Shown one piece after another: positions 1-64,000 of a stretch of 64,000 nt of DNA; within the stretch, counting starts at the first letter, position 1; each line of letters begins with the position of its first letter. The notes under the pieces were generated by a model. It worked only from the letters and a program-made list of their open reading frames with translations. It had not been told where the DNA came from and did not search any database. The DNA is from Hexactinellida sp. DTS-2022 (taxonomy: Eukaryota > Porifera > Hexactinellida), in NCBI GenBank assembly GCA_028753945.1, contig JAPNXP010000003.1, positions 5,146,001-5,210,000 of the forward strand, read 5' to 3'. The position numbers were made by a program, and so were the translations under genes.

Positions 1-475
1 TCTCATTGACAGTATTATTTATATTTCTCTTAGTTTTTCAGTTATTTCAATGCCAAAATTCTACATTGTAGTGCTGGGGGGAATTATAGCAAAAATATAG
101 GTTAGGGGGGTAATATCGTGAAATTTTTTGGAAAAGGTTGGGAACCACTGGTCTAATGTCTACTGAAAGTATCCCTGAAATTGGACTTCATGAATTTACA
201 TTCGTTTATGAGGTGTAAGTCAAGAAAAACCGTTTTTTAGAGCAATGACTGTCAAAAAATCCCAAATTGGTAATTTGTGATAAGCTATTTGCTACTAAAT
301 GCCTATTTCCCCTAATTTGTCATTCTCGCTCACTGCGAGCTACAATTTCCATGTGCTAGGTGTCCAATATAAATTAAAAATCAAGTGATAGGATGGTAAT
401 TCCAGTATAATGAAATAAATGCGATGAAACTAATAACTAAAATCTCTAACATTAATTAGTTAAACCAGGTTATAC
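1..475. other. Intergenic, transposon remnant
   Basis: No gene seen. Around 137-154 lies a motif (GGTTGGGAACCACTGG) that resembles the inner end of a hAT-type terminus, but no partner end or target duplication was found, so it is treated as a remnant. Confidence 0.4.
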
Positions 476-1689
476 CTAGAATATATAAATACTGGAAGTG
501 CCGTGGAAAACGTATATACTCCCATTAATTTTGTTTAAAGCAAACCCAGCAATGACAAATCCATTTCCGATTATGTGTACCAATTTACCTTTGGGATTGA
601 AAATGAAAATCCCTCCATTGGAAATCAAAAGATTTTCTTCAATATCGATATCAAAATGTTTTGGTACAAAATCAAGTGACATACAGCTCAATAGTTTATG
701 ACTCTCCTTGGAGTAGAACGTAATATGGATAAGCATTAGGCTCTTTAGCTAGTATAACCAAGCGAGTTTCTGTGATTCCTAAATCCACAGGAGAACATGT
801 CTTTCCCAGAAATATGGGAATGGTAGCCTAAGAACTTATTGAATCGAACTATTTTATCGTTTCCTGAGTCACAAACGTAGACATAACCATTTGACTCATC
901 AATTGATAACCTTTCAGAATACTTGAGTTGATTTTGATAATTGTTTAGAGTAATTATTCTTTTTGGTACATCCTCGTTTCGAATTCTAAATTTCAGAATT
1001 AAATTAGAGTCTCTTTGAGAGACGTACATTTTATCTTCGTGAATAGCGATGTTAATTGCTAATCGCATATCATACGTCCCATATTCATACATAAAGTCTC
1101 CTTCGTGGGAGTAAACAAGGATCCCATATCTTGCATCATAGGTAGATATATATAGTCTCGATGTGTTCTGATCAATGCGCACACATCTAAGAGTACTAGA
1201 AATATCTAATCTGGTCTTCTTGAAGATAGGAGACTTTTTGGATGCATAATCAATTTTAACTAATGGGTTGTTCCAACCAATTCGATCAATATTGATACTA
1301 AGAGTCCCCAGATCTGGTACTACCTCTTCGATATCCTCATTCCACTCAAACGAGACATCCAGACCTGAGATTTCCTTCCTCATCCCCTCGATCTCGCTGT
1401 CTAGCCCACTCAGGACTCTGCCTTGTGTCTCGCTAAGTAGGTTCAGATTCAGAATATCTCTGGAGCTCTGTTTGAGCTCTTCGAGTTTCCTGAGTGCCGC
1501 CTGGCTCTCCTCACTCAGGCGGTGGTAGCGAGACACAGCCTCTGCTAACCGCAAGAGCAGTTCATTCCTACGGGCGTTTATTTGGGTAATCAGACGATCG
1601 AATTCTAAGTTAATCTGTTCACGAGCTTCCTCTGATTTGGAAAGGAAGTCTTTATGCGAAGCAACAGTGCTATCTGCTATATGTGCCAT
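476..1689 (-). pseudogene. Coiled-coil + NHL-propeller protein, frameshifted copy (NHL-A)
   Basis: The reading frame starts at the ATG at 1689. Residues about 1-105 form a heptad-rich coiled coil. A linker leads into NHL-type blades of the form 'NGYVYVCDSGNDKIVRFN', which usually build a beta-propeller for protein or RNA binding. No RING or B-box precedes the coiled coil, so it is TRIM-like only in its second half. The frame breaks near 790-800, where 2 nt are missing relative to the duplicate at 55801-56962, and again near 715-725 with one extra base. The last blade continues at 736-476 in another frame. Single-exon structure. The frame is otherwise well preserved, so this is a recent pseudogene, or the indels could be consensus errors in the assembly. 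Confidence 0.75.
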
Positions 1690-1821
1690 TATAGCTATAT
1701 TATAAAATAACTGTTAGGGGTTACGTTACGTGCCGAAAATTTCAAGAAATTATCAACAGCCCCTTATCATCAAGAAAGAGCATTCACAATGATAGAAAAT
1801 TTATTTGATATTTATAGTATG

Positions 1822-2387
1822 CAGGGTTGGGTTCAAGTACAATTTACTTAAGTACTTCTGTAATTAAGTACATTTTTTGAGTACTTGTACTTGTACTTAA
1901 GTACTTTCACCATTTTTCCGTTGTACTTGTACTTGTACTTAATTACTTTCCTCAATTTTCTAAAGTACTTGCACTTGTACTTGAGTACTTGTTACTCGTG
2001 ACTTTTTTATCATTCAATATATTTCCAACACACATCATTGATGTTCCTCAAATCCCATCTCAAATAAAGTAGTGTTACTTAATACTTAGTATATTAGGAA
2101 CTGTGTTCGTGTCAAGGACTACTGCTACTTTCAATTAAATAGATTTGGATGATACTATATAAACTATGTATTTAGCAATTTCTACTATTAGTACGAGAGA
2201 TATATCATAAGAGCTTGGGAAGTACTTGTACTTGTACTTAAGTATTTTCCTAATTTTTTCATTGTACTTGTACTTGTACTTAAGTACTTTAAGTTTACCT
2301 GTACTTGTACTTGTATTGTATTTGAATATCTGAAAAGTAGTAGTACTTGTACTTAAGTACTTTCAAATGTACTTGAACCCAACCCTG
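1822..2387. mobile_element. Non-autonomous hAT-like element rich in GTACTT repeats
   Basis: The 566-bp element is bounded by inverted termini CAGGGTTGGGTTCAAGTAC and its complement, with the 8-bp target duplication ATAGTATG at 1814-1821 and 2388-2395. The interior consists largely of direct and inverted GTACTTGTACTTAAGTAC-type motifs. The duplicated region near 57670 has the intact single ATAGTATG, an empty site. No coding capacity. Confidence 0.9.
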
Positions 2388-2529
2388 ATAGTATGTAAGG
2401 TAAATAGTCAAAAGCATTGAAGACAGACGAAATAAAGCAAGATAAAATTACAAAGAATATCCACTAAACCTGGGTTAAGTGCAAATCAAATCTGGGGTAA
2501 CTAACGAATATAATCTAAAAATTCTAAAG

Positions 2530-3804
2530 TCAAAAGAATTGTAGACAAGCATTATTCTTCCCACACACAACTACAATCCGTCCTGCGTTATCTAGCACTA
2601 TTCCCCACGGGTTAATGAACTCCCCAATACCCTGACCATTCTTCCCAATCCTGTGTATCTCTTCTCCCTCCTGATTGAATACATACACACAGTGATCATT
2701 GTAGTCACTCATAATGATGTTATAGTCTCTGTCTATGTCGAAAGAGACCGAATTCTTTGTTTGCTTACCATTGCCACGAGTTATCAGTCTGTTGGTTAGA
2801 ATGTGATTTGAATCGAACACAAACATACACGGATCACTACCATCTAGCACCATTACTCTGTCTCGTGTAACCTTGATATCAAGTGGATATTTAAACTTAA
2901 TCTCACCTATTCCTAGCATGGAATGGAACTTGAGATCCTCTGTGAAGATTTGTACTCTGTTATTACCAAAATCACAAACATAGACATTGTTAGTTTTATC
3001 AGAGACAGCCAGACCGTGTGGATAGTTGAACTGAGCTTCTCCACTGCCTTCGCTACCAACACTCTTGATTAGTTTGCCTTCTAGCTCGTACATATTAATA
3101 CAATTACCACTGCCTTGTGTAACTAGCACGCTATTATGAGTTATACAGATACCTCGTGGCTTATTCATCTTCTCACTGAACATGAAGACATAGTCTCCGT
3201 TACAGGAAAATACTTGTACTAGTTGGTTGCTTTTATCCGCTATATAAATGTGTCCAGTCTTGTAATGCACAGCTATGCCTCTGGGACTATTCAGTTCCCC
3301 AGGAGCTTTCTGTTCGTTAGACTTCTTGCAGCAGTAAGCAGTAGGCAGCCGTTTAGCCTTGTAGTCCGGTACAAGAGGCTTCACTTGAGGGGAGAAAGTG
3401 CGGGTGGGAGATATCTTAGTCTGACCGTTAAGCTTAATACTTCCTAGCTGTTGGATGTCAGTCTCGAATAGATTGTCCCACTCGAACTCAATGCTAAAGT
3501 ATGTATCAGCAGTTAGCTCTGCTATCTTGTTGTCAATCGTAGAATGAATTATTTCATTTGTTTCTTTTACTTTATTCGATTTGAGTGTGTGTGAGCTGAT
3601 AGACTTAATGCTATTCAGAGATTCCACTAACTGGTTCATTTCCTGAGTTTTGCTATTGTACTCCGTCTCTATGCGATCAACTCGAGAGAGGAGGCTACTC
3701 TCTCTAACTCGCAGAGCTTCGTGAGACCTCTTGAAGCTGTCTCGTATGCTCTTACGGGTCTCTGTTATTTGTTCCGGGAAATTGTTATTCTGGAAGTTAG
3801 CCAT
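2530..3804 (-). CDS. Coiled-coil + NHL-propeller protein (NHL-B)
   Basis: Uninterrupted 424-aa single-exon frame starting at the ATG at 3804. Residues about 10-110 are a helical coiled coil (many Glu/Arg/Ser heptads). From about 160 to 424 there are six NHL-type blades; examples are 'SPRGIAVHYKTGHIYIADKS' and 'YPHGLAVSDKTNNVYVCDFG'. The last blade ends 'ACLQFF', which probably closes the propeller. The architecture resembles the C-terminal half of TRIM-NHL proteins without RING or B-box, so ubiquitin-ligase activity is not implied; a scaffold or binding role is inferred. NHL-A lies just downstream on the same strand and probably arose from the same ancestor. A truncated, frameshifted copy sits at 57811-58266. 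Confidence 0.85.
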   Translation of the reverse strand: MANFQNNNFPEQITETRKSIRDSFKRSHEALRVRESSLLSRVDRIETEYNSKTQEMNQLVESLNSIKSISSHTLKSNKVKETNEIIHSTIDNKIAELTADTYFSIEFEWDNLFETDIQQLGSIKLNGQTKISPTRTFSPQVKPLVPDYKAKRLPTAYCCKKSNEQKAPGELNSPRGIAVHYKTGHIYIADKSNQLVQVFSCNGDYVFMFSEKMNKPRGICITHNSVLVTQGSGNCINMYELEGKLIKSVGSEGSGEAQFNYPHGLAVSDKTNNVYVCDFGNNRVQIFTEDLKFHSMLGIGEIKFKYPLDIKVTRDRVMVLDGSDPCMFVFDSNHILTNRLITRGNGKQTKNSVSFDIDRDYNIIMSDYNDHCVYVFNQEGEEIHRIGKNGQGIGEFINPWGIVLDNAGRIVVVCGKNNACLQFF

Positions 3805-4495
3805 TCGATAGAATCGTATTTTATTGAAACTTAGGACTAATTAGATATTTATAGTATATTTTGTAATATATACTTTATGGAGTTCAAGTTACACCAAGAC
3901 TTCACAATTGTATTGTTAGATGCTAAGCCTTAATTTATTAATTCGCGTAAAACAGTTTGAGTTGAATAAACCAGGTTCCACAATCTAATTGTAATTTCCA
4001 ATCTCGAAAAATTGCTAGATCTGAGGTTCGAATTACTGTAGTTTTTTTATGCCAGTGTTCATAGCATGTATTCATCAGGCAAAAAAGAGTGCTCACACTA
4101 TATCAGGGGCCGTTAAAACATTACGTAACGCTTGAGATATGGGGGCAGATGGGCGAAAGCAGATTGAAGGGGTCAGACAAAGCAAGCAGTAGCATGACAA
4201 TTTCCCCCCAAATACACATACGTAATTATGATTTATTTAACAGGTACACAAATGTTTCAAATTTGTTCCGCTGATTAAGAGCACCCCAATTATTGTGCAA
4301 ACTCGATATATTCCGTAACTAGTTCATTCTTAAATTATCCGAACTGTATATTATCAGAATATATAGGCCTCAATAAGTTCGGATAATCAAGGTTGCATTG
4401 TAGTTTGCATGCAAAGAGTAATTAATGAGAATATAAACATATAAGCCAGCTGTATACACTCTACATAATGGTATGCAGGTTATTATTAATACAAG
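3805..4495. other. Intergenic, nothing recognised
   Basis: AT-rich spacer between NHL-B and the 3' end of the LRRC9-like gene. The short open frames here lack family signals. No inverted termini or target duplications were found. Confidence 0.4.
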
Positions 4496-7400
4496 TCACA
4501 TAGGACTCCACTGCGTATTGAACTCGTCTAGGGCTCGCGCTCTCTCCTCGCTGGGAATATCGCATCTGTCTATAACTCTGATGTGAGGAACAGCCTGTAT
4601 TAGGGCTGTTGTATAGTTTGCCTTACGAGAGATGGGATTGTTAATGAAGCTGACCTCGTTGAGGAATGGGAGATCGGTTAGTTTAGCTAGTTCCTTCAAT
4701 TCGTGTATCCTGTGGTTAGCAAGGAATAGTCTGTGAAGAGAGACCAGGCCACTCAGGTCGGGGAGGAATTTGAGACGATTCTCTTCAAGATGGAGTTCTA
4801 GAATGTTCTTTAAGCTAGTCAGGTCTTTCTCAGCAATATACTTAACCTTATTTCTATCAAGCACGAGCTCTATCAAGGAGGGAAACTCCTCGAAACCTTC
4901 CAGAGTGCTTACGTCATTATTCTGCAGGAAGAGAGCCTTGAGGGAGGGCAGTCTGTGCTGTAGCGGACACAACTTTGCGATTCCATTGCTAGCTAGCTGC
5001 AGCACGTGCAGGCCTGTGAGCACTGGGTATACCTCGTTGTCGTGTGTGGCATCTAGTGACGATATTCTGTTGTTGTTGACACAGAGTATCTTCAACAAAT
5101 TCAACTCGAGGAAACCCTCCAGACTAGTCAGCTGGTTATTCTCAAGATTCAAAGAGCGCAGGTTGTCCAGTGCCTAGATGGGGTCTAAGTCAAACGACTT
5201 TATATTCTGGTTAACTAGACTCAGCTCTCGGATGTTGGAGAAGTTGCTGTGCCCTATGCGCTCGGAGATAGTACTCAGAGCTAGCTTGCCTCCATACATC
5301 TCTCTGGCCTGAATCAACTCATTCGTCTTAACCAACTCGTCGTTAAAACTACGAATGTTCGGAAGATGGAAGAAGCAAAAGTATCTAATGTTTCTATTCT
5401 TATCCAATAAATCTATCCCGGAAATGTTGAGTACTATCAGTGAGGTGTTCTGCTTGAGGTAGAGTATTTCTCGCTGGGATTGAATTGGGTTAGCGATGAG
5501 TGACAGGTCCAATAAGGCAGTGTACGCATTTGAGTTCTGTAGAGAGGTCACCATGTTGTGGTTAAGCACGAGAGATATGAGATTAATGTGTTTGGAAGGG
5601 AAGCGGGGAAGAGAAGTGATCCTGTTGAAAGAGCAGGAGAGATCTTGTAGGTTAGGGAGTGCGTCCAGTCCTTGTATCGTGGTTAGACAATTCCAGTCTA
5701 GGTTTAGTTCTACGAGACTGATGCAGTTGGAGAGACCGTGTAGAGAGGTTAGCGAGTTGTGCGATAAATCGGCGTGTCTGAGATTGGGCAGGTTAAAGTC
5801 AATGGGGAGAGCTTGTACACCTCTGCCCTGTAGACTCAATGTGGTGATAGCAAGATGCCATTTGTAGTCATGCGTTGTTATAAATGTCCTGCTGTCGATG
5901 GGAGAATAACTGAATAGCGTTAAATCTGTCGAGTGAATAGTGCTAACGCATTCCTGAGGCAACTGAGTGTTGTGCTCATTGAATACATAACTAGTGACAA
6001 CGATAAACTCCTCAACAGGAGTCGTATTGAAGGTTAGTAAGTCTGGGAAAGAAACGAGAGTTTGCAGAACAACCCAGTTGTCTAACTCTATCTGTTTAGC
6101 CGTTATATCGCCAGCTTGTGTAGGCAGTGAGAACGGATTCATGTAGAGGGACAGGTCCCTAAGGGAGGGCGTGGTTATCTTGAGACGCGACAGCGTAGCG
6201 GTTATATCCGTAATCTTATTCCAGCTCAAGTTAAGAGTTCTAACAGAGGAGTGAGGCATGAGCTGGTCCATGCACTCGATACAGTTATGACTGATATCCA
6301 GGTACTGCAGCTTGCACGCGAGGAGGTCCGACACGCTAGATATCCTATTGGAAGCTAAACAGAGGGCGGTGAGGTTGGGGAACTGAGTGAGAGAGCTGAG
6401 AGACTCAATACCGCAGGCAGGCAGGTAGAGAGAGGTTAGACTGCTGGGGTCCATAGAGCTGGCAGTCTGTAGAATGTCGCGTAGACATATGGGCACTGGG
6501 CACTCAATGGAGTTAAGAGGTGAGTATATTGTATTGAGGAGCTCTTCATTAACGCTTATATGTAGGGTTGTGGTGGTGGTGGGGGAATTTATTGACTTTA
6601 GAGTAGCATGTTTGTGTATATTGACTAGCTCCTGTGTGTCTGTATTCATTTTGTATTCGAAGGAGATTAAGTATTCCTGGGACTATCAGGTCTCTGTCGG
6701 GGATTAGGAACAGTCGCTGATCGTCGCAGTAGCAGTCTGGGACGAATTCTTCTGTGTCAGAGAACTTAGAAATAACCGCAGTATCGTATAGATTGAAATC
6801 TACCTGTTTCGCCTCGGAGATGTGCCTCAACTGCTTAGCGCGCCCTAGAAACACTTTGCACAGAATGACATGTCCCTGGCTGACGCCAAATTTCTTCGTG
6901 TTGAATGCCAACCTCGGTAAATCAGCCTCATACACAGAATGAGTCAACACAAAGTAATCCAGATGTTTGCTTCTGTCCGTCCTAGGCAGTCCATCCTGGC
7001 AGAAAGCTGCGTGCATTCGCGACTGGTCTACATCAGCACTCGACTGTAGGAACAGATAGTCTAAGTAGACACAGTGTTCTGGTTAGGAATCGGCTCGGAT
7101 TTAGTGCGCTGATTCCTCCCAGCCATCGCAAGCAGTTTGTGCTCAAACCTAGCGTGCAGGGGAGGGTTCTTAACCTGGTACACAGAGTGTGCGGCTATCC
7201 CTCTAACCCCCAGCTGGTGCACCCTGTCGGGAGGCGAGGGGGCGAGTAGCTCCAAGCATGCCTTGTACCAGTCCTGTTGTTGGGCACCAGGGATAAACTC
7301 GATGTTCCCAGCTGTCGAGAACTCCAGCTCGAGTCGACTGAGTGAGAACCGGAACGTCTCAGCTGATGACGTCACAGCCAGCCGACACGCGGTCTCCAGT

Positions 7401-8446
7401 CTGGCGATTACGTCATCCACACACGTCAGGAACGCATCCAGCTTTCCTTTTGCGTTAGACTCGTCTGCGCTAAACAGTGCGTTGTCAAAATCCGCAGTGA
7501 ATATGGCACGAGTGACGTCATCTTCTAGAGACTCCAGAACCGCCAGGTCTGCTACGGCCGTGTGTCTCAGCGTAGAAGCGCGAGTTGTAACTGAAATCTC
7601 CGTGTTAAACAGCTGCTTTCTGAAAATGCGAAATTGCTCAGCTAACTTCCGCAGTCGAAGCTTATAGTATAGTTTCTTATTTTCAATTATTTCTCTCGCA
7701 GTCTTGACGAGTTTCTCTGAGACAGCGAAGGTGTCGAGATATTTTAGGCGGGGAAAATGAAACAAGACCAAAGTTGTGTAATTCCGCATTTTCGCAAGAG
7801 GGCATGATGAATACTGAGCATCAGCAAGGCTGAGAGAGGTGAGAAAAGCCGCGGTTTTCAACTCCTTAAGAGCATCGAATGTAATGATAGGGTTGCCGGA
7901 TAAGTTGAGCGCAACTAAACTAATGTTCCCGATTAGCGACTCCCCTATACTCGCTATGTTATTATTAGCTATATTGAGTTCCAACAGTTCTTTCAACTTG
8001 TGCACTCCCTCTAATCTACTGATGCAGTTATCCGCGAGAGAGAGCGTCTTCAGTCGGCTGAGGTGTTGTATGTTCTCAATTCGAGATATCCTGTTCCCGT
8101 ACAGGTAGAGATGCTGCAGCTTCTTGCACTGCTCCAAGCCTTCTATCTTCTCCACGCCAGTCTCGCATATCCATAGTTCCCGGAGCTGTAAGCAGCTCCT
8201 AAGGCATTCTATGCGGCTAACATTCTGGTTGAGAATGTAGAGATAGGTTAGGTTTGGGAACAAATGGTAGCCGTACATAGCCGGCACCCCGAAGAAGAAG
8301 ATCTCGAGTTGAGTCACGTCCGGAAAGAGAGGGGGCTCTTCTTGTGCCGGGACCTGCTGGGGAATACCGTTTGCGTGGAGAAGCTCTGATAATAGTTTAC
8401 TGTTGGAAAGTGTTTCTTCTTCCATGGTTAATACACACCAAAACAC
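4496..8446 (-). pseudogene. LRRC9-like leucine-rich-repeat protein, full length but with three lesions
   Basis: The layout matches LRRC9: an N-terminal LRR block (8446-7700; 'LQLRELWICETGVEKIEGLE', 'LQHLYLYGNRISRIENI') with LRRcap and helical region, a central non-LRR segment (about 7080-6670), then two further LRR blocks (6500-4500). Total coding length, about 1,315 codons, is close to the family (human about 1,450). The frame is broken three times: a frameshift near 7062-7080, a +1 frameshift near 6671-6683 ('DLIVP' then 'EYLISFEYK' in the next frame), and a TAG at 5174-5176. The TAG falls inside an LRR whose spacing stays exactly 24 residues if the stop is counted as one residue. No introns are visible, although vertebrate LRRC9 has many. 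It could be a decayed gene, a retrocopy, or a real gene with consensus errors. Confidence 0.85.
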
Positions 8447-8843
8447 TCAGCTAACTAAATTTAGTGTAGTGAGCAAAGTATTTATCATTTCAAGTAGAAC
8501 CTGCATAATCCAATCCAACCCTCTATATTCCGGAATTCAGCAGAACCGACACTTTTTTCGGACTATGAATTAGAGCCTACATAATCCGACAATTTGGCAA
8601 TCCAACATTTTCCCTATCCCACTGTATTGTATTAGACAGGTTTTACTATACTGAAGTATAATCGGCACAATCCAAACAATTAAATATAGCAATTTAAGAG
8701 AATACAGTGGTTAATTAATAACAAATATGGTCATTTGAATCGCAAAAATAAAGTGAAAATCAAAAAGCAACAAATTTTCATTCACTAAATAGAATGTTCA
8801 TAATTTAGTTATTTAGATAGCTAATAGTACTAGAGCGGGCACG
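8447..8843. other. Upstream region of the LRRC9-like gene
   Basis: Holds a decayed pogo/Tigger-like terminus near 8493-8620 (AGTAGAACCTGCATAATCC and a related inverted copy). No gene and no clear target duplication. Confidence 0.35.
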
Positions 8844-9190
8844 TCACCTACCGTGCTTCTTATTAATAGAAATCTGTTCTGCCTTACAAGTGTCTCCGAA
8901 AAGTTTATTGTGGTCTCTGAGTTCCCTAAGTTCAATAAATTCTTTCGTACAGTACTCACAAGTATAGAACCTTCTTCTAGCAAACCTCTGCTTACAACTC
9001 CCTTTATACCTCCAATGGTGACTCTGTAAAGCGAAATAGGAATACCCTAATCCTCTCTTGCAATAAGGGCAATAGTAAGGAGTACTGTCCTGTTCAGTGA
9101 CCAATTCATTAGTAGGGTTTACTGTAGTACTTATCGTAGACACAGGAATTGTATCCTCAAAGCTTTGGACTCGCTGTGGTATGTGTGTAC
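8844..9190 (-). CDS. Zinc-knuckle gene Z3, exon 3 (twin CCHC)
   Basis: Last exon of Z3. The acceptor CTATTTTCAG ends at 9191 and the exon begins in phase 1 (codon completed from exon 2). It encodes a Ser/Thr-rich lead-in, then two knuckles: C-x2-C-x13-H-x7-C and C-x2-C-x12-H-x7-C, joined by a basic stretch; it ends at TGA 8844-8846. Length 347 nt fits the phase. Spliced length of the three Z3 exons is 984 nt, exactly 328 codons including the stop. Possible nucleic-acid binding is inferred from the knuckles. Confidence 0.7.
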
Positions 9191-9713
9191 CTGAAAATAG
9201 ATTAGGTTATTTCTGAAATTATAATCCATTTGATTCATGTCAGTATATATCTACAATGTGTTTAGTCATTCTACAAGGCTTATTAATTGTATTTTTTATC
9301 AAGTGTATGATTAAACTTTCTACTCTTGTTAAGAATATTTCAAATACTATGTACATAACATTTATGCCACCAGTGAAAGTTTAACTTGTCTAAGGACATT
9401 TCTCTCAAATAAATGACAAAAAATGAAGGAAATAAAATGCAATTGCAAACAGAATGTCCTTAGATTACTAAATTAATGAAGGGCTATTATTATATGAGCC
9501 CTTCTTTAATACTATTCGGTCAAACAAACACAAAATATAGATATATGCCAACAGATTTTAAATTTGAGGCTTCACAAAGGTGAATCTTTGATGTATATAT
9601 GATTTAATGTATTTTCAGTGTCTGAAAATACATTAAATATGGTGTTGGCCCATATATAAGTTATCCATAAAGGATATAATTCAAACAAACACAACTATAA
9701 TGTAATAACTTAC
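9191..9713 (-). other. Z3 intron 2
   Basis: Non-coding. The 5' part after the acceptor (about 9191-9530) is a duplicated intron segment also found at 13412-13740, 25576-26690 (with an insertion) and 62323-62650, showing that each exon was copied together with flanking intron. Confidence 0.55.
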
Positions 9714-10079
9714 TGGAGTTATATTTCTCTCTATCAATTGAGATTTGCTTTGCCTTACAAGAATTGCCAAAGTCTTTGTAGTGTTTTTCAAGACTACAGA
9801 TTTGAAGAAATTCTTGTTTACAAATCTTACAGCCGTACAAAGGTCTGCCAACATTATTCCTGCAATTTCCCTTAAACATCCCAATATGGCGATTGAGATT
9901 CTCAATAGAAAAGCCTAATCCTCTGCCACAGTCAGGACAATAGTAAGGAGCGTTATCTTCATGAATTACCAAATCATTAGGCGACTGTATTGTGGAATTT
10001 ATCGTGGAATTAGATTTTGTTACATCCATACTTTGTCTTGGTGTCAGCATGTTTGAACTGCCACTGCTCATTGGAATCT
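9714..10079 (-). CDS. Zinc-knuckle gene Z3, exon 2 (twin CCHC)
   Basis: Exon of 366 nt (122 codons, phase 1 at both ends). The acceptor CTATCTACAG sits at 10080-10089 and the donor GTAAGTTATT at 9713-9704. It encodes a Ser/Thr/Asn-rich linker and two CCHC knuckles ('YYCPDCGRGLGFS...' and 'GCKICKQEFLQICSLEKH...') with the same spacing as the other copies. Because it is symmetric (phase 1-1), it can be duplicated or skipped without shifting the frame. The open frame runs past the acceptor into the intron, but the strong acceptor and phase match support the start given. Confidence 0.7.
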
Positions 10080-10132
10080 CTGTAGATAGCAAGAAATTGA
10101 GTTTCATATTAATTCTTAAACATCAATACTAT

Positions 10133-11090
10133 GCAGTAGAATCCCGCTATAATCTGGTCGTTGAAATCAAAAAATGGGTCATACTAAAAAAATTCATTCA
10201 GTGTTTTTTAGTTTCACTAGAAGCGCAATTTTTCGTAGAATAGCATATCCAAAATCCGCCAAAATCCGTTTTGGGTAAACATTTTATGTGGGTGGGAGTG
10301 TCGGCCTTTTCATAGTAAATCGCAGACATTTCCGAACTAACTTTCTCAAATCAAATCTAATCAAATTATCATAGGCGTAGCACGCGGTCCGGCTGGTCCG
10401 GACCAGTTTTCATTTGCTGTAAGCCTGTAACTACATTATATAGGAGCGTCCAGTTTGGCCAGACCACTATAATTGTTTGGCCGGACCACTTACCAGATCC
10501 GTGCGACACCCCTGATTATGATCACCATATTTGTACTCAGCGTAAAATTTCCAGCAATTTGATATATCACATCACCATATTTGGATGAATTTTCCTTAGC
10601 AACGCTGGAATTCAACTCCACTTGTATAATTATACACATAACGACCCTCTAGACGTGATTTATCTGAAAATCTTCAATCTTAAGGTATATCTAGAATAAT
10701 CACGTCAAATCGCGTTTTAGAGGGTCGTTATGTGCATAATTATACAAGTGAAAATGGAATGTTGTTACATTCCTGATGCATTCCAGCGTTGCTAAGGAAA
10801 ATTCATCCAAATATGGTGATGTGATATATCAAATTGCAGGAAATTATACGCTGAGTACAAATATGTTGATTATAAGCTGACTAGATTTGATTGATAAAGT
10901 TAGTTACGGAAATGTCGGCAATTTACTATGAAAATGCCGACACTGCCACCCACATAAAAAAATTCCCCAAAACGGATATCGCGGATTTTGAATATGCTAT
11001 TCTACGAAAAATGCGCTTCTAGTGAAACTAAAAACACTTTGCATGAATTTTTTCTAGGTTCAACCATCCAACGACCAGACTAAATAAGAC
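10133..11090. mobile_element. Foldback element with long inverted arms, upstream of Z3 exon 2
   Basis: The outer arms are inverted copies: about 10137-10380 pairs with about 10860-11085 (shared motif TTCGTAGAATAGCATAT and its complement). The centre, about 10530-10870, is also palindromic, with ACGACCCTCTA and its complement. A smaller insert with hAT-like GGCGTAGCACG / CGTGCGACACCCCTG ends sits at about 10371-10512. The outer tips resemble pogo-type termini (CAGTAGAATCCCGC). In the right duplication only the outer right arm survives (58267-58530). Confidence 0.65.
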
Positions 11091-11261
11091 ACCAGTGGAC
11101 AGTAAAAAATATGTTTTACTCATTATCCCGAATTAGTATTAACCGATTCTAATTTGAATTGAAAAGTTTTCAAGGGGGGCTGAAATAGTGTGCGTACAAT
11201 GAATCAACCGGAAATTTATACTGTTGTATGCAGGGCCGGACTAAGCAAGGTATGTTGAGGC

Positions 11262-11640
11262 TAGTGATCGACCGAAATAAGTTTCGGCCGAATATACGGC
11301 AAACCGAATATACGGCAAATGACGCCGAATAATGGTTTCGGCATTATATAGTATTTTAATGATTTGCATTCCTTAAGATCAAAACTAACAAAAATGTTAT
11401 GTTATGCATTCAATGCCTGCATTGAATTACCTTTTATTACATGGTTTACATTTGACACGATACATAAGCTTTCTACTAAAATATTGTGTCTTGACGTAAA
11501 AGGTAAATTTAATGATTATATTCCTCACATCTATAATAATAATAGGTATTAGTATTTTGCCGAAACCGATATTCGGCACAAACTATTCGGTTTCGGCCGA
11601 AACCGAATATTCGGCGAAAAACAGTTTCGGTCGATCACTA
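11262..11640. mobile_element. Non-autonomous hAT element (TAGTGATCGACCG termini)
   Basis: 379 bp, termini TAGTGATCGACCGAAA and its inverted partner CGGTCGATCACTA, with perfect 8-bp target duplication GTTGAGGC at 11254-11261 and 11641-11648. The duplicate locus near 58695 has no insert (one mismatch in the target), so the insertion postdates the duplication. Confidence 0.92.
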
Positions 11641-12092
11641 GTTGAGGCCTAAGCTAAATGAGTGTAGGAGGCCCTACCCAATGAGTTTTATAGGTGTAAC
11701 TAAAAATACCGGTGAGAGGAACCAAGGATTGTAATTTCGCTTAAAAAAAGAGGCGAATACAATAGAAAGAGGAGCTAAGCACTGAAAAGAGAGGATGAAC
11801 ACCTTTCCTAAATACAAGTTAGTAACGCCCAGTCGGCTATAAGAAAGCAATAATATGTACAAGCTACACAATGTCAATTAAGTGGGTTCGGACATCAATA
11901 CAGTTACTTAAAGAATATTCTAATAAATGGATGTTGACTGTACATACAAGTGACTCCGGTAATACGAATTCCCGGAGAATACGAACAAGTTTAGACGGTT
12001 GTTTGCATCAACGAGAGTCTACTGTTGTATTTGTATTTGTACTGCATTGTATTGTATAATTATGGCCTGGAATGTGTATACACTATACTTAC

Positions 12093-12363
12093 TGGGAGTT
12101 ATAGAGTTATAGCGCCTGTGAATGCTCTCATCTTCGGGAGAGGGACCCTCTGAGTCCGTATCTCCCCTCTCTTCATCAGTGTCCCTACAGTACTCCATAT
12201 AACCCATTCTGAATGTGTCATAGAATGCCCGCTTCTTCTCGGGAGAGAAAGTCTCCGGCTTTATGGAATGTATCAGACGGAAATGAGATATCATTTGCGC
12301 GCCTGTTTTTAGAACCAGTCCTTCGCACCTGATGCATTCAAATGTTTTTCTGTATCGACGCAT
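12093..12363 (-). CDS. Zinc-finger gene Z3, exon 1 (C2H2)
   Basis: First coding exon, starting at the ATG at 12363. It encodes a basic start and one classical C2H2 finger (Cys10, Cys13, His27, His32; C-x2-C-x13-H-x4-H), followed by an acidic, Asp/Glu/Ser-rich tail. The donor GTAAGTATAG at 12092-12083 is near-consensus. The exon is 271 nt, leaving one base, which combines with the AG of exon 2 to give Lys; the phase therefore agrees with exon 2 at 10079. The open frame continues past the donor but loses conservation. A near-identical copy lies at 60615-60885. Nuclear DNA-binding role inferred from the finger only. Confidence 0.7.
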
Positions 12364-13085
12364 TTAAGTGATCGGTTTGCTAACATAGAATAATATAGTC
12401 AAGTCTGTATTGTGAACAATAATTCGTCTGCTTAATATGAGCACATTTTTATTATGAGCAAGCCTATGGTCCCAATTTAAAACCTACAGGTGATTGAGTT
12501 GAGTTCGCATATTAGGAAGTCTCTCTATATGAACACAATTGTTGGTTGATGTTCATTATAACAAAAACCTGACTGAAATAGAAATTAATTCATATTTTGT
12601 ATAAGAATAAATGAAGTTTAATGGATTCCACTAGATTCCACCATTCAGTCAACCACTAGATTATCTATATTCTGCTGCTGTTAATTCGATAATATACCAA
12701 TACTCAAAAGTTAAAAAACAAAAATTAAATCACTAGACCATTAAAATAGTATTACGAATGCTAAACCTTATTAAAAACAGTTTTACCGTTTGACTATTAG
12801 CATAGAGAGACTTACTGAGTTAGTGAGCTAACATCAGAGTACCTCAAGTAATGTGATTTTATCAACTCAGCTGTGGGAAAATATTCCCTTATACATCACA
12901 TACATTCATAATTCATATTTAGCATGCTGCATTTATAAACGTGCAGTCAACAAACTACGGTGGCTTAATTAACAATATTAATTTGATCAAACACATGGGA
13001 TTTCAGATAAAACTAAGTGAAGTCAAATAAGCAACAAATTTTCATTTGCCAAATAGATTGTACATTATTTAGATAGCTAATAGCA
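12364..13085. other. Spacer between zinc-finger genes
   Basis: AT-rich, no gene recognised. It contains one isolated unit (about 12620-12660) related to the GGATTCCACTAGATTCCA minisatellite of the foldback at 23295-24320. It is nearly identical to 60886-61966 apart from the insert at 61081-61437. Confidence 0.45.
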
Positions 13086-13411
13086 CTAGGCCAAAAACAT
13101 TCCGTTCTTCTCATTAAAAGAAATCTGTCTGGCTTTACAAGTGTCTCCGAAAAGTTTGTTGTGGCTTTTGAGATGGGAAAATTGAATAAATTCATTGGTA
13201 CAATACTTACAAGTATAGAATCTTTTTCCAGTAAACATCTCCTTGCAACGCCCTTTATACCTCCCAGTGTGAAGCTGGAAACCGTAATAGGAATACCCTA
13301 ATCCTCTCTTGCAACAAGGACAATAGTAAGGAGTACTGTCCTGTTCAGTATTTCTCGTAGACACAGGAATTGTATCATTAATGCTTTGGACTCGCTGTGG
13401 TGTGTGTGCAC
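13086..13411 (-). CDS. Zinc-knuckle exon (Z2 exon 2, twin CCHC)
   Basis: Exon of 326 nt with acceptor ATATTTTCAG ending at 13412, entering in phase 1 and closing with TAG at 13086-13088. It encodes two CCHC knuckles ('YYCPCCKRGLGYS...', then 'TCKYCTNEFIQFSHLKSH...'). Its natural 5' partner may be the exon at 22331-23116, about 9 kb upstream on the same strand, but that pairing is inference. Its duplicate at 61967-62322 is almost identical except across the first knuckle (see findings). Confidence 0.65.
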
Positions 13412-14527
13412 CTGAAAATATATTTGGTTATTTCTGAAATTATAATCCATTTGATTGATGCCAGTGAATATCTACAGTGTTTTGTCATTCTACCAAGGCT
13501 TATTAACTGTATTCATTATCAAGTGTATGATTAAACTTTCTACTCGACTCTTGCTGAGAACATTTCAGATATGGACATAACATTATGCCACCCTGAAAGT
13601 TTAACTTGTTTCCTCTCAAATGAACACAAAAATGAAGAAAATAAAATGCAATTGCAAACAGAATGTCCTTAGATTACTAAATTAATGAAGGGCTATTTTT
13701 ATAATGACTCTTCTTTAATACTATCCGGACTAACAAACACACAAATAAACAAACAACAATCGAGCTTCAATAATATAGATATAGGCCTGCTGTGGGCTCT
13801 GTTATACTTGATTATATTTGGTATCTACACGAGACTCACTCAGTGCCATTAAAATCTGTGCAATTTTTGTATTATTACATTTCACATATATTTTCATAAC
13901 ACCAGCCAATTACTCGATACCTTCCAGTCACCAAATTCATAAAAAAAAGATTATTCCTAATATTAATAGTGTACCCCAGTAGAACTACAAGCATGTCAAC
14001 ATTCAGGATCATTTCAAAATATGGTCAGTAATTATTGTGCATTCATTGAATATTTGTTACCCTTACTTACTTACTTAATAGAATAAGTTGTACAAAGGTA
14101 AATACTAAGCAACAATCACTCTGTCCCAATAACACTCCCAACGAACTGAACGAACAAAACTGAATATTGATAAATTATAAATACTGAATCATTAATCAAT
14201 ACGTAAATATAAATACATCACTACAAATAAAAATATAAATAGATCACTACTCATATCTGCTTGCAATACCTAATAACCACCCAACTCATCTGAACTGAAT
14301 TAATTGAACGAATTAATTGAACGAACAGAAATAAAGAACTGAACGAATTAATTGAACGAACTGAACGAACGCGGGTCAGCCGTTGAACGAACTGAACGCG
14401 CATCAATTTGAGATGAACTGAATTGGGTTCGTCAACCTTTAATTCCCTAATTTTAACGAATTTATCTACACCGCGTAACAGCTAAGTGATCCATCGCGAA
14501 GCGGACGAGACCGAATGGCTCGGTAAA
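13412..14527. repeat. Duplicated intron, GAACTGAACGAA-rich DNA and a Helitron-like tail
   Basis: 13412-13740 is the conserved zinc-knuckle intron segment. About 14130-14420 holds irregular direct repeats of GAACTGAACGAA/AATTAATTGAACGAA. About 14470-14522 has the hairpin-bearing tail (ATCGCGAAGCG, ending GGCTCG) typical of the 3' ends of the Helitron-like family here. No gene seen. Confidence 0.6.
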
Positions 14528-16233
14528 TCTATCGGTATATTAAAAGCGGAATTGTTGTGTGTTTGTGTGTTTGTTTGTTTGTTTGTTTGTGTGTGTGTTT
14601 GTCCAGAATTAATAGGAAATACTACGAGTCCTAGAAAGCTGAAAATTGGCATGCAGGGGTAACTTTGTACTGCGACAACGATCTATTGGTTTTCTAAACA
14701 AAATAACGGGGTTATGACGTCATAAACGCACATATTTGGGAATAACTCTTTCAGTTCTTATCCGATTCGGCCACAATTTTAGATGGGAAGACAACATGAA
14801 ATGAGACACACGTATACCGATTTCTGGGATTGTGACGTCACGTACGAACTAATTTGGATTCAGCTCTTACATTTTTTATTCAATCATCAAACAATTTTGT
14901 CACGTTATAAAACAGAATGTGTTGCCATGGCCTACTTAATATACGGCCGTGTATGTCACCGAGAAGGCCAAAAAAATAGAAGGCCAGTTTATAAATTTCA
15001 TTCTAGGATAAACAATGCCTCCTATTGTTATCATTTGCATTGTATATGGGGTAATCAACCATCGCGAGTTCAATGGAACCACTTTTGATAATCTCAGATT
15101 TGTGGTTAAGCTGTTTAGACGCCATTTAATGATGACACAACAAATATACTATATATACAATTCGAGTCTAAAAGAACTACGAGAAAATGAGATATTTTGC
15201 TAATATGCTTAGTAAACATTTCCGAATATATAATGAGAATTAATAAATATAAACCAGCACTTATATACGTTTTATGGACGCAAATAGTAAGTTGTAATTC
15301 GGATACTACTTGTATTTTAGCATGTGGTTGCTTTATAATTTTTAGAATTTTTAGAATGTCGCCATTTTGTGCCTTGGAGTGTTAAAATAAATCCCTATTT
15401 TAGTATTCCTGTGATAAAATTATTAGAAGGTAGGAAGAAAATGAAATTTATGATAATTGAAAATTTTTCATTTTACCATAAATTGTTACCGTCACCATTA
15501 AATGGCGCCTAAACGGCTTAACCACAAATCTGAGATTCTCATAAGTGGTTCTAATGGACTCGCAATGGTTGATTACCCCATATACAACCAAAATAATAAC
15601 ATTAGGAGGCATAGTTTAGCTTAGAATAAAATTTATAAACTGGCCTTCTATTTTTTTGGCCTTCTCGGTGACATACACGGCCGTATATTAAGTAGGCCAT
15701 GGTGTTGCATGTCTCTATAAATTTTTATGATTTTCGCATTTAATCTGAGCCAGGCAATAACAAAAATGTAATCTACAATTGCTGCGTCATTGCACATATT
15801 GAGGTTTGATGATTTAATCTCACCTACATTATTTCCGAAATTGCATACTTGATTAATCCAGCTTGGCTTCGTTTATTTCTATTCGTGATGTATTTAGCTT
15901 ACGTCAATCACATAATAATATTACATATCAAAGTAATTAAACTATTTACAAACAATTTACTATGCAGTAAATCCTGGGTTAGTAAATAACATGAATTAAT
16001 TAATTAATTACTTGACCTACTGGGGTCCCAAATAGCAACTGAACTGAACAAGTACGTGTAATTTACAAGTCACAGGTTTTAACTTATTTATATGAGTGAT
16101 TTTATAAGGAGAGTAAGGCCGCGAAGCGGCCGTTAATTGTTTTGCGTAGTGTCTAATGCGAACGAACAAAGGTCGCGAAGCGACCTTTGTGAGAGAGTAA
16201 TCCGTCGCGAAGCGACCAAGACCGAAGGGCTCG
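14528..16233 (+). mobile_element. Helitron-like element, type 1, with nested foldback
   Basis: Begins TCTATCGG...ATTAAAAGCGG right after an A, and ends in a hairpin tail (GGCCGCGAAGCGGCC, GGTCGCGAAGCGACC, GTCGCGAAGCGAC) followed by GGGCTCG and a T. The first about 300 bp match the start of the element at 51122-51792. No target duplication. No Rep/helicase frame, so non-autonomous. A foldback element is nested at 14926-15701. Confidence 0.65.
14926..15701. mobile_element. Foldback MITE with about 200-bp inverted arms
   Basis: Arms at about 14926-15130 and 15495-15701 are inverted copies, starting CATGGCCTACTTAATATACG. A 7-bp direct repeat GTGTTGC flanks it (14919-14925, 15702-15708). The open frames inside are shadows of the arms. 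Superfamily uncertain. Confidence 0.8.
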
Positions 16234-17181
16234 TTTTATTAAATCTCGATTGTTGTTTGTTTGTTTGTTTGTCCGGATTGTATTAAAGTGATGGGGGAAT
16301 AGAAACCGCATTTATATATGAGATATAAACTAACTTCCAAATGTTATAATGGGTAAACAAATGTTATAGTAGGTAAACAAGTATGTTGAACCCGAATTTC
16401 GCGTTTATAAATTTGTAATATGAATATTTGTTGTTGTTGTTGTTTACACAAATTGGTAAACAAATTAATGAAAATTCAAAATCAACCTAGAAGTTAGCTT
16501 TCAACGGGTTTTATAGGTAAACAAGTATGCTGAAGACGATTTTCGCGTTTATAAATTTCTCATATGAATATTTGTTGTTGTTGTTTACACAAAATAGGTA
16601 AACAAATTAATGAAAATTCAAAATCAACCTAGAAGTTAGATTTCAACGAGTATTATAGGTAAACAAGTATGCTGAAGACGATTTTCGCGGTTAAATTTTT
16701 TAATATGAATATTTGTTGTTGTTGTTTACACAAAATAGGTAAACAAATTAATGAAAATTCAAAATCAACCTAGAAGTTAGCTTTCAACGGGTATTGTAGG
16801 TAAACAAGTATGCTGAACACAAATTTCGCGTTTAAATTTTCTAATATGAATATTTGTTGTTGTTGTTGATGTTGTTGTTTACTCAAAATAGCTAAACAAT
16901 TTAATGAAAATTCAAAATCAACCTACAAGTTAGCTTTCAATGGGTATTATAAGTAAACAAGTGTGCTGAACACGAATTTCGCATTTATAAAATCTAATAT
17001 GAGTATTTGTTGTTGTTGTGGTTTACACAAATAGGTAAACAAATTAATGAAAATCAAAATCATAACGTCCCTTTCTACCATTTCCATGGTAGAAAATGTG
17101 AGGAGTAAGGCCGCACAGCGGCCATTAACTTGAGGTGCGTAGCACCGATCTGTCGCAAAGCGACCGAGACCGAAGGGCTCG
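16234..17181 (+). mobile_element. Helitron-like element, type 2, carrying tandem satellite units
   Basis: Starts near TTTATTAAATCTCG (the intact 5' end TCTATATTATTAAATC is seen at 63448). It carries about five units of roughly 140 bp, each with ATTTGTTGTTGTTGTTTAC, GTAAACAAATTAATG and a 'cctagaagttagctttcaa' block, and ends with the GGCCGC..GCGGCC hairpin and GGGCTCG before T. It sits head-to-tail behind the type 1 element. No coding capacity. Confidence 0.6.
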
Positions 17182-17210
17182 TATATATTACATTCCAATC
17201 TAAGGGATAA

Positions 17211-17338
17211 AAAAATCTAAGATTTCAGCTGTGCAGACAGCATTTTCTTGTGGAGGCACTATCAGTCATTGAACCACCAAATATAGAGCCTCCAATGAAA
17301 ATGCAGTTGACACATCTGTAATTTTAGATTTTTTAATC
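17211..17338. repeat. Diverged palindromic MITE (hairpin family, copy 1)
   Basis: About 125-bp imperfect palindrome with arms 'aaaaatctaagatttcagctgt' type and complement, separated by a short loop with 'tggaggcactatcagtca'. It is the most diverged of four related hairpins (others at 41156, 42798 and 58802). Confidence 0.6.
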
Positions 17339-17551
17339 ACTTAGAGCTATAGAGGGTGCAAATTATGTGCGATTAAGTGACTTTTCATGCTTCTCAAAAT
17401 GTGACAATGACGTCAAAACTCGGTGAGGAGTATTAAATTTTGCCTGGAAACCTAAATTCGTTGTCGCTATATGCCAAAAATAAGATTTAGAAACCGTCCA
17501 GTTTGTTCAATCAACTCGGAACAAACAAACAAAAATATACACACACAATGT

Positions 17552-17585
<34 letters not shown>

Positions 17586-18512
17586 ACGGTTTGTGTTTTG
17601 ATAGTATAGATATAAATCTTTGTGTTTTAATAGTATAAATATATCTAGAAAAAGAGCCTTTTCGGACACTATAAAGTGCATGGGTGCTGAAACTCTCCTA
17701 CGCCAAGGCGGGTGCAACTTTTATATTCAAATGTGAATGGTCAAAAACAATGCGTAAAATTGAATGCTCAGGTCCCCAAAAGCATTTGAATGATTCATGA
17801 AAATATCGTCATAACCTTTTACAGGTACAGGGTTTCATCTATACCCCTTAGGTCCTCAGGGGGGGGGGTGGGGGGGTTAGCTCCCCTGAAATTTTTTTGA
17901 GAAAAAGGTTAATTATAAAAAGATAATTATGAAAAGTTTTGTGAATCTAAATTGGAGTCCCATACAGGGATATGACTAGAATAGGATAGCAGGTGGAGTT
18001 TTAATAAACCGAGTTGAAATTTATTACACCATAAATAGTTAGAATAAAACGAGTTAGAAAAAAACAGATAGAAATTAAGTAACAACGAATTAAATAATAA
18101 AGGCAGTAAATTCGTAAGAAAAAAACCATAGATAGAATAAACCAGAATAACCCGGTGTTAGAAACCCCGGATTCAACTGTATAAAAATATTTGTTATAAT
18201 ATTATAGATACATTCATGAGGAATTCTCTTAGGAGAACAAGGTCGCGTGACGGGCGTTAATTGCGTAGCTAGTATCTAAAACGAACAAACGAAGGAAGTT
18301 AGTCGGCCTAAGCGAGAGAGTAATCCGTTTTGAAGAGACCAAAAAGCAAAAGGCTAGAAAAATATCAAACCACGTATTAAACTATTATTTTCTAAATATA
18401 GAAATTACAGAATAGACAATCTTCGTTTTATATCGTGGTGGATAATTAAAGTAAATCAAAAAACTTTATCCAACTTAGTTAAAATCAAATCTCGAAATAG
18501 GAGATGGAAATA
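17339..18512. other. AT-rich spacer with microsatellite and decayed Helitron-like tail
   Basis: An (AT)n run lies at about 17562-17584 and a G-run at about 17857-17876. About 18226-18357 aligns with the Helitron-like tail (gggcgttaattgcgtag, gcgagagagtaatccgt) but its hairpins are eroded. No gene seen. Confidence 0.45.
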
Positions 18513-19000
18513 CAGTAGAACCTCCCCAATCCGGGCAACCTCGTCCGGGGGGTGCCCGGATCTTAGAATTTGCCCGGATCTCGGAAATAATCATAATTTC
18601 TATTGTATAATCAACTAGTGTTTATGTTCTGGTGTCTCAATACCTATTGTCTGACCTGATACGCACCTCCGACATCTGATCTTGGTATAAGTTTACCCAA
18701 AGAGTTCATAAATTTCGAATATGAATCGTATATAAAGTAGCGAGATTACCAAATGGCCAAATCCAAATCAATATTTACCGCCCAGATAAGGGTGGTTCTA
18801 CTTTTAGTAACATGTTTGACATACAAAACTGCAAAGATAAACTATATTTTTGAGGCTAATTCCCAGAAAAATGGCGAATTAATTTTGAACTTATACAAAA
18901 ATGTTGCCCGGTTCTGAGAGGTCCGGATCGTGACAAGACAATTCGTGACAGGACAATTCGTGACATCCACAATTCGTGACAACCACAATTCGTGACAACC

Positions 19001-19100
19001 GGGGGCCTTATGCACTAAACTACTTAAACTTAGCATAAACTAAGTATTTACTTAGTTTAAGTGTAAGTTTAAGTGTAATTAGTTTAGTTCATAAGGCCCC
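19001..19100. repeat. Small palindromic insert
   Basis: 100-bp foldback starting GGGGGCCTTATGCACTAAAC and ending GTTCATAAGGCCCC. The interior is repeats of TTTAAGTGTAA and its complement. No clear target duplication. Confidence 0.6.
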
Positions 19101-19944
19101 AGGATTCATCTAGCCTTAGAAAATCTGCCGCACCTAGGGTGCGCAGATTCATTATTTCGCGCACCCAAACAATACAAAAATCCAAATTTACCTAGTTTAA
19201 GGCCTGGAGATGCGCACCAGGAAATTTTTATTAGAAATTGCGCACCTCTGGGTGCGCATTACGTACCCAGATGAAGATCTGGCGACAACGACAATTCGTA
19301 CTATATTTAATTAAAAATGAACAGATTTCAATATGATCATATTAGAGATAACTTATAAATAGATTATAGAATCTCTGTAGAGTGCCAAATATTTATTTAT
19401 GCAATTTTAGAGTGACAAAATATACAATTCTTTCCTAATATGTATTGTTCATGTAGTCAACTATATGTTTATGATTTCCTTGTTATATACTACATAATAA
19501 ACTATACTATAGTATACGTGCAAGGTGCAACGATATTCATTCTTATCCACTGGAAATACAATATTCAAAATACTTTATTGTTGAGATATGGATTATATGG
19601 ATATTCCTTGGTCTCTTTTGCCAATACACCCTTTGGTAGTGATTATACCAACATAAATTCAAAAGGTTTGGCCAATGAATCGAACATTGCTCAACTACGA
19701 AAGAAAATCACTGAAATGGACGCATTAACCTTCCGAGCGCTAGATAAACGGAACAAAACTACCCGATTATTACTGCTAAATATTTAACTATTCTTCAAAC
19801 AAACTCAACAACTTCAACATCAATAACCGATGCTTTTAGCATACTTTTTGAAATTAGCGGCAATAGTGAAGTTGTTATTCTCAGAATTGTTCAAGAAGAG
19901 AGTGGTGTACCAATACGAGTGCAGATCTATTTGTTTTTGCAATA

Positions 19945-21600
19945 TTGCAGGATTTTCCACTTGTTTGGAAAGATACCCATTTATTTACAGAACTGAGAAC
20001 TTTGATAGACCAAACCTTTATAGTTTATCTGGAACAACAAGCTCTAAATGATCAGGCTGCAGCAGTCAACTCAAGTATCATCGAAATACTAAGAGATTTG
20101 TCATCAAATGGTCAAAATGAAAAGATCATTGAAAATGCTGACATTAGCTCAGAATCTGAATCTATTTTGGAAGATTGTATAAATCAAGATGAGTCTACTT
20201 CGGACCTTGAAAGTAGAGAAGAAGTTGATAATGAAACAGAAATGAAATTTTGCAAAACAGAGCGAGGCAAACCTTGCATTCTGGAAAAAGGTTATACGTA
20301 TACAAAGCATCGTGTCTCCCAAAACACAATTCAATGGCAATGTGTAGAGAGAAAATCATGTAGAGCCAGGATACACACCAATGAATCAAAAGTCGTTAAA
20401 AGGTCCAATGAACATACCCATGAACCTAATTCTAAAATATTTCATTGTAATGAGGTTAAAGCCGGAATCAAACGAAGAGCAGCAGAATCTCAAGAGCCAA
20501 CTCATTTAATTGTTGCCACTTGCCAGCAAGATTTCGAAATTGGAGGAAGAATCGGCTGTTTCTCTTCCCAGGTTGGATAGTTTGAAGAGAACTATATGCC
20601 GAGCGCGTAAGAAGGCAGAAAATGTCCCTTCCGAACCAACTTCACTAGATTCGCTTCAAATTCCAGAAGTTTATACAAGGACTAGTAAAGGCGAACCTTT
20701 CTTGTTAGTATATGTTTCTGGCTCTGATGCTGAAAACACAAGAATTATTTTTTTCGGAACTCAATCCAATCTAGCAACACTGAACACTTCCAGTATATGG
20801 TTAGCAGATGGAACATTCAAGGTGGCACCAAAGTTATTTCTTCAATTATATGTTATCCATGGATTAAAGGGGGGCCAGATCCTTTCGAAAATGGACATAT
20901 TTTGCCAAGCTTATTTGTATTATTACCATCAAAATCTGAGAACATATATAAAATAATGTGGCGCAAAATAAAGGATTTATGTCCAACAGCTTGTCCTTCA
21001 CACATTATCGTCGACTTTGAAAAGGCATCAATTAATGCTTTTAGAGAGAACTTTCCTCACACAACAATCAAAGGGTGTTTTTTCCATTTGACACAGAATG
21101 TGTGGCGGAAGATCCAAGAATTTGGTCTACAGTCGCGATATACCCAAGAACCTATTTTTGCATTAAAACTCAGGTTGCTACCAGCATTTTCGTTTGCTAC
21201 TCCTACAGACGTACCTGATATATTTACGGAGGTGTTTATGGAATTGCCGACAGAAGCATATGATTTGGCGATATATTTTGAAACGACTTATGCTAATTAT
21301 GTTGGAAGACACATTTCAAGCTCAATTCATGTTCCAAGCATGTTTCCAATTGAAATGTGGAATAATCATCAACTGGTGAATCATGGTATACCAAGAACCA
21401 CAAACGCTATAGAGGCTTGGTAGATCGTTCAACCATTTAATGTCATGTCAACATCCCTCCATCTGGAAATTCATTAACCTATTAAAAAAGAACAAGGGCT
21501 GGTTGAAATAAACGAGCATTTTATATGAGTGAAAGAAATCCACCTAAAAGGAAGAAATATCAAGACCAAGAAAAGGCCCTAAGATCCTGATTGACGGTTA
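19945..21600 (+). pseudogene. FLYWCH-zinc-finger MULE transposase, decayed
   Basis: An acidic leader is followed by a FLYWCH-type finger (about 20240-20430: 'TERGKPCILEKGYTYTKHRV', then W-x-C, CRARIHT and HTHEP). The transposase core has 'WLADGTFKVAPKLF' (first catalytic Asp), 'IIVDFEKASINAF' (second Asp), 'KGCFFHLTQNVWRK' (C-x2-H motif) and 'TTNAIEAW' (third acidic residue region). The frame shifts near 20500 and again in the G-run near 20865-20900, and a TAG at 21421-21423 follows the Trp where the family usually has His; related coding continues to about 21500. Clearly dead. An open frame just upstream (19671-19785) may be part of the same gene but is not recognisable. Confidence 0.8.
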
Positions 21601-22330
21601 TCTAACCCGCCCCAAGTTAGAGTTTTTAAAAGGAATTGCTTACAGATTTGAATTCTCCTCACAGTAAACATTAATTAATTAATTAATTCCTTTGACTCAT
21701 TCCTTGATCATTATTAGTATACTTGCATCACAATGACACCAATTATATACATCCATTAAAATTCATATTAATATAGACATCATTCATAATAACTTACCTT
21801 TTTAAATTAGTTAACAAACAATATGCTTGTCTCAGTTACATAAATACCGTATTGAATCGAATAAGCGCCGGGGGATTGAATAAGTGCCGGGTCAATAAAA
21901 ATGGCATTGGTATGGTATAATTATAACACATTAATAAATAGCTGGACAGTAATTACTTTGATTTTGGCAACTACGGTATGTATAGTGTCGCTGAAAACCA
22001 TTGGAACCCACAAAAATATTATTTTCTGGATTTTTCAAAAAAATTAGAATAAATTTGGCCCACAAAAAAAATAAGTGATGGGGCGCTTAATCGAAGAAAT
22101 ACGGTATTTGCAATTGGGAGCATACATTATGACCCGTGTCTATAGTGAGAGTTATATGTATATTCAAATTGTCACGAATTGTCCTGTTACGAATTGTCTG
22201 TATCCCGGATCTGGGAGGTTCTACTGTACATTTAAAATGCAAGCTAGGATTTTAAGGTCAAACATAGTTGGTAATCACACTAATTATCAAAACGTGCAAG
22301 TTAATATTATAAAAAATTGCATCACTATAC

Positions 22331-23116
22331 CTGTTTGGATTAGGTGTTCTACATTGTTGATAGACATCTGCAAGGTTTTACAGGTATGACCAAACTTTGT
22401 GTTATGTCTCTTGAGAGATCGGAGACTAAGATAATCAATTTGGCAATAAGGACAGGTATAGAATGTTCTCCCAAAGATCTTTCGTTTACAAAAACCTTTA
22501 GTCTTGCCAATATGAAATCGTAAAGTATTTAATGAATATCCTAATCCTTGACCACAATCTGGGCAATAATAAGGACCACTGTCTTCTCTCCGAATTAATT
22601 CTTTCTGTGACGATAACGTTTTACTATTTGTTGGTAATTCTTCTCCAGAGTCAATGCCTGTCATATCCATGGATTCATTAGGTTCTGTTATGTGGGTCAG
22701 TAAACAATCGGAGGAACTGGTGGCATCATCTGCAGGAGGAAACTCCTTCATTGTATCATCAGTTCCTCCTTCCTCTATTGTAAACTAGACACTTCTGTAA
22801 TAAATGGATATCGTTCTTTAATCAGGTCTAAAGTCATAACCTGTGATACATCTGGTACGTTTACCTCATCGGCTGAATTGCACTCTACACTGATATTCGA
22901 TCCTACATCTAACTCATCGACGTATTCTGTATCAAGAATATCATTCTCAGTCAAATTACTATTTCCAGCCTGCTTCTGTAGATCACTTTCTTGTACAGAT
23001 TCAAAGTAACTATCAGAATTTTTTTTATTATTAACAGAAAGTTGTTCTGTACTGATATTGTGTTTCTCCTTGGATTGCATCAGTTGAGTTGTCTCGAAAT
23101 ATTTCTCACACTCCAT
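22331..23116 (-). pseudogene. Zinc-knuckle gene Z2, exon 1, with 1-nt deletion
   Basis: Nearly identical to exon 1 of Z1 (27903-28689) but one A is missing near 22783 (TGTAAACTAG against TGTAAAACTAG), which stops the frame after 'TEVSSLQ' and leaves 786 nt instead of 787. The second half keeps the twin-CCHC module ('YYCPDCGQGLGYS...') in another frame. The donor G|GTATAGTG at 22330-22323 is intact. The start is the ATG at 23116. Consequence: the acidic N-terminal half and the knuckles can no longer be made as one protein. Confidence 0.8.
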
Positions 23117-23294
23117 TGAGACACTAGCTACTCAATCAGTGACATTTGAATATATTGAAAGTAATTACGCCCAGAATGCAACTAATGAATGCATCAATCC
23201 TTAATATATTGACGCATTCATTAGTGGGGCCCTGAAATTCTAACCATCTAAATATACTCCGCTGAATATACATATGGTCTACCTACTAATCAAG

Positions 23295-24320
23295 GGGGCT
23301 GACTGAATAGTGGAATCTAGTGGAACCTAGTGGAATCCAGTGGAATCTAGTGGAATCTAGGGTGACTGAATGGTGGAATCTAGTGGAATCTAGTGGAATC
23401 TAGTGGAATTACTAAATTTTAGTGGAATTGACTGAACGGTGGAATCGAGTGGATTTTCTAAAAACCGACTGAACAGTGGAATCGAGTGGAATCTTTGACT
23501 GAATAGTGGAATCGAGTGGAATCGAGTGGAATTTGACTGAATAGTGGAATCGAGTGGAATTTGACTGAATAGTGGAATTTGACTGAATAGTGGAATCGAG
23601 TGGAATTTGATTAAATTGTTAAACACTACGTATATGCTATAAGCTACGTGTGTATCATATTACGTTAATTTTCGCCCATCTAAAATTGTTTGCAATGATT
23701 GAACTAGTGTTGTGCATGAAGTGGGACAATATGATACTATATTAATATTCTTACTAATCATCTCTATTGAACTGCCCAATGAATATCAACTGGATTTGAT
23801 AAGGAATTGTTGATAAATAATGTTAATAAGATGTGTCTAAATAACATGGTAACAAAGCCTAACTAATAAATCCTATTGTGTCACTTCATGCACAACACTA
23901 GTTCAATCATTGCAAACAATTTTACATGGGCGAAAATTAACGTAATATGATACATACGTAGCTTATAGCATATACGTAGTGTTTAACAATTTAATCAAAT
24001 TCCACTCGATTCCACTATTCAGTCAAATTCCACTAGATTCCACTTGATTCCACTATTCAGTCAAATTCCACTCGATTCCACTATTCAGTCAAATTCCACT
24101 CGATTCCACTCGATTCCACTATTCAGTCAAAGATTCCACTCGATTCCACTGTTCAGTCGGTTTTTAGAAAATCCACTCGATTCCACCGTTCAGTCAATTC
24201 CACTAAAATTTAGTAATTCCACTAGATTCCACTAGATTCCACCATTCAGTCACCCTAGATTCCACTAGATTCCACTAGATTCCACTGGATTCCACTAGAT
24301 TCCACTATTCAGTCAGCCCC
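23295..24320. mobile_element. Foldback transposon with about 435-bp arms and 9-bp target duplication
   Basis: Arms 23295-23727 and 23880-24320 are inverted copies; the loop is about 152 bp. The outer part of each arm is a minisatellite of GTGGAATCGAGTGGAATTTG type units, giving long spurious frames on each strand. The target duplication CTAATCAAG lies at 23286-23294 and 24321-24329. Long arms plus a 9-bp duplication point to a MULE-type (Mutator-like) foldback. No coding capacity. Confidence 0.9.
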
Positions 24321-24329
24321 CTAATCAAG

Positions 24330-25249
24330 TGGTAAAGTAAATATATTCAAGAACAGGTGAATAAACGAATAGATAAGTTGTATTTTGTTAATTAAATTTT
24401 TGCGTAATGTTAAATAAGAAAACATGTTATATTATAAAAAGTTGCTCATGGTTGTAATCTTCAGGAGAGGATCCTGAAAAATTTCCATTTACACAGCAGC
24501 GTAATTTCTACAGAAGGGAGATCTCCCGTGACAGCGTTTGGAAATTTAATATCAAAAACATCGAACGAGCGATCGAAAATTTGTTGACGTTCTAGCCCTC
24601 CAGAAATGTTTTTATCCGAAATTCGACTAACCGAACATGCCCACTGGTCCCCGTTCCTAACCATTACATAGTGGTCTATGTATCGGGAGACCTAGGTTAT
24701 CCGGGAAAAGATTCTGCAAGCCTAGATTTAGTTAGAGATCGCACATAAGCGCGCAAAATACTCAATTTGTATTACGTCTATGGGAGCAACTCGTCACATA
24801 CGCCTGAATGAAACCCTTGTTATCAGAACCTTATGGACTTGTCCTAACGGGTCCGGGTTATCGAGTTTACATTTAATTGAAACGAAAAAAATCCAGAAGA
24901 AATATGAGAGAACACTATTGAGATTTTTCTGCAGTCACCCTTGCAGCAGGTACTAACTATTTAAGCGCGGCCCGCAAGGCTGAAATACTCACTCTATGTT
25001 CGGGAATCGGGCCTTGTCCCGACTTCCCCCTCTGGATAGGCCACTGCCTACACCACCGTAATTAGCCTTTGCTTGTTTTCTCTGAAATGTGATTTTATCA
25101 AATCTGCTGCGAACCAAATATGGCGGCTTAGTTAACAATATTTATTTCATAAAACACAAGTGATTTCAGAGAAAACAAAGTGAAGATCAAATAAGCAATA
25201 AACTTTCATTCGCTAAATAGAATGTTAAAAATTAAGATAGCTAATAGTA
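24330..25249. other. Spacer, nothing recognised
   Basis: Includes a short minus-strand frame (24461-24664) without family signal and a GC-richer patch near 25000-25060 of transposon-like character (GGGCCTTGTCCCGAC) with no partner end. About 25080-25249 is the conserved 3' flank of the zinc-knuckle exons. Confidence 0.4.
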
Positions 25250-25575
25250 CTAGAGCGAAAACTTTCTGTGCTTTTTATTAAGCGAAATCTGTTCGGTCTT
25301 ACAAGTGTCTCCGAAACGTTTGTTGTGGCTTTTTAGATTCGGAAAATCAGTAAATTCTTTCGTACAGTACTTACAAGTATAGATCCTTCTTCCAACAAAC
25401 CTCTCCTTGCAACTCCCTTTATACTTCCCAGTGTGAAGATGGAAAGCGTAATAGGAATACCCTAATGCTCTCTTGCAACAAGGACAATAGTAAGGAGTAC
25501 TGTCCTGTTCAGTATTTCTCGTAGACACAGGAATTGTATCCTCAAAGCTTTGGACTCGATGTGGTATGTGTGCAC
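25250..25575 (-). CDS. Zinc-knuckle gene Z1, exon 2 (twin CCHC)
   Basis: 326-nt terminal exon: acceptor ATCTTTTCAG ending at 25576, phase 1 entry, stop TAG at 25250-25252. It encodes a short linker and two CCHC knuckles ('YYCPCCKRALGYS...' and 'TCKYCTKEFTDFPNLKSH...'). With exon 1 (787 nt) the spliced coding length is 1,113 nt, exactly 371 codons including the stop, which supports the pairing. The protein would have four knuckles behind an acidic domain. Confidence 0.72.
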
Positions 25576-25648
25576 CTGAAAAGATATTAGGTTATTTCTG
25601 AAATTATAATCCATTTCATTGAGGTCAAGTGTATATATATATACAGTG

Positions 25649-26431
25649 CAGTGCTCGACAAATTAGGTGGTTTGGTGGCAATAGCCACCAAACATTATTT
25701 GACTTTGTGCAGAATGTATTTTTCGTTGGGGTAGTGAATCTGCTGTTAACAGCCATTTTGGCTGTTTGCTGTTAACAGCTAACTGTTTTCTGTTAACAGC
25801 TAAGAATTCGTCCCTAATTGGCATTAAAACTTAACCGCATTTAAGTCGCCTTTAAGTTGTTAATTAACGCCAATTTAAGCTGTTAGCAGCCCATTTTGAG
25901 CTGTAAACAGCCAATTCTAGCTGTTAACAGCCAATGTGAGCTGTTAATAGCCCATTTTGAGCTGTTAACAGCCAATTCTAGCTGTTAACAGCCAATGTGA
26001 GCTAATAATAGCCCAATTTAAGCTGTTAACAGCCAATTCAAGCTGTTCGAATTCAATAACTGTATCAGCAAAATTAAGGAAAAAGGGACAAGCAAAGAAA
26101 GTTATACTCAAAAATGTTTAAATTCGAATTGTATATCGTATTTACATAACAGTGAAATTAGAAACTAAATGATTATATTATAATAATTCAATTATTGCAT
26201 TGGTCAGCATCTAGCTGTTAACAGCTTCGATTTTCATTTGCTGTTAACAGCTTGCCTGTTTCCATCCCTGAAATTTATTTGTTATTCATAATATTGTTGT
26301 TTTACAGCATCAAGAGTTTGTTAAGCCATAAGTGGTTTGTTAAACCGGGTGTTGTTTATTCTTTAGCCACCAGAAAATGTGAGGTGGTGGCTTAATTAGC
26401 CACCATCAAAATTTCATTTTATCGTGCACTG
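25649..26431. mobile_element. hAT-like element packed with GCTGTTAACAGC palindromes
   Basis: Inserted in the Z1 intron. Left terminus CAGTGCTCGACAAATTAGG, right terminus ending ATCGTGCACTG; flanks ATACAGTG (25641-25648) and CTACAGTG (26432-26439). Sister introns have the empty sequence ATCTACAGTG. The interior (about 25735-26045 and 26205-26255) holds around ten copies of the palindrome GCTGTTAACAGC or close variants, roughly 25-35 bp apart. Subterminal GTGGTGGCT/AGCCACCA motifs are inverted. No coding capacity. Confidence 0.75.
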
Positions 26432-26699
26432 CTACAGTGTTTTGTCATTCTACAAGGCTTATTAACTGTATTCATTATCGAGGGTATGATTAAACTTTCT
26501 ACTCGACTCTTGTTGAGAACATTTCAGATATGTACATAACATTTGTGCCATCAGTGAAAGTTTAACTTGTCTGAGGAGTTTTCTTCAAATAAATGACAAA
26601 AAATGAAGGAAATAAAATGCAAAATGCAAACAGAATGTCCTTAGATAAATAAATTAATTAAGGGCTCATTTTAATACGAGTCCTTCTTCAATACTATCC

Positions 26700-27021
26700 G
26701 GTATTTAACATTGTGATAGAAACTAACTTCTAAATGTTATAAAAAGTAAACAGTAGGCTGAAATCGAATTTCGCATTTATAAATTTCTAATATGTATATT
26801 TATTATTTTGGTTTAGTAAATAGATAAAATTTTTATTAAATATCAAAATGAAGCTAGAGGCTAGCTTCCAACGGGTATTATAGGTAAAAAAGTAGGTATG
26901 CTGAATTCGAATCATTTGTTTCAAAATTTTAGTTAAATATATATTGTACAGTATATTGAAAATTTCGAGACTGCGTAGGGGTTGAGTTATTCATCGCGAA
27001 GCGACTAAGAACGAAGGGCTC
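26700..27021 (+). mobile_element. Helitron-like remnant (satellite unit plus tail)
   Basis: About 26725-26930 carries diverged versions of the satellite unit ('gaaactaacttctaaatgtta', 'ccaacgggtattataggta'). 26990-27021 is the tail ATCGCGAAGCGACTAAG ... GAAGGGCTCG followed by T. Hairpins further upstream are eroded. Confidence 0.6.
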
Positions 27022-27289
27022 GTATATAATAATTGTGCTATACAAGTTCGCACTAGTGGGAAGTCTGTTATAACAACTTTAGTGCGATCTAACAATAATA
27101 ATAAATATTAATGCACAAAGATATGGGCCGAACCTATTTTGGTCAGTAGGGCCATTCTTGGACAGGCAAAATTGGTCCCGAACCATTTTTGACCCGGACC
27201 AAATTTATCGTGACTTATGCACATATAAATCTTCCACTATTGTTTATAAAAGTTTTGAGAGTCTAAATTGGAGCCAGTACAGGGATACG

Positions 27290-27765
27290 TATATATGTTA
27301 TGTCGATTTTGTTAAATGTCGATTTTACAAAATCAACATGAATCAACATTCTCTGCCAAGGTGTGGAATGAGGGTAAAGCCATGCTTAACTGAGTAAGCA
27401 TGTAGCACATAACAAGATAAAAGAATCTGGCTGTAAATAAAGTGTCTTGTATTTGAAACGCTCGGGCCATTTTAAGTGTGGGTTTAAAAATTCAACAATT
27501 AAGATATGTCGATTTTATAAAATCAACACATTTTATAAGTTGATTTTGTAAATCAACATTCTGAAATGTCGATTTACAAAATCAACATTTCAGATTGTCG
27601 ATTTTACAAAATTAATTAATAAAAAAATGTTTATTTTACAAAATCGACATTCTGAAAATAGTGAATTTTATAAAATAAACTATTTATAAATTAAAGTTCA
27701 GTTTGTATGTTGATTTTACAAAATCGACATTTTGGATGTCGATTTTACAAAATAGACATGACATA
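27290..27765. mobile_element. Palindrome-array element (TGTCGATTTTACAAAATCAACA family)
   Basis: Ends resemble TATATGTTATGTCGATTTTG and CAAAATAGACATGACATATA, inverted. The interior is about eight copies of the near-palindrome TGTCGATTTTACAAAATCAA. A second copy lies inside the MULE-like transposon (about 31965-32355). Target duplication not resolved; class unknown. Confidence 0.6.
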
Positions 27766-27902
27766 TACTCACAAGTACGAAGCGCTAAATGGTAACAGTA
27801 TTTAGTGCTTAAGGTCAAAAGACATGATTCGAATATAGTAGGTAATCACATTAATTATCAAAACGTATAAGTTAATATTATTAAAAAATTGCATCACTAT
27901 AC

Positions 27903-28689
27903 CTGTTTGGATAAGGTGATTTACATTGTTGATAGACATCTGCCAGGTTTTACAGGTATCACCAAACTCTGTGTTATGTCTCTTGAGAGATCGGAGACTA
28001 AGATAATCAGTTTGGCAATAAGGACAGGTAAAGAATGTTCTCCCAAAAATCTTTCGTTTACAAAGACCTTTAGTCTTGCCAATATGAAGCCGTAAAGTAT
28101 TTAACGAATATCCTAATCCTTGACCACAATCTGGGCAATAATAAGGACCACTGTGTTCTTTCCTAATTGATTCTTCCTGTGACGATAATGTTTTACTATT
28201 TGTTGGTAATTCTTCTCCAGAGTCAATGCCTGTCATATCCATGGATTCATTAGGTTCTGCTATGTGGGTCAGTAAACAATCGGAGGAACTGGTGGCATCA
28301 TCTGCAGGAGGAAACTCCTTCATTGTATCATCAGTTCCTCCTTCTTCTATTGTAAAACTAGACACTTCTGTAATAAATGGATATCGTTCTTTAATCAGGT
28401 CTAAAGTCATAACCTGTGATACATCTGGTACGTTTACTACATCGGCTGAATCGCGCTCCACACTGATATTCGATCCTACATCCAACTCATCTACGTATTC
28501 TGTATCAAGAATATCATCCTCAGTCAAATGACTATTTCCAGCCTGCTTCTGAAGATCACTTTCTTGTACAGATTCAAAGTAACTATCAGAAATCTTATTA
28601 TTATTAACAGAAAGTTGTTCTGTATTGATATTGTGTTTCTCTTTCAATTTCATCAGTTGAGTTGTGTCGAAATATTTATCACACTCCAT
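27903..28689 (-). CDS. Zinc-knuckle gene Z1, exon 1 (acidic domain + twin CCHC)
   Basis: Begins at the ATG at 28689 ('MECDKYFDTTQLMKLKEKHN'). About 165 residues of acidic, Ser/Asp/Glu-rich sequence precede the module 'YYCPDCGQGLGYS' (C-x2-C-x13-H-x7-C) and 'TCPYCQTDYLSLRSLKRH' (C-x2-C-x12-H-x7-C). The donor G|GTATAGTG follows 'LIQT', at 27902-27895; the exon is 787 nt (phase 1), matching exon 2 at 25575. Open frame beyond the donor is intronic. Not a family I can name; a nuclear, nucleic-acid-binding protein is a reasonable inference from the knuckles. It is the intact paralogue of 22331-23116. Confidence 0.75.
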
Positions 28690-28961
28690 TGAGACACTAG
28701 CTACTCAATCAGTGACATTTGAATATCAGTAATTACGACCAGAATGCTACTAATGAACGTGTCCATCCTTAATATATACAAAGCCAGGCCTGTAGGAGTG
28801 CTGAGCCGACCTGGATAATGCGTCAATATATTAAGGATTTGGGGACTGTAAGTCTGTAACTTTCTGGCCATGAACCAAGCTACAGTCGACTTCGCTTAAT
28901 TTCAGCATAGGTTAGGAATTACGTTCCATTCATAGTCATATTAATAGGAAGCCAATATAAG
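28690..28961. other. Upstream region of Z1
   Basis: About 28690-28770 matches the sequence upstream of the Z2 exon (after 23116), so the promoter region was duplicated along with the gene. The rest is unremarkable. Confidence 0.45.
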
Positions 28962-29993
28962 CAGGGTTGCCAACCACTGAAAACAAAAACTGGGAGATTT
29001 TGCCAATTTTGGCGGGAGTTTACCAAAAAAGCGGAGGTCGAAGATGAAAAAGCGGGAGAAAAGCGGGAGACTCAAAATATAGGCCATTTGTTTGAATTTA
29101 TCATGAATAGAACGTTACAATATGATTATTTTTTGTTTGGATATTTACAATTAGGAAACGCTTATTTTTCTAGTTCTATCTATATAATTTCTTCCCGCAT
29201 ATCTCGTATTCACCCAATGTATGCAATGATACAACAAAACGAAATAGCATAGCTCAATGAATTATAATTTTTTTACAAGGCTTGTTTTTTTATTAGATAT
29301 ATGTACGTCTATGTAGCAGATTTAAATATGTTCAAAAGTTCTCGAAATTTACAGGGATTTTTCTTGAGATTCAAGGAATTTCATGACGTTATGGTATCAA
29401 ATTTGTAAAATGTGTTGTAAAGCGTATTTCACCCGTGGTTGCATAGATCGACATATAAATTAAAAACGGTAAAAAATTCAGCATCGTACCTAGTGTAACA
29501 ACTTTGTAAGCACAAGGCCATCGAGATATTATTAATAATTTCTTCCAAATTCGAATTAAAATATAATAGTACAGTGTATTAATAAGGGGGCTAAATAATC
29601 TTTGCTAACTCACAAGTATATAAGTAGAACATAACTTGGTACTCGTATCTTGACTAATTGTAGCAAAAAAGTTATTTACTTATCAGTAGAACCTTTAGAA
29701 AGTGAACACCCTGGGGACTAGCCAAAACGTTCACTTTTGAGAGGTGTTCACTTTTAATGATTTATCATAATGTGTGTCTAATGCAATGGAGAAATTTGGG
29801 ACAGAGAAAAAGTATTCATATTTTGGAGTTCATTTCTTGGAGAGGTGTTCACTTTTGGAGGTTTTACTGTACAATATCATAAAAGCTAAAATAGAAACAA
29901 TTTCCAAAAAAGCGGGAGTTTATAAAAAGTTTGGCTCGAGGTCGGAAGGATGGGATAAAAAAATACAAAAAATCGGGAGGGTTGGTAAGCCTG
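28962..29993. mobile_element. hAT-like element with GCGGGAG subterminal repeats (CAGGGTTGCCAACC family)
   Basis: Termini CAGGGTTGCCAACCACTG and GGGTTGGTAAGCCTG, flanked by TATAAG on both sides. Both subterminal regions repeat GCGGGAG; a GTTCACTTT-rich insert lies at about 29690-29870. The same family recurs at 37953-38402, and a related one (GCGGGAC) at 54857-55303. No coding capacity. Confidence 0.75.
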
Positions 29994-30495
29994 TATAAGT
30001 GATAACTTATAATAAATAAACAATGCATCAAATAAGTTAAGAAAAAAGTTGTGAATTATTAGTGAATAAGCCCCAGTTGGATTAGTGGGTCACTTTAAAA
30101 TAACTATTGATACCTATTTTGGCTTTGAAATAACTAAATCCGTATAATTTGATAGCTACAAGTTCAATTACTAAAACAGAAAGGGATTGTATTTCAAATA
30201 ATTAATAATAGTTTTTGACTTATGGCTTCAATTCTACTGATTTATTTTCCAAAGTAATATAGGAGTTTATTTACATTCCATTAAAATCCAAAATTTCGAA
30301 TCAAGTGAACTAATTCATCCCAAATTATGTTTTCTCTTCTTATTCATGCTCTATCATGCTCTCCTCATCTGATCTTACTTCAATTAATCGATCGACGTAA
30401 TAATTCCTATATAACCTAAATTCTCAATCTAACAAACTGAGTCTGATATAGTCTCTCAATAATTGTCTACCAATTAAAAACTGTAAATACTAGTA
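29994..30495. other. AT-rich spacer
   Basis: No gene, repeat structure or element end recognised upstream of the tyrosine-rich gene. Confidence 0.4.
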
Positions 30496-31481
30496 TTGAT
30501 TCGACACCATCTTTGTTTCTATGTTCATATTGACACCTGGCAGAATGACCTCCTTCAAGTTATACTTGTCCTATTCTCTTTCTTTCATTCTCTCTCCTCT
30601 CAGAGCTACTCTTCTTCGTGCTATGGTTCTTATGGTCATTCTTATTATTACTTCAACAGTTTTAACGGTGCATTGTGCTGCTACAGATATTCCTATAGAA
30701 GTTCAACCCATAACACATACTATGTCTACTGTCCATCTACACATATTCTACAACTGTTCAAGCCACTACTTCCATATCTAATAACTGTAATACTTAACGA
30801 GTGTGAAGTTAGCAGCGAGTTCCAGTAGCGAAATATGAGCACAACTTAACACTTAATAAATCAGTCACTTTTCATTCAATTAACATGACATTTCTTGAGG
30901 ACCTTAATCTAGGTTGGGGCTTTTGCCATTTCCAAAATCTAACCCATATCACACCTACATTTTCCACAATGACATTGCAAATTTTCTAATACAAAATCTC
31001 CATAGAGGATTTCGAACACAGCTTAACACTTACAGAATCAGTCACTTTTCATTCAATTAACATGACATTTCTTGAGGACCTTAATCTAGGTTGGGGCTTT
31101 TTCTTTTTTAATGGGTAAATTGCATAACCACCTCTCATACTAAGTTCCTATTCCTGGACCAAATCATACTAAATATATTTCTATTTATTCAACCAATTGC
31201 TTATAAATTATCCACACATGTGTGTTTAGAAGATTATTCTTCCTAAAGTGCTAGAATTGGCACATTTTTTCTTCTGCACTTAGATGATTTCTTCAAGCTA
31301 AAATCTTGGACAATCAACACTTACATTTAGATATTAACACTTACTTTTATCAACATTGTGGTTTATGTTTTTTCTTTGGCTTCTTATTATATATGTAATT
31401 CCTTGCTATATAATCCAGAAAGTGAATAAATTTGTTAAAAATATTTCTTTATACACACAATTCTAATCGACGTTTGTTTTT

Positions 31482-31688
31482 ATGTCTTTCCAATTTTGCA
31501 ATCTACTTAATAATATTCCTATTTTATGTTTTGTTTGGATCGCATCTTCAGTGCGAATGATGTGCTGTGGCGATGTTGAAGCTAATCCTGGACCCATTTC
31601 TTCAGGTTGGTTTCTGAGATGTTTTATTCACTTAATGAATAATAGTAGGGCATTAGGTCGCACGATCATTATCGCGATCCTTTTCTAA
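31482..31688 (+). CDS. 2A (StopGo) leader peptide of the transposon
   Basis: ATG at 31482 opens a hydrophobic leader ending 'MMCCGDVEANPGP', with the 2A core GDVEANPGP at 31569-31595. 2A peptides make the ribosome skip the Gly-Pro bond, releasing the upstream peptide; they occur at the N-termini of some animal retroelement and NLR proteins, sometimes doubling as a signal sequence. The hydrophobic run just upstream is compatible with that. The frame then runs into non-conserved sequence; a possible donor (TCTTCAG|GTTGGT) directly follows at 31607, so the leader is probably spliced or formerly contiguous with the transposase frame at 32368. An inserted palindrome element now separates them. Confidence 0.7.
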   Translation: MSFQFCNLLNNIPILCFVWIASSVRMMCCGDVEANPGPISSGWFLRCFIHLMNNSRALGRTIIIAILF

Positions 31689-31964
31689 CGATCGTAGGGG
31701 AATGGCGAACATATTTACAGGAGGATCAAATTGGAGATCTCGATCATTCTCCTCCCTAAATTTCGATCCTTACATTCCGATCTTTTGAAAATCTGATAAG
31801 CTATAAAGCGCTTAGATTATATTATCAGCTCTCTCATAAGATTTATAATTATGATCATAACTGTTATTAACATATATAATTATCATAATGAATGTTGCTG
31901 GTTGCTCACTAAAATTTCTATTACATTTAGAAGGAAATTAAATTCGAATTTAATCAACATTTCA

Positions 31965-32355
31965 TTTGTATATATGTTTTGTCGATTTTGTCAAATGTTG
32001 ATTTTACAAAATCAACATGTCGATTTTACAAAATCAACAAGAATCAACGGAACTAAAACAAGTGTTCGACTTTGGCTATATTACTCGGATAAGCCTTAGT
32101 TTTATTGCATTTTGTTCAGAATTCGTTTCATCCAAGTATATACCGATTTATATGAAGAAATTTTTTACCACAATGAAATTTTTTATTAGAATGAAAAAAT
32201 ATTCCAGGGTGATTTTGCAAAATCAACGAATAAAATATGTCGATTTTATAAAATCAACTATTTTACAAATTAAACTTAAGTTTGTATGTTGATTTTTAAA
32301 AATCGACATTTTGAATGTTGATTTTGTAAAAACGGCTATTTGACAAAATGGACAT
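31965..32355. mobile_element. Palindrome-array element nested in the transposon
   Basis: Second copy of the TGTCGATTTTACAAAATCAACA family; ends TATATGTTTTGTCGATTTTG and GACATAACATATAC. It sits between the 2A leader and the first transposase frame and probably disrupts the 5' gene structure. Confidence 0.6.
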
Positions 32356-32367
32356 AACATATACACA

Positions 32368-35055
32368 ATGGTACTATTAAGAAATGATCTCAAAAACTAT
32401 CGTGATCGAGATCGGCGATCCTTTTTTTCACAAAGGGCTAATGTCCTATATTATAGTATAATGACTAACGATTTTCTTTATATAGATGAAAATGAAAACA
32501 GACATAGGGATATATCAGATTTGATGGTAAAAGCTCTGATCAAATTAGATTACAGTTTGTCTGAAATTGATGATAACTTAAAACTCAATAATTGGCGCAA
32601 CCCTAGCTCAATCTGGGGTGAGTTATCAAAGTTAATCTTCCGAAGAAACATTAGCAAGTACAGAGGTAAGATTAGACTTTTGTGGTACAATAACAGATGC
32701 AATGTTCAAAATCGATTTAGAACGGCTGTATTGGAACACAAAACTTCATTAACTAATGTAAACACACAAAACAGCAATCTCAACTCTAAAATTCCCACAA
32801 CTCTGAAGGAAACAGGTTATTCGGATGTGAATGAAAATATAGATTCCAAATCTGCTTCCTTTTCTAATATTTCTTCTCAGATAGTTCCATTAAAAACATT
32901 TCATGAATCGACTACATGCATCCTTAAAGATAATCCATGTGAAATCGAGTGCAGTGCTTCAAAGTTTCATTTAAGCTATCAAGAATGGAGCCAAATAGAG
33001 CCACAATTTGCATATGGAAAGTTGCAACCCGAATGGACTAATATTTTTACTCTAAAAATAGCAGAATTTTACCCATTCTGCGTGTTGCTGTTTAAATACC
33101 ACCGAATTAACGTAAAGTACGAAAGTCTAAAATGTCACTTTCTAATTGCTGAAGCAAATTGCAAATTCACAAACTGCATTACACTAAAATTTTGGATTGA
33201 TAGAGCACCAGAAAATTGGGTGGATAGTGTGAAAGTAAACTTCCTAGTAAACGGTTCAATATCTTCTCAACATTTCGATAATAGAACGTCACATAGTCGT
33301 CACATTACTGGTGCAAAAAGGAAGGAACTGACTCTGAACATATCCTCATCCTCTCCCATTAATTATCACTATGACCAATTCAAAAGTTCTGAAATTTTGT
33401 ATAGCATGGTAATTTCAACAACATACATTCACAAAGTGTTCTACGAAAGATAAAATCACAGGAATTATCTAGACAACGGTTGAATAGCGATTTGTGGGTT
33501 GATATTGTTAGCACAAAGAAAACCTATGATATTTCCATAAAAGGAAATATTTTAAATGGTTATATCCAAAGCTTATCCAGAGAACCAATTGTAATTCACC
33601 TCTATAGTAAAGAGCAAATACTTCTGTTGAAACAATTCCAATCAAAGAGAATTTTTCTACACCTAGAAGCGACTGGCTCAGTTGTTCGCAAATTAGACAA
33701 AGGTCAAAAACTTTTTCTCTATTATGCTTTAACTATTAGACATCCTGAAGCAAAAATAAGTCCAATACCCCTTGCTGAAATGTTGAGTAGTGATCACACA
33801 AAATGTTGAGATTACACATTTCGTAAATAGATGGCAGTATACTGTGAAAAAAGTACTTAATAGGGAATTTACTCCAGCACTTATAGAGGTGGACTTTAGT
33901 TTGGCGATGTTGCATAGTGCCTGTCAAAGTTTTAATCACGAAAATTTGGAAAATTACCTCAAATCTTGTTGGCAAATTACTAACACCTCGTTGCAAATCT
34001 CGGAATCAAAAATAGAACCTAAAACAGTTATTCATATTTGCACAGCACATTTAATGCATCGCTTTAGTTACAGGCTTGATCGAACAATGAGGGTACAAAA
34101 AAACACCAAGAAGATTTTACTTTTTGCAATGGCTAGATTAGTTAATTCTACTACATTAGAAGAATTAAGACACCTGTTTGTTGCCTTATCAATTTCCTGT
34201 ATTGCTAAAAAGCTATATCCAGAAGTTCAAAAATATATTGGTGATTTAGAAAAGGCTATAAATGGTGAAGAAGAACGAGAATATCTTGCTATTGATTACC
34301 TTGAAGATTTAAATGAAGAACTTCCCAATGATCTAGGTGATAGCTTGACATACAAAAGGAAATCTCCTTTTGGAAAATATTTCGAAAGAGAATTAACTAA
34401 TTGTCAGGATTTCATAGATAAGATGGAGGAAACTTATTCAGGGAGACACGATTTCGAAGAAAACTCCCGTTATTTTCTTCCTAAACTACCAATCTTTTTA
34501 TCTACCCACTATATGCCTATCTGCCCCCTCTGGACAGGTTTGATACTCTGCCGCCTATCAACATCAGAACAAAATCTTATGAGTAAATATTCAAATGCAA
34601 TCATCGAAAATTGGATGAGAATTTTGAAAAAAAATATTTTATGTAACGAAATTAAAATGACACCAGCAGATTTCATAAGGAAAGTTCATGAAGGGATTCA
34701 AGGTAGATTAAAAGCATTCGAGTTCGCGTTTTATCCAATAAGTTCAAAAATAATAAGACGAGTGAAAAATGACCTCACAGATAATAGTCAGATTGAAGAA
34801 GTTTGGGATAAGCGAAAGAGAAAGAAAAAGAGTTACTTTGATCGCTATAACATATCAAACAAAATTACAAAGAATATTGGAAAAAGACGTAAAAATGAAT
34901 TTTCTCCAATTAAAAAAATACCGAGAAATACCAAAACTTCAACAAATCAATTGATCTCTAAATCGCATTCAAGTATATGTTCAAAAAAGATTAGCGAAAA
35001 CATTGAACTTTTAAGTGATGTCAGTGATGATGAGCCTGTAGTGATCAATAATTAA
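32368..35055 (+). pseudogene. MULE-like transposase, frameshifted
   Basis: Three adjoining frames read as one protein. Part 1 (32368-33453) has an N-terminal domain and a putative zinc/recognition region (C-x3-C...H-x3-Y, then 'CKFTNCITLKFWI' and 'SRHITGAKRKEL'). Part 2 (33480-33809) has 'IFLHLEATGSVVRKLDKG', where the family typically has Asp in 'DATGS'; here it is Glu. Part 3 (33790-35055) has 'LIEVDFSLAMLHSACQSF', 'IHICTAHLMHRF' and 'SNAIIENWMRILKKN', which may supply the remaining acidic residues, and ends in a Lys-rich tail. The frame shifts near 33445 and in an A-run near 33803 (one extra A). The frame lesions and the Asp-to-Glu change suggest an inactive copy. Confidence 0.65.
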
Positions 35056-35058
35056 ATC

Positions 35059-35688
35059 AAGGTTTATCCTCTAGGCGAATTCTGTCCGATAGATTCTAAA
35101 TGGCATAAAGAAAAATGTAAAGTATTGAACTTAACATTTATATCCGGAATTCTTTTTGAGAATCAGTCCTCAATAAAGAATCTTGACATCCGCTGTCTTG
35201 CACCTTGGAAAGAGAAAAGGATAGCTCCCGATGGAAACAATTTGTTTAGTTCCTTGTCATATATTCTCACAGGTAATGATCGCTCCCACAAAGAAATCAG
35301 AATATTATTACTAGAACATATGAAGGGTTTTTATCGAGACATTTGTACAAGATACTGCAATTCACATTACGATCTACTACCAGAAAACCGCTGTCATTAT
35401 GTAGATGACTATATAAGTAACAGTAGAATGGAATCTAATGGTAGCTGGGGTACTGACATGGAAATTTTCCTAACAGCCCAAATCTTAAAGACGGACATAT
35501 TCGTTTAGAGAGACAATTTCCAAAGCTGGAACAAGTTTTCTGGATATGGGTTTGTTGATAAACATAATGCACATGATCTAACTGAAAAAAGAATATACAT
35601 GAGATTGTGTTGGGATCATTATCAGCCTATAGTTAAAGTTGATAGAGTAGAAAACTGCAAGATTTACAAAGATTCTCTAAATTTTTGA
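35059..35688 (+). pseudogene. OTU-type cysteine protease domain, in frame after the transposase stop
   Basis: Follows the transposase in the same frame after one TAA (35053-35055). The pattern of an OTU fold is clear: 'IAPDGNNLFSSLSYILTGN' (where active OTUs have D-G-N-C-L-F), then 'WGTDMEIFLTAQIL', and the His-containing end 'WDHYQPIV'. The catalytic Cys is Asn here, and a TAG at 35506-35508 interrupts the domain before the His region. OTU enzymes cut ubiquitin chains; this copy should be inactive. Whether the TAA was always present (separate ORF, readthrough) or is a mutation is unknown. Confidence 0.7.
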
Positions 35689-36488
35689 GATTGTGACGCT
35701 AGAAAAGATAACAAAACAGAGGATAGTGAGATGATTATCTACATCAATTAAAGAGTTAAATAGAATTTAGTACACCTAGTAGTTTAGAAATTGAAACCGA
35801 TATTATAAATTAAATCTAGAATGTCAGCTATAATTTTATTGTGGGAAATTTAGAGAAATACTTACAATGTCATTGTGGAAAATGTAGGTGTGATATGGGT
35901 TAGCTTTTGGAAATGGCAAAAGCCCCAACCTAGATTAAAGTCCTCAAGAAATGTCATGTTAATTGAATGAAAAGTGACTGATTTATTAAGTGTTAAGTTG
36001 TGCTCATATTTCGCTGCTGGAACTCGCTGCTAACTTCACACTCGTAATACTTACTATTACAGTTATTATTATTCCAGCAACTGCTGTTATAAGAACGTAG
36101 CAGCTTACAATCCCTACTATTCATCAAATTATTATTTCACTACAACTGACTGTGCTATACCTGCCACTACCACCCCAGCTCCTACGACCTGCAATTACTA
36201 TTATTATAGCAGTTATTATGGAACTAAATGTTGTACCTTCTATGATTCTTCTTCTTCTAACTACGATCAATACTGTCCTACCACAAGCACTCTATCATCT
36301 CAATGTGGTACAGGTTGCTGTACAGCTTATGCCCCAGTATACGATGGTTCTGAGACTTTCTATTACTCTCAGTACTTCTGTCCTGATACTAGTTCTTACT
36401 GTGGATCTTTTTGTGTAATGGCTGTATCCTTCGGTGTACTCGGTCTTTGCTTTTGTATTTATGGACTGGGATTCACTATAACTTTCAT

Positions 36489-37059
36489 CAGGGCCGGATT
36501 AAGACTGTGCGGGGCTCTAGGCTATACATTTTTTGGGGCCCCCTAAGACTAAATACATATTAATGAAATTCAATTACAAGGTAATATTTTGTTTAGAAAT
36601 AGGTTCTCAACATTAGTAGTCCGACAGTGTAGAACTTCAAAGTACACAACAGATATTTAAAAGGTATAATAATTATTACAAATAAGGCTCATTGGAAACG
36701 TATTTTAAACTACTTAGCGGGCGTCATCGATGAATAAATAAAGGATGTATACAATAATATCAATGTTATAAAAACGTATGTTGAATTTGGTTGCCTTATA
36801 AATAGTAGAAATTTGCATCCATCAATATCAATTTATAAATTAAAATTAGTAACACTATATCCGATAATAACGGACCCAATATAAATATTAGCATCCTTGC
36901 TTGACACGATGAGTCCATCTGCCCAATACATGAAGCCTCATTTTTAATAATTTTTCAAAAAATTCACCTATACGCCCCGGAGCCGCTAAAAGCGCTGGGC
37001 CCCCCAAAGCGCGGGCCCTAGGCCATGGCCTACTTGGCCTATGCGGTAATCCGGCCCTG
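36489..37059. mobile_element. Non-autonomous hAT element in the Tyr-rich gene
   Basis: 571 bp with termini CAGGGCCGGATTA and TAATCCGGCCCTG; the 8-bp target duplication ACTTTCAT lies at 36481-36488 and 37060-37067. It splits the codons of the transmembrane helix. The minus-strand frame inside (36888-37106) is incidental. Confidence 0.93.
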
Positions 37060-37240
37060 ACTTTCATCATTCTCACTGTTGTAATTGTAACTAAGAAAAC
37101 AGACACAAAAGTCTAAGTAACACAACCCAATCACTACCGTTCCATCACAGTAAGAGATCAAAAGTCAGCCGGACTGGAATATAGCACTGTTGAACTATAG
37201 CAAGTTTGGCGCAAGGAATCTCTCCCTCCTAATATCCCTG

Positions 37241-37393
37241 CAGGGCCGGCGGAAGCAGCTATAAAGTGGTCAGGCCATGGCTTGACCAGCCTAACTACAT
37301 CGTAAGAGTGGTCAGGCTATTGGACTGGCCACTTGATAAAAGTGGTCAGGCCATGGCCTGACCGGCCTGACTGCTTCCGCCTCCCCTGCCCTG
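37241..37393. mobile_element. Short hAT-like MITE (CAGGGCCGGCGGAAGCAG)
   Basis: Inverted ends CAGGGCCGGCGGAAGCAG and CTGCTTCCGCCTCCCCTGCCCTG; the interior repeats AGTGGTCAGGCCATGG. No exact target duplication seen. Confidence 0.6.
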
Positions 37394-37894
37394 GTTACAC
37401 ATATAAAGTTATCACAACCGACATACAGTCCTTACCTCAGTCTGCAGGAGCTACCAATGTACCTCCCAACCCAGCCTGTGTCTCTTCTCATATCGAGACT
37501 TGAAAACTAGAATAGATTCTGGCAACAACCGATCCCATAATACGCTTTTAGAATTTTATTACCACTAACCATTGTTTTTGTTATCTCGTTATTTATCATT
37601 TCTTTCTTAATCTTATTTATTTTTAGTCTTAGGAAATTAAATATATTTATTTTAATTAATTATATTTCGGCCAACAACTTTTCTTTTATCAGTATCCGTA
37701 AATTCGAGCGCATTTTCAACATAGAAATTCACGTTTGCGATCACGGGGGATCGCAAACTATTAAGAGAATTGGGATTGTATAGCCGTTGGTCTTTCAATC
37801 ATAAAAACACAAGATTCCTCAGTTTATCATCCATTTACACGAATTATAATTTAATTGAAATAAACAACTACATAAAGTTGTTAGATACGGTACC
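37394..37894. other. Spacer, nothing recognised
   Basis: AT-rich, no gene or element ends beyond the flanking target copy ACGGTACC at 37887-37894. Confidence 0.4.
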
Positions 37895-38514
37895 CACGGC
37901 CGTAGGAAGCGCACCCCGAACCCCCCGGCCGGGGGGGCCCCCGCATTTAGGGCAGGGTTGCCAACCTCTGAAAACAAAAAAGCGGGAGATTTTGCCAATT
38001 TTGGCGGGAGTTTTACCAAAAAGCGGGAGGTCGAAGATGAAAAAGCGGGAGACTCAATATATATGCTATTTTTAAAAATCTATCATGAATAGAACGATAT
38101 AATATGATTATTTAGTATGTTTTGATATCTACAATTAGGAAAAAAACTTGGTACTCGAAAAAAAACTGAAAATTAAAAACTACAACTAAAAAAACTTGAA
38201 AAAAAACTGAAAAGAAAAAACTTGTTGCTCGTAGGTTGACTAATTTACTTGAATAATTTGAACAAATCGCGTTATTTTACTTAATTATCATAAAATCTAA
38301 ATATATAAACAATTTCCAAAAAGCGGGAGTTTTAAAAGTTTGGCGGGAGGTCGGGAGGATGAGAGAAATAAATGCAAAAAAGCGGGAGGGTTGGCAACCC
38401 TGTTTAGGGAGCCCCATAATTTCATATAACAAAATTATATTACTTATTCATTCCTATGTAGGGGCCCCCTGAAGGGGTCCGGGGGGGCCCCCAGGAGACA
38501 TAGCTACGGCCCTG
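37895..38514. mobile_element. hAT MITE hosting a nested hAT element
   Basis: Outer ends CACGGCCGTAGGAAGCGC and ATAGCTACGGCCCTG, with perfect target duplication ACGGTACC (37887-37894, 38515-38522). GC-rich GGCCCCC stretches inside. The nested insertion 37953-38402 is listed separately. Confidence 0.85.
37953..38402. mobile_element. Nested hAT-like element (CAGGGTTGCCAACC family)
   Basis: 450 bp, termini CAGGGTTGCCAACCTCTG and GGGTTGGCAACCCTG, duplication TTTAGGG (37946-37952, 38403-38409). Shares GCGGGAG subterminal repeats with 28962-29993. Confidence 0.85.
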
Positions 38515-38522
38515 ACGGTACC

Positions 38523-39297
38523 ACTCAAATGTACGTAACTAGAGATGCATCGGATCCACTTTTTTGAAATTCGGGCGGATCCGGATCCGCTTTGAACGCA
38601 TACCGAAATATATGGAGCATGTAGCATTAAATACATGGTAAAAGATACGCATTACATACAATGTATCCATTGTTGAGATTCAAATATATTTCTTTACCTT
38701 GAACTGACTCAATATTCCATAAATTAATGTTAGGCATGATTTCATTCCCGCATAGTATCCTTTAATTAACGCTAAAAGTTTAAATATGTAAGTACAGTGC
38801 GGGGCACAGTGGCATCCAGATGCGAAGAAAATGTGAATTTGGGAAATATAATGTTAATTCCATATTTATATTTTCCCTGTAAATGGGAGGGGTAACAATT
38901 TGAAATGGGAGAGGTAGGGCAATACCGATATTCCACTGGTTAAAGCATTGACATCGTCCAATTTTATCCCGTGTTCAGTCCTAAAACATTTGTACTATGT
39001 ATTTATTCAATTTGATTTGTTTTTAATACGAATCTTATGAATCTTTCCAGGGAAAATACCTGATCGTTAGTAATTGCACGGGGGCATGACCCAGATTTAT
39101 ACTAAAAGCTCCTCCAAGTGCCCCGGGCTGGCCAGATTCTACGATCGCCGCTGCTGGGCAATTCCAAAATTTAATTTTTCCTCTGCCTGAAGTACCATAT
39201 TAGGTGCTCCTTATTAAAAATGTTCACAGGTCATAGATAAAATTTATTTATTCACTTAAATAAAGAGATAATTTATAATTATATAGATCTCAGCTCT
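38523..39297. other. Spacer with one element end
   Basis: Near 38541 TAGAGATGCATCGGATCC resembles a hAT terminus but its partner was not found. No gene seen. Confidence 0.35.
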
Positions 39298-39598
39298 GTC
39301 ACTGGAAAATTGGTCTCCGAAAAAAATGGTCCCAGGACCAGTTTTCCATGGAATATTGGTCCCCCGGAACTCTTTCCCCGAACCAAAATTCCGGATCAAT
39401 TTTTCGGGCCCAATTTTCCAGTGACATGCTGATTCATAAAGATTTAGTCCCAATATGGCGAATAATCGCCAGGCACTATTCTAGGTAACTAAATAAACAC
39501 AAACCTCAGAGGGACCAATTTTCCACAGAAGGGCTAAATTTTCATGAAAGTTTTGGTCCCCCCGAACCAATTTTCCAAGGGGACCAAATTTCCGTGAC
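39298..39598. mobile_element. Inverted-repeat element (GTCACTGGAAAATTGG)
   Basis: 301 bp; ends GTCACTGGAAAATTGGTC and GGACCAAATTTCCGTGAC; 6-bp direct repeats AGCTCT on both sides (39292-39297, 39599-39604). A fragment with similar GGTCCCGAACCA motifs lies at about 27120-27210. Superfamily unknown. Confidence 0.65.
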
Positions 39599-40580
39599 AG
39601 CTCTTTTGAAAAATCGTGCACTGTGAAATGTGAAAAGGTGTAGAATTAAATTCTCTATTGAATGCTTATAAATTGAATATTCGGCCACTATTTATTGTTC
39701 CTGTTGTGACATTAAATAGGTGCAAAAATGTGTCCAAAAATGTATCAAGAATCGTGACCCCAGGTGCACATCTGTACCCATGAGATACCTGTCCTGAAAA
39801 CTTGTGCTCTTAGTTAATAAAACTCTGTTCTGTGGAGGGGATATGGACTAAAAATAGGACACTATAGCACTATAGTACCACTACACTAGAGTATAGTCGG
39901 CACAATAATATTAATAAAGGCAGTGAGATTAGAACTGGACCACTATACTATAGTATAGTCGGCACAGTATATAATAATAAAGGCAGTGAGATTAGAACTG
40001 GGCCACTATATATTAGTCGGTACAGTAAAGAGTTAGCATAGAGTCATAAACAAATGTCTGACAGACAAAAAATTGTTTTAACCTCTAGATGTGCAAATGA
40101 TGTAAATCACTCATTCAGCAGGACATACCTGACCAAATACATTGATAACCGTCTTTACACTTTTACTTATCACTGGGGAAATATTGCTTATATCTTGTAT
40201 TTAAATATCATATTAGCGGAATATGTCGAGCTGTTTTAATGTATTTGTGATATTCTCCACCCATTATATGGGACACTAGTTTGTTTACTGAATTATTTGA
40301 GTCAAATTGAGCTCTTTTTGATATACAGTATACGTGTATAGACTATAGTATATTGTATGGTAGTTAGTAGCCTAGTCAAGTTATTAGTTTTAACCAGTAA
40401 AATGTATTTCATGGACAATAAATAAACAAAAGAATAGCGCAAGGTGGGGGACTTTAATTAACACTATTACAGTTCGGTATTCACAACAAAAAGTAAATTA
40501 ACCCTGACTATCTTTCTACTGAAATAGTTGTCCGCCTAAATTTTTCTTTTAGGGAAAATCCTCACTGATAATTTCCCTAA

Positions 40581-40717
40581 AGTCCACCATACACGATGCA
40601 ACTTCGTTTCATGCAACGAAGTAACATACACGGTGCATAAAATCGAACACTGCTCTATTTTTCATGCAACATTGCACCATACACGGTGCAACTTTGTTGC
40701 ATCGTTTATGGTGGGCT
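40581..40717. mobile_element. PIF/Harbinger-like MITE
   Basis: 137 bp, inverted ends AGTCCACCATACACGATGCA and GCATCGTTTATGGTGGGCT, with 3-bp TAA flanks (40578-40580, 40718-40720). Internal ATACACGGTGCA repeats. Confidence 0.75.
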
Positions 40718-41155
40718 TAACGCAACAATGTGCAGGCTTTTGTGTTATCTAATTTGTTATCAAAAAGGAGTTAAACTAGTTGTAGTGAACTCGTGATGCT
40801 GTTCGTCGAAAACATGGCAGCTGGTCCTAAGTAAAAACATTAGACAAGACAACAATAATTATCGTATTCACTGAATAGTATCAAAACAATGGTAAATAAT
40901 TTATACCTAGCTAGATAATAATAAAGTTGGGTAATAAATGAGGGAGTTGGTTTATGGATTAATGGCATGCAATCTATCTTCTCATACTCCTAGAGTAACT
41001 CACATGAAATAATCGTTAGGGATACTATTCAAGTAAAACGGTATATTAACAGTTTGAAGACTCTAAACTTTTAGTATCATGGCTGCCAAACCATTCATTG
41101 TTGCCTGCTTTTGTTTTCGGAATACATCACAAACAATAGAATTTATTAGAAAAAT

Positions 41156-41272
41156 ATCCAAAATTGCACCCTATGTCGACGCATGTTCCTTTGGTGGCAC
41201 TATATTTCTGTGGTTGTTTATTAATAGTGCCTCCAAAGGAACAAGATGTCGGCACAGGCTGCAATTTTGGAT
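41156..41272. repeat. Palindromic hairpin MITE, copy 2
   Basis: Near-perfect stem: ATCCAAAATTGCACCC...GACGCATGTTCCTTTGG pairs with CCAAAGGAACA...CAGGCTGCAATTTTGGAT around a short TATATTTCTGTGG loop. Related to 17211, 42798 and 58802. Confidence 0.8.
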
Positions 41273-42797
41273 TTTTTTGCAAAGTCATCAACGCCAGAGG
41301 GTGTCAAAAACCATTTGCTAATTGGTCCGAGTCACAAGGAACGGTAGATAAATTTGAAGTTTGTTTCTATCATAAACCATCTTGAGTTTAATGCCATTAA
41401 TTCATTATGTATTGATAATAAATTATATTATTAGTTATTTATTTTAGCAATGTTATCCACGGTGAGTGAATTAAGTCAACAAATTCCTTATATTATATTA
41501 TATTATTCAATCCATTGTAAAGTAAACTAAATAGAAGCCAGCTGGAATTTTAAGTTAAATCAATATAATTATCGCAAGTTGAATCAATAGAGTAGGATTT
41601 AACAAGTTAAATCAATATAATTATTACAAGTTGAAACAATGGGATTAGATTAAACACTTTTACAGAAATTGAAGTGTGAGTAAACAAAGAAATTTTAACC
41701 CCCATTAATGGCAGAAATTAAACCCTTTGTTAAAAAATTTCTTCTCCTATCAAACGCAGAATTTTATGGTGAATCCAAATGTGAAATATAATTTGGGGGT
41801 TTAGTAAAACATTTTTAGTGTGCTTCTTCTAGTAAAAAAAGTTATAGTAGGGTCCTACTATAGTTTTATACTATAAGTGCACACTATTGAATTTACCTCT
41901 GCCGGACTTCCGGCCGGCCGTACGCGATGGCCTGACTAAACCATTGGTGATAGAGATTTAAAATTTGGACAGGAGATATAGAATTTTCTGGAGATGATCA
42001 CCTCGAAGCCTGATTTCTCAATTTCGCATTTGTTCGTCAGTTATATCGAAATTTGTATTCTGGTCCAGTGACTCTTTAATAATTCGAATTAGTTATTGAA
42101 AATATAGAGGTTGTATTCTCCTAAGGATGTTCTTTCTATATATCATTTAAAATTATTAGGTCGCTAATCAATTCTACGTTTTATTAACGATTATTTACAT
42201 AAATCAGCCATCTTCTCCATATTGTAATTACTCTATAGTATACTGAATACAATAGAACATATTACATAAGCCTACTATCTGCTAGATAATGACTGTTGTT
42301 TGATTGGTTTGTTAGTGAATATGTGTTTCATACAAGTGCAATTAAAACACTTGGAAGTTGGAATATTTTACAAGTTGATGATGATGTCAATTTATTATTC
42401 AAAATAGTAACGTAAATACTAGCATGTATACCTAATTTCTATTTGTAATAATTAATTTTTAATTAATTTAATTAAACATTTGAAGTCTTCACAATTCAAA
42501 CATTAATTAAATTGTATTACACTAAGATGAAATGTAATTTGAATATTGAAATTCTAGTTAATTAAACATTGGGGAAGTGTAATCAGAAGGAGCACACTCC
42601 CATCCCGTCTGTGAGGGGTTTTAGTTATGGACCAGAGAAATTTTGAAAGGTGTCAAAAATGTGTCTAAAATGTGTTAATCAAAAATCGAAACCCAGGTGC
42701 AAATTAGACGGTCCATTCGCAAATACATGCCAAGTTTCAGCCCATCAACTATTAAGCTCTGGCCAGGGCACCGTCTACGGAGAAGAAATATAAAAAA

Positions 42798-42914
42798 ATC
42801 CAAAATTGCAGCCTGTGCCTACAGCATGTTCCATTGGAGGCACTATCAATAAACCACACCAAAATATAGTGCCACCAAAGGAACATGCGTCGGCACAGGC
42901 TGCAATTTTGAATT
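42798..42914. repeat. Palindromic hairpin MITE, copy 3
   Basis: ATCCAAAATTGCAGCCTGTG ... GGCACAGGCTGCAATTTTGAAT, same family; loop region in reverse orientation relative to copy 2. Confidence 0.8.
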
Positions 42915-42998
42915 TTATTATTACTATTATCCTCCCGTAGATCATCCACAGAACAGAGTTTTATTAACTAAGAGCCCAAATTTTCACGATATGTGTCT

Positions 42999-43428
42999 CA
43001 TGTAGAGGATCCGGATGGATTACGGATTTACGGATTTACGGATTTGGAATCCGTCAAAATCCGTAATTGACGGATTAGGAAAAAATCTCAAATCCGTTCC
43101 AAAATCCGTATAAATTGGATTTAGAATAGATTTTGAAATTATTCTCAAATCTATCAAAAATCCTTTATGGTAATATGTTATAATGGATTTTTGGAAATTC
43201 GAATGGAATTCGGAAATCCGTATGAATTTGGAATCCATATGGATTTTATTAGAATTTAATAATCTGCAATTGAGAGAGGGTCGTATGGATTACGGAATTA
43301 CGGATTTCAAATCCGTAATTCACGGATATGGAACGGATTTGGAATTTTAATTCTAGATGAGATGGATTATGGAGCGGATATGGATACGGGTTCCGATCCA
43401 TTCGGATCCTCTGGTCTCACTCTCATGG
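42999..43428. mobile_element. Element with TAGAGGATCCGGATGG terminus
   Basis: Splits the inverted copy of the dispersed sequence (42998 continues at 43429). Inner sequence repeats ACGGATTTACGGATTTGG and complements. Flanks TCTCATG on both sides may be the target duplication, although the two ends are then not symmetrical. Confidence 0.55.
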
Positions 43429-43640
43429 GTTACAGATGTGCACCTGGGGTCACAATTTTGATACATTTTTTTGGACACATTTTTACACTATTCAATGTTA
43501 GAAAAGGAACAATAAATAGTGCGCGAAAATTCCATTTGTATGCATTCAATAGAGAATTAAATTCTACACTTTTTCACAGTGCACGAATTTTCAAATTGCG
43601 CTTCATTTGTGCCACAATTGAGTTGCTAATTTCCTTTGTT

Positions 43641-44242
43641 TACTAACACTTCAGTTCAATTGAAAGTGTTATATAAATATCTTGCTATTGTTATAAACTT
43701 CATAAACTTGAGATTTTAAGTCATTTTTTCCAATATCCATGAATATGTGTCCCTACCACGTGCCACTTGTAGTACACGTGGGACAAATGGGAATGTGACT
43801 GTATTTCAGTGGAAAATAATCGAAATGGTTAGAAAATAAGCACCTATAGTAATTCGACCATGTGGTATTCAAATCTTAAATCAGAATTTGTATATTCTAA
43901 TTCTCTCATTATGATCATAAGTTGTATATTTCATTATCAACACCTCCATAAAATGTAAATTAATATTGTTTTGGTCAACTTATCGTTTTAAGTAAACATC
44001 AATGTTGAAGCATCTACAAATGTTATTATCGTGCTAGAAGCTCGAATGTATGAATACAAATTATTATTGTTTAAATCCTTTTGACCGTTTAGTGTATTTT
44101 TAGATTTTCAATAGTGACACTTATGTGAATTTGAATCTTATATCTATATTAGTCAACATCCCTGTCAACATCCCTTAAACAACTTATTCCCCTTATTATT
44201 CGCTGATTATACGATATAAAGGTTGTGCTAGCATATATGTCA
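43641..44242. other. AT-rich spacer
   Basis: No gene, repeat or element end recognised upstream of the ribozyme region. Confidence 0.4.
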
Positions 44243-44445
44243 TGATGGCCGACAGGAGTGCGCTAGAGGGATCCTAGCGTAGGTGAGTCGTACGGCCTGA
44301 GAAGGCATACGGTATGGCTCACTGGTAACTAGAACTGGAGTAGACCAGTTGTAGTGTGGTCGAGGGTTACCCTCCTGATGAGTCCTTGTGATAGGACGAA
44401 ACCACTACCCATCACACGTTGCTCTCGGTGAGTGTGGGATACATA
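44243..44445 (+). ncRNA. Structured RNA region surrounding a hammerhead ribozyme
   Basis: Consecutive hairpins: CGCTAG/CTAGCG at 44261-44266 and 44274-44279; GTGAG/CTCAC closing a branched helix at 44283-44322 with inner CGTA/TACG and GCCT-GAGA-AGGC; AACTGG/CCAGTT at 44333-44350; then the hammerhead; then a CACAC/GTGTG stem at about 44413-44437. The density of stems is far above the AT-rich surroundings. No second copy was seen in the window. Confidence 0.6.
44351..44408 (+). ncRNA. Hammerhead ribozyme, complete catalytic core (type III topology)
   Basis: Core elements are all present in order: cleavage triplet GTC at 44359-44361; stem I GAGGG/CCCTC (44362-44366, 44370-44374) closed by TTA; CTGATGA at 44375-44381; stem II GTCCT/AGGAC (44382-44386, 44393-44397) closed by TGTGAT; GAAA at 44398-44401; stem III T360/A401 then GTGG/CCAC, with a 2-nt bulge and GTA/TAC beyond. 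Stem III is open, hence type III topology. Self-cleavage is expected after C44361. Genomic hammerheads are known from retrozymes, SINE-like repeats and Penelope elements; which applies here is not clear. Confidence 0.85.
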
Positions 44446-45000
44446 TTACGGTGTCTCATGCTCATCACATATATCTTAGCTTGAATGACCCAACAAAGGA
44501 ACATTTTATAGTAGAGCACTTTTTGAGATGTCTTATGGCAAAAAAACTGATTTTGTTGTTGTTTGTATAATGTAATTAACTGTAACGGATTAACGTTAAC
44601 TTCCGTTGTATTTTTAACGTATTAACGAATTAAATGTTAACGAAGTTAACTTTTTGATTAACTGTGCCCACCTTTGTCCGTTTGTATAGCTGTTGTATTC
44701 CTATATGATTTCCCATAATATAAACAATAATTGAATATATATACTATAGACCAATAAAATTCAACCTTACATTTGTGTTGGACAATTTAATAGTCATACC
44801 CAGTGGCGTAGCCAGCCTCGAGTGATTGCTCGGACAGAGAGAGAAGTTTCCAGGGCCTGTGCCCCCCAGGCCAATTCGCGTTAATTTCAATTCGCGTTAA
44901 TTTCATGGAGCGTAAATTTCATGGAGCGTTAATTTCCGTCGCGTTAATTTCATGGTGCGTAAATTTCCTATAATAAGGTAATTATTAGTTTGCAATTAGT
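44446..45000. other. Region between ribozyme and propeller gene
   Basis: Contains a TTAACGTTAAC-rich patch at about 44575-44665, a hAT-like end CAGTGGCGTAGCCAGCC near 44801, and repeats of GCGTTAATTTCATGG at about 44876-44970 (also found at 57405-57530). These may be parts of a decayed element just upstream of the gene. Confidence 0.4.
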
Positions 45001-45972
45001 ATGAGGAAACGCCCCTCAAGTGAGCGTGAGGAAGTATTTTCCAAAAGACAGAAAAACGAAATTCCAATTGTCCCTAAGAGAAACAAAGAGATACGTACCT
45101 TCAAAAACACGCACAGGAGTTTCTCAACTGAATTCCGTACAGATACACTTTGTCTTCATTCCACCAAACAACTTATAGCAGTATACAGCATTTATTATCG
45201 CTATATGGTTATTTACACAATCGAGGGATACCTCGTTACCAAGTTTAAGGTACAGGATTATTTTGTGAACATCACATTTCATTGTACAGCTCAAAACATG
45301 ACAAATGAAAAAATCTATTTCTCAGATCACATAATGATTACTTTTTTAATTCTTGGTACAATTGAGAGAGACCTGATCATATACAACGGCTACAATGTAA
45401 AACACAATATGGTACGTCTCGATTGCATTTTCGATTGTGGTGAAAACGAGTATATATATTTATGGGAAAAGGGGAATAATCGTATCAATATATACTCGCA
45501 CGATTTTCAGAAAATAAGAACATTTACAGCTTACAAATCTGGTACTCCTATAGCACTCAAAATAAGAGGAGATATAATGGTGGTCCTCAATGCAGAAGAA
45601 TCATCTCTTGATGCTTCGTCCGGTCGGTTCGGTGACCATAGAAATCTAACTTTTTTAAGTTTCTCAATTACGAACGATGAACTGCTTGAAAGTATTCAAA
45701 TTAATACTAAATCCTTACCATACCCGAATTACATGTGTTTAGACCCGTTAAGTAACGTACTGATTACAAATTGTTACTCAAAGAAATTAGTCGTGTGGTA
45801 TCGAGGCGGTCGACTAAGATACTACAAGAATACTCCAAAACATTATAACACTACTACATTATTGGGTTTGGAAATGACAGATGATTTTCAGATAATTAGG
45901 ATTGTGAGTCCCTACTACCGTAATAATCCTGATCCCGCTATAAGGGTTTATATGGTCAAACATTCCCATTAG
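45001..45972 (+). CDS. Divergent beta-propeller (NHL-like) protein
   Basis: Intact 323-aa frame. Residues 1-35 are basic with an NLS-like stretch (KRPSSEREEVFSKRQK). The rest shows repeated beta-strand blades of about 40 residues, such as 'CGENEYIYLWEKGNNRINIY' and 'DPLSNVLITNCYSKKLVVWY', which match the NHL pattern loosely. Unlike the minus-strand NHL genes it lacks a coiled coil. Single exon. Function unknown; assignment rests on blade pattern only. Confidence 0.6.
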   Translation: MRKRPSSEREEVFSKRQKNEIPIVPKRNKEIRTFKNTHRSFSTEFRTDTLCLHSTKQLIAVYSIYYRYMVIYTIEGYLVTKFKVQDYFVNITFHCTAQNMTNEKIYFSDHIMITFLILGTIERDLIIYNGYNVKHNMVRLDCIFDCGENEYIYLWEKGNNRINIYSHDFQKIRTFTAYKSGTPIALKIRGDIMVVLNAEESSLDASSGRFGDHRNLTFLSFSITNDELLESIQINTKSLPYPNYMCLDPLSNVLITNCYSKKLVVWYRGGRLRYYKNTPKHYNTTTLLGLEMTDDFQIIRIVSPYYRNNPDPAIRVYMVKHSH

Positions 45973-46207
45973 ATATATGGAGATAGATAGATATTTAATG
46001 TATTTGATATAAGCTGTATAGAGTATCAATTGTACCATAATTTAATTTTGTGGTATATCTATTAGACCTCTGCGCGGGTCGTATGCGGGACCGCCCCGCC
46101 CCGCCCCGCAATACCCAGTGCTATAATGAAATGAACCCGCACTAACCCGCACCTAACTCCCAATAACCCGCGCTAACTAGTATTCTCGCCAAGATATATA
46201 ATAGTTA
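45973..46207. other. Spacer with GC-rich element end
   Basis: About 46065-46180 contains GCGGGTC / CCGCCCCGCCCCGC / AACCCGC repeats typical of a hAT-like end (TAGACCTCTGCGCGGGTC), partner not found. Confidence 0.4.
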
Positions 46208-46384
46208 CGAGCCCTTCGGTCTCGGTCACTTTGCAACAGATCGGTGCTACGCACCTCAAGTTAACGGCCGCTGTGAGGCCTTACTCCTCACATTTTCTAC
46301 CATGGAAATGGTAGAAAGGGACGTTATGATTTTGATTTTCATTAATTTGTTTACCTATTTGTGTAAACAACAACAACAACAAAT

Positions 46385-49140
46385 ACTCATATTAGAATTT
46401 TATAAATGCGAAATTCGTGTTCAGCACACTTGTTTACTTATAATACCCATTGAAAGCTAACTTCTAGGTTGATTTTGAATTTTCATTAAATTTTTTCAGC
46501 TATTTTGAGTAAACAACAACAACAAATATTCATATTAGAAAATTTTAACGCGAAATTCGTGTTCAGCATACTTGTTTACCTATAATACCCGTTGGAAGCT
46601 AACTTCTAGGATGATTTTGAATTTTCATTAATTTGTTTACCTATTTTGTGTAAACAACAAGAACAAATATTTATATGAGAAATTTATAAACGCGAAATTC
46701 GTGTTCGGCATACTAGTCTACCTATAATACCCGTTGGAAGCTAACTTCTAGGTTGATTTTGAATTTTCATTAATTTGTTTACCTATTTTGTGTAAACAAC
46801 AACAACAAATATTTATATGAGAAATTTATAAACGCGAAATTCGTGTTCGGCATACTTGTTTACCTATAATACCCGTTGGAAGCTAACTTCTAGGATGATT
46901 TTGAATTTTCATTAATTTGTTTACCTATTTTGTGTAAACAACAAGAACAAATATTTATATGAGAAATTTATAAACGCGAAATTCGTGTTCGGCATACTTG
47001 TCTACCTATAATACCCGTTGGAAGCTAACTTCTAGGTTGATTTTGAATTTTCATTAATTTGTTTACCTATTTTGTGTAAACAACAACAACAAATATTTAT
47101 ATGAGAAATTTATAAACGCGAAATTCGTGTTCGGCATACTTGTTTACCTATAATACCCGTTGGAAGCTAACTTCTAGGATGATTTTGAATTTTCATTAAT
47201 TTGTTTACCTATTTTGTGTAAACAACAACAACAAATATTTATATGAGAAATTTATAAACGCGAAATTCGTGTTCGGCATACTTGTTTACCTATAATACCC
47301 GTTGGAAGCTAACTTCTAGGATGATTTTGAATTTTCATTAATTTGTTTACCTATTTTGTGTAAACAACAACAACAAATATTTATATGAGAAATTTATAAA
47401 CGCGAAATTCGTGTTCGGCATACTTGTCTACCTATAATACCCGTTGGAAGCTAACTTCTAGGTTGATTTTGAATTTTCATTAATTTGTTTACCTATTTTG
47501 TGTAAACAACAACAACAAATATTTATATGAGAAATTTATAAACGCGAAATTCGTGTTCGGCATACTTGTTTACCTATAATACCCGTTGGAAGCTAACTTC
47601 TAGGATGATTTTGAATTTTCATTAATTTGTTTACCTATTTTGTGTAAACAACAACAACAAATATTTATATGAGAAATTTATAAACGCGAAATTCGTGTTC
47701 GGCATACTTGTTTACCTATAATACCCGTTGGAAGCTAACTTCTAGGATGATTTTGAATTTTCATTAATTTGTTTACCTATTTTGTGTAAACAACAACAAC
47801 AAATATTTATATGAGAAATTTATAAACGCGAAATTCGTGTTTGGCATACTTGTTTATAGGGATCGACCGGGATAAGATTTCATGCCGGGATTGTCAGATT
47901 TTTGCCGGGATTCCCGGCTTGCCGGGAATTTGCCGGGAATAGTACATAAACGTACTTAATACACAATTATGTACTAGTATAGTAGTATGAGAATCTAAAT
48001 GTCACATTAAGAAGTTCAACTATTATTTGGAACTATTTGAAGGTACTATTAGTATGACTAAATAGGATGTACATCATTTATAGATATGTACGTATGTATC
48101 TACATTGCAATGTATTGTCTCGTCTATAATTGTCAATCAAATGTTTTGGTTCAACACGTAAACTATTGATTCAACAAGTTGTAAACTATTGATGTTATGA
48201 GTGGACTGTATTTCTGAGGATAAAGGTAGCCTTAGGTAGGGTTTCGTCCTAAAGAATGGTCGGGATTCGGAATAGCGGGGTGTCCAGAATTCTGAAATAA
48301 TTTAATTTTAATGTCTATAGTGTATAATAAATAAGTTCATTGGCGCGCCCCGTCAGCCTTCTGTAAAAGATTCCAGAAAATATATAAATATATACAGAGT
48401 ATGAAATCACGACTATTTCAATCAAGAATAGCTATACTTTCCCGATATTTTATCAATAATTTACTGTACGAGTATACCAATTGGGGAATACCGCTTAACG
48501 ACCACCTCAGAATAAAATCATCCCGATATTGCTACTACTTTTTACATTCTCGTTCAACCACTTATTAACATTAGTATTAATTGATTTTGGAATTACGACC
48601 ACGCCGCTATTCAAAATTTTGGCCATTGTATATGAACGAAAAATTATTTTCAAACACAGAATCACGCCCCGTCAGCTTTTGGTAAAATAATTAATAACTC
48701 TACGCCTATGAATACGTTTAACCATAAATTAATTAGTAGAATATAAATATTTCGAAGTTCCACTACATAAAGGTTTTAAAAATTCCCGGCTAGATCCCGG
48801 TAAATTCAGGCGTTCCCGGCAAAATAACCAAATCCCGGCAAAACCGGGGATTAACCGGGATTCCCGGTCGATCCCTACTTGTTTACCTCTAATACCCGTT
48901 GGAAGCTAACTTCTAGGTTGATTTTGAATTTTCATTAATTTGTTTACCTATTTTGTGTAAACAACAACAACAAATATTTATATGAGAAATTTATAAACGC
49001 GAAATTCGTGTTCGGCATACTTGTTTACCTATAATACCCGTTGGAAGCTAACTTCTAGGATGATTTTGAATTTTCATTAATTTGTTTACCTATTTTGTGT
49101 AAACAACAACAACAAATATTAATATGAGAAATTTATAAAC
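46385..49140. repeat. 142-bp satellite array
   Basis: Period fixed by the spacing of AATTTATAAACGCGAAATTC (46681, 46823, 46965, ...). Units alternate small variants (ACAAGAACAA/ACAACAACAA, GTCTACC/GTTTACC), suggesting spread by unequal exchange. Each unit contains TGTTTACC twice and GTAAACAA once. Interrupted at 47857-48877. Confidence 0.9.
47857..48877. mobile_element. hAT-like element inside the satellite
   Basis: 1,021 bp, termini TAGGGATCGACCGGGA and TCCCGGTCGATCCCTA, duplication CTTGTTTA at 47849-47856 and 48878-48885. Subterminal CCGGGA repeats. No coding frame. Terminus close to the TAGTGATCGACCG family at 11262. Confidence 0.92.
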
Positions 49141-50107
49141 TAGTGAGATTGAATTCAGTAACATTTTGGTATTATGTATTCTGTTTCTAGATGATACGCC
49201 TTTCTTTAGGGTATTTTAGGAGACCTAATGGGAAATAAATTTAAATCATGTTACTGTATGTTACCAAAGTTAACAGAACTAATTTCGTTCTGACTAGTTG
49301 AAACGCGTTTCGACTGGAAACGGCTTCTGACTGCAACATATACACTAGGCACACAATGCGGGCATAATTTTTTTTACAGCCATAAGGAATAAGAAGAAGG
49401 TAACACGTGTTTGGGTGGATACTTGAACAGCGAATTCCGAGTTTATTATACGAGATTACGGATAATTTTACAGTACAATTCTTTCAATCGCAACACTTCC
49501 CGCATGTAATAACTCACCCCGCGGAGAGGCTGTTGTATCGTATTTAGGCACTATAGTATATTGAGGCGCTGTATGATACACTAATATAAACCATGGATAT
49601 GCAATTACAAATTATACTGTGATATTTTGAGGCGCTCTGGTAGATTGAGAACGCTACTGTCATGAGCATTACTTATTAGTCAACCACAGCAAGCTACTCA
49701 GTCTTGATAGTTATTCAATACCTACTCTAGTACTATTAGTATGTTGTCTACTTAATATATACTAGCGCGCTTCGCTTGCTAGGTCGCTTCGCGGCAGAAC
49801 ACAACCACACACCAACCGCTTCACGGTTGGTGTGTGGTTTATATACTCCTAATATTGATTATAAAGCGTAAATAGGCCTAAATATTCAAATTTGACAATG
49901 TGAATTTTAGTGATTACGTCATCATGCGATAATGAGTTAGCAGTGGCGATCTGGTGTGACCAACGTGTCCGCATCATTAATGTACATGTTCTATTAAATT
50001 TTCAGATTTTTATCTCTTAATAGTATAGATTCATTATAACTTACCGCTGTGTCACTTAGTCTGTTACATTAAATATATATTAACTCAAGATATCAACTCA
50101 CTAACTG
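49141..50107 (+). other. Possible 5' region of an LTR retrotransposon
   Basis: Non-coding stretch before the gag-like frame, inserted between TTATAAAC and GCGAAATTCG of a satellite unit. A strong hairpin ACCACACACCAACCG/CGGTTGGTGTGTGGT lies at about 49804-49840 beside GCGCGCTTCGC / TCGCTTCGCGG. It could hold an LTR and leader, but no second LTR is present to confirm. Confidence 0.4.
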
Positions 50108-50707
50108 ATGACTGGTCCGTTATCTATTCCTCCCCTCCATGAAACAGATCGCATAGAAGCCTGGAGACATCTTTTCAAGGCAGCTGTCACGAATATATTG
50201 GCGGAAGAAAACGGAAATGTGAGAGCCATCCAACTACTCCCGGCCTACGTAAACCGGAGAACAGCGGAACGAGAGCTAATAAAGGACCTCATAGACTCTG
50301 ACATAGAGTATGGATAATTTGGACAATACAATGGACGCTCTGGAAAAGACGCTTGATCCTCCTGTCGACGCTTTTATATCAATGCAACAACTAGGGAAAT
50401 TGCATTGGGAACCAGGTCAGGAAATTGACGACCTTTTCTACGTCGCCAATAGAAAGGCCGTTCATGCTAAAACAGGTATAAAAACCTTGCGTCAATTCTA
50501 GTCAGAGATATAGGTGACGCTCTATAGGGAGATCAAGGTAGGGAGCTTATTCAAGTAGTAAAACGCGAGCTTACCGAACACGGGCATCTACTAAATATAG
50601 AGCCTGAGGTAATAGAGATTTCGAAGGAGTCGCCAAGGTCGCGGTATTATCAAAACCTGAAATGTATGCAGAGTCTGCCTCCACTAGCGAAACAGACAAC
50701 GAAGAAA
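50108..50707 (+). pseudogene. Retrotransposon gag-like fragment, decayed
   Basis: The frame from ATG 50108 reads a helical capsid-like N-terminus ('ETDRIEAWRHLFKAAVTN'). It shifts at about 50310 into a second frame ('DAFISMQQLGKLHWEPGQEI') and again at about 50500. The pattern resembles gag of LTR retrotransposons. It stops abruptly at satellite sequence, with no nucleocapsid or pol. Non-functional. Confidence 0.55.
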
Positions 50708-51121
50708 ATGCGAAATTCGTGTTCAGCATACTTGTTTACCAATTATACCCGTTGAAAGCTAACTTCTAGGTTGATTTTGAATTTTAATTGATTTGTTTAC
50801 CTATTTTGTGTAAACAACAACAACAAATATTATTATTAAAAATTTATAAACGGGAAATTCGAAATCAGCTTACTTGTTCCCTATTATAACATTTGTTTAC
50901 CTAATACATAGACTCCTTTAAATAAGGACTGTAGGCGCTCATACTCGGGTCCTGGAATTTGGGTCCATTAGGTATTTCGTAATCGATTAAAGTTAGACAC
51001 ATAAAATGTATTATTGTCGTATAGGAAGTCATAGTTAAGGAGTCCAACGGTCATATTGGATTATCGAAAATATTTGTGGAATGTGAGTTATGCCGTTTTC
51101 ATACCTTTCCATATATGGTAA

Positions 51122-51792
51122 TCTATGTTTTAAAAGCGGAATTGTTGTCTGTGTGTGTGTGTGTGTGTTTGTCCAGAATTGATTGGAAAGACTACGAGTC
51201 CCAGAAAGCTGAAAATTTATATCCTAGGGTAATTTTGTACTGCGACAACGATCTATTCGTTTTTGAAACAAAATAACGGGAGGAGACAAAATAAAGGCAC
51301 TTATTTGGGAATAACTCTTTCAGGTCTTATCCGGATCACCCACAATTTTAGATGGCAAGACAACATGAAATGAGACACACGTATTCCGATCTATGGGTTT
51401 ATGACGTCACGTGGGAATTTATTATTATTATTATTGCTTTAAATTCATTGCACATATTCACATATTAAATTCACTCCACATATTGAGGTTTGGTGATTAC
51501 CTGCTGGAGCCACCTGCATGTGTACAGTTTAGTTAGTTCTATTAGTGATTTATTAATAGCATGCAGAAATGCATAAGTTTAGATACGGTATTTAGATATG
51601 AATAAGTGTTTATATAAATTCTTATTTGAACTAGATAAATCTTTTCTCTATTCTGTTTTACCTCACGGCGGGTAAGGCCGCGAAGCGGCCGTTATTTGTA
51701 TTACATAGTGTCTACCACGAAAGAACAAAGGTCGCGAAGCGGCCTTTGTGAGAGAGTGATCCGTCGCGAAGCGATCGTGACCGAAGGGCTCG
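51122..51792 (+). mobile_element. Helitron-like element in the P-transposon arm (ends fixed)
   Basis: The other arm gives the unoccupied sequence (near 55575-55600): CCATATATGGTAA|TATTG. The insert lies exactly between that A and T, starts TCTATG, ends GGGCTCG, and makes no target duplication. The tail has hairpins GGCCGCGAAGCGGCC and GTCGCGAAGCGA. A/T insertion, 5' TC and 3' hairpin are Helitron hallmarks; the terminal CTCG differs from the usual CTRR. Non-autonomous. Confidence 0.8.
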
Positions 51793-52158
51793 TATTGTTA
51801 AAATCTCGAGATCAGTTAGCTTCAGACATTTGAAATGTATTATTGTTGTATAGGAAGTCATATTTTGGGAGTACAACGGACATATTGGATTATCGAAAAT
51901 ATTTGTGGAATGTGAGTTATGCCGTTTTCACACCTTTCCATATATGGTAATATTAATAAAACCACGACAGCAGTTAAAGTTAGGCATATTTAAATATATT
52001 ATTTGCGGATAGGTAGCATAATATGGTGAGCAATTTGTCGTGATAATTATTTGCTATACCTATAATGTATAAGTTACAAGTTTGGATTCGATTAGTATGA
52101 TTGTTAGCATGGAGAAAGTATTATCAGTACATTGACTGTATCTAAAAAGTGTTCACAA

Positions 52159-54401
52159 TTAATAATTTTCTTCTTGTAACTTTTCTCTCCGTCGAAGACA
52201 TCCAATCTGTTGCTCACGATCACTGAAGTGGTTAACTTGAGCTTTTAAGAGAGTATTAACTAATGAGCATAGAGCTACATTGTCTTCAGCAAGAGGATGA
52301 TCAAAAAATGAAAGGACTTTAATTACATATGTTCGACAACTATTTTTGGCCCTCGGAAGTAACTCAAGAAGATTAACAGCGTTTTGAACAAAACAAGTCG
52401 TGGACAATGTTGGCACTCTCAGCCCTCCCCTGTCGAGTTCTTGTAGAAATCAGTAGATACTAGGTCCCCTTCCATTTCACCATGCTTAAATGTTATATAT
52501 CCAGCAATGAACACTACTTTGTGCTTTAAAGTATTGCCTGAATCAAGGAGGAGTTGCGTGTCCTCAATACTGATCTCTTGCATTAGCTCTATATCTCCCA
52601 AACTGACTGGCGTTGTACATTCTGGGCAGGTAAACTCTGGAATTCCTTGAGGAATTATATTGTATTTCAGCAACTGATGTAATCGCTGTGCTTTGGCTGC
52701 TGAGAGTACATCAACAATATCAATGTAAAAGTTTCCTCCATTGCGCTGTCTGGCTTGTCCAAAGAATTTTTCCAAGGGGTCTTGTGAGAAAACCGCAGGA
52801 AGAACATACTGAAAATTGTGGTAAGTCAATAGATAAGTGGCGGCTACAATACTATATTTTGTTGTGATCTTAAAAGCATCGGCAGTGAATTGAGTAAGCT
52901 TTTTTTGTCGAAATCTTCCTCCTTCCCATCGACAGGAATCTATAACGTCGCACATTGCTGATAGTTTGCTAAAGTTGTCACAATTCAACGTCCAAGGTGC
53001 ACGATGTGGATCACGAAGATGTATTGTGCTAAACTTGTCTTTTACGTTCATCATTCTGAACCAGTTTGTTACCAATGTGAGAAATTTAATAGTTCCCTCC
53101 TGATAATCGATAGTACCAAAGGCTTTGAATGCTGCAATCGTCTTTTCATGAAAGACTTGACATACCAGCGGTACGCTCTGTCTTTGTAGTGGTTTAGGAA
53201 AGACTGAGGTGTGAGTAAGCTTTGTAAGACGTAATGGCATCTTCTTATCTTCCTCATATAGAGCTTGGATGTCTCTCCAACATGCCAGATATTCTACACC
53301 GTTCTCTTTAAAGGACAATTCCTTGGTCTTCTCAGTTATCCAATTATTCCTCAAAATTTTTAGGATATGAACGTAATCATAAATTAAGTACATATCGACA
53401 CCGCATACCTCCACTTTCCCAGGACCACCAAGTAAGCGGTACACACCTTGATTTAGCGGACAGTTATCACAGATAAAGGATATTGGCTGGATATCCATTT
53501 TTCTCAATCCTTCAATTGTTTCCATCAAAATATCTCGAGCCTTCGCTGCATTTATTTTAGAAACTGGATGAACACCAATCACTAAGCGTGGCCCTCCGTG
53601 ATGGCAAACAATTTCTATACAAAAGGCAGATGTAGCAACTGCCTCTGTCGCATTAGTAGCATAACCAATGATGTGGCCTCCTGTTAAGCGCGTGGTCTTC
53701 AATAACTTTACTTCATCAAATAGTATGTTAACAAGACGTTGCTCAGATTTCAGTACTTTGAATATGAGCGGCAGATTGGTGTTTGCGAAACTACGAGACA
53801 TTAAATTTCGAACAAGTTGTTCCCTAGGGAGCTTTATTATTCTGTAATTTCTTATCATCCTGTATGCAGCTGGAGATATACAAAGAAGTTCTCCAGCAAA
53901 AATCAGTAGGTGTTTTGTATACCGGATATTATTATCTGAAATCAAGAGAAATTCTAGCTGGGTCTCTAGGAACTGAAAATGCGTTGATTCTTGTACATCT
54001 ATTGTCATTTGTTTCAACTCTTCCATGGCCTTTAACAAATGATCATTGTTAGAAGTTTCATTATTATTAACAATCGAGAGGATTTCTTCCATCTGAGACC
54101 ATCTATGAAGGAGGCTATTCTTCTGTAGATTGAAAATTATCTTTGGAATTTCATAACCATTCTTTTCTACCTTAGACAAATGAAGAAACCCAAAGCAAGA
54201 CTCTACTTTCTTAAAGCAGAAATACTGAACCACTTTACTCCCTAATTCATCCACCATGAAAACTGTCAATTTTTCTCCGTGATTTCTAACGCTGAATGAT
54301 GTGAATCGTCTTTCAAATTCTTCTGCAAAAGTGGTGAAATCTAAGATCTTATGAGGAAAGCGACCAATTGGACCTCCTACATATTTTAAAGGTGTGCCCA
54401 A
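52159..54401 (-). pseudogene. P-element-like transposase body, frameshifted
   Basis: Main frame 54401-52419 (about 660 codons; the first conventional start is unclear because it follows an in-frame TGA). Motifs: 'CISPAAYRMIRNYRIIKLP', 'VNILFDEVKLLKTT' (acidic residue), 'ISFICDNCPLNQGVYRLLGG', and 'FSQDPLEKFFGQARQRNGGN', typical of P/THAP9 transposases with RNase-H-like core. Near 52440 the frame shifts: '...NSTGEG' stops while the next frame reads 'ELDRGGLRVPTLSTTCFVQN', the expected C-terminal continuation to 52159. So one frameshift and the TGA near 54408 inactivate it. Confidence 0.85.
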
Positions 54402-54528
54402 GTCTTGTCAGAAGCAGTCTATTACACATCCAAGGCCAACAGGAAAGACTACTTCTGCTGTAAGGGATAAATTGCAGAGAGAGTATATTGACAAGTGTGA
54501 CCCGTACAGTTACCCATTTGCATTCAAA

Positions 54529-54702
54529 GTGTGATGAACAGACAAATATCTCTTTTCGATCTTTAAGACTCCCAGGTTCATTAGGCATGGCCTCAATCCA
54601 TCTTGTCCTTTCAACCCTATCTATGGGAAAACTGACAACTTGACTATATGGTTCCCCATCATAGTTACCACGACAGTTGAAAGCTGCACAACGTTTTGGC
54701 AT
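54529..54702 (-). CDS. THAP zinc-finger exon of the P-type transposon
   Basis: Starts with the ATG at 54702: 'MPKRCAAFNCRGNYDGEPYS' with C-x4-C spacing, then FPIDRVERTRWIEAMPN and 'FVCSSHFECKW', giving the C2CH zinc site and AVPTIF-type end region of THAP domains, which bind the element ends. The donor GTAACTG directly follows the Trp codon, and a pyrimidine tract with AG lies near 54455, so a short intron is likely. The frame beyond the donor is intronic. Confidence 0.75.
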
Positions 54703-54856
54703 GATTACTGTGCTTGTGAGATCATATGCTAAATATTGTAAATACGAAATAAAATGTAAAAACTAAGCATTATTATTCTTTACCATCAACATTTAGTCCG
54801 ATACTACTTTCTCCATGCTAACAATCATCTAATCGAATCCAAACTTGTAACTTATC

Positions 54857-55303
54857 ATACTTGCCAACCTAAAGCAAGTCTTTGGCGGGACGGAGGAATG
54901 AATTTTGGCGGGGCATAAGGAAGTTTGGCGGGACAAAGAACATTAGTACATAAATAAGTGAAAACACTATAAATACTACTTAAGGTTGGCTAAGTATTGG
55001 CTTTTAGATGAATAGCTATTAGATGTACGGATGTCCTAGTAATTGTAATAATTTGATTATCTCAACGGAAGGAACCTTGCTCCAATTGCATAAAACGAGA
55101 CGTCCCACTAAAAGAACGGGACGCTAGTCAATTCTACAGATTTATTACCTAATTGGAAGAAGCAATGCTCAGATCTTTATATTTTATAGTTATTATCACA
55201 AAAATGAAATACAGGGTACAGAAATCGGGACAAACGTGTCTAAAAGCGGGACGCGGGACAATTCACAAAATCTTTGCCAAAAAGCGGGACGGTTGGCAAG
55301 TAT
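54857..55303. mobile_element. hAT-like element in the right P-arm
   Basis: 447 bp; ends ATACTTGCCAACC and GGTTGGCAAGTAT, GCGGGAC subterminal repeats; flanks ACTTATC and ACTTATA. The left arm has the empty sequence (near 52060-52080). Related to the CAGGGTTGCCAACC family. Confidence 0.8.
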
Positions 55304-55800
55304 ACTTATACATTATAGGTATTGCAAATAATTATCACGACAAATAGCTCACCATATTATGCTACCTATCCGCAAATAATATATTTAAATATGCCTAACT
55401 TTAACTGTTGTCGTGGTTTAATTAATATTACCATATATGGAAAGGTGTGAAAACGGCATAACTCACATTCCACAAATATTTTCGATAATCCAATATGTCC
55501 GTTGTACTCCCAAAGTATGACTTCCTATACGACAATAATACATTTCAAATGTCTAAAGCTAACTGATCTCGAGATTTTAACAATATTACCATATATGGAA
55601 AGGTATGAAAACGGCATAACTCACATTCCACAAATATTTTCGATAATCCAATATGACCGTTGGACTCCTTAACTATGACTTCCTATACGACAATAATACA
55701 TTTTATGTGTCTAACTTTAACCGATTGCGAAATACCTAATGGACCCAAGTTCCAGGACCCGAGAATGAGCGCCTACAGTCCTTATTTAAAGGAGTCTATG

Positions 55801-56962
55801 TTTAAAGCAAACGCAGTAATGACAAATCCTATTTCGATTCTGTGTACCAATTTACTTTTGGGATTGAAAATAAAAATCCTCCATTGGAAATCAAAAGATT
55901 TTCTTCAAAATCGATATCAAAATGTTTTGGTACAAAATCAAGTGAGAGACAGCTGATTGGTTTATGACTCTCCTTGGAGTAGAACCATATTGGATAAGCA
56001 TTAGGCTCTTTAGCTATTATAATCAAGCGAGTTTCTGTGATTTTCAAATCCAGAGGAGAGAACATGTCTTTTCCCGAAATATGGGAATGGTAGCCTAAGA
56101 ACTTATTGAATCGAACTATTTTATCGTTTCCTGAGTCACAAACGTAGACATGACCATTTGACTCATCAATTGACAACCTTTCAGCATACTTTAGTTGATT
56201 TTCATAATTGTTTAGAGTAATTATTCTTTTTGGTACACCCTCGTTTCGAATTCTAAATTTCAGAATCAAATTAGAGTAACTTTGAGAGACGTACATTTTA
56301 TCTTTGTGAATAGCGATGCCATTAGGTTTTGCATGACTTCTTTCCCGAACTCAAACATAAAGTCTCCATCTTGGGAGTAAACAAGGATCCCACCATTTAC
56401 ACTATAAAAAGATACATATAGTCTCGATCGATGTGTTGTGATCAATGCACACACAATTAAATGAAACAACTGAATAAGGAAGGGACTTTCTCAAAATAGG
56501 AGATTTTTAGGATGCGTAATCAATCGTAGTTAATGGCTTGTTGCTCCCACCAATTCGACCAATGTTGACACTAAGAGTCCCCAGATCTGGCACTACCTCT
56601 TCGATATCCTCATTCCACTCAAACGAGACATCCAGACCTGAGATTTCCTTCCTCATCCCCTCGATCTCGCTGTCTAGCCCACTCAGGACTCTGCCCTGTG
56701 TCTCGCTAAGTAGGTTCAGATTCAGAATATCTCTGGAGCTCTGTTTGAGCTCTTCGAGTTTCCTGAGTGCCGCCTGGCTCTCCTCACTCAGGCGGTGGTA
56801 GCGAGACACAGCCTCTGCTAACCGCAAGAGCAGTTCATTCCTACGGGCGTTTATTTGGGTAATCAGACGATCGAATTCTAAGTTTATCTGTTCACGAGCT
56901 TCCTCTGATTTGGAAAGGAAGTCTTTATGCGAAGCAACAGTACTATCTGCTATCTGTGCCAT
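55801..56962 (-). pseudogene. NHL-A duplicate, multiply broken
   Basis: ATG at 56962 opens a coiled coil almost identical to NHL-A (only a few residues differ). The frame ends at a TAA near 56508 where NHL-A has Lys (AAA), then continues in pieces (56469-56266, 56296-55829) with an additional frame change near 56320. The end is cut off at 55801 by the P-transposon boundary, losing about 60 bp of the last blade. It retains the 2-nt (TCTC) stretch lost in NHL-A at 790-800. Non-functional. Confidence 0.85.
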
Positions 56963-57064
56963 TATAGCTATATTATAAAATAACTGCTAGGGGTTACCTT
57001 ACGTAACGCAAATTTCCGGATATTATCAACAGCCCCTTATTTATAAAGAAAGAGCATTCACAAT

Positions 57065-57637
57065 CAGGGGCGTAGACTTTGAGATTGGTCATGGGGGTGC
57101 CAACCATGGGCATAGCCATGGGGGGGGCCTGGCCCCCACAGAATTATACCTGGGCCCCCCAAATTTTCTACAATAACTTTTAATAAGGATAGATTGAGCT
57201 TTCGCTCACTTTGTTGTAATGACTCATAAAAATAATGGCCCTCACAAAGATTTTTCGGGCCCCCCGAAAATTTTTTGGTTGGCTACGCCGATGGTGCCAA
57301 CATGGCACAAACCCACTTACACCAAATAGAGACATTTGGTAGTGGATAGAACCAATGTATTACAGAGTTAATTTAGATGACGTTAACTTGAATATTTTTT
57401 AAAAAAATTATTCGCGTTAATTTCATGTATTTAAAAATGTTCTTCCCTCAATCGCGTTAATTTCATGTATTTGAAAATGTTTTGTTCCAAATCGCGTAAT
57501 TTCCTTCGGGTTAATCTTCTATTATAAGGTATTCTACATCTTGCACAAGCGGCACTACCAAGCATTTCGTCTTGGCAAGGCAACAGAAAATCAAGGCGTG
57601 CAAGGCAGGCCTGGCACCCCCAAAGTTTACGCCACTG
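57065..57637. mobile_element. hAT element specific to the right copy
   Basis: 573 bp; ends CAGGGGCGTAGACTTTG and CAAAGTTTACGCCACTG; duplication TTCACAAT at 57057-57064 and 57638-57645. The left copy (near 1786-1795) has a single TTCACAAT, the empty site. Contains GCGTTAATTTCATGTATTT repeats at 57405-57530. Confidence 0.93.
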
Positions 57638-57810
57638 TTCACAATGATAGAAAAGGTTATTTGATATTTATAGTATGTAGGGTAAATAGTCAAAAGCATT
57701 GAAGACAGACGAAATAAAGCAACAAAAAATTACAAAGAATATCCACTAAACCTGGGTAATAGAGCAAATAAAATCTGTGGTAACTAACGAATGAAATCTA
57801 ACAATAAAAG

Positions 57811-58266
57811 TCAAAAGAATTGTAGACAAGCCTTATTCTTCCCGGAGACAACTACAATCCGTCCTGTGTTATCTAGCACTATTCCATACGGGATATAGAA
57901 CTCCCCAATACCCTGACCCTTCTTCCCAAACCTGTGTATTTCTTCTCCCTCCTGATTGAATACACACACACAGTGATTACCGCAGTCACTCATAATGATG
58001 TTATAGACTCTGTCTATGTCGAAACAGAATGGTTTGTTAGTTTGCTTACCATTACCACGAGTTATCAGTCTGTTGGTTAGAACGTGATTTGAATCGAACA
58101 CAAACATACACGGATCACTAGCATCTAGCACCATTACTCTGCTCGTGTAACCTTGATATCAAGTGGATAGTTAAACTTAAACTCACCTATTCCTAGCATG
58201 GAATGGAACTTGAGATCCTCTGTGAAGATTTGTACTCTGTTATTAAACCAATCACAGACATAGACG
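57811..58266 (-). pseudogene. NHL-B duplicate, truncated
   Basis: Holds only the last three blades of NHL-B. One base is missing near 58140 relative to 2860 (CTCTGCTCGTG against CTCTGTCTCGTG), shifting the frame. At 58266 the sequence switches abruptly to the right arm of the foldback element. Dead. Confidence 0.85.
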
Positions 58267-58530
58267 TTGCTATATATCAAATTGCTGGAAATTTTACGCT
58301 GAGTACAAATATGGTGATTATAAGTTGATTAGATTTGATTGAGAAAGTTAGTTACGGAAATGTATGCGATTTACTATGAAAAGGCCGACACTGCCACCCA
58401 CATTAAAAAAATCCCCAAAAACGGATTTTGGATATGCTATTCTACGAAAAATGGCGGTCTAGTGAAATTAAAAAACACTTTGCATGAATTTTTTCTAGGT
58501 TCAACCATCCAAAGACCAGACTAAATACGA
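58267..58530. repeat. Foldback arm remnant at the deletion junction
   Basis: Corresponds to about 10826-11085. The left arm and centre of that foldback are absent here. Confidence 0.75.
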
Positions 58531-58796
58531 CACCAGTGGACAGTAAAAATATGTTTTACTCTATATCACGAATTAGTATTAACCGATGTAATTTGTATTG
58601 AAAAGTTTTCGAGGGGGGCTGAAATAGGGTACCTACAATGAATCAACCGGAAATTTATACTGTTGTATGCAGGGCCGGACTAAGCAAGGTATGTTGAAGC
58701 CTAAGCTAAATGAGTGTAGAAGGCCCTACCCAATGAGTTTTATAGGTGTAACTAAAAATACCGGTGAGAGGAACCAAGGATTGTAATTTCGCTTAA

Positions 58797-60265
58797 AATA
58801 AATCCAAAATTGCAGCTGTGCCGACGCATGTTCCTTTTGTGGCACTATATTTTGGTGGTGGTTTATTGATAGTGCCTCCAAAGGAACACGCTGTCGGCAC
58901 AGCTGCAATTTTGGATTTTTTTCGCCATGTCATGAACGCCTCATAGTGTTTAGTCTCATTTGACAAGTTGTACGGGATAAAGGAACCATTGTTGATTTTA
59001 AATTATTTCTATCTTGAACCATCTTGGGTTTAATGTCATTCATTCATTATGTATAGATAATAAATGATATAAATAGTTAATTATTTTAGCAATGTGAGTT
59101 GAGTTGAGTTAAGTAAAAAAATTTCCAATTTAATTTAAATTGCTTTAATCCATTGAATATTAATATACTGTTTAAAATTGGAAATCAGCATACTTGTTTA
59201 CTTAGAATGACAAAAGGGATCTAGTTTATATTCCTATTATAACCCCCTATCACTCTAATACAATTCGACCACCAAACACGCACACAGACGAATAGTCATT
59301 TAATAGATATTCCATTTCATTAATCCATTGTTTGTATATCAGTCATCGTTTTAAAATTGAAATCAGCATACTCGCTTACTTTGAATGACATATGGGATTA
59401 AGTTTATATTTCCATTATACGTAAATGCTTTATAAACCCCCCCTTACACTCTAATACATTTCGGGCACCAAGCACACAAATAGACAAATATTTATACAAA
59501 TAGATATTCCATCTCATTAATCCATTGTTTGAATATCAGAAATCGTTCTGAAATTGAATAACTGTTGAGTGAAATTGAATTTTCATATAGGAGAAAACTT
59601 TAAATACAACTATTGTATTAGAAATCGATTTATATACTATTGAATCAAATTGAATTATTCATATAAATAGAATAAATTATTGTAACTATGATATCAGAAA
59701 TTGATTTGTATAGTAATAGCTATTGAATGTAAATTAATTATTCATATATACTAGAATTCTTTATTGTAATTATGATATCAACAATAACTTGAATCGAAAT
59801 AACAGTGAATCAATTGAATTATTCATAAATAGTAGATCTTGATCGAAACCACGAAATAATTGCATAATTGAATATTAATGAATTTACTATTTTAGAAAGT
59901 TAAGGGTGGATTGTGGCAACTTTGAGCCTAATTCTCAGGAAAATGAGGACGGATTAAAAAAATCGTGAAGAGCTATCAGTTGCAAAATACTTTTCTGAAG
60001 CTAACGATTTGAAATTTTTTCTTGTTATTGCTTTTATTTTCTTATGGGACAAAAAAAGCTAAAAGTCCCGTTAAAAATTTTCCCAAGTCGAAATTGAAAA
60101 ATCAGGCCACGAAGTGCACATTAATCAACAACCAGACACCTATCCTGAAAATCTCAGAGCTCTAGCACTTATGGTTTAGCCAGGGGAGGCGACACGGAGA
60201 AAACAAAAAACATCCAAGGCAGTGAGATTAGAACTGGGCCACTATACTATAGTATAGTCGGCACA
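58797..60265. other. Composite insertion specific to the right copy
   Basis: Relative to about 11742 in the left copy, about 1.47 kb is added within an A-run. It contains hairpin MITE copy 4 (58802-58915), imperfect direct repeats of about 180 bp (GAAATCAGCATAC...CATTAATCCATTGTTTG at about 59150-59540), an AT-rich stretch with repeated TTGAATTATTCATATA, and one TATAGTCGGCACAGTA unit at its end (60215-60268). No gene seen; ends not resolved. Confidence 0.6.
58802..58915. repeat. Palindromic hairpin MITE, copy 4
   Basis: ATCCAAAATTGCAGCTGTGC...ATGTTCC pairs with GGAACACGCTGTCGGCACAG...TTGGAT. The stem is nearly perfect except for short bulges; best-preserved copy together with 41156. Confidence 0.8.
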
Positions 60266-60614
60266 GTAAAAAGAGGCGAATACAATAGAAAGAGGAGCTA
60301 AGCACTGAAAAGAGAGGATGAACACCTTTCCTAAATACAAGTTAGTAACGCCCAGTCGGCTATAAGAAAGCAATAATATGTACAAGCTACACAATGTCAA
60401 TTAAGTGGGATCGGACATCAATACAGTTACTTAAAGAATATTCTAATAAATGGATGTTGACTGTACATACAAGTGACTCCGGTAATACGAATTCCCGGAG
60501 AATACGAACAAATTTAGACGGTTGTTTGCATTAACGAGAGTCTACTGTTGTATTTGTACTGTACTGTATTGTATTGTATAATTATGGCCTAGAATGTGTA
60601 TACACTATACTTAC

Positions 60615-60885
60615 TTGGAGTTAGAGAGTTATAGCGCCTGTTAATGCTCTCATCTGCGGGAGAGGGACCCTCTGAGTCCGTATCTCCCCTCTCTTCATCA
60701 GTGTCCCTACAGTACTCCATATACCCCATTCTGAATGTGTCATAGAATGCCCGCTTCTTCTCGGGAGAGAAAGTCTCCGGCTTTATGGAATGTATCAGAC
60801 GGAAATGAGATATCATTTGCACGCCCGTTTTTAGAACCAGTCCTTCGCACCTGATGCATTCAAATGTTTTTCTGTATCGACGCAT
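60615..60885 (-). pseudogene. Duplicate of Z3 exon 1, stranded by deletion
   Basis: Intact C2H2 exon from ATG 60885 to donor GTAAGTATAG (60614-60605), with only a few residue changes from 12093-12363. The exons it was joined to (copies of 9714-10079 and 8844-9190) lie in the deleted interval, so no full Z3 product can be made here unless it splices elsewhere. Confidence 0.7.
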
Positions 60886-61080
60886 TTAAGTGATCGGTTT
60901 GCTAACATAGAATAATATAGTCAAGTCTGTATTGTGAACAATAATTCGTCTGCTTAATATGAGCACATTTTTATTATGAGCAAGCCTATGGTCCCAATTT
61001 AAAACCTACAGGTGATTGAGTCGAGTTCGCTTATTAGGAAGTCTCTCTATATGAACACAATTGTTGGCTGATGTTCATTA

Positions 61081-61437
61081 GGCCGTGTAAATAAATAACT
61101 TGTTTATGATCCCCGCCCGCCCCAATTTTTACTATCCGTCCGGATCTATTTTATTATTATCTTATGAACATAATCGTACAAAATATAAGCAATAACTTGT
61201 GTAAAGTACCTACTATGCATAAATCTTTAATAAGTCCTATATTTTAGAGCATTACTTTAATTATTTGGGCATTGTTATGATATTTTCTAATTAAATTAAA
61301 TATTTATATTTATTTTTGGCATAGGATGATGTTATTTGCATATTAATGGGAATAAAAAATAAAAATAAAATCCCGTCCGCCGTCCCAATTTTCTCGAAAA
61401 ATATGGATGATAAACAAGTAATTTATTTTATGTGGCC
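61081..61437. mobile_element. PIF/Harbinger-like MITE specific to the right copy
   Basis: 357 bp; ends GGCCGTGTAAATAAATAACT and TTTATTTTATGTGGCC; 3-bp TTA duplication at 61078-61080 and 61438-61440. The left copy near 12557 has the single TTA. Confidence 0.9.
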
Positions 61438-61966
61438 TTATAACAAAAACCTGACTGAAATAGAAATTAATTCATATTTGTATAAGAATAAATGAAGTTT
61501 AATGGATTCCACTAGATTCCACCATTCAGTCAACCACTAGATTATCTATATTCTGCTGCTGTTAATTCGATAATATACCAATACTCAAAAGTTAAAAAAC
61601 AAAAATTAAATTACTAGACCATTAAAATAGTATTACGAATGCTAAACCTTATTAAAAACAGTTTTACCGTTTGACTATTAGCATAGAGAGACTTACTGAG
61701 TTAGTGAGCTAACATCAGAGTACCTCAAGTAATGTGATTTTATCAACTCAGCTGTGGGAAAATATTCCCCTATACATCACATACATTCATAATTCATATT
61801 TAGCATGCTGCATGTATAAACGTGCAGTCAACAAACTACGGTAGCTTAATTAACAATATTAATTTGATCAAACACATGGGATTTCAGATAAAACTAAGTG
61901 AAGTCAAATAAGCAACAAATTTTCATTTGCCAAATAGATTGTACATAATTTAGATAGCTAATAGCA

Positions 61967-62322
61967 CTAGGCCAAAAACATTCCGTTCTTCTCATTAAAA
62001 GAAATCTGTCTGGCTTTACAAGTGTCTCCGAAAAGTTTGTTGTGGCTTTTGAGATGGGAAAATTGAATAAATTCATTGGTACAATACTTACAAGTATAGA
62101 ATCTTTTTCCAGTAAACATCTCCTTGCAACGCCCTTTATACTTCCCTTTATGATACGGGAAAGAGTAAAGGGAATACCCTAAACCTCTCTTGCAATAAGG
62201 ACAATAGTAAGGAGTACTGTCCTGTTCTGTGACCAATTCATTAGTAGGGTGTACTGTAGTACTTCTCGTAGACACAGGAATTGTATCATTAATGCTTTGG
62301 ACTCGCTGTGGTGTGTGTGCAC
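61967..62322 (-). CDS. Zinc-knuckle exon, duplicate of 13086-13411
   Basis: 356-nt exon, acceptor ATATTTTCAG, phase 1 entry, TAG stop at 61967-61969, twin CCHC. The second knuckle and C-terminus equal the left copy, but the first knuckle ('YYCPYCKRGLGYSLYSFPYH') and the preceding linker ('TTVHPTNELVTEQDS') match the Z3 exon 3 type instead. The phase is kept by a 30-nt length difference. An upstream exon lies outside the window or is missing. Confidence 0.6.
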
Positions 62323-63447
62323 CTGAAAATATATTTGGTTATTTCTGAAATTATAATCCATTTGATTGATGTCAGTGAATATCTACAGTGTTTTGTCATT
62401 CTACAAGGCTTATTAACAGTATTCATTATCAAGTGTATGATTAAACTTTCTACTCGACTCTTGCTGAGAACATTTCAGATATGTACATAACATTATGCCA
62501 CCCTGAAAGTTTAACTTGTCTAAGGAGTTTCCTCTCAAATGAATGACAAAAATGAAGAAAATAAAATGCAATTGCAAACAGAATGTCCTTAGATTACTAA
62601 ATTAATGAAGGGCTATTTTTATAATGACTCTTCTTTAATACTATCCGGACTAACAAACACACAAATAAACAAACAACAATCGAGTTTTAATAATATAGAT
62701 ATAGGCCTGCTGTGGGCTCTGTTATACTTGATTATATTTGGTATCTACACGAGACTCACTCAGTGCCATTAAAATCTGTGCAATTTTTGTATTATTACAT
62801 TTCACATATATTTTCATAACACCAACCAATTACTCGATACCTTCCAGTCACCAAATTCATAAAAAAAAGATTATTCCTAATATTAATAGTGTACCCCAGT
62901 AGAACTACAAGCATGTCAACATTCAGGATCATTTCAAAATATGGTCAGTAATTATTGTGCATTCATTGAATATTTGTTAACCTTACTTACTTACTTAATA
63001 GAATAAGTTGTACAAAGGTAAATACTAAGCAACAATCCCTCTGTCCCAATAACACTCCCAACGGACTGAACGAAGGAACTGAACGAACAAAACTGAATAT
63101 TGATAAATTATAAATACTGAATCATTAATCAATACGTAAATATAAATACATCACTACAAATAAAAATATAAATAGATCACTACTCATATCTGCTTGCAAT
63201 ACCTAATAACCACCCAACTCATCTGAACTGAATTAATTGAACGAACAGAAAGAAAGAACTGAACGAATTAATTGAACGAACTGAACGAACGCGGGTCAGC
63301 CGTTGAACGAACTGAACGCGCATCAATTTGAGATGAACTGAATTGGGTTCGTCAACCTTTAATTCCCTAATTTTAACGAATTTATCTACACCGCGTAACA
63401 GCTAAGTGATCCATCGCGAAGTGGACGAGACCGAATGGCTCGGTACA
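62323..63447. other. Duplicated intron and GAACTGAACGAA-rich spacer
   Basis: Right-copy counterpart of 13412-14527, nearly identical, with small indels in the GAACTGAACGAA repeats (about 63060-63320). It ends in the Helitron-like tail GACGAGACCGAATGGCTCG. No gene. Confidence 0.6.
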
Positions 63448-64000
63448 TCTATATTATTAAATCTCGATTGTTGTTTGTTTGTTTGTTTGTCCGGATTGTA
63501 TTAAAGTGATGGGGGAATAGAAACCGCATTTATATATGAGATATAAACTAACTTCCAAATGTTATAATGGGTAAACAAATGTTATAGTAGGTAAACAAGT
63601 ATGTTGAACCCGAATTTCGCGTTTATAAATTTGTAATATGAATAATTGTTGTTGTTGTTGTTTACACAAATTGGTAAACAAATTAATGAAAATTCAAAAT
63701 CAACCTAGAAGTTAGCTTTCAACGGGTTTTATAGGTAAACAAGTATGCTGATTTCGAATTTCGCATTTATAAATTTATAATATGAATATTTGTTGTTGTT
63801 GTTTACATAAAATAGGTAAACAAATTAATGAAAATTCAAAATCAACCTAGAAGTTAGCTTTCAACTGGTATTGTAGATAAACAAGTATGCTGAACACGAA
63901 TTTCGCGTTTAAATTTTCTAATATGAATATTTGTTGTTGTTGTTGTTGTTCACTCAAAATAGCTAAACAATTTAATGAAAATTCAAAATCAACCTAGAAG
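63448..64000 (+). mobile_element. Helitron-like element, type 2, running off the window
   Basis: Starts TCTATATTATTAAATCTCG after an A and continues as in 16234-17181 with satellite units. It lies directly behind the same tail that in the left copy is followed by a type 1 element. 3' end not in the window. Confidence 0.65.

Follow-up and report, generated by a model that had tools for sequence, protein, structure and literature searches.

Retrozymes are described in the literature from 2016 to 2024 in two settings, as LTR elements in plants and as type I non-LTR forms in animals. Plant LTR retrozymes, as presented by Cervera et al. 2016 (PMC4918200), carry a type III hammerhead in each LTR together with a short non-coding interior, a tRNA primer site, a purine tract and short fixed target duplications; solo LTRs are reported alongside them, and a shared LTR end and primer site linked them to Ty3/Gypsy elements. 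Animal retrozymes are described as type I and non-LTR (PMC7229834, PMC7761336, PMC11722881). Like the elements reported here, the metazoan non-LTR retrozymes of Cervera and de la Pena 2020 (PMC7229834) are short non-coding hammerhead units with many copies, some in tandem, but they are type I and, in that account, without LTRs, primer sites or purine tracts. Penelope-like elements and Terminons are likewise animal retroelements whose repeats carry a hammerhead, although theirs are described as minimal type I motifs in coding elements whereas ours are type III and non-coding. Type III hammerheads are themselves already known in animals, from dipterans, termites and HDV-like RNAs (PMC7936874); in that account those motifs have long stems I and II, and the termite examples stand alone, with no LTR element reported for them. 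A literature survey by titles and abstract openings, reaching few subscription papers and no bioRxiv preprints, found no report of an animal LTR retrozyme, and a type III LTR element is not stated in the available text of the cave-cricket satellite hammerhead papers and the 2011 survey.

The hammerhead considered here lies in a 64-kb stretch of Hexactinellida sp. DTS-2022 DNA, the whole of which we call the window. An earlier note on the window had claimed a complete type III hammerhead core at 44351-44408 in hairpin-dense surroundings. The Rfam model RF00008 (Hammerhead_3) bears this out, matching 44354-44407 (+) over its full length (model positions 1-54 of 54) with 57.1 bits (E 4.8e-10) against a cut-off of 48.5 bits, and this is the sole match at or above the cut-off within the window. 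Every part is where the note had placed it: the GTC cleavage triplet at 44359-44361, stem I at 44362-44374, the core CTGATGA at 44375-44381, stem II at 44382-44397, the core GAAA at 44398-44401, and the two strands of stem III, including the 2-nt bulge, at 44351-44360 and 44401-44408, all on the plus strand. The conserved core, the three stems, the open stem III and the covarying pairs assign 44351-44408 to the type III hammerheads and, with stems I and II of 5 bp, it has the common Rfam form rather than the long stems of the dipteran, termite and HDV-like motifs. RNA from the motif is predicted from its sequence to cleave itself after the GTC, at C44361. The short core pattern CTGANGA...CGAAA is found twice in the window where 0.77 is expected, and 18 of 100 shuffles reach two or more; being so near to chance, it leaves the case to be carried by the full RF00008 model, the copies and the covariation. 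As for the surroundings, the 232-nt element containing the motif has a folding energy of -94.5 kcal/mol (z -4.15), and its minimum-energy structure includes the hammerhead, whereas the opposite strand folds with a z of only -1.86.

The genome of the window comprises 112.4 Mb in 18 contigs, and within it the hammerhead is far from the lone motif that the earlier note had supposed. The search for copies which that note had proposed, scoring 40 of 316 first-look candidates, gave at least 49 matches to the stretch 44222-44480; a model hit and conserved copies, whose absence it had regarded as refuting, are thus both present. Genome-wide, RF00008 has at least 68 matches, 64 of them over the cut-off (68 of 12,319 candidates scored), and CTGATGAGTYYYTRNNATRRRACGAAA with at most one mismatch is found at 349 places (172 + 177) against none (0 + 0) for the reversed control. 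The type I model RF00163 gave no match in the genome search, and was likewise silent in 14 control genomes, so that its silence carries little weight; the exact hammerhead pattern was counted at 0 and 0 in viral and prokaryote contigs. GC content is 0.36 in the window and 0.39 across the loci compared. By their 3' ends most elements belong to one of three families, F1 (that of the window), F2 (...CTCATAACA) and F3 (TGTAGTATCGGGG...TTATTACA), while several fit none; the hammerhead is common to all three. Within 360 kb, at C1:13001778-13359811 (-), seven hammerheads on the same strand have an identical stem II, and regional duplication is possible there.

Constraint on the ribozyme was assessed in two ways. 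For covariation we compared 58 different 65-nt segments that contain the core pattern, leaving out only those that fell within 60 bases of the end of a locus; most of these loci had been picked by the hammerhead model or by place, and while the extraction pattern prescribes pyrimidines and purines in stem II, it makes no demand on pairing. All 58 were counted, including at least three with visibly damaged 5' halves. Over 15 pairs, 96.1% of cells are paired, compared with at most 63.7% when the partner columns are slid by up to three positions. Changes on both sides of a pair occur in 43 cells against 12.8 (sd 3.2) in shuffled alignments, a figure equalled by none of 500 shuffles, and are distributed over five pairs against 3.0 in the shuffles (17 of 500 as high). 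Variation was also compared along 30 distinct F1 units, drawn from L001-L030, chosen by whole-unit similarity and with identical units dropped, which differ from each other by 5.3% on average: 6 of 50 columns are variable in the hammerhead and 54 of 189 in the rest of the unit (p 0.017). A core G is altered in one unit, L026. The ribozyme is under constraint, with compensatory changes maintaining the hammerhead.

The F1 unit of the window occupies 44238-44469 (+), 232 bp reading TGTCATGA...TCATCACA, and is delimited by ends common to F1 copies, by the alignment, by a GC content of 0.52 against 0.33 in the flanks and by a 4-bp duplication. The latter is TATA, present at 44234-44237 and identically at 44470-44473, and single at empty sites. 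F1 copies start with TGT[CG]ATGA and end with TCA[CT]CACA, that is with TG...CA ends. An exact 4-bp duplication flanks 15 of the 31 F1 placements in L001-L030, against 0.9% for cross-paired flanks; the other 16 placements lack it, and duplications of 3, 5 or 6 bp are seen in none. These placements are partly dependent, with L006 and L008 sharing near flanks and L016 entering the count twice, as a long copy of 548 bp and as the unit inside it. L018 is a tandem pair, counted twice, with CTCC at both outer flanks. When the flanks of the window copy are joined, at least 39 further places in the genome match them over the junction (39 of 42 rows, with 40 of 69 candidates scored; the three remaining rows are the two halves of the window itself and one short piece), and the window copy has therefore inserted into a multi-copy repeat. 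Three of the 39 places were read (L091-L093), two showing a single TATA and one TGTA. Clean empty sites were likewise found for L019, in the window itself at 24030-23730 (95.7% over 301), and for L017, located in L020, whereas the joined-flank matches of L002, L014, L023 and L025 are gapped or ambiguous at the junction. The window's F1 unit is, then, an insertion with a 4-bp target duplication and TG...CA ends. Separately, L006-L009 are F1 units that pair the 5' part of one subfamily with the 3' part of another, a sign of recombination.

Other features of the window may be recorded here. The flanking sequence at 44138-44573 places the element within a dispersed repeat of which the genome has at least 39 further copies. 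A tandem repeat of 141-142 bp forms arrays, apparently in both orientations, at 16370-17062, 46326-47856, 48876-49140 and 63576-64000, and a cluster of short palindromic TTACGGAT repeats lies at 43020-43247, where a match to MIR4380 is weak (20.8 bits against a cut-off of 83). A broken-looking DNA transposon at 52419-54762 (-) comprises two overlapping frames, in which a THAP domain and pieces of a P-element-like (TNP-like) RNase H are found. Long frames at 32344-35508 (+) include a stretch that by eye resembles OTU-type transposon proteins, the first frame having no Pfam match. Finally, two coiled-coil/beta-propeller-like genes, near-identical by eye, stand 55 kb apart at 745-1713 and 55829-56986 (-), and an NHL-repeat protein at 2530-3840 adjoins a gene of this type. 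The THAP and NHL domains are in keeping with an animal genome.

The layout of F3 is an LTR of 222 bp, a tRNA-Ser primer site, a 149-bp interior, a purine tract and a second LTR, 594 bp in all, with 5-bp target duplications. In L082, the same place as L065, LTRs of 222 and 223 bp identical in 220 of 223 columns enclose the 149-bp interior, the purine tract GATAAGGTGAGAGGAG precedes the second LTR, and ACATG stands on both sides of the 594 bp. L085 (222/149/222) has LTRs identical at 212 of 222 positions and GTTAC on both sides. L083 again has ACATG on both sides, and its LTRs, alike in 184 of 239 columns, are mosaic, while in L084, with AATAC on both sides, the first LTR is cut to 27 bp. RF00008 matches both LTRs of L082, L083 and L085, and the unit from hammerhead to hammerhead, 372 nt, folds with a z of -4.79. 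F3 is accordingly a complete LTR element, with direct LTRs bearing type III hammerheads, TG...CA ends and target duplications; it is non-coding, given its 149-bp interior, and shares its ends with Ty3/Gypsy. We note in passing that L083 (1264-1873) has LTRs from two subfamilies inside a single 5-bp duplication, which resembles template switching.

The F3 interior begins, one base past the LTR, with TGGCGACGAAGGTGGGAT, which complements the 3' end of a tRNA-Ser(GCT) gene plus CCA. A T-arm pattern search found this gene in the genome; a tRNA-Ser pattern demanding a perfect acceptor stem found none. At the primer position L064 carries instead TGGTGCATTGGCCGGGAA, complementary to the 3' end of a tRNA gene of this genome, which we take to be tRNA-Gly, and the box of ACA plus TGGTGCATTGGCCGGGAA occurs with up to two mismatches at eight places in the genome, L064 among them. 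The corresponding Ser box, at the same tolerance, also has eight places. Four are the retrozymes L082-L085; the other four (L081, L086, L087 and L088) show by eye a gag-like reading after the primer site, and in their 3-kb stretches there is no CTGATGAGT and no Rfam hammerhead over the cut-off. L086 has reverse transcriptase (2.7e-21) and RNase H, L087 a zinc knuckle and aspartyl protease, and L088 a zinc knuckle, while the gag-like frames tested in L081 and L087 gave no Pfam hit. In L089, the stretch beyond L081, no frame reaches 80 aa, so the evidence for reverse transcriptase is that of L086. The start of the F3 LTR, TGTAGTATC, is found upstream in L081 and L088, with one change in L086, and not in L087. 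As judged from these sequence matches, the LTR end and primer site of F3 recur in Ty3/Gypsy elements, each of them covered here on the side of its first LTR.

F3 resembles the plant LTR retrozymes in features set out at the beginning, from the type III hammerhead in each LTR and the short non-coding interior to the primer site, purine tract and short fixed duplications, and the elements as a whole do so in their solo units and in an LTR end and primer site held in common with Ty3/Gypsy. They differ in belonging to an animal genome, in size (594 bp with a 372-nt unit in F3, against the 600-800-nt circles reported in plants), in primer sites that match tRNA-Ser and presumably tRNA-Gly rather than the reported tRNA-Met, in the 5-bp duplications of F3 and in the form of the long F1 and F2 copies.

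The latter are built from modules. Module A of the window copy, 44238-44408 (+), is the 5' part through the hammerhead, and module C, 44409-44469 (+), is the 3' part. In the long F1 copy L075, 548 bp with AAAC on both sides, the order is A-B-A-C: A, ending just past the hammerhead, is duplicated, and C is at the right end only, absent from the first repeat. RF00008 matches both repeats. L076 consists of A-B and a cut second A, while L077 has an inner deletion in its first A and a cut C. L063, in F2, has the A-B-A-C layout as well, with CTAC on both sides. The TGT start of F2 is preceded by the four bases of the right flank in 13 of 32 placements, a count that has no null, with varying starts, so that some may be due to chance. 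By-eye inspection of the interiors of L075-L077, L062 and L063 showed no primer site. GGAAGGGAACCTGA, purine only in part, precedes the second A in L075-L077, and purine-rich runs lie upstream of the repeated module in L075, L062 and L063. F1 does not show two full terminal direct repeats, the first repeat of L075 being without C; with that module missing from the first repeat and no primer site found, L075 and L063 are not canonical LTR elements. Region B of F1 is present at five places in the genome (six rows), which leaves the solo unit as the usual form.

The C modules of F1 and F2 are unlike in sequence, yet both fold into a terminal stem, of 16 and 14 bp respectively, that leaves ACA before the end; none of 200 mononucleotide shuffles is equally stable, and the C of F3 is without such a stem. 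In the window copy this hairpin spans 44427-44466 (+), stopping three bases (ACA) short of the 3' end, and is conserved across the F1 alignment with several G-C/G-U and A-U/G-U switches. F1 and F2 also include tail-to-tail inverted pairs. As separate observations, such inverted hammerhead pairs are seen in L062 (C1:7626800-7630900) and at C14:4219443-4219945, and L062 has five hammerheads across two long copies together with the inverted arrangement. A candidate LTR pair at C1:11801073 and 11806409, 5.3 kb apart, was rejected on account of the long tandem array between them (L061).

F1 and F2 might instead be DNA elements of the MITE kind, mobilised by a transposase with 4-bp duplications, in which a hammerhead shared with F3 by capture is idle in movement. 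The short inverted ends TGTGATGA / TCACCACA next to 4-bp duplications, the terminal hairpins, the tail-to-tail pairs and the failure to find a primer site in either family would all suit such an origin. An idle ribozyme, however, is hard to reconcile with the hammerhead being the least variable part of F1 and with a fold specific to one strand, and the TG...CA ends, the purine-rich runs upstream of the repeated module in L075, L062 and L063, the tandem pair L018 inside one duplication and the LTR nature of the F3 relatives likewise point elsewhere; we consider a MITE-like origin unlikely.

Units of 230-240 bp with occasional tandem pairs fit the class of ordinary metazoan non-LTR retrozymes (PMC7229834), which would be moved by Penelope-like or LINE elements. 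That the elements belong to this class is very improbable: their topology is type III rather than type I (RF00163 found nothing, the controls being silent too), their duplications are short and fixed, F3 has the LTRs, primer site and purine tract described as absent from that class, and the GC content of 0.52 compares with less than 0.50 reported for it. As to a chance occurrence or a single-copy host motif, the nearness of the short core pattern to chance frequency would be in keeping with it, but the 349 core matches against none reversed, the covariation and an insertion with empty sites refute it as a general account, and we give it a negligible probability. The window copy could nonetheless have been taken into host use later. 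The earlier note had offered a new non-autonomous retroelement or a host RNA; the former stands, given the target duplication, the empty sites, the copies and the sister LTR elements, while nothing was found in support of the latter.

What the window contains is very probably a solo unit of a retroelement, short, non-coding and non-autonomous, whose mode of action is that of the LTR retrozymes of plants. On this reading, we infer that transcripts would be cut at the GTC within each repeat, the unit-length RNA would close into a circle, the circle would be copied by a Gypsy reverse transcriptase and the resulting DNA would be inserted by a Gypsy integrase. Reverse transcription and integration are the weakest steps of this scheme for F1, since no primer site was found. 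Recombination between repeats, or else integration of a one-unit cDNA, would give rise to solo units. The window copy, being solo with one ribozyme, cannot by itself give a circle by two cuts and is most readily regarded as a resident product of its family. The plant retrozyme model leaves the A-B-A-C copies, the terminal hairpins and the inverted pairs unexplained, and since inspection by eye gave F1 no primer site and its long forms, A-B-A-C with a hairpin, are odd, we treat it as a related variant. A possible account of these forms is that A-B circles recombine to yield solo A-C units; alternatively, F1 may have lost its primer site while the hairpin was given a new role. More tentatively, and with doubts that outweigh our confidence, animals may own type III LTR retrozymes parasitic on Ty3/Gypsy from which F1 and F2 departed, leaving the tRNA-primed design for repeats of the 5' module and for an ACA-overhang hairpin (16 or 14 bp) in place of half the LTR and the primer site.

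If true, animal LTR retrozymes with matching Gypsy elements would erase the divide between plants and animals. One would then have to ask if the design passed between kingdoms or has two separate origins, and the finding would be relevant to the descent of viroids from plant retrozymes that has been proposed. The compact 112-Mb genome makes the retrozyme cycle testable.
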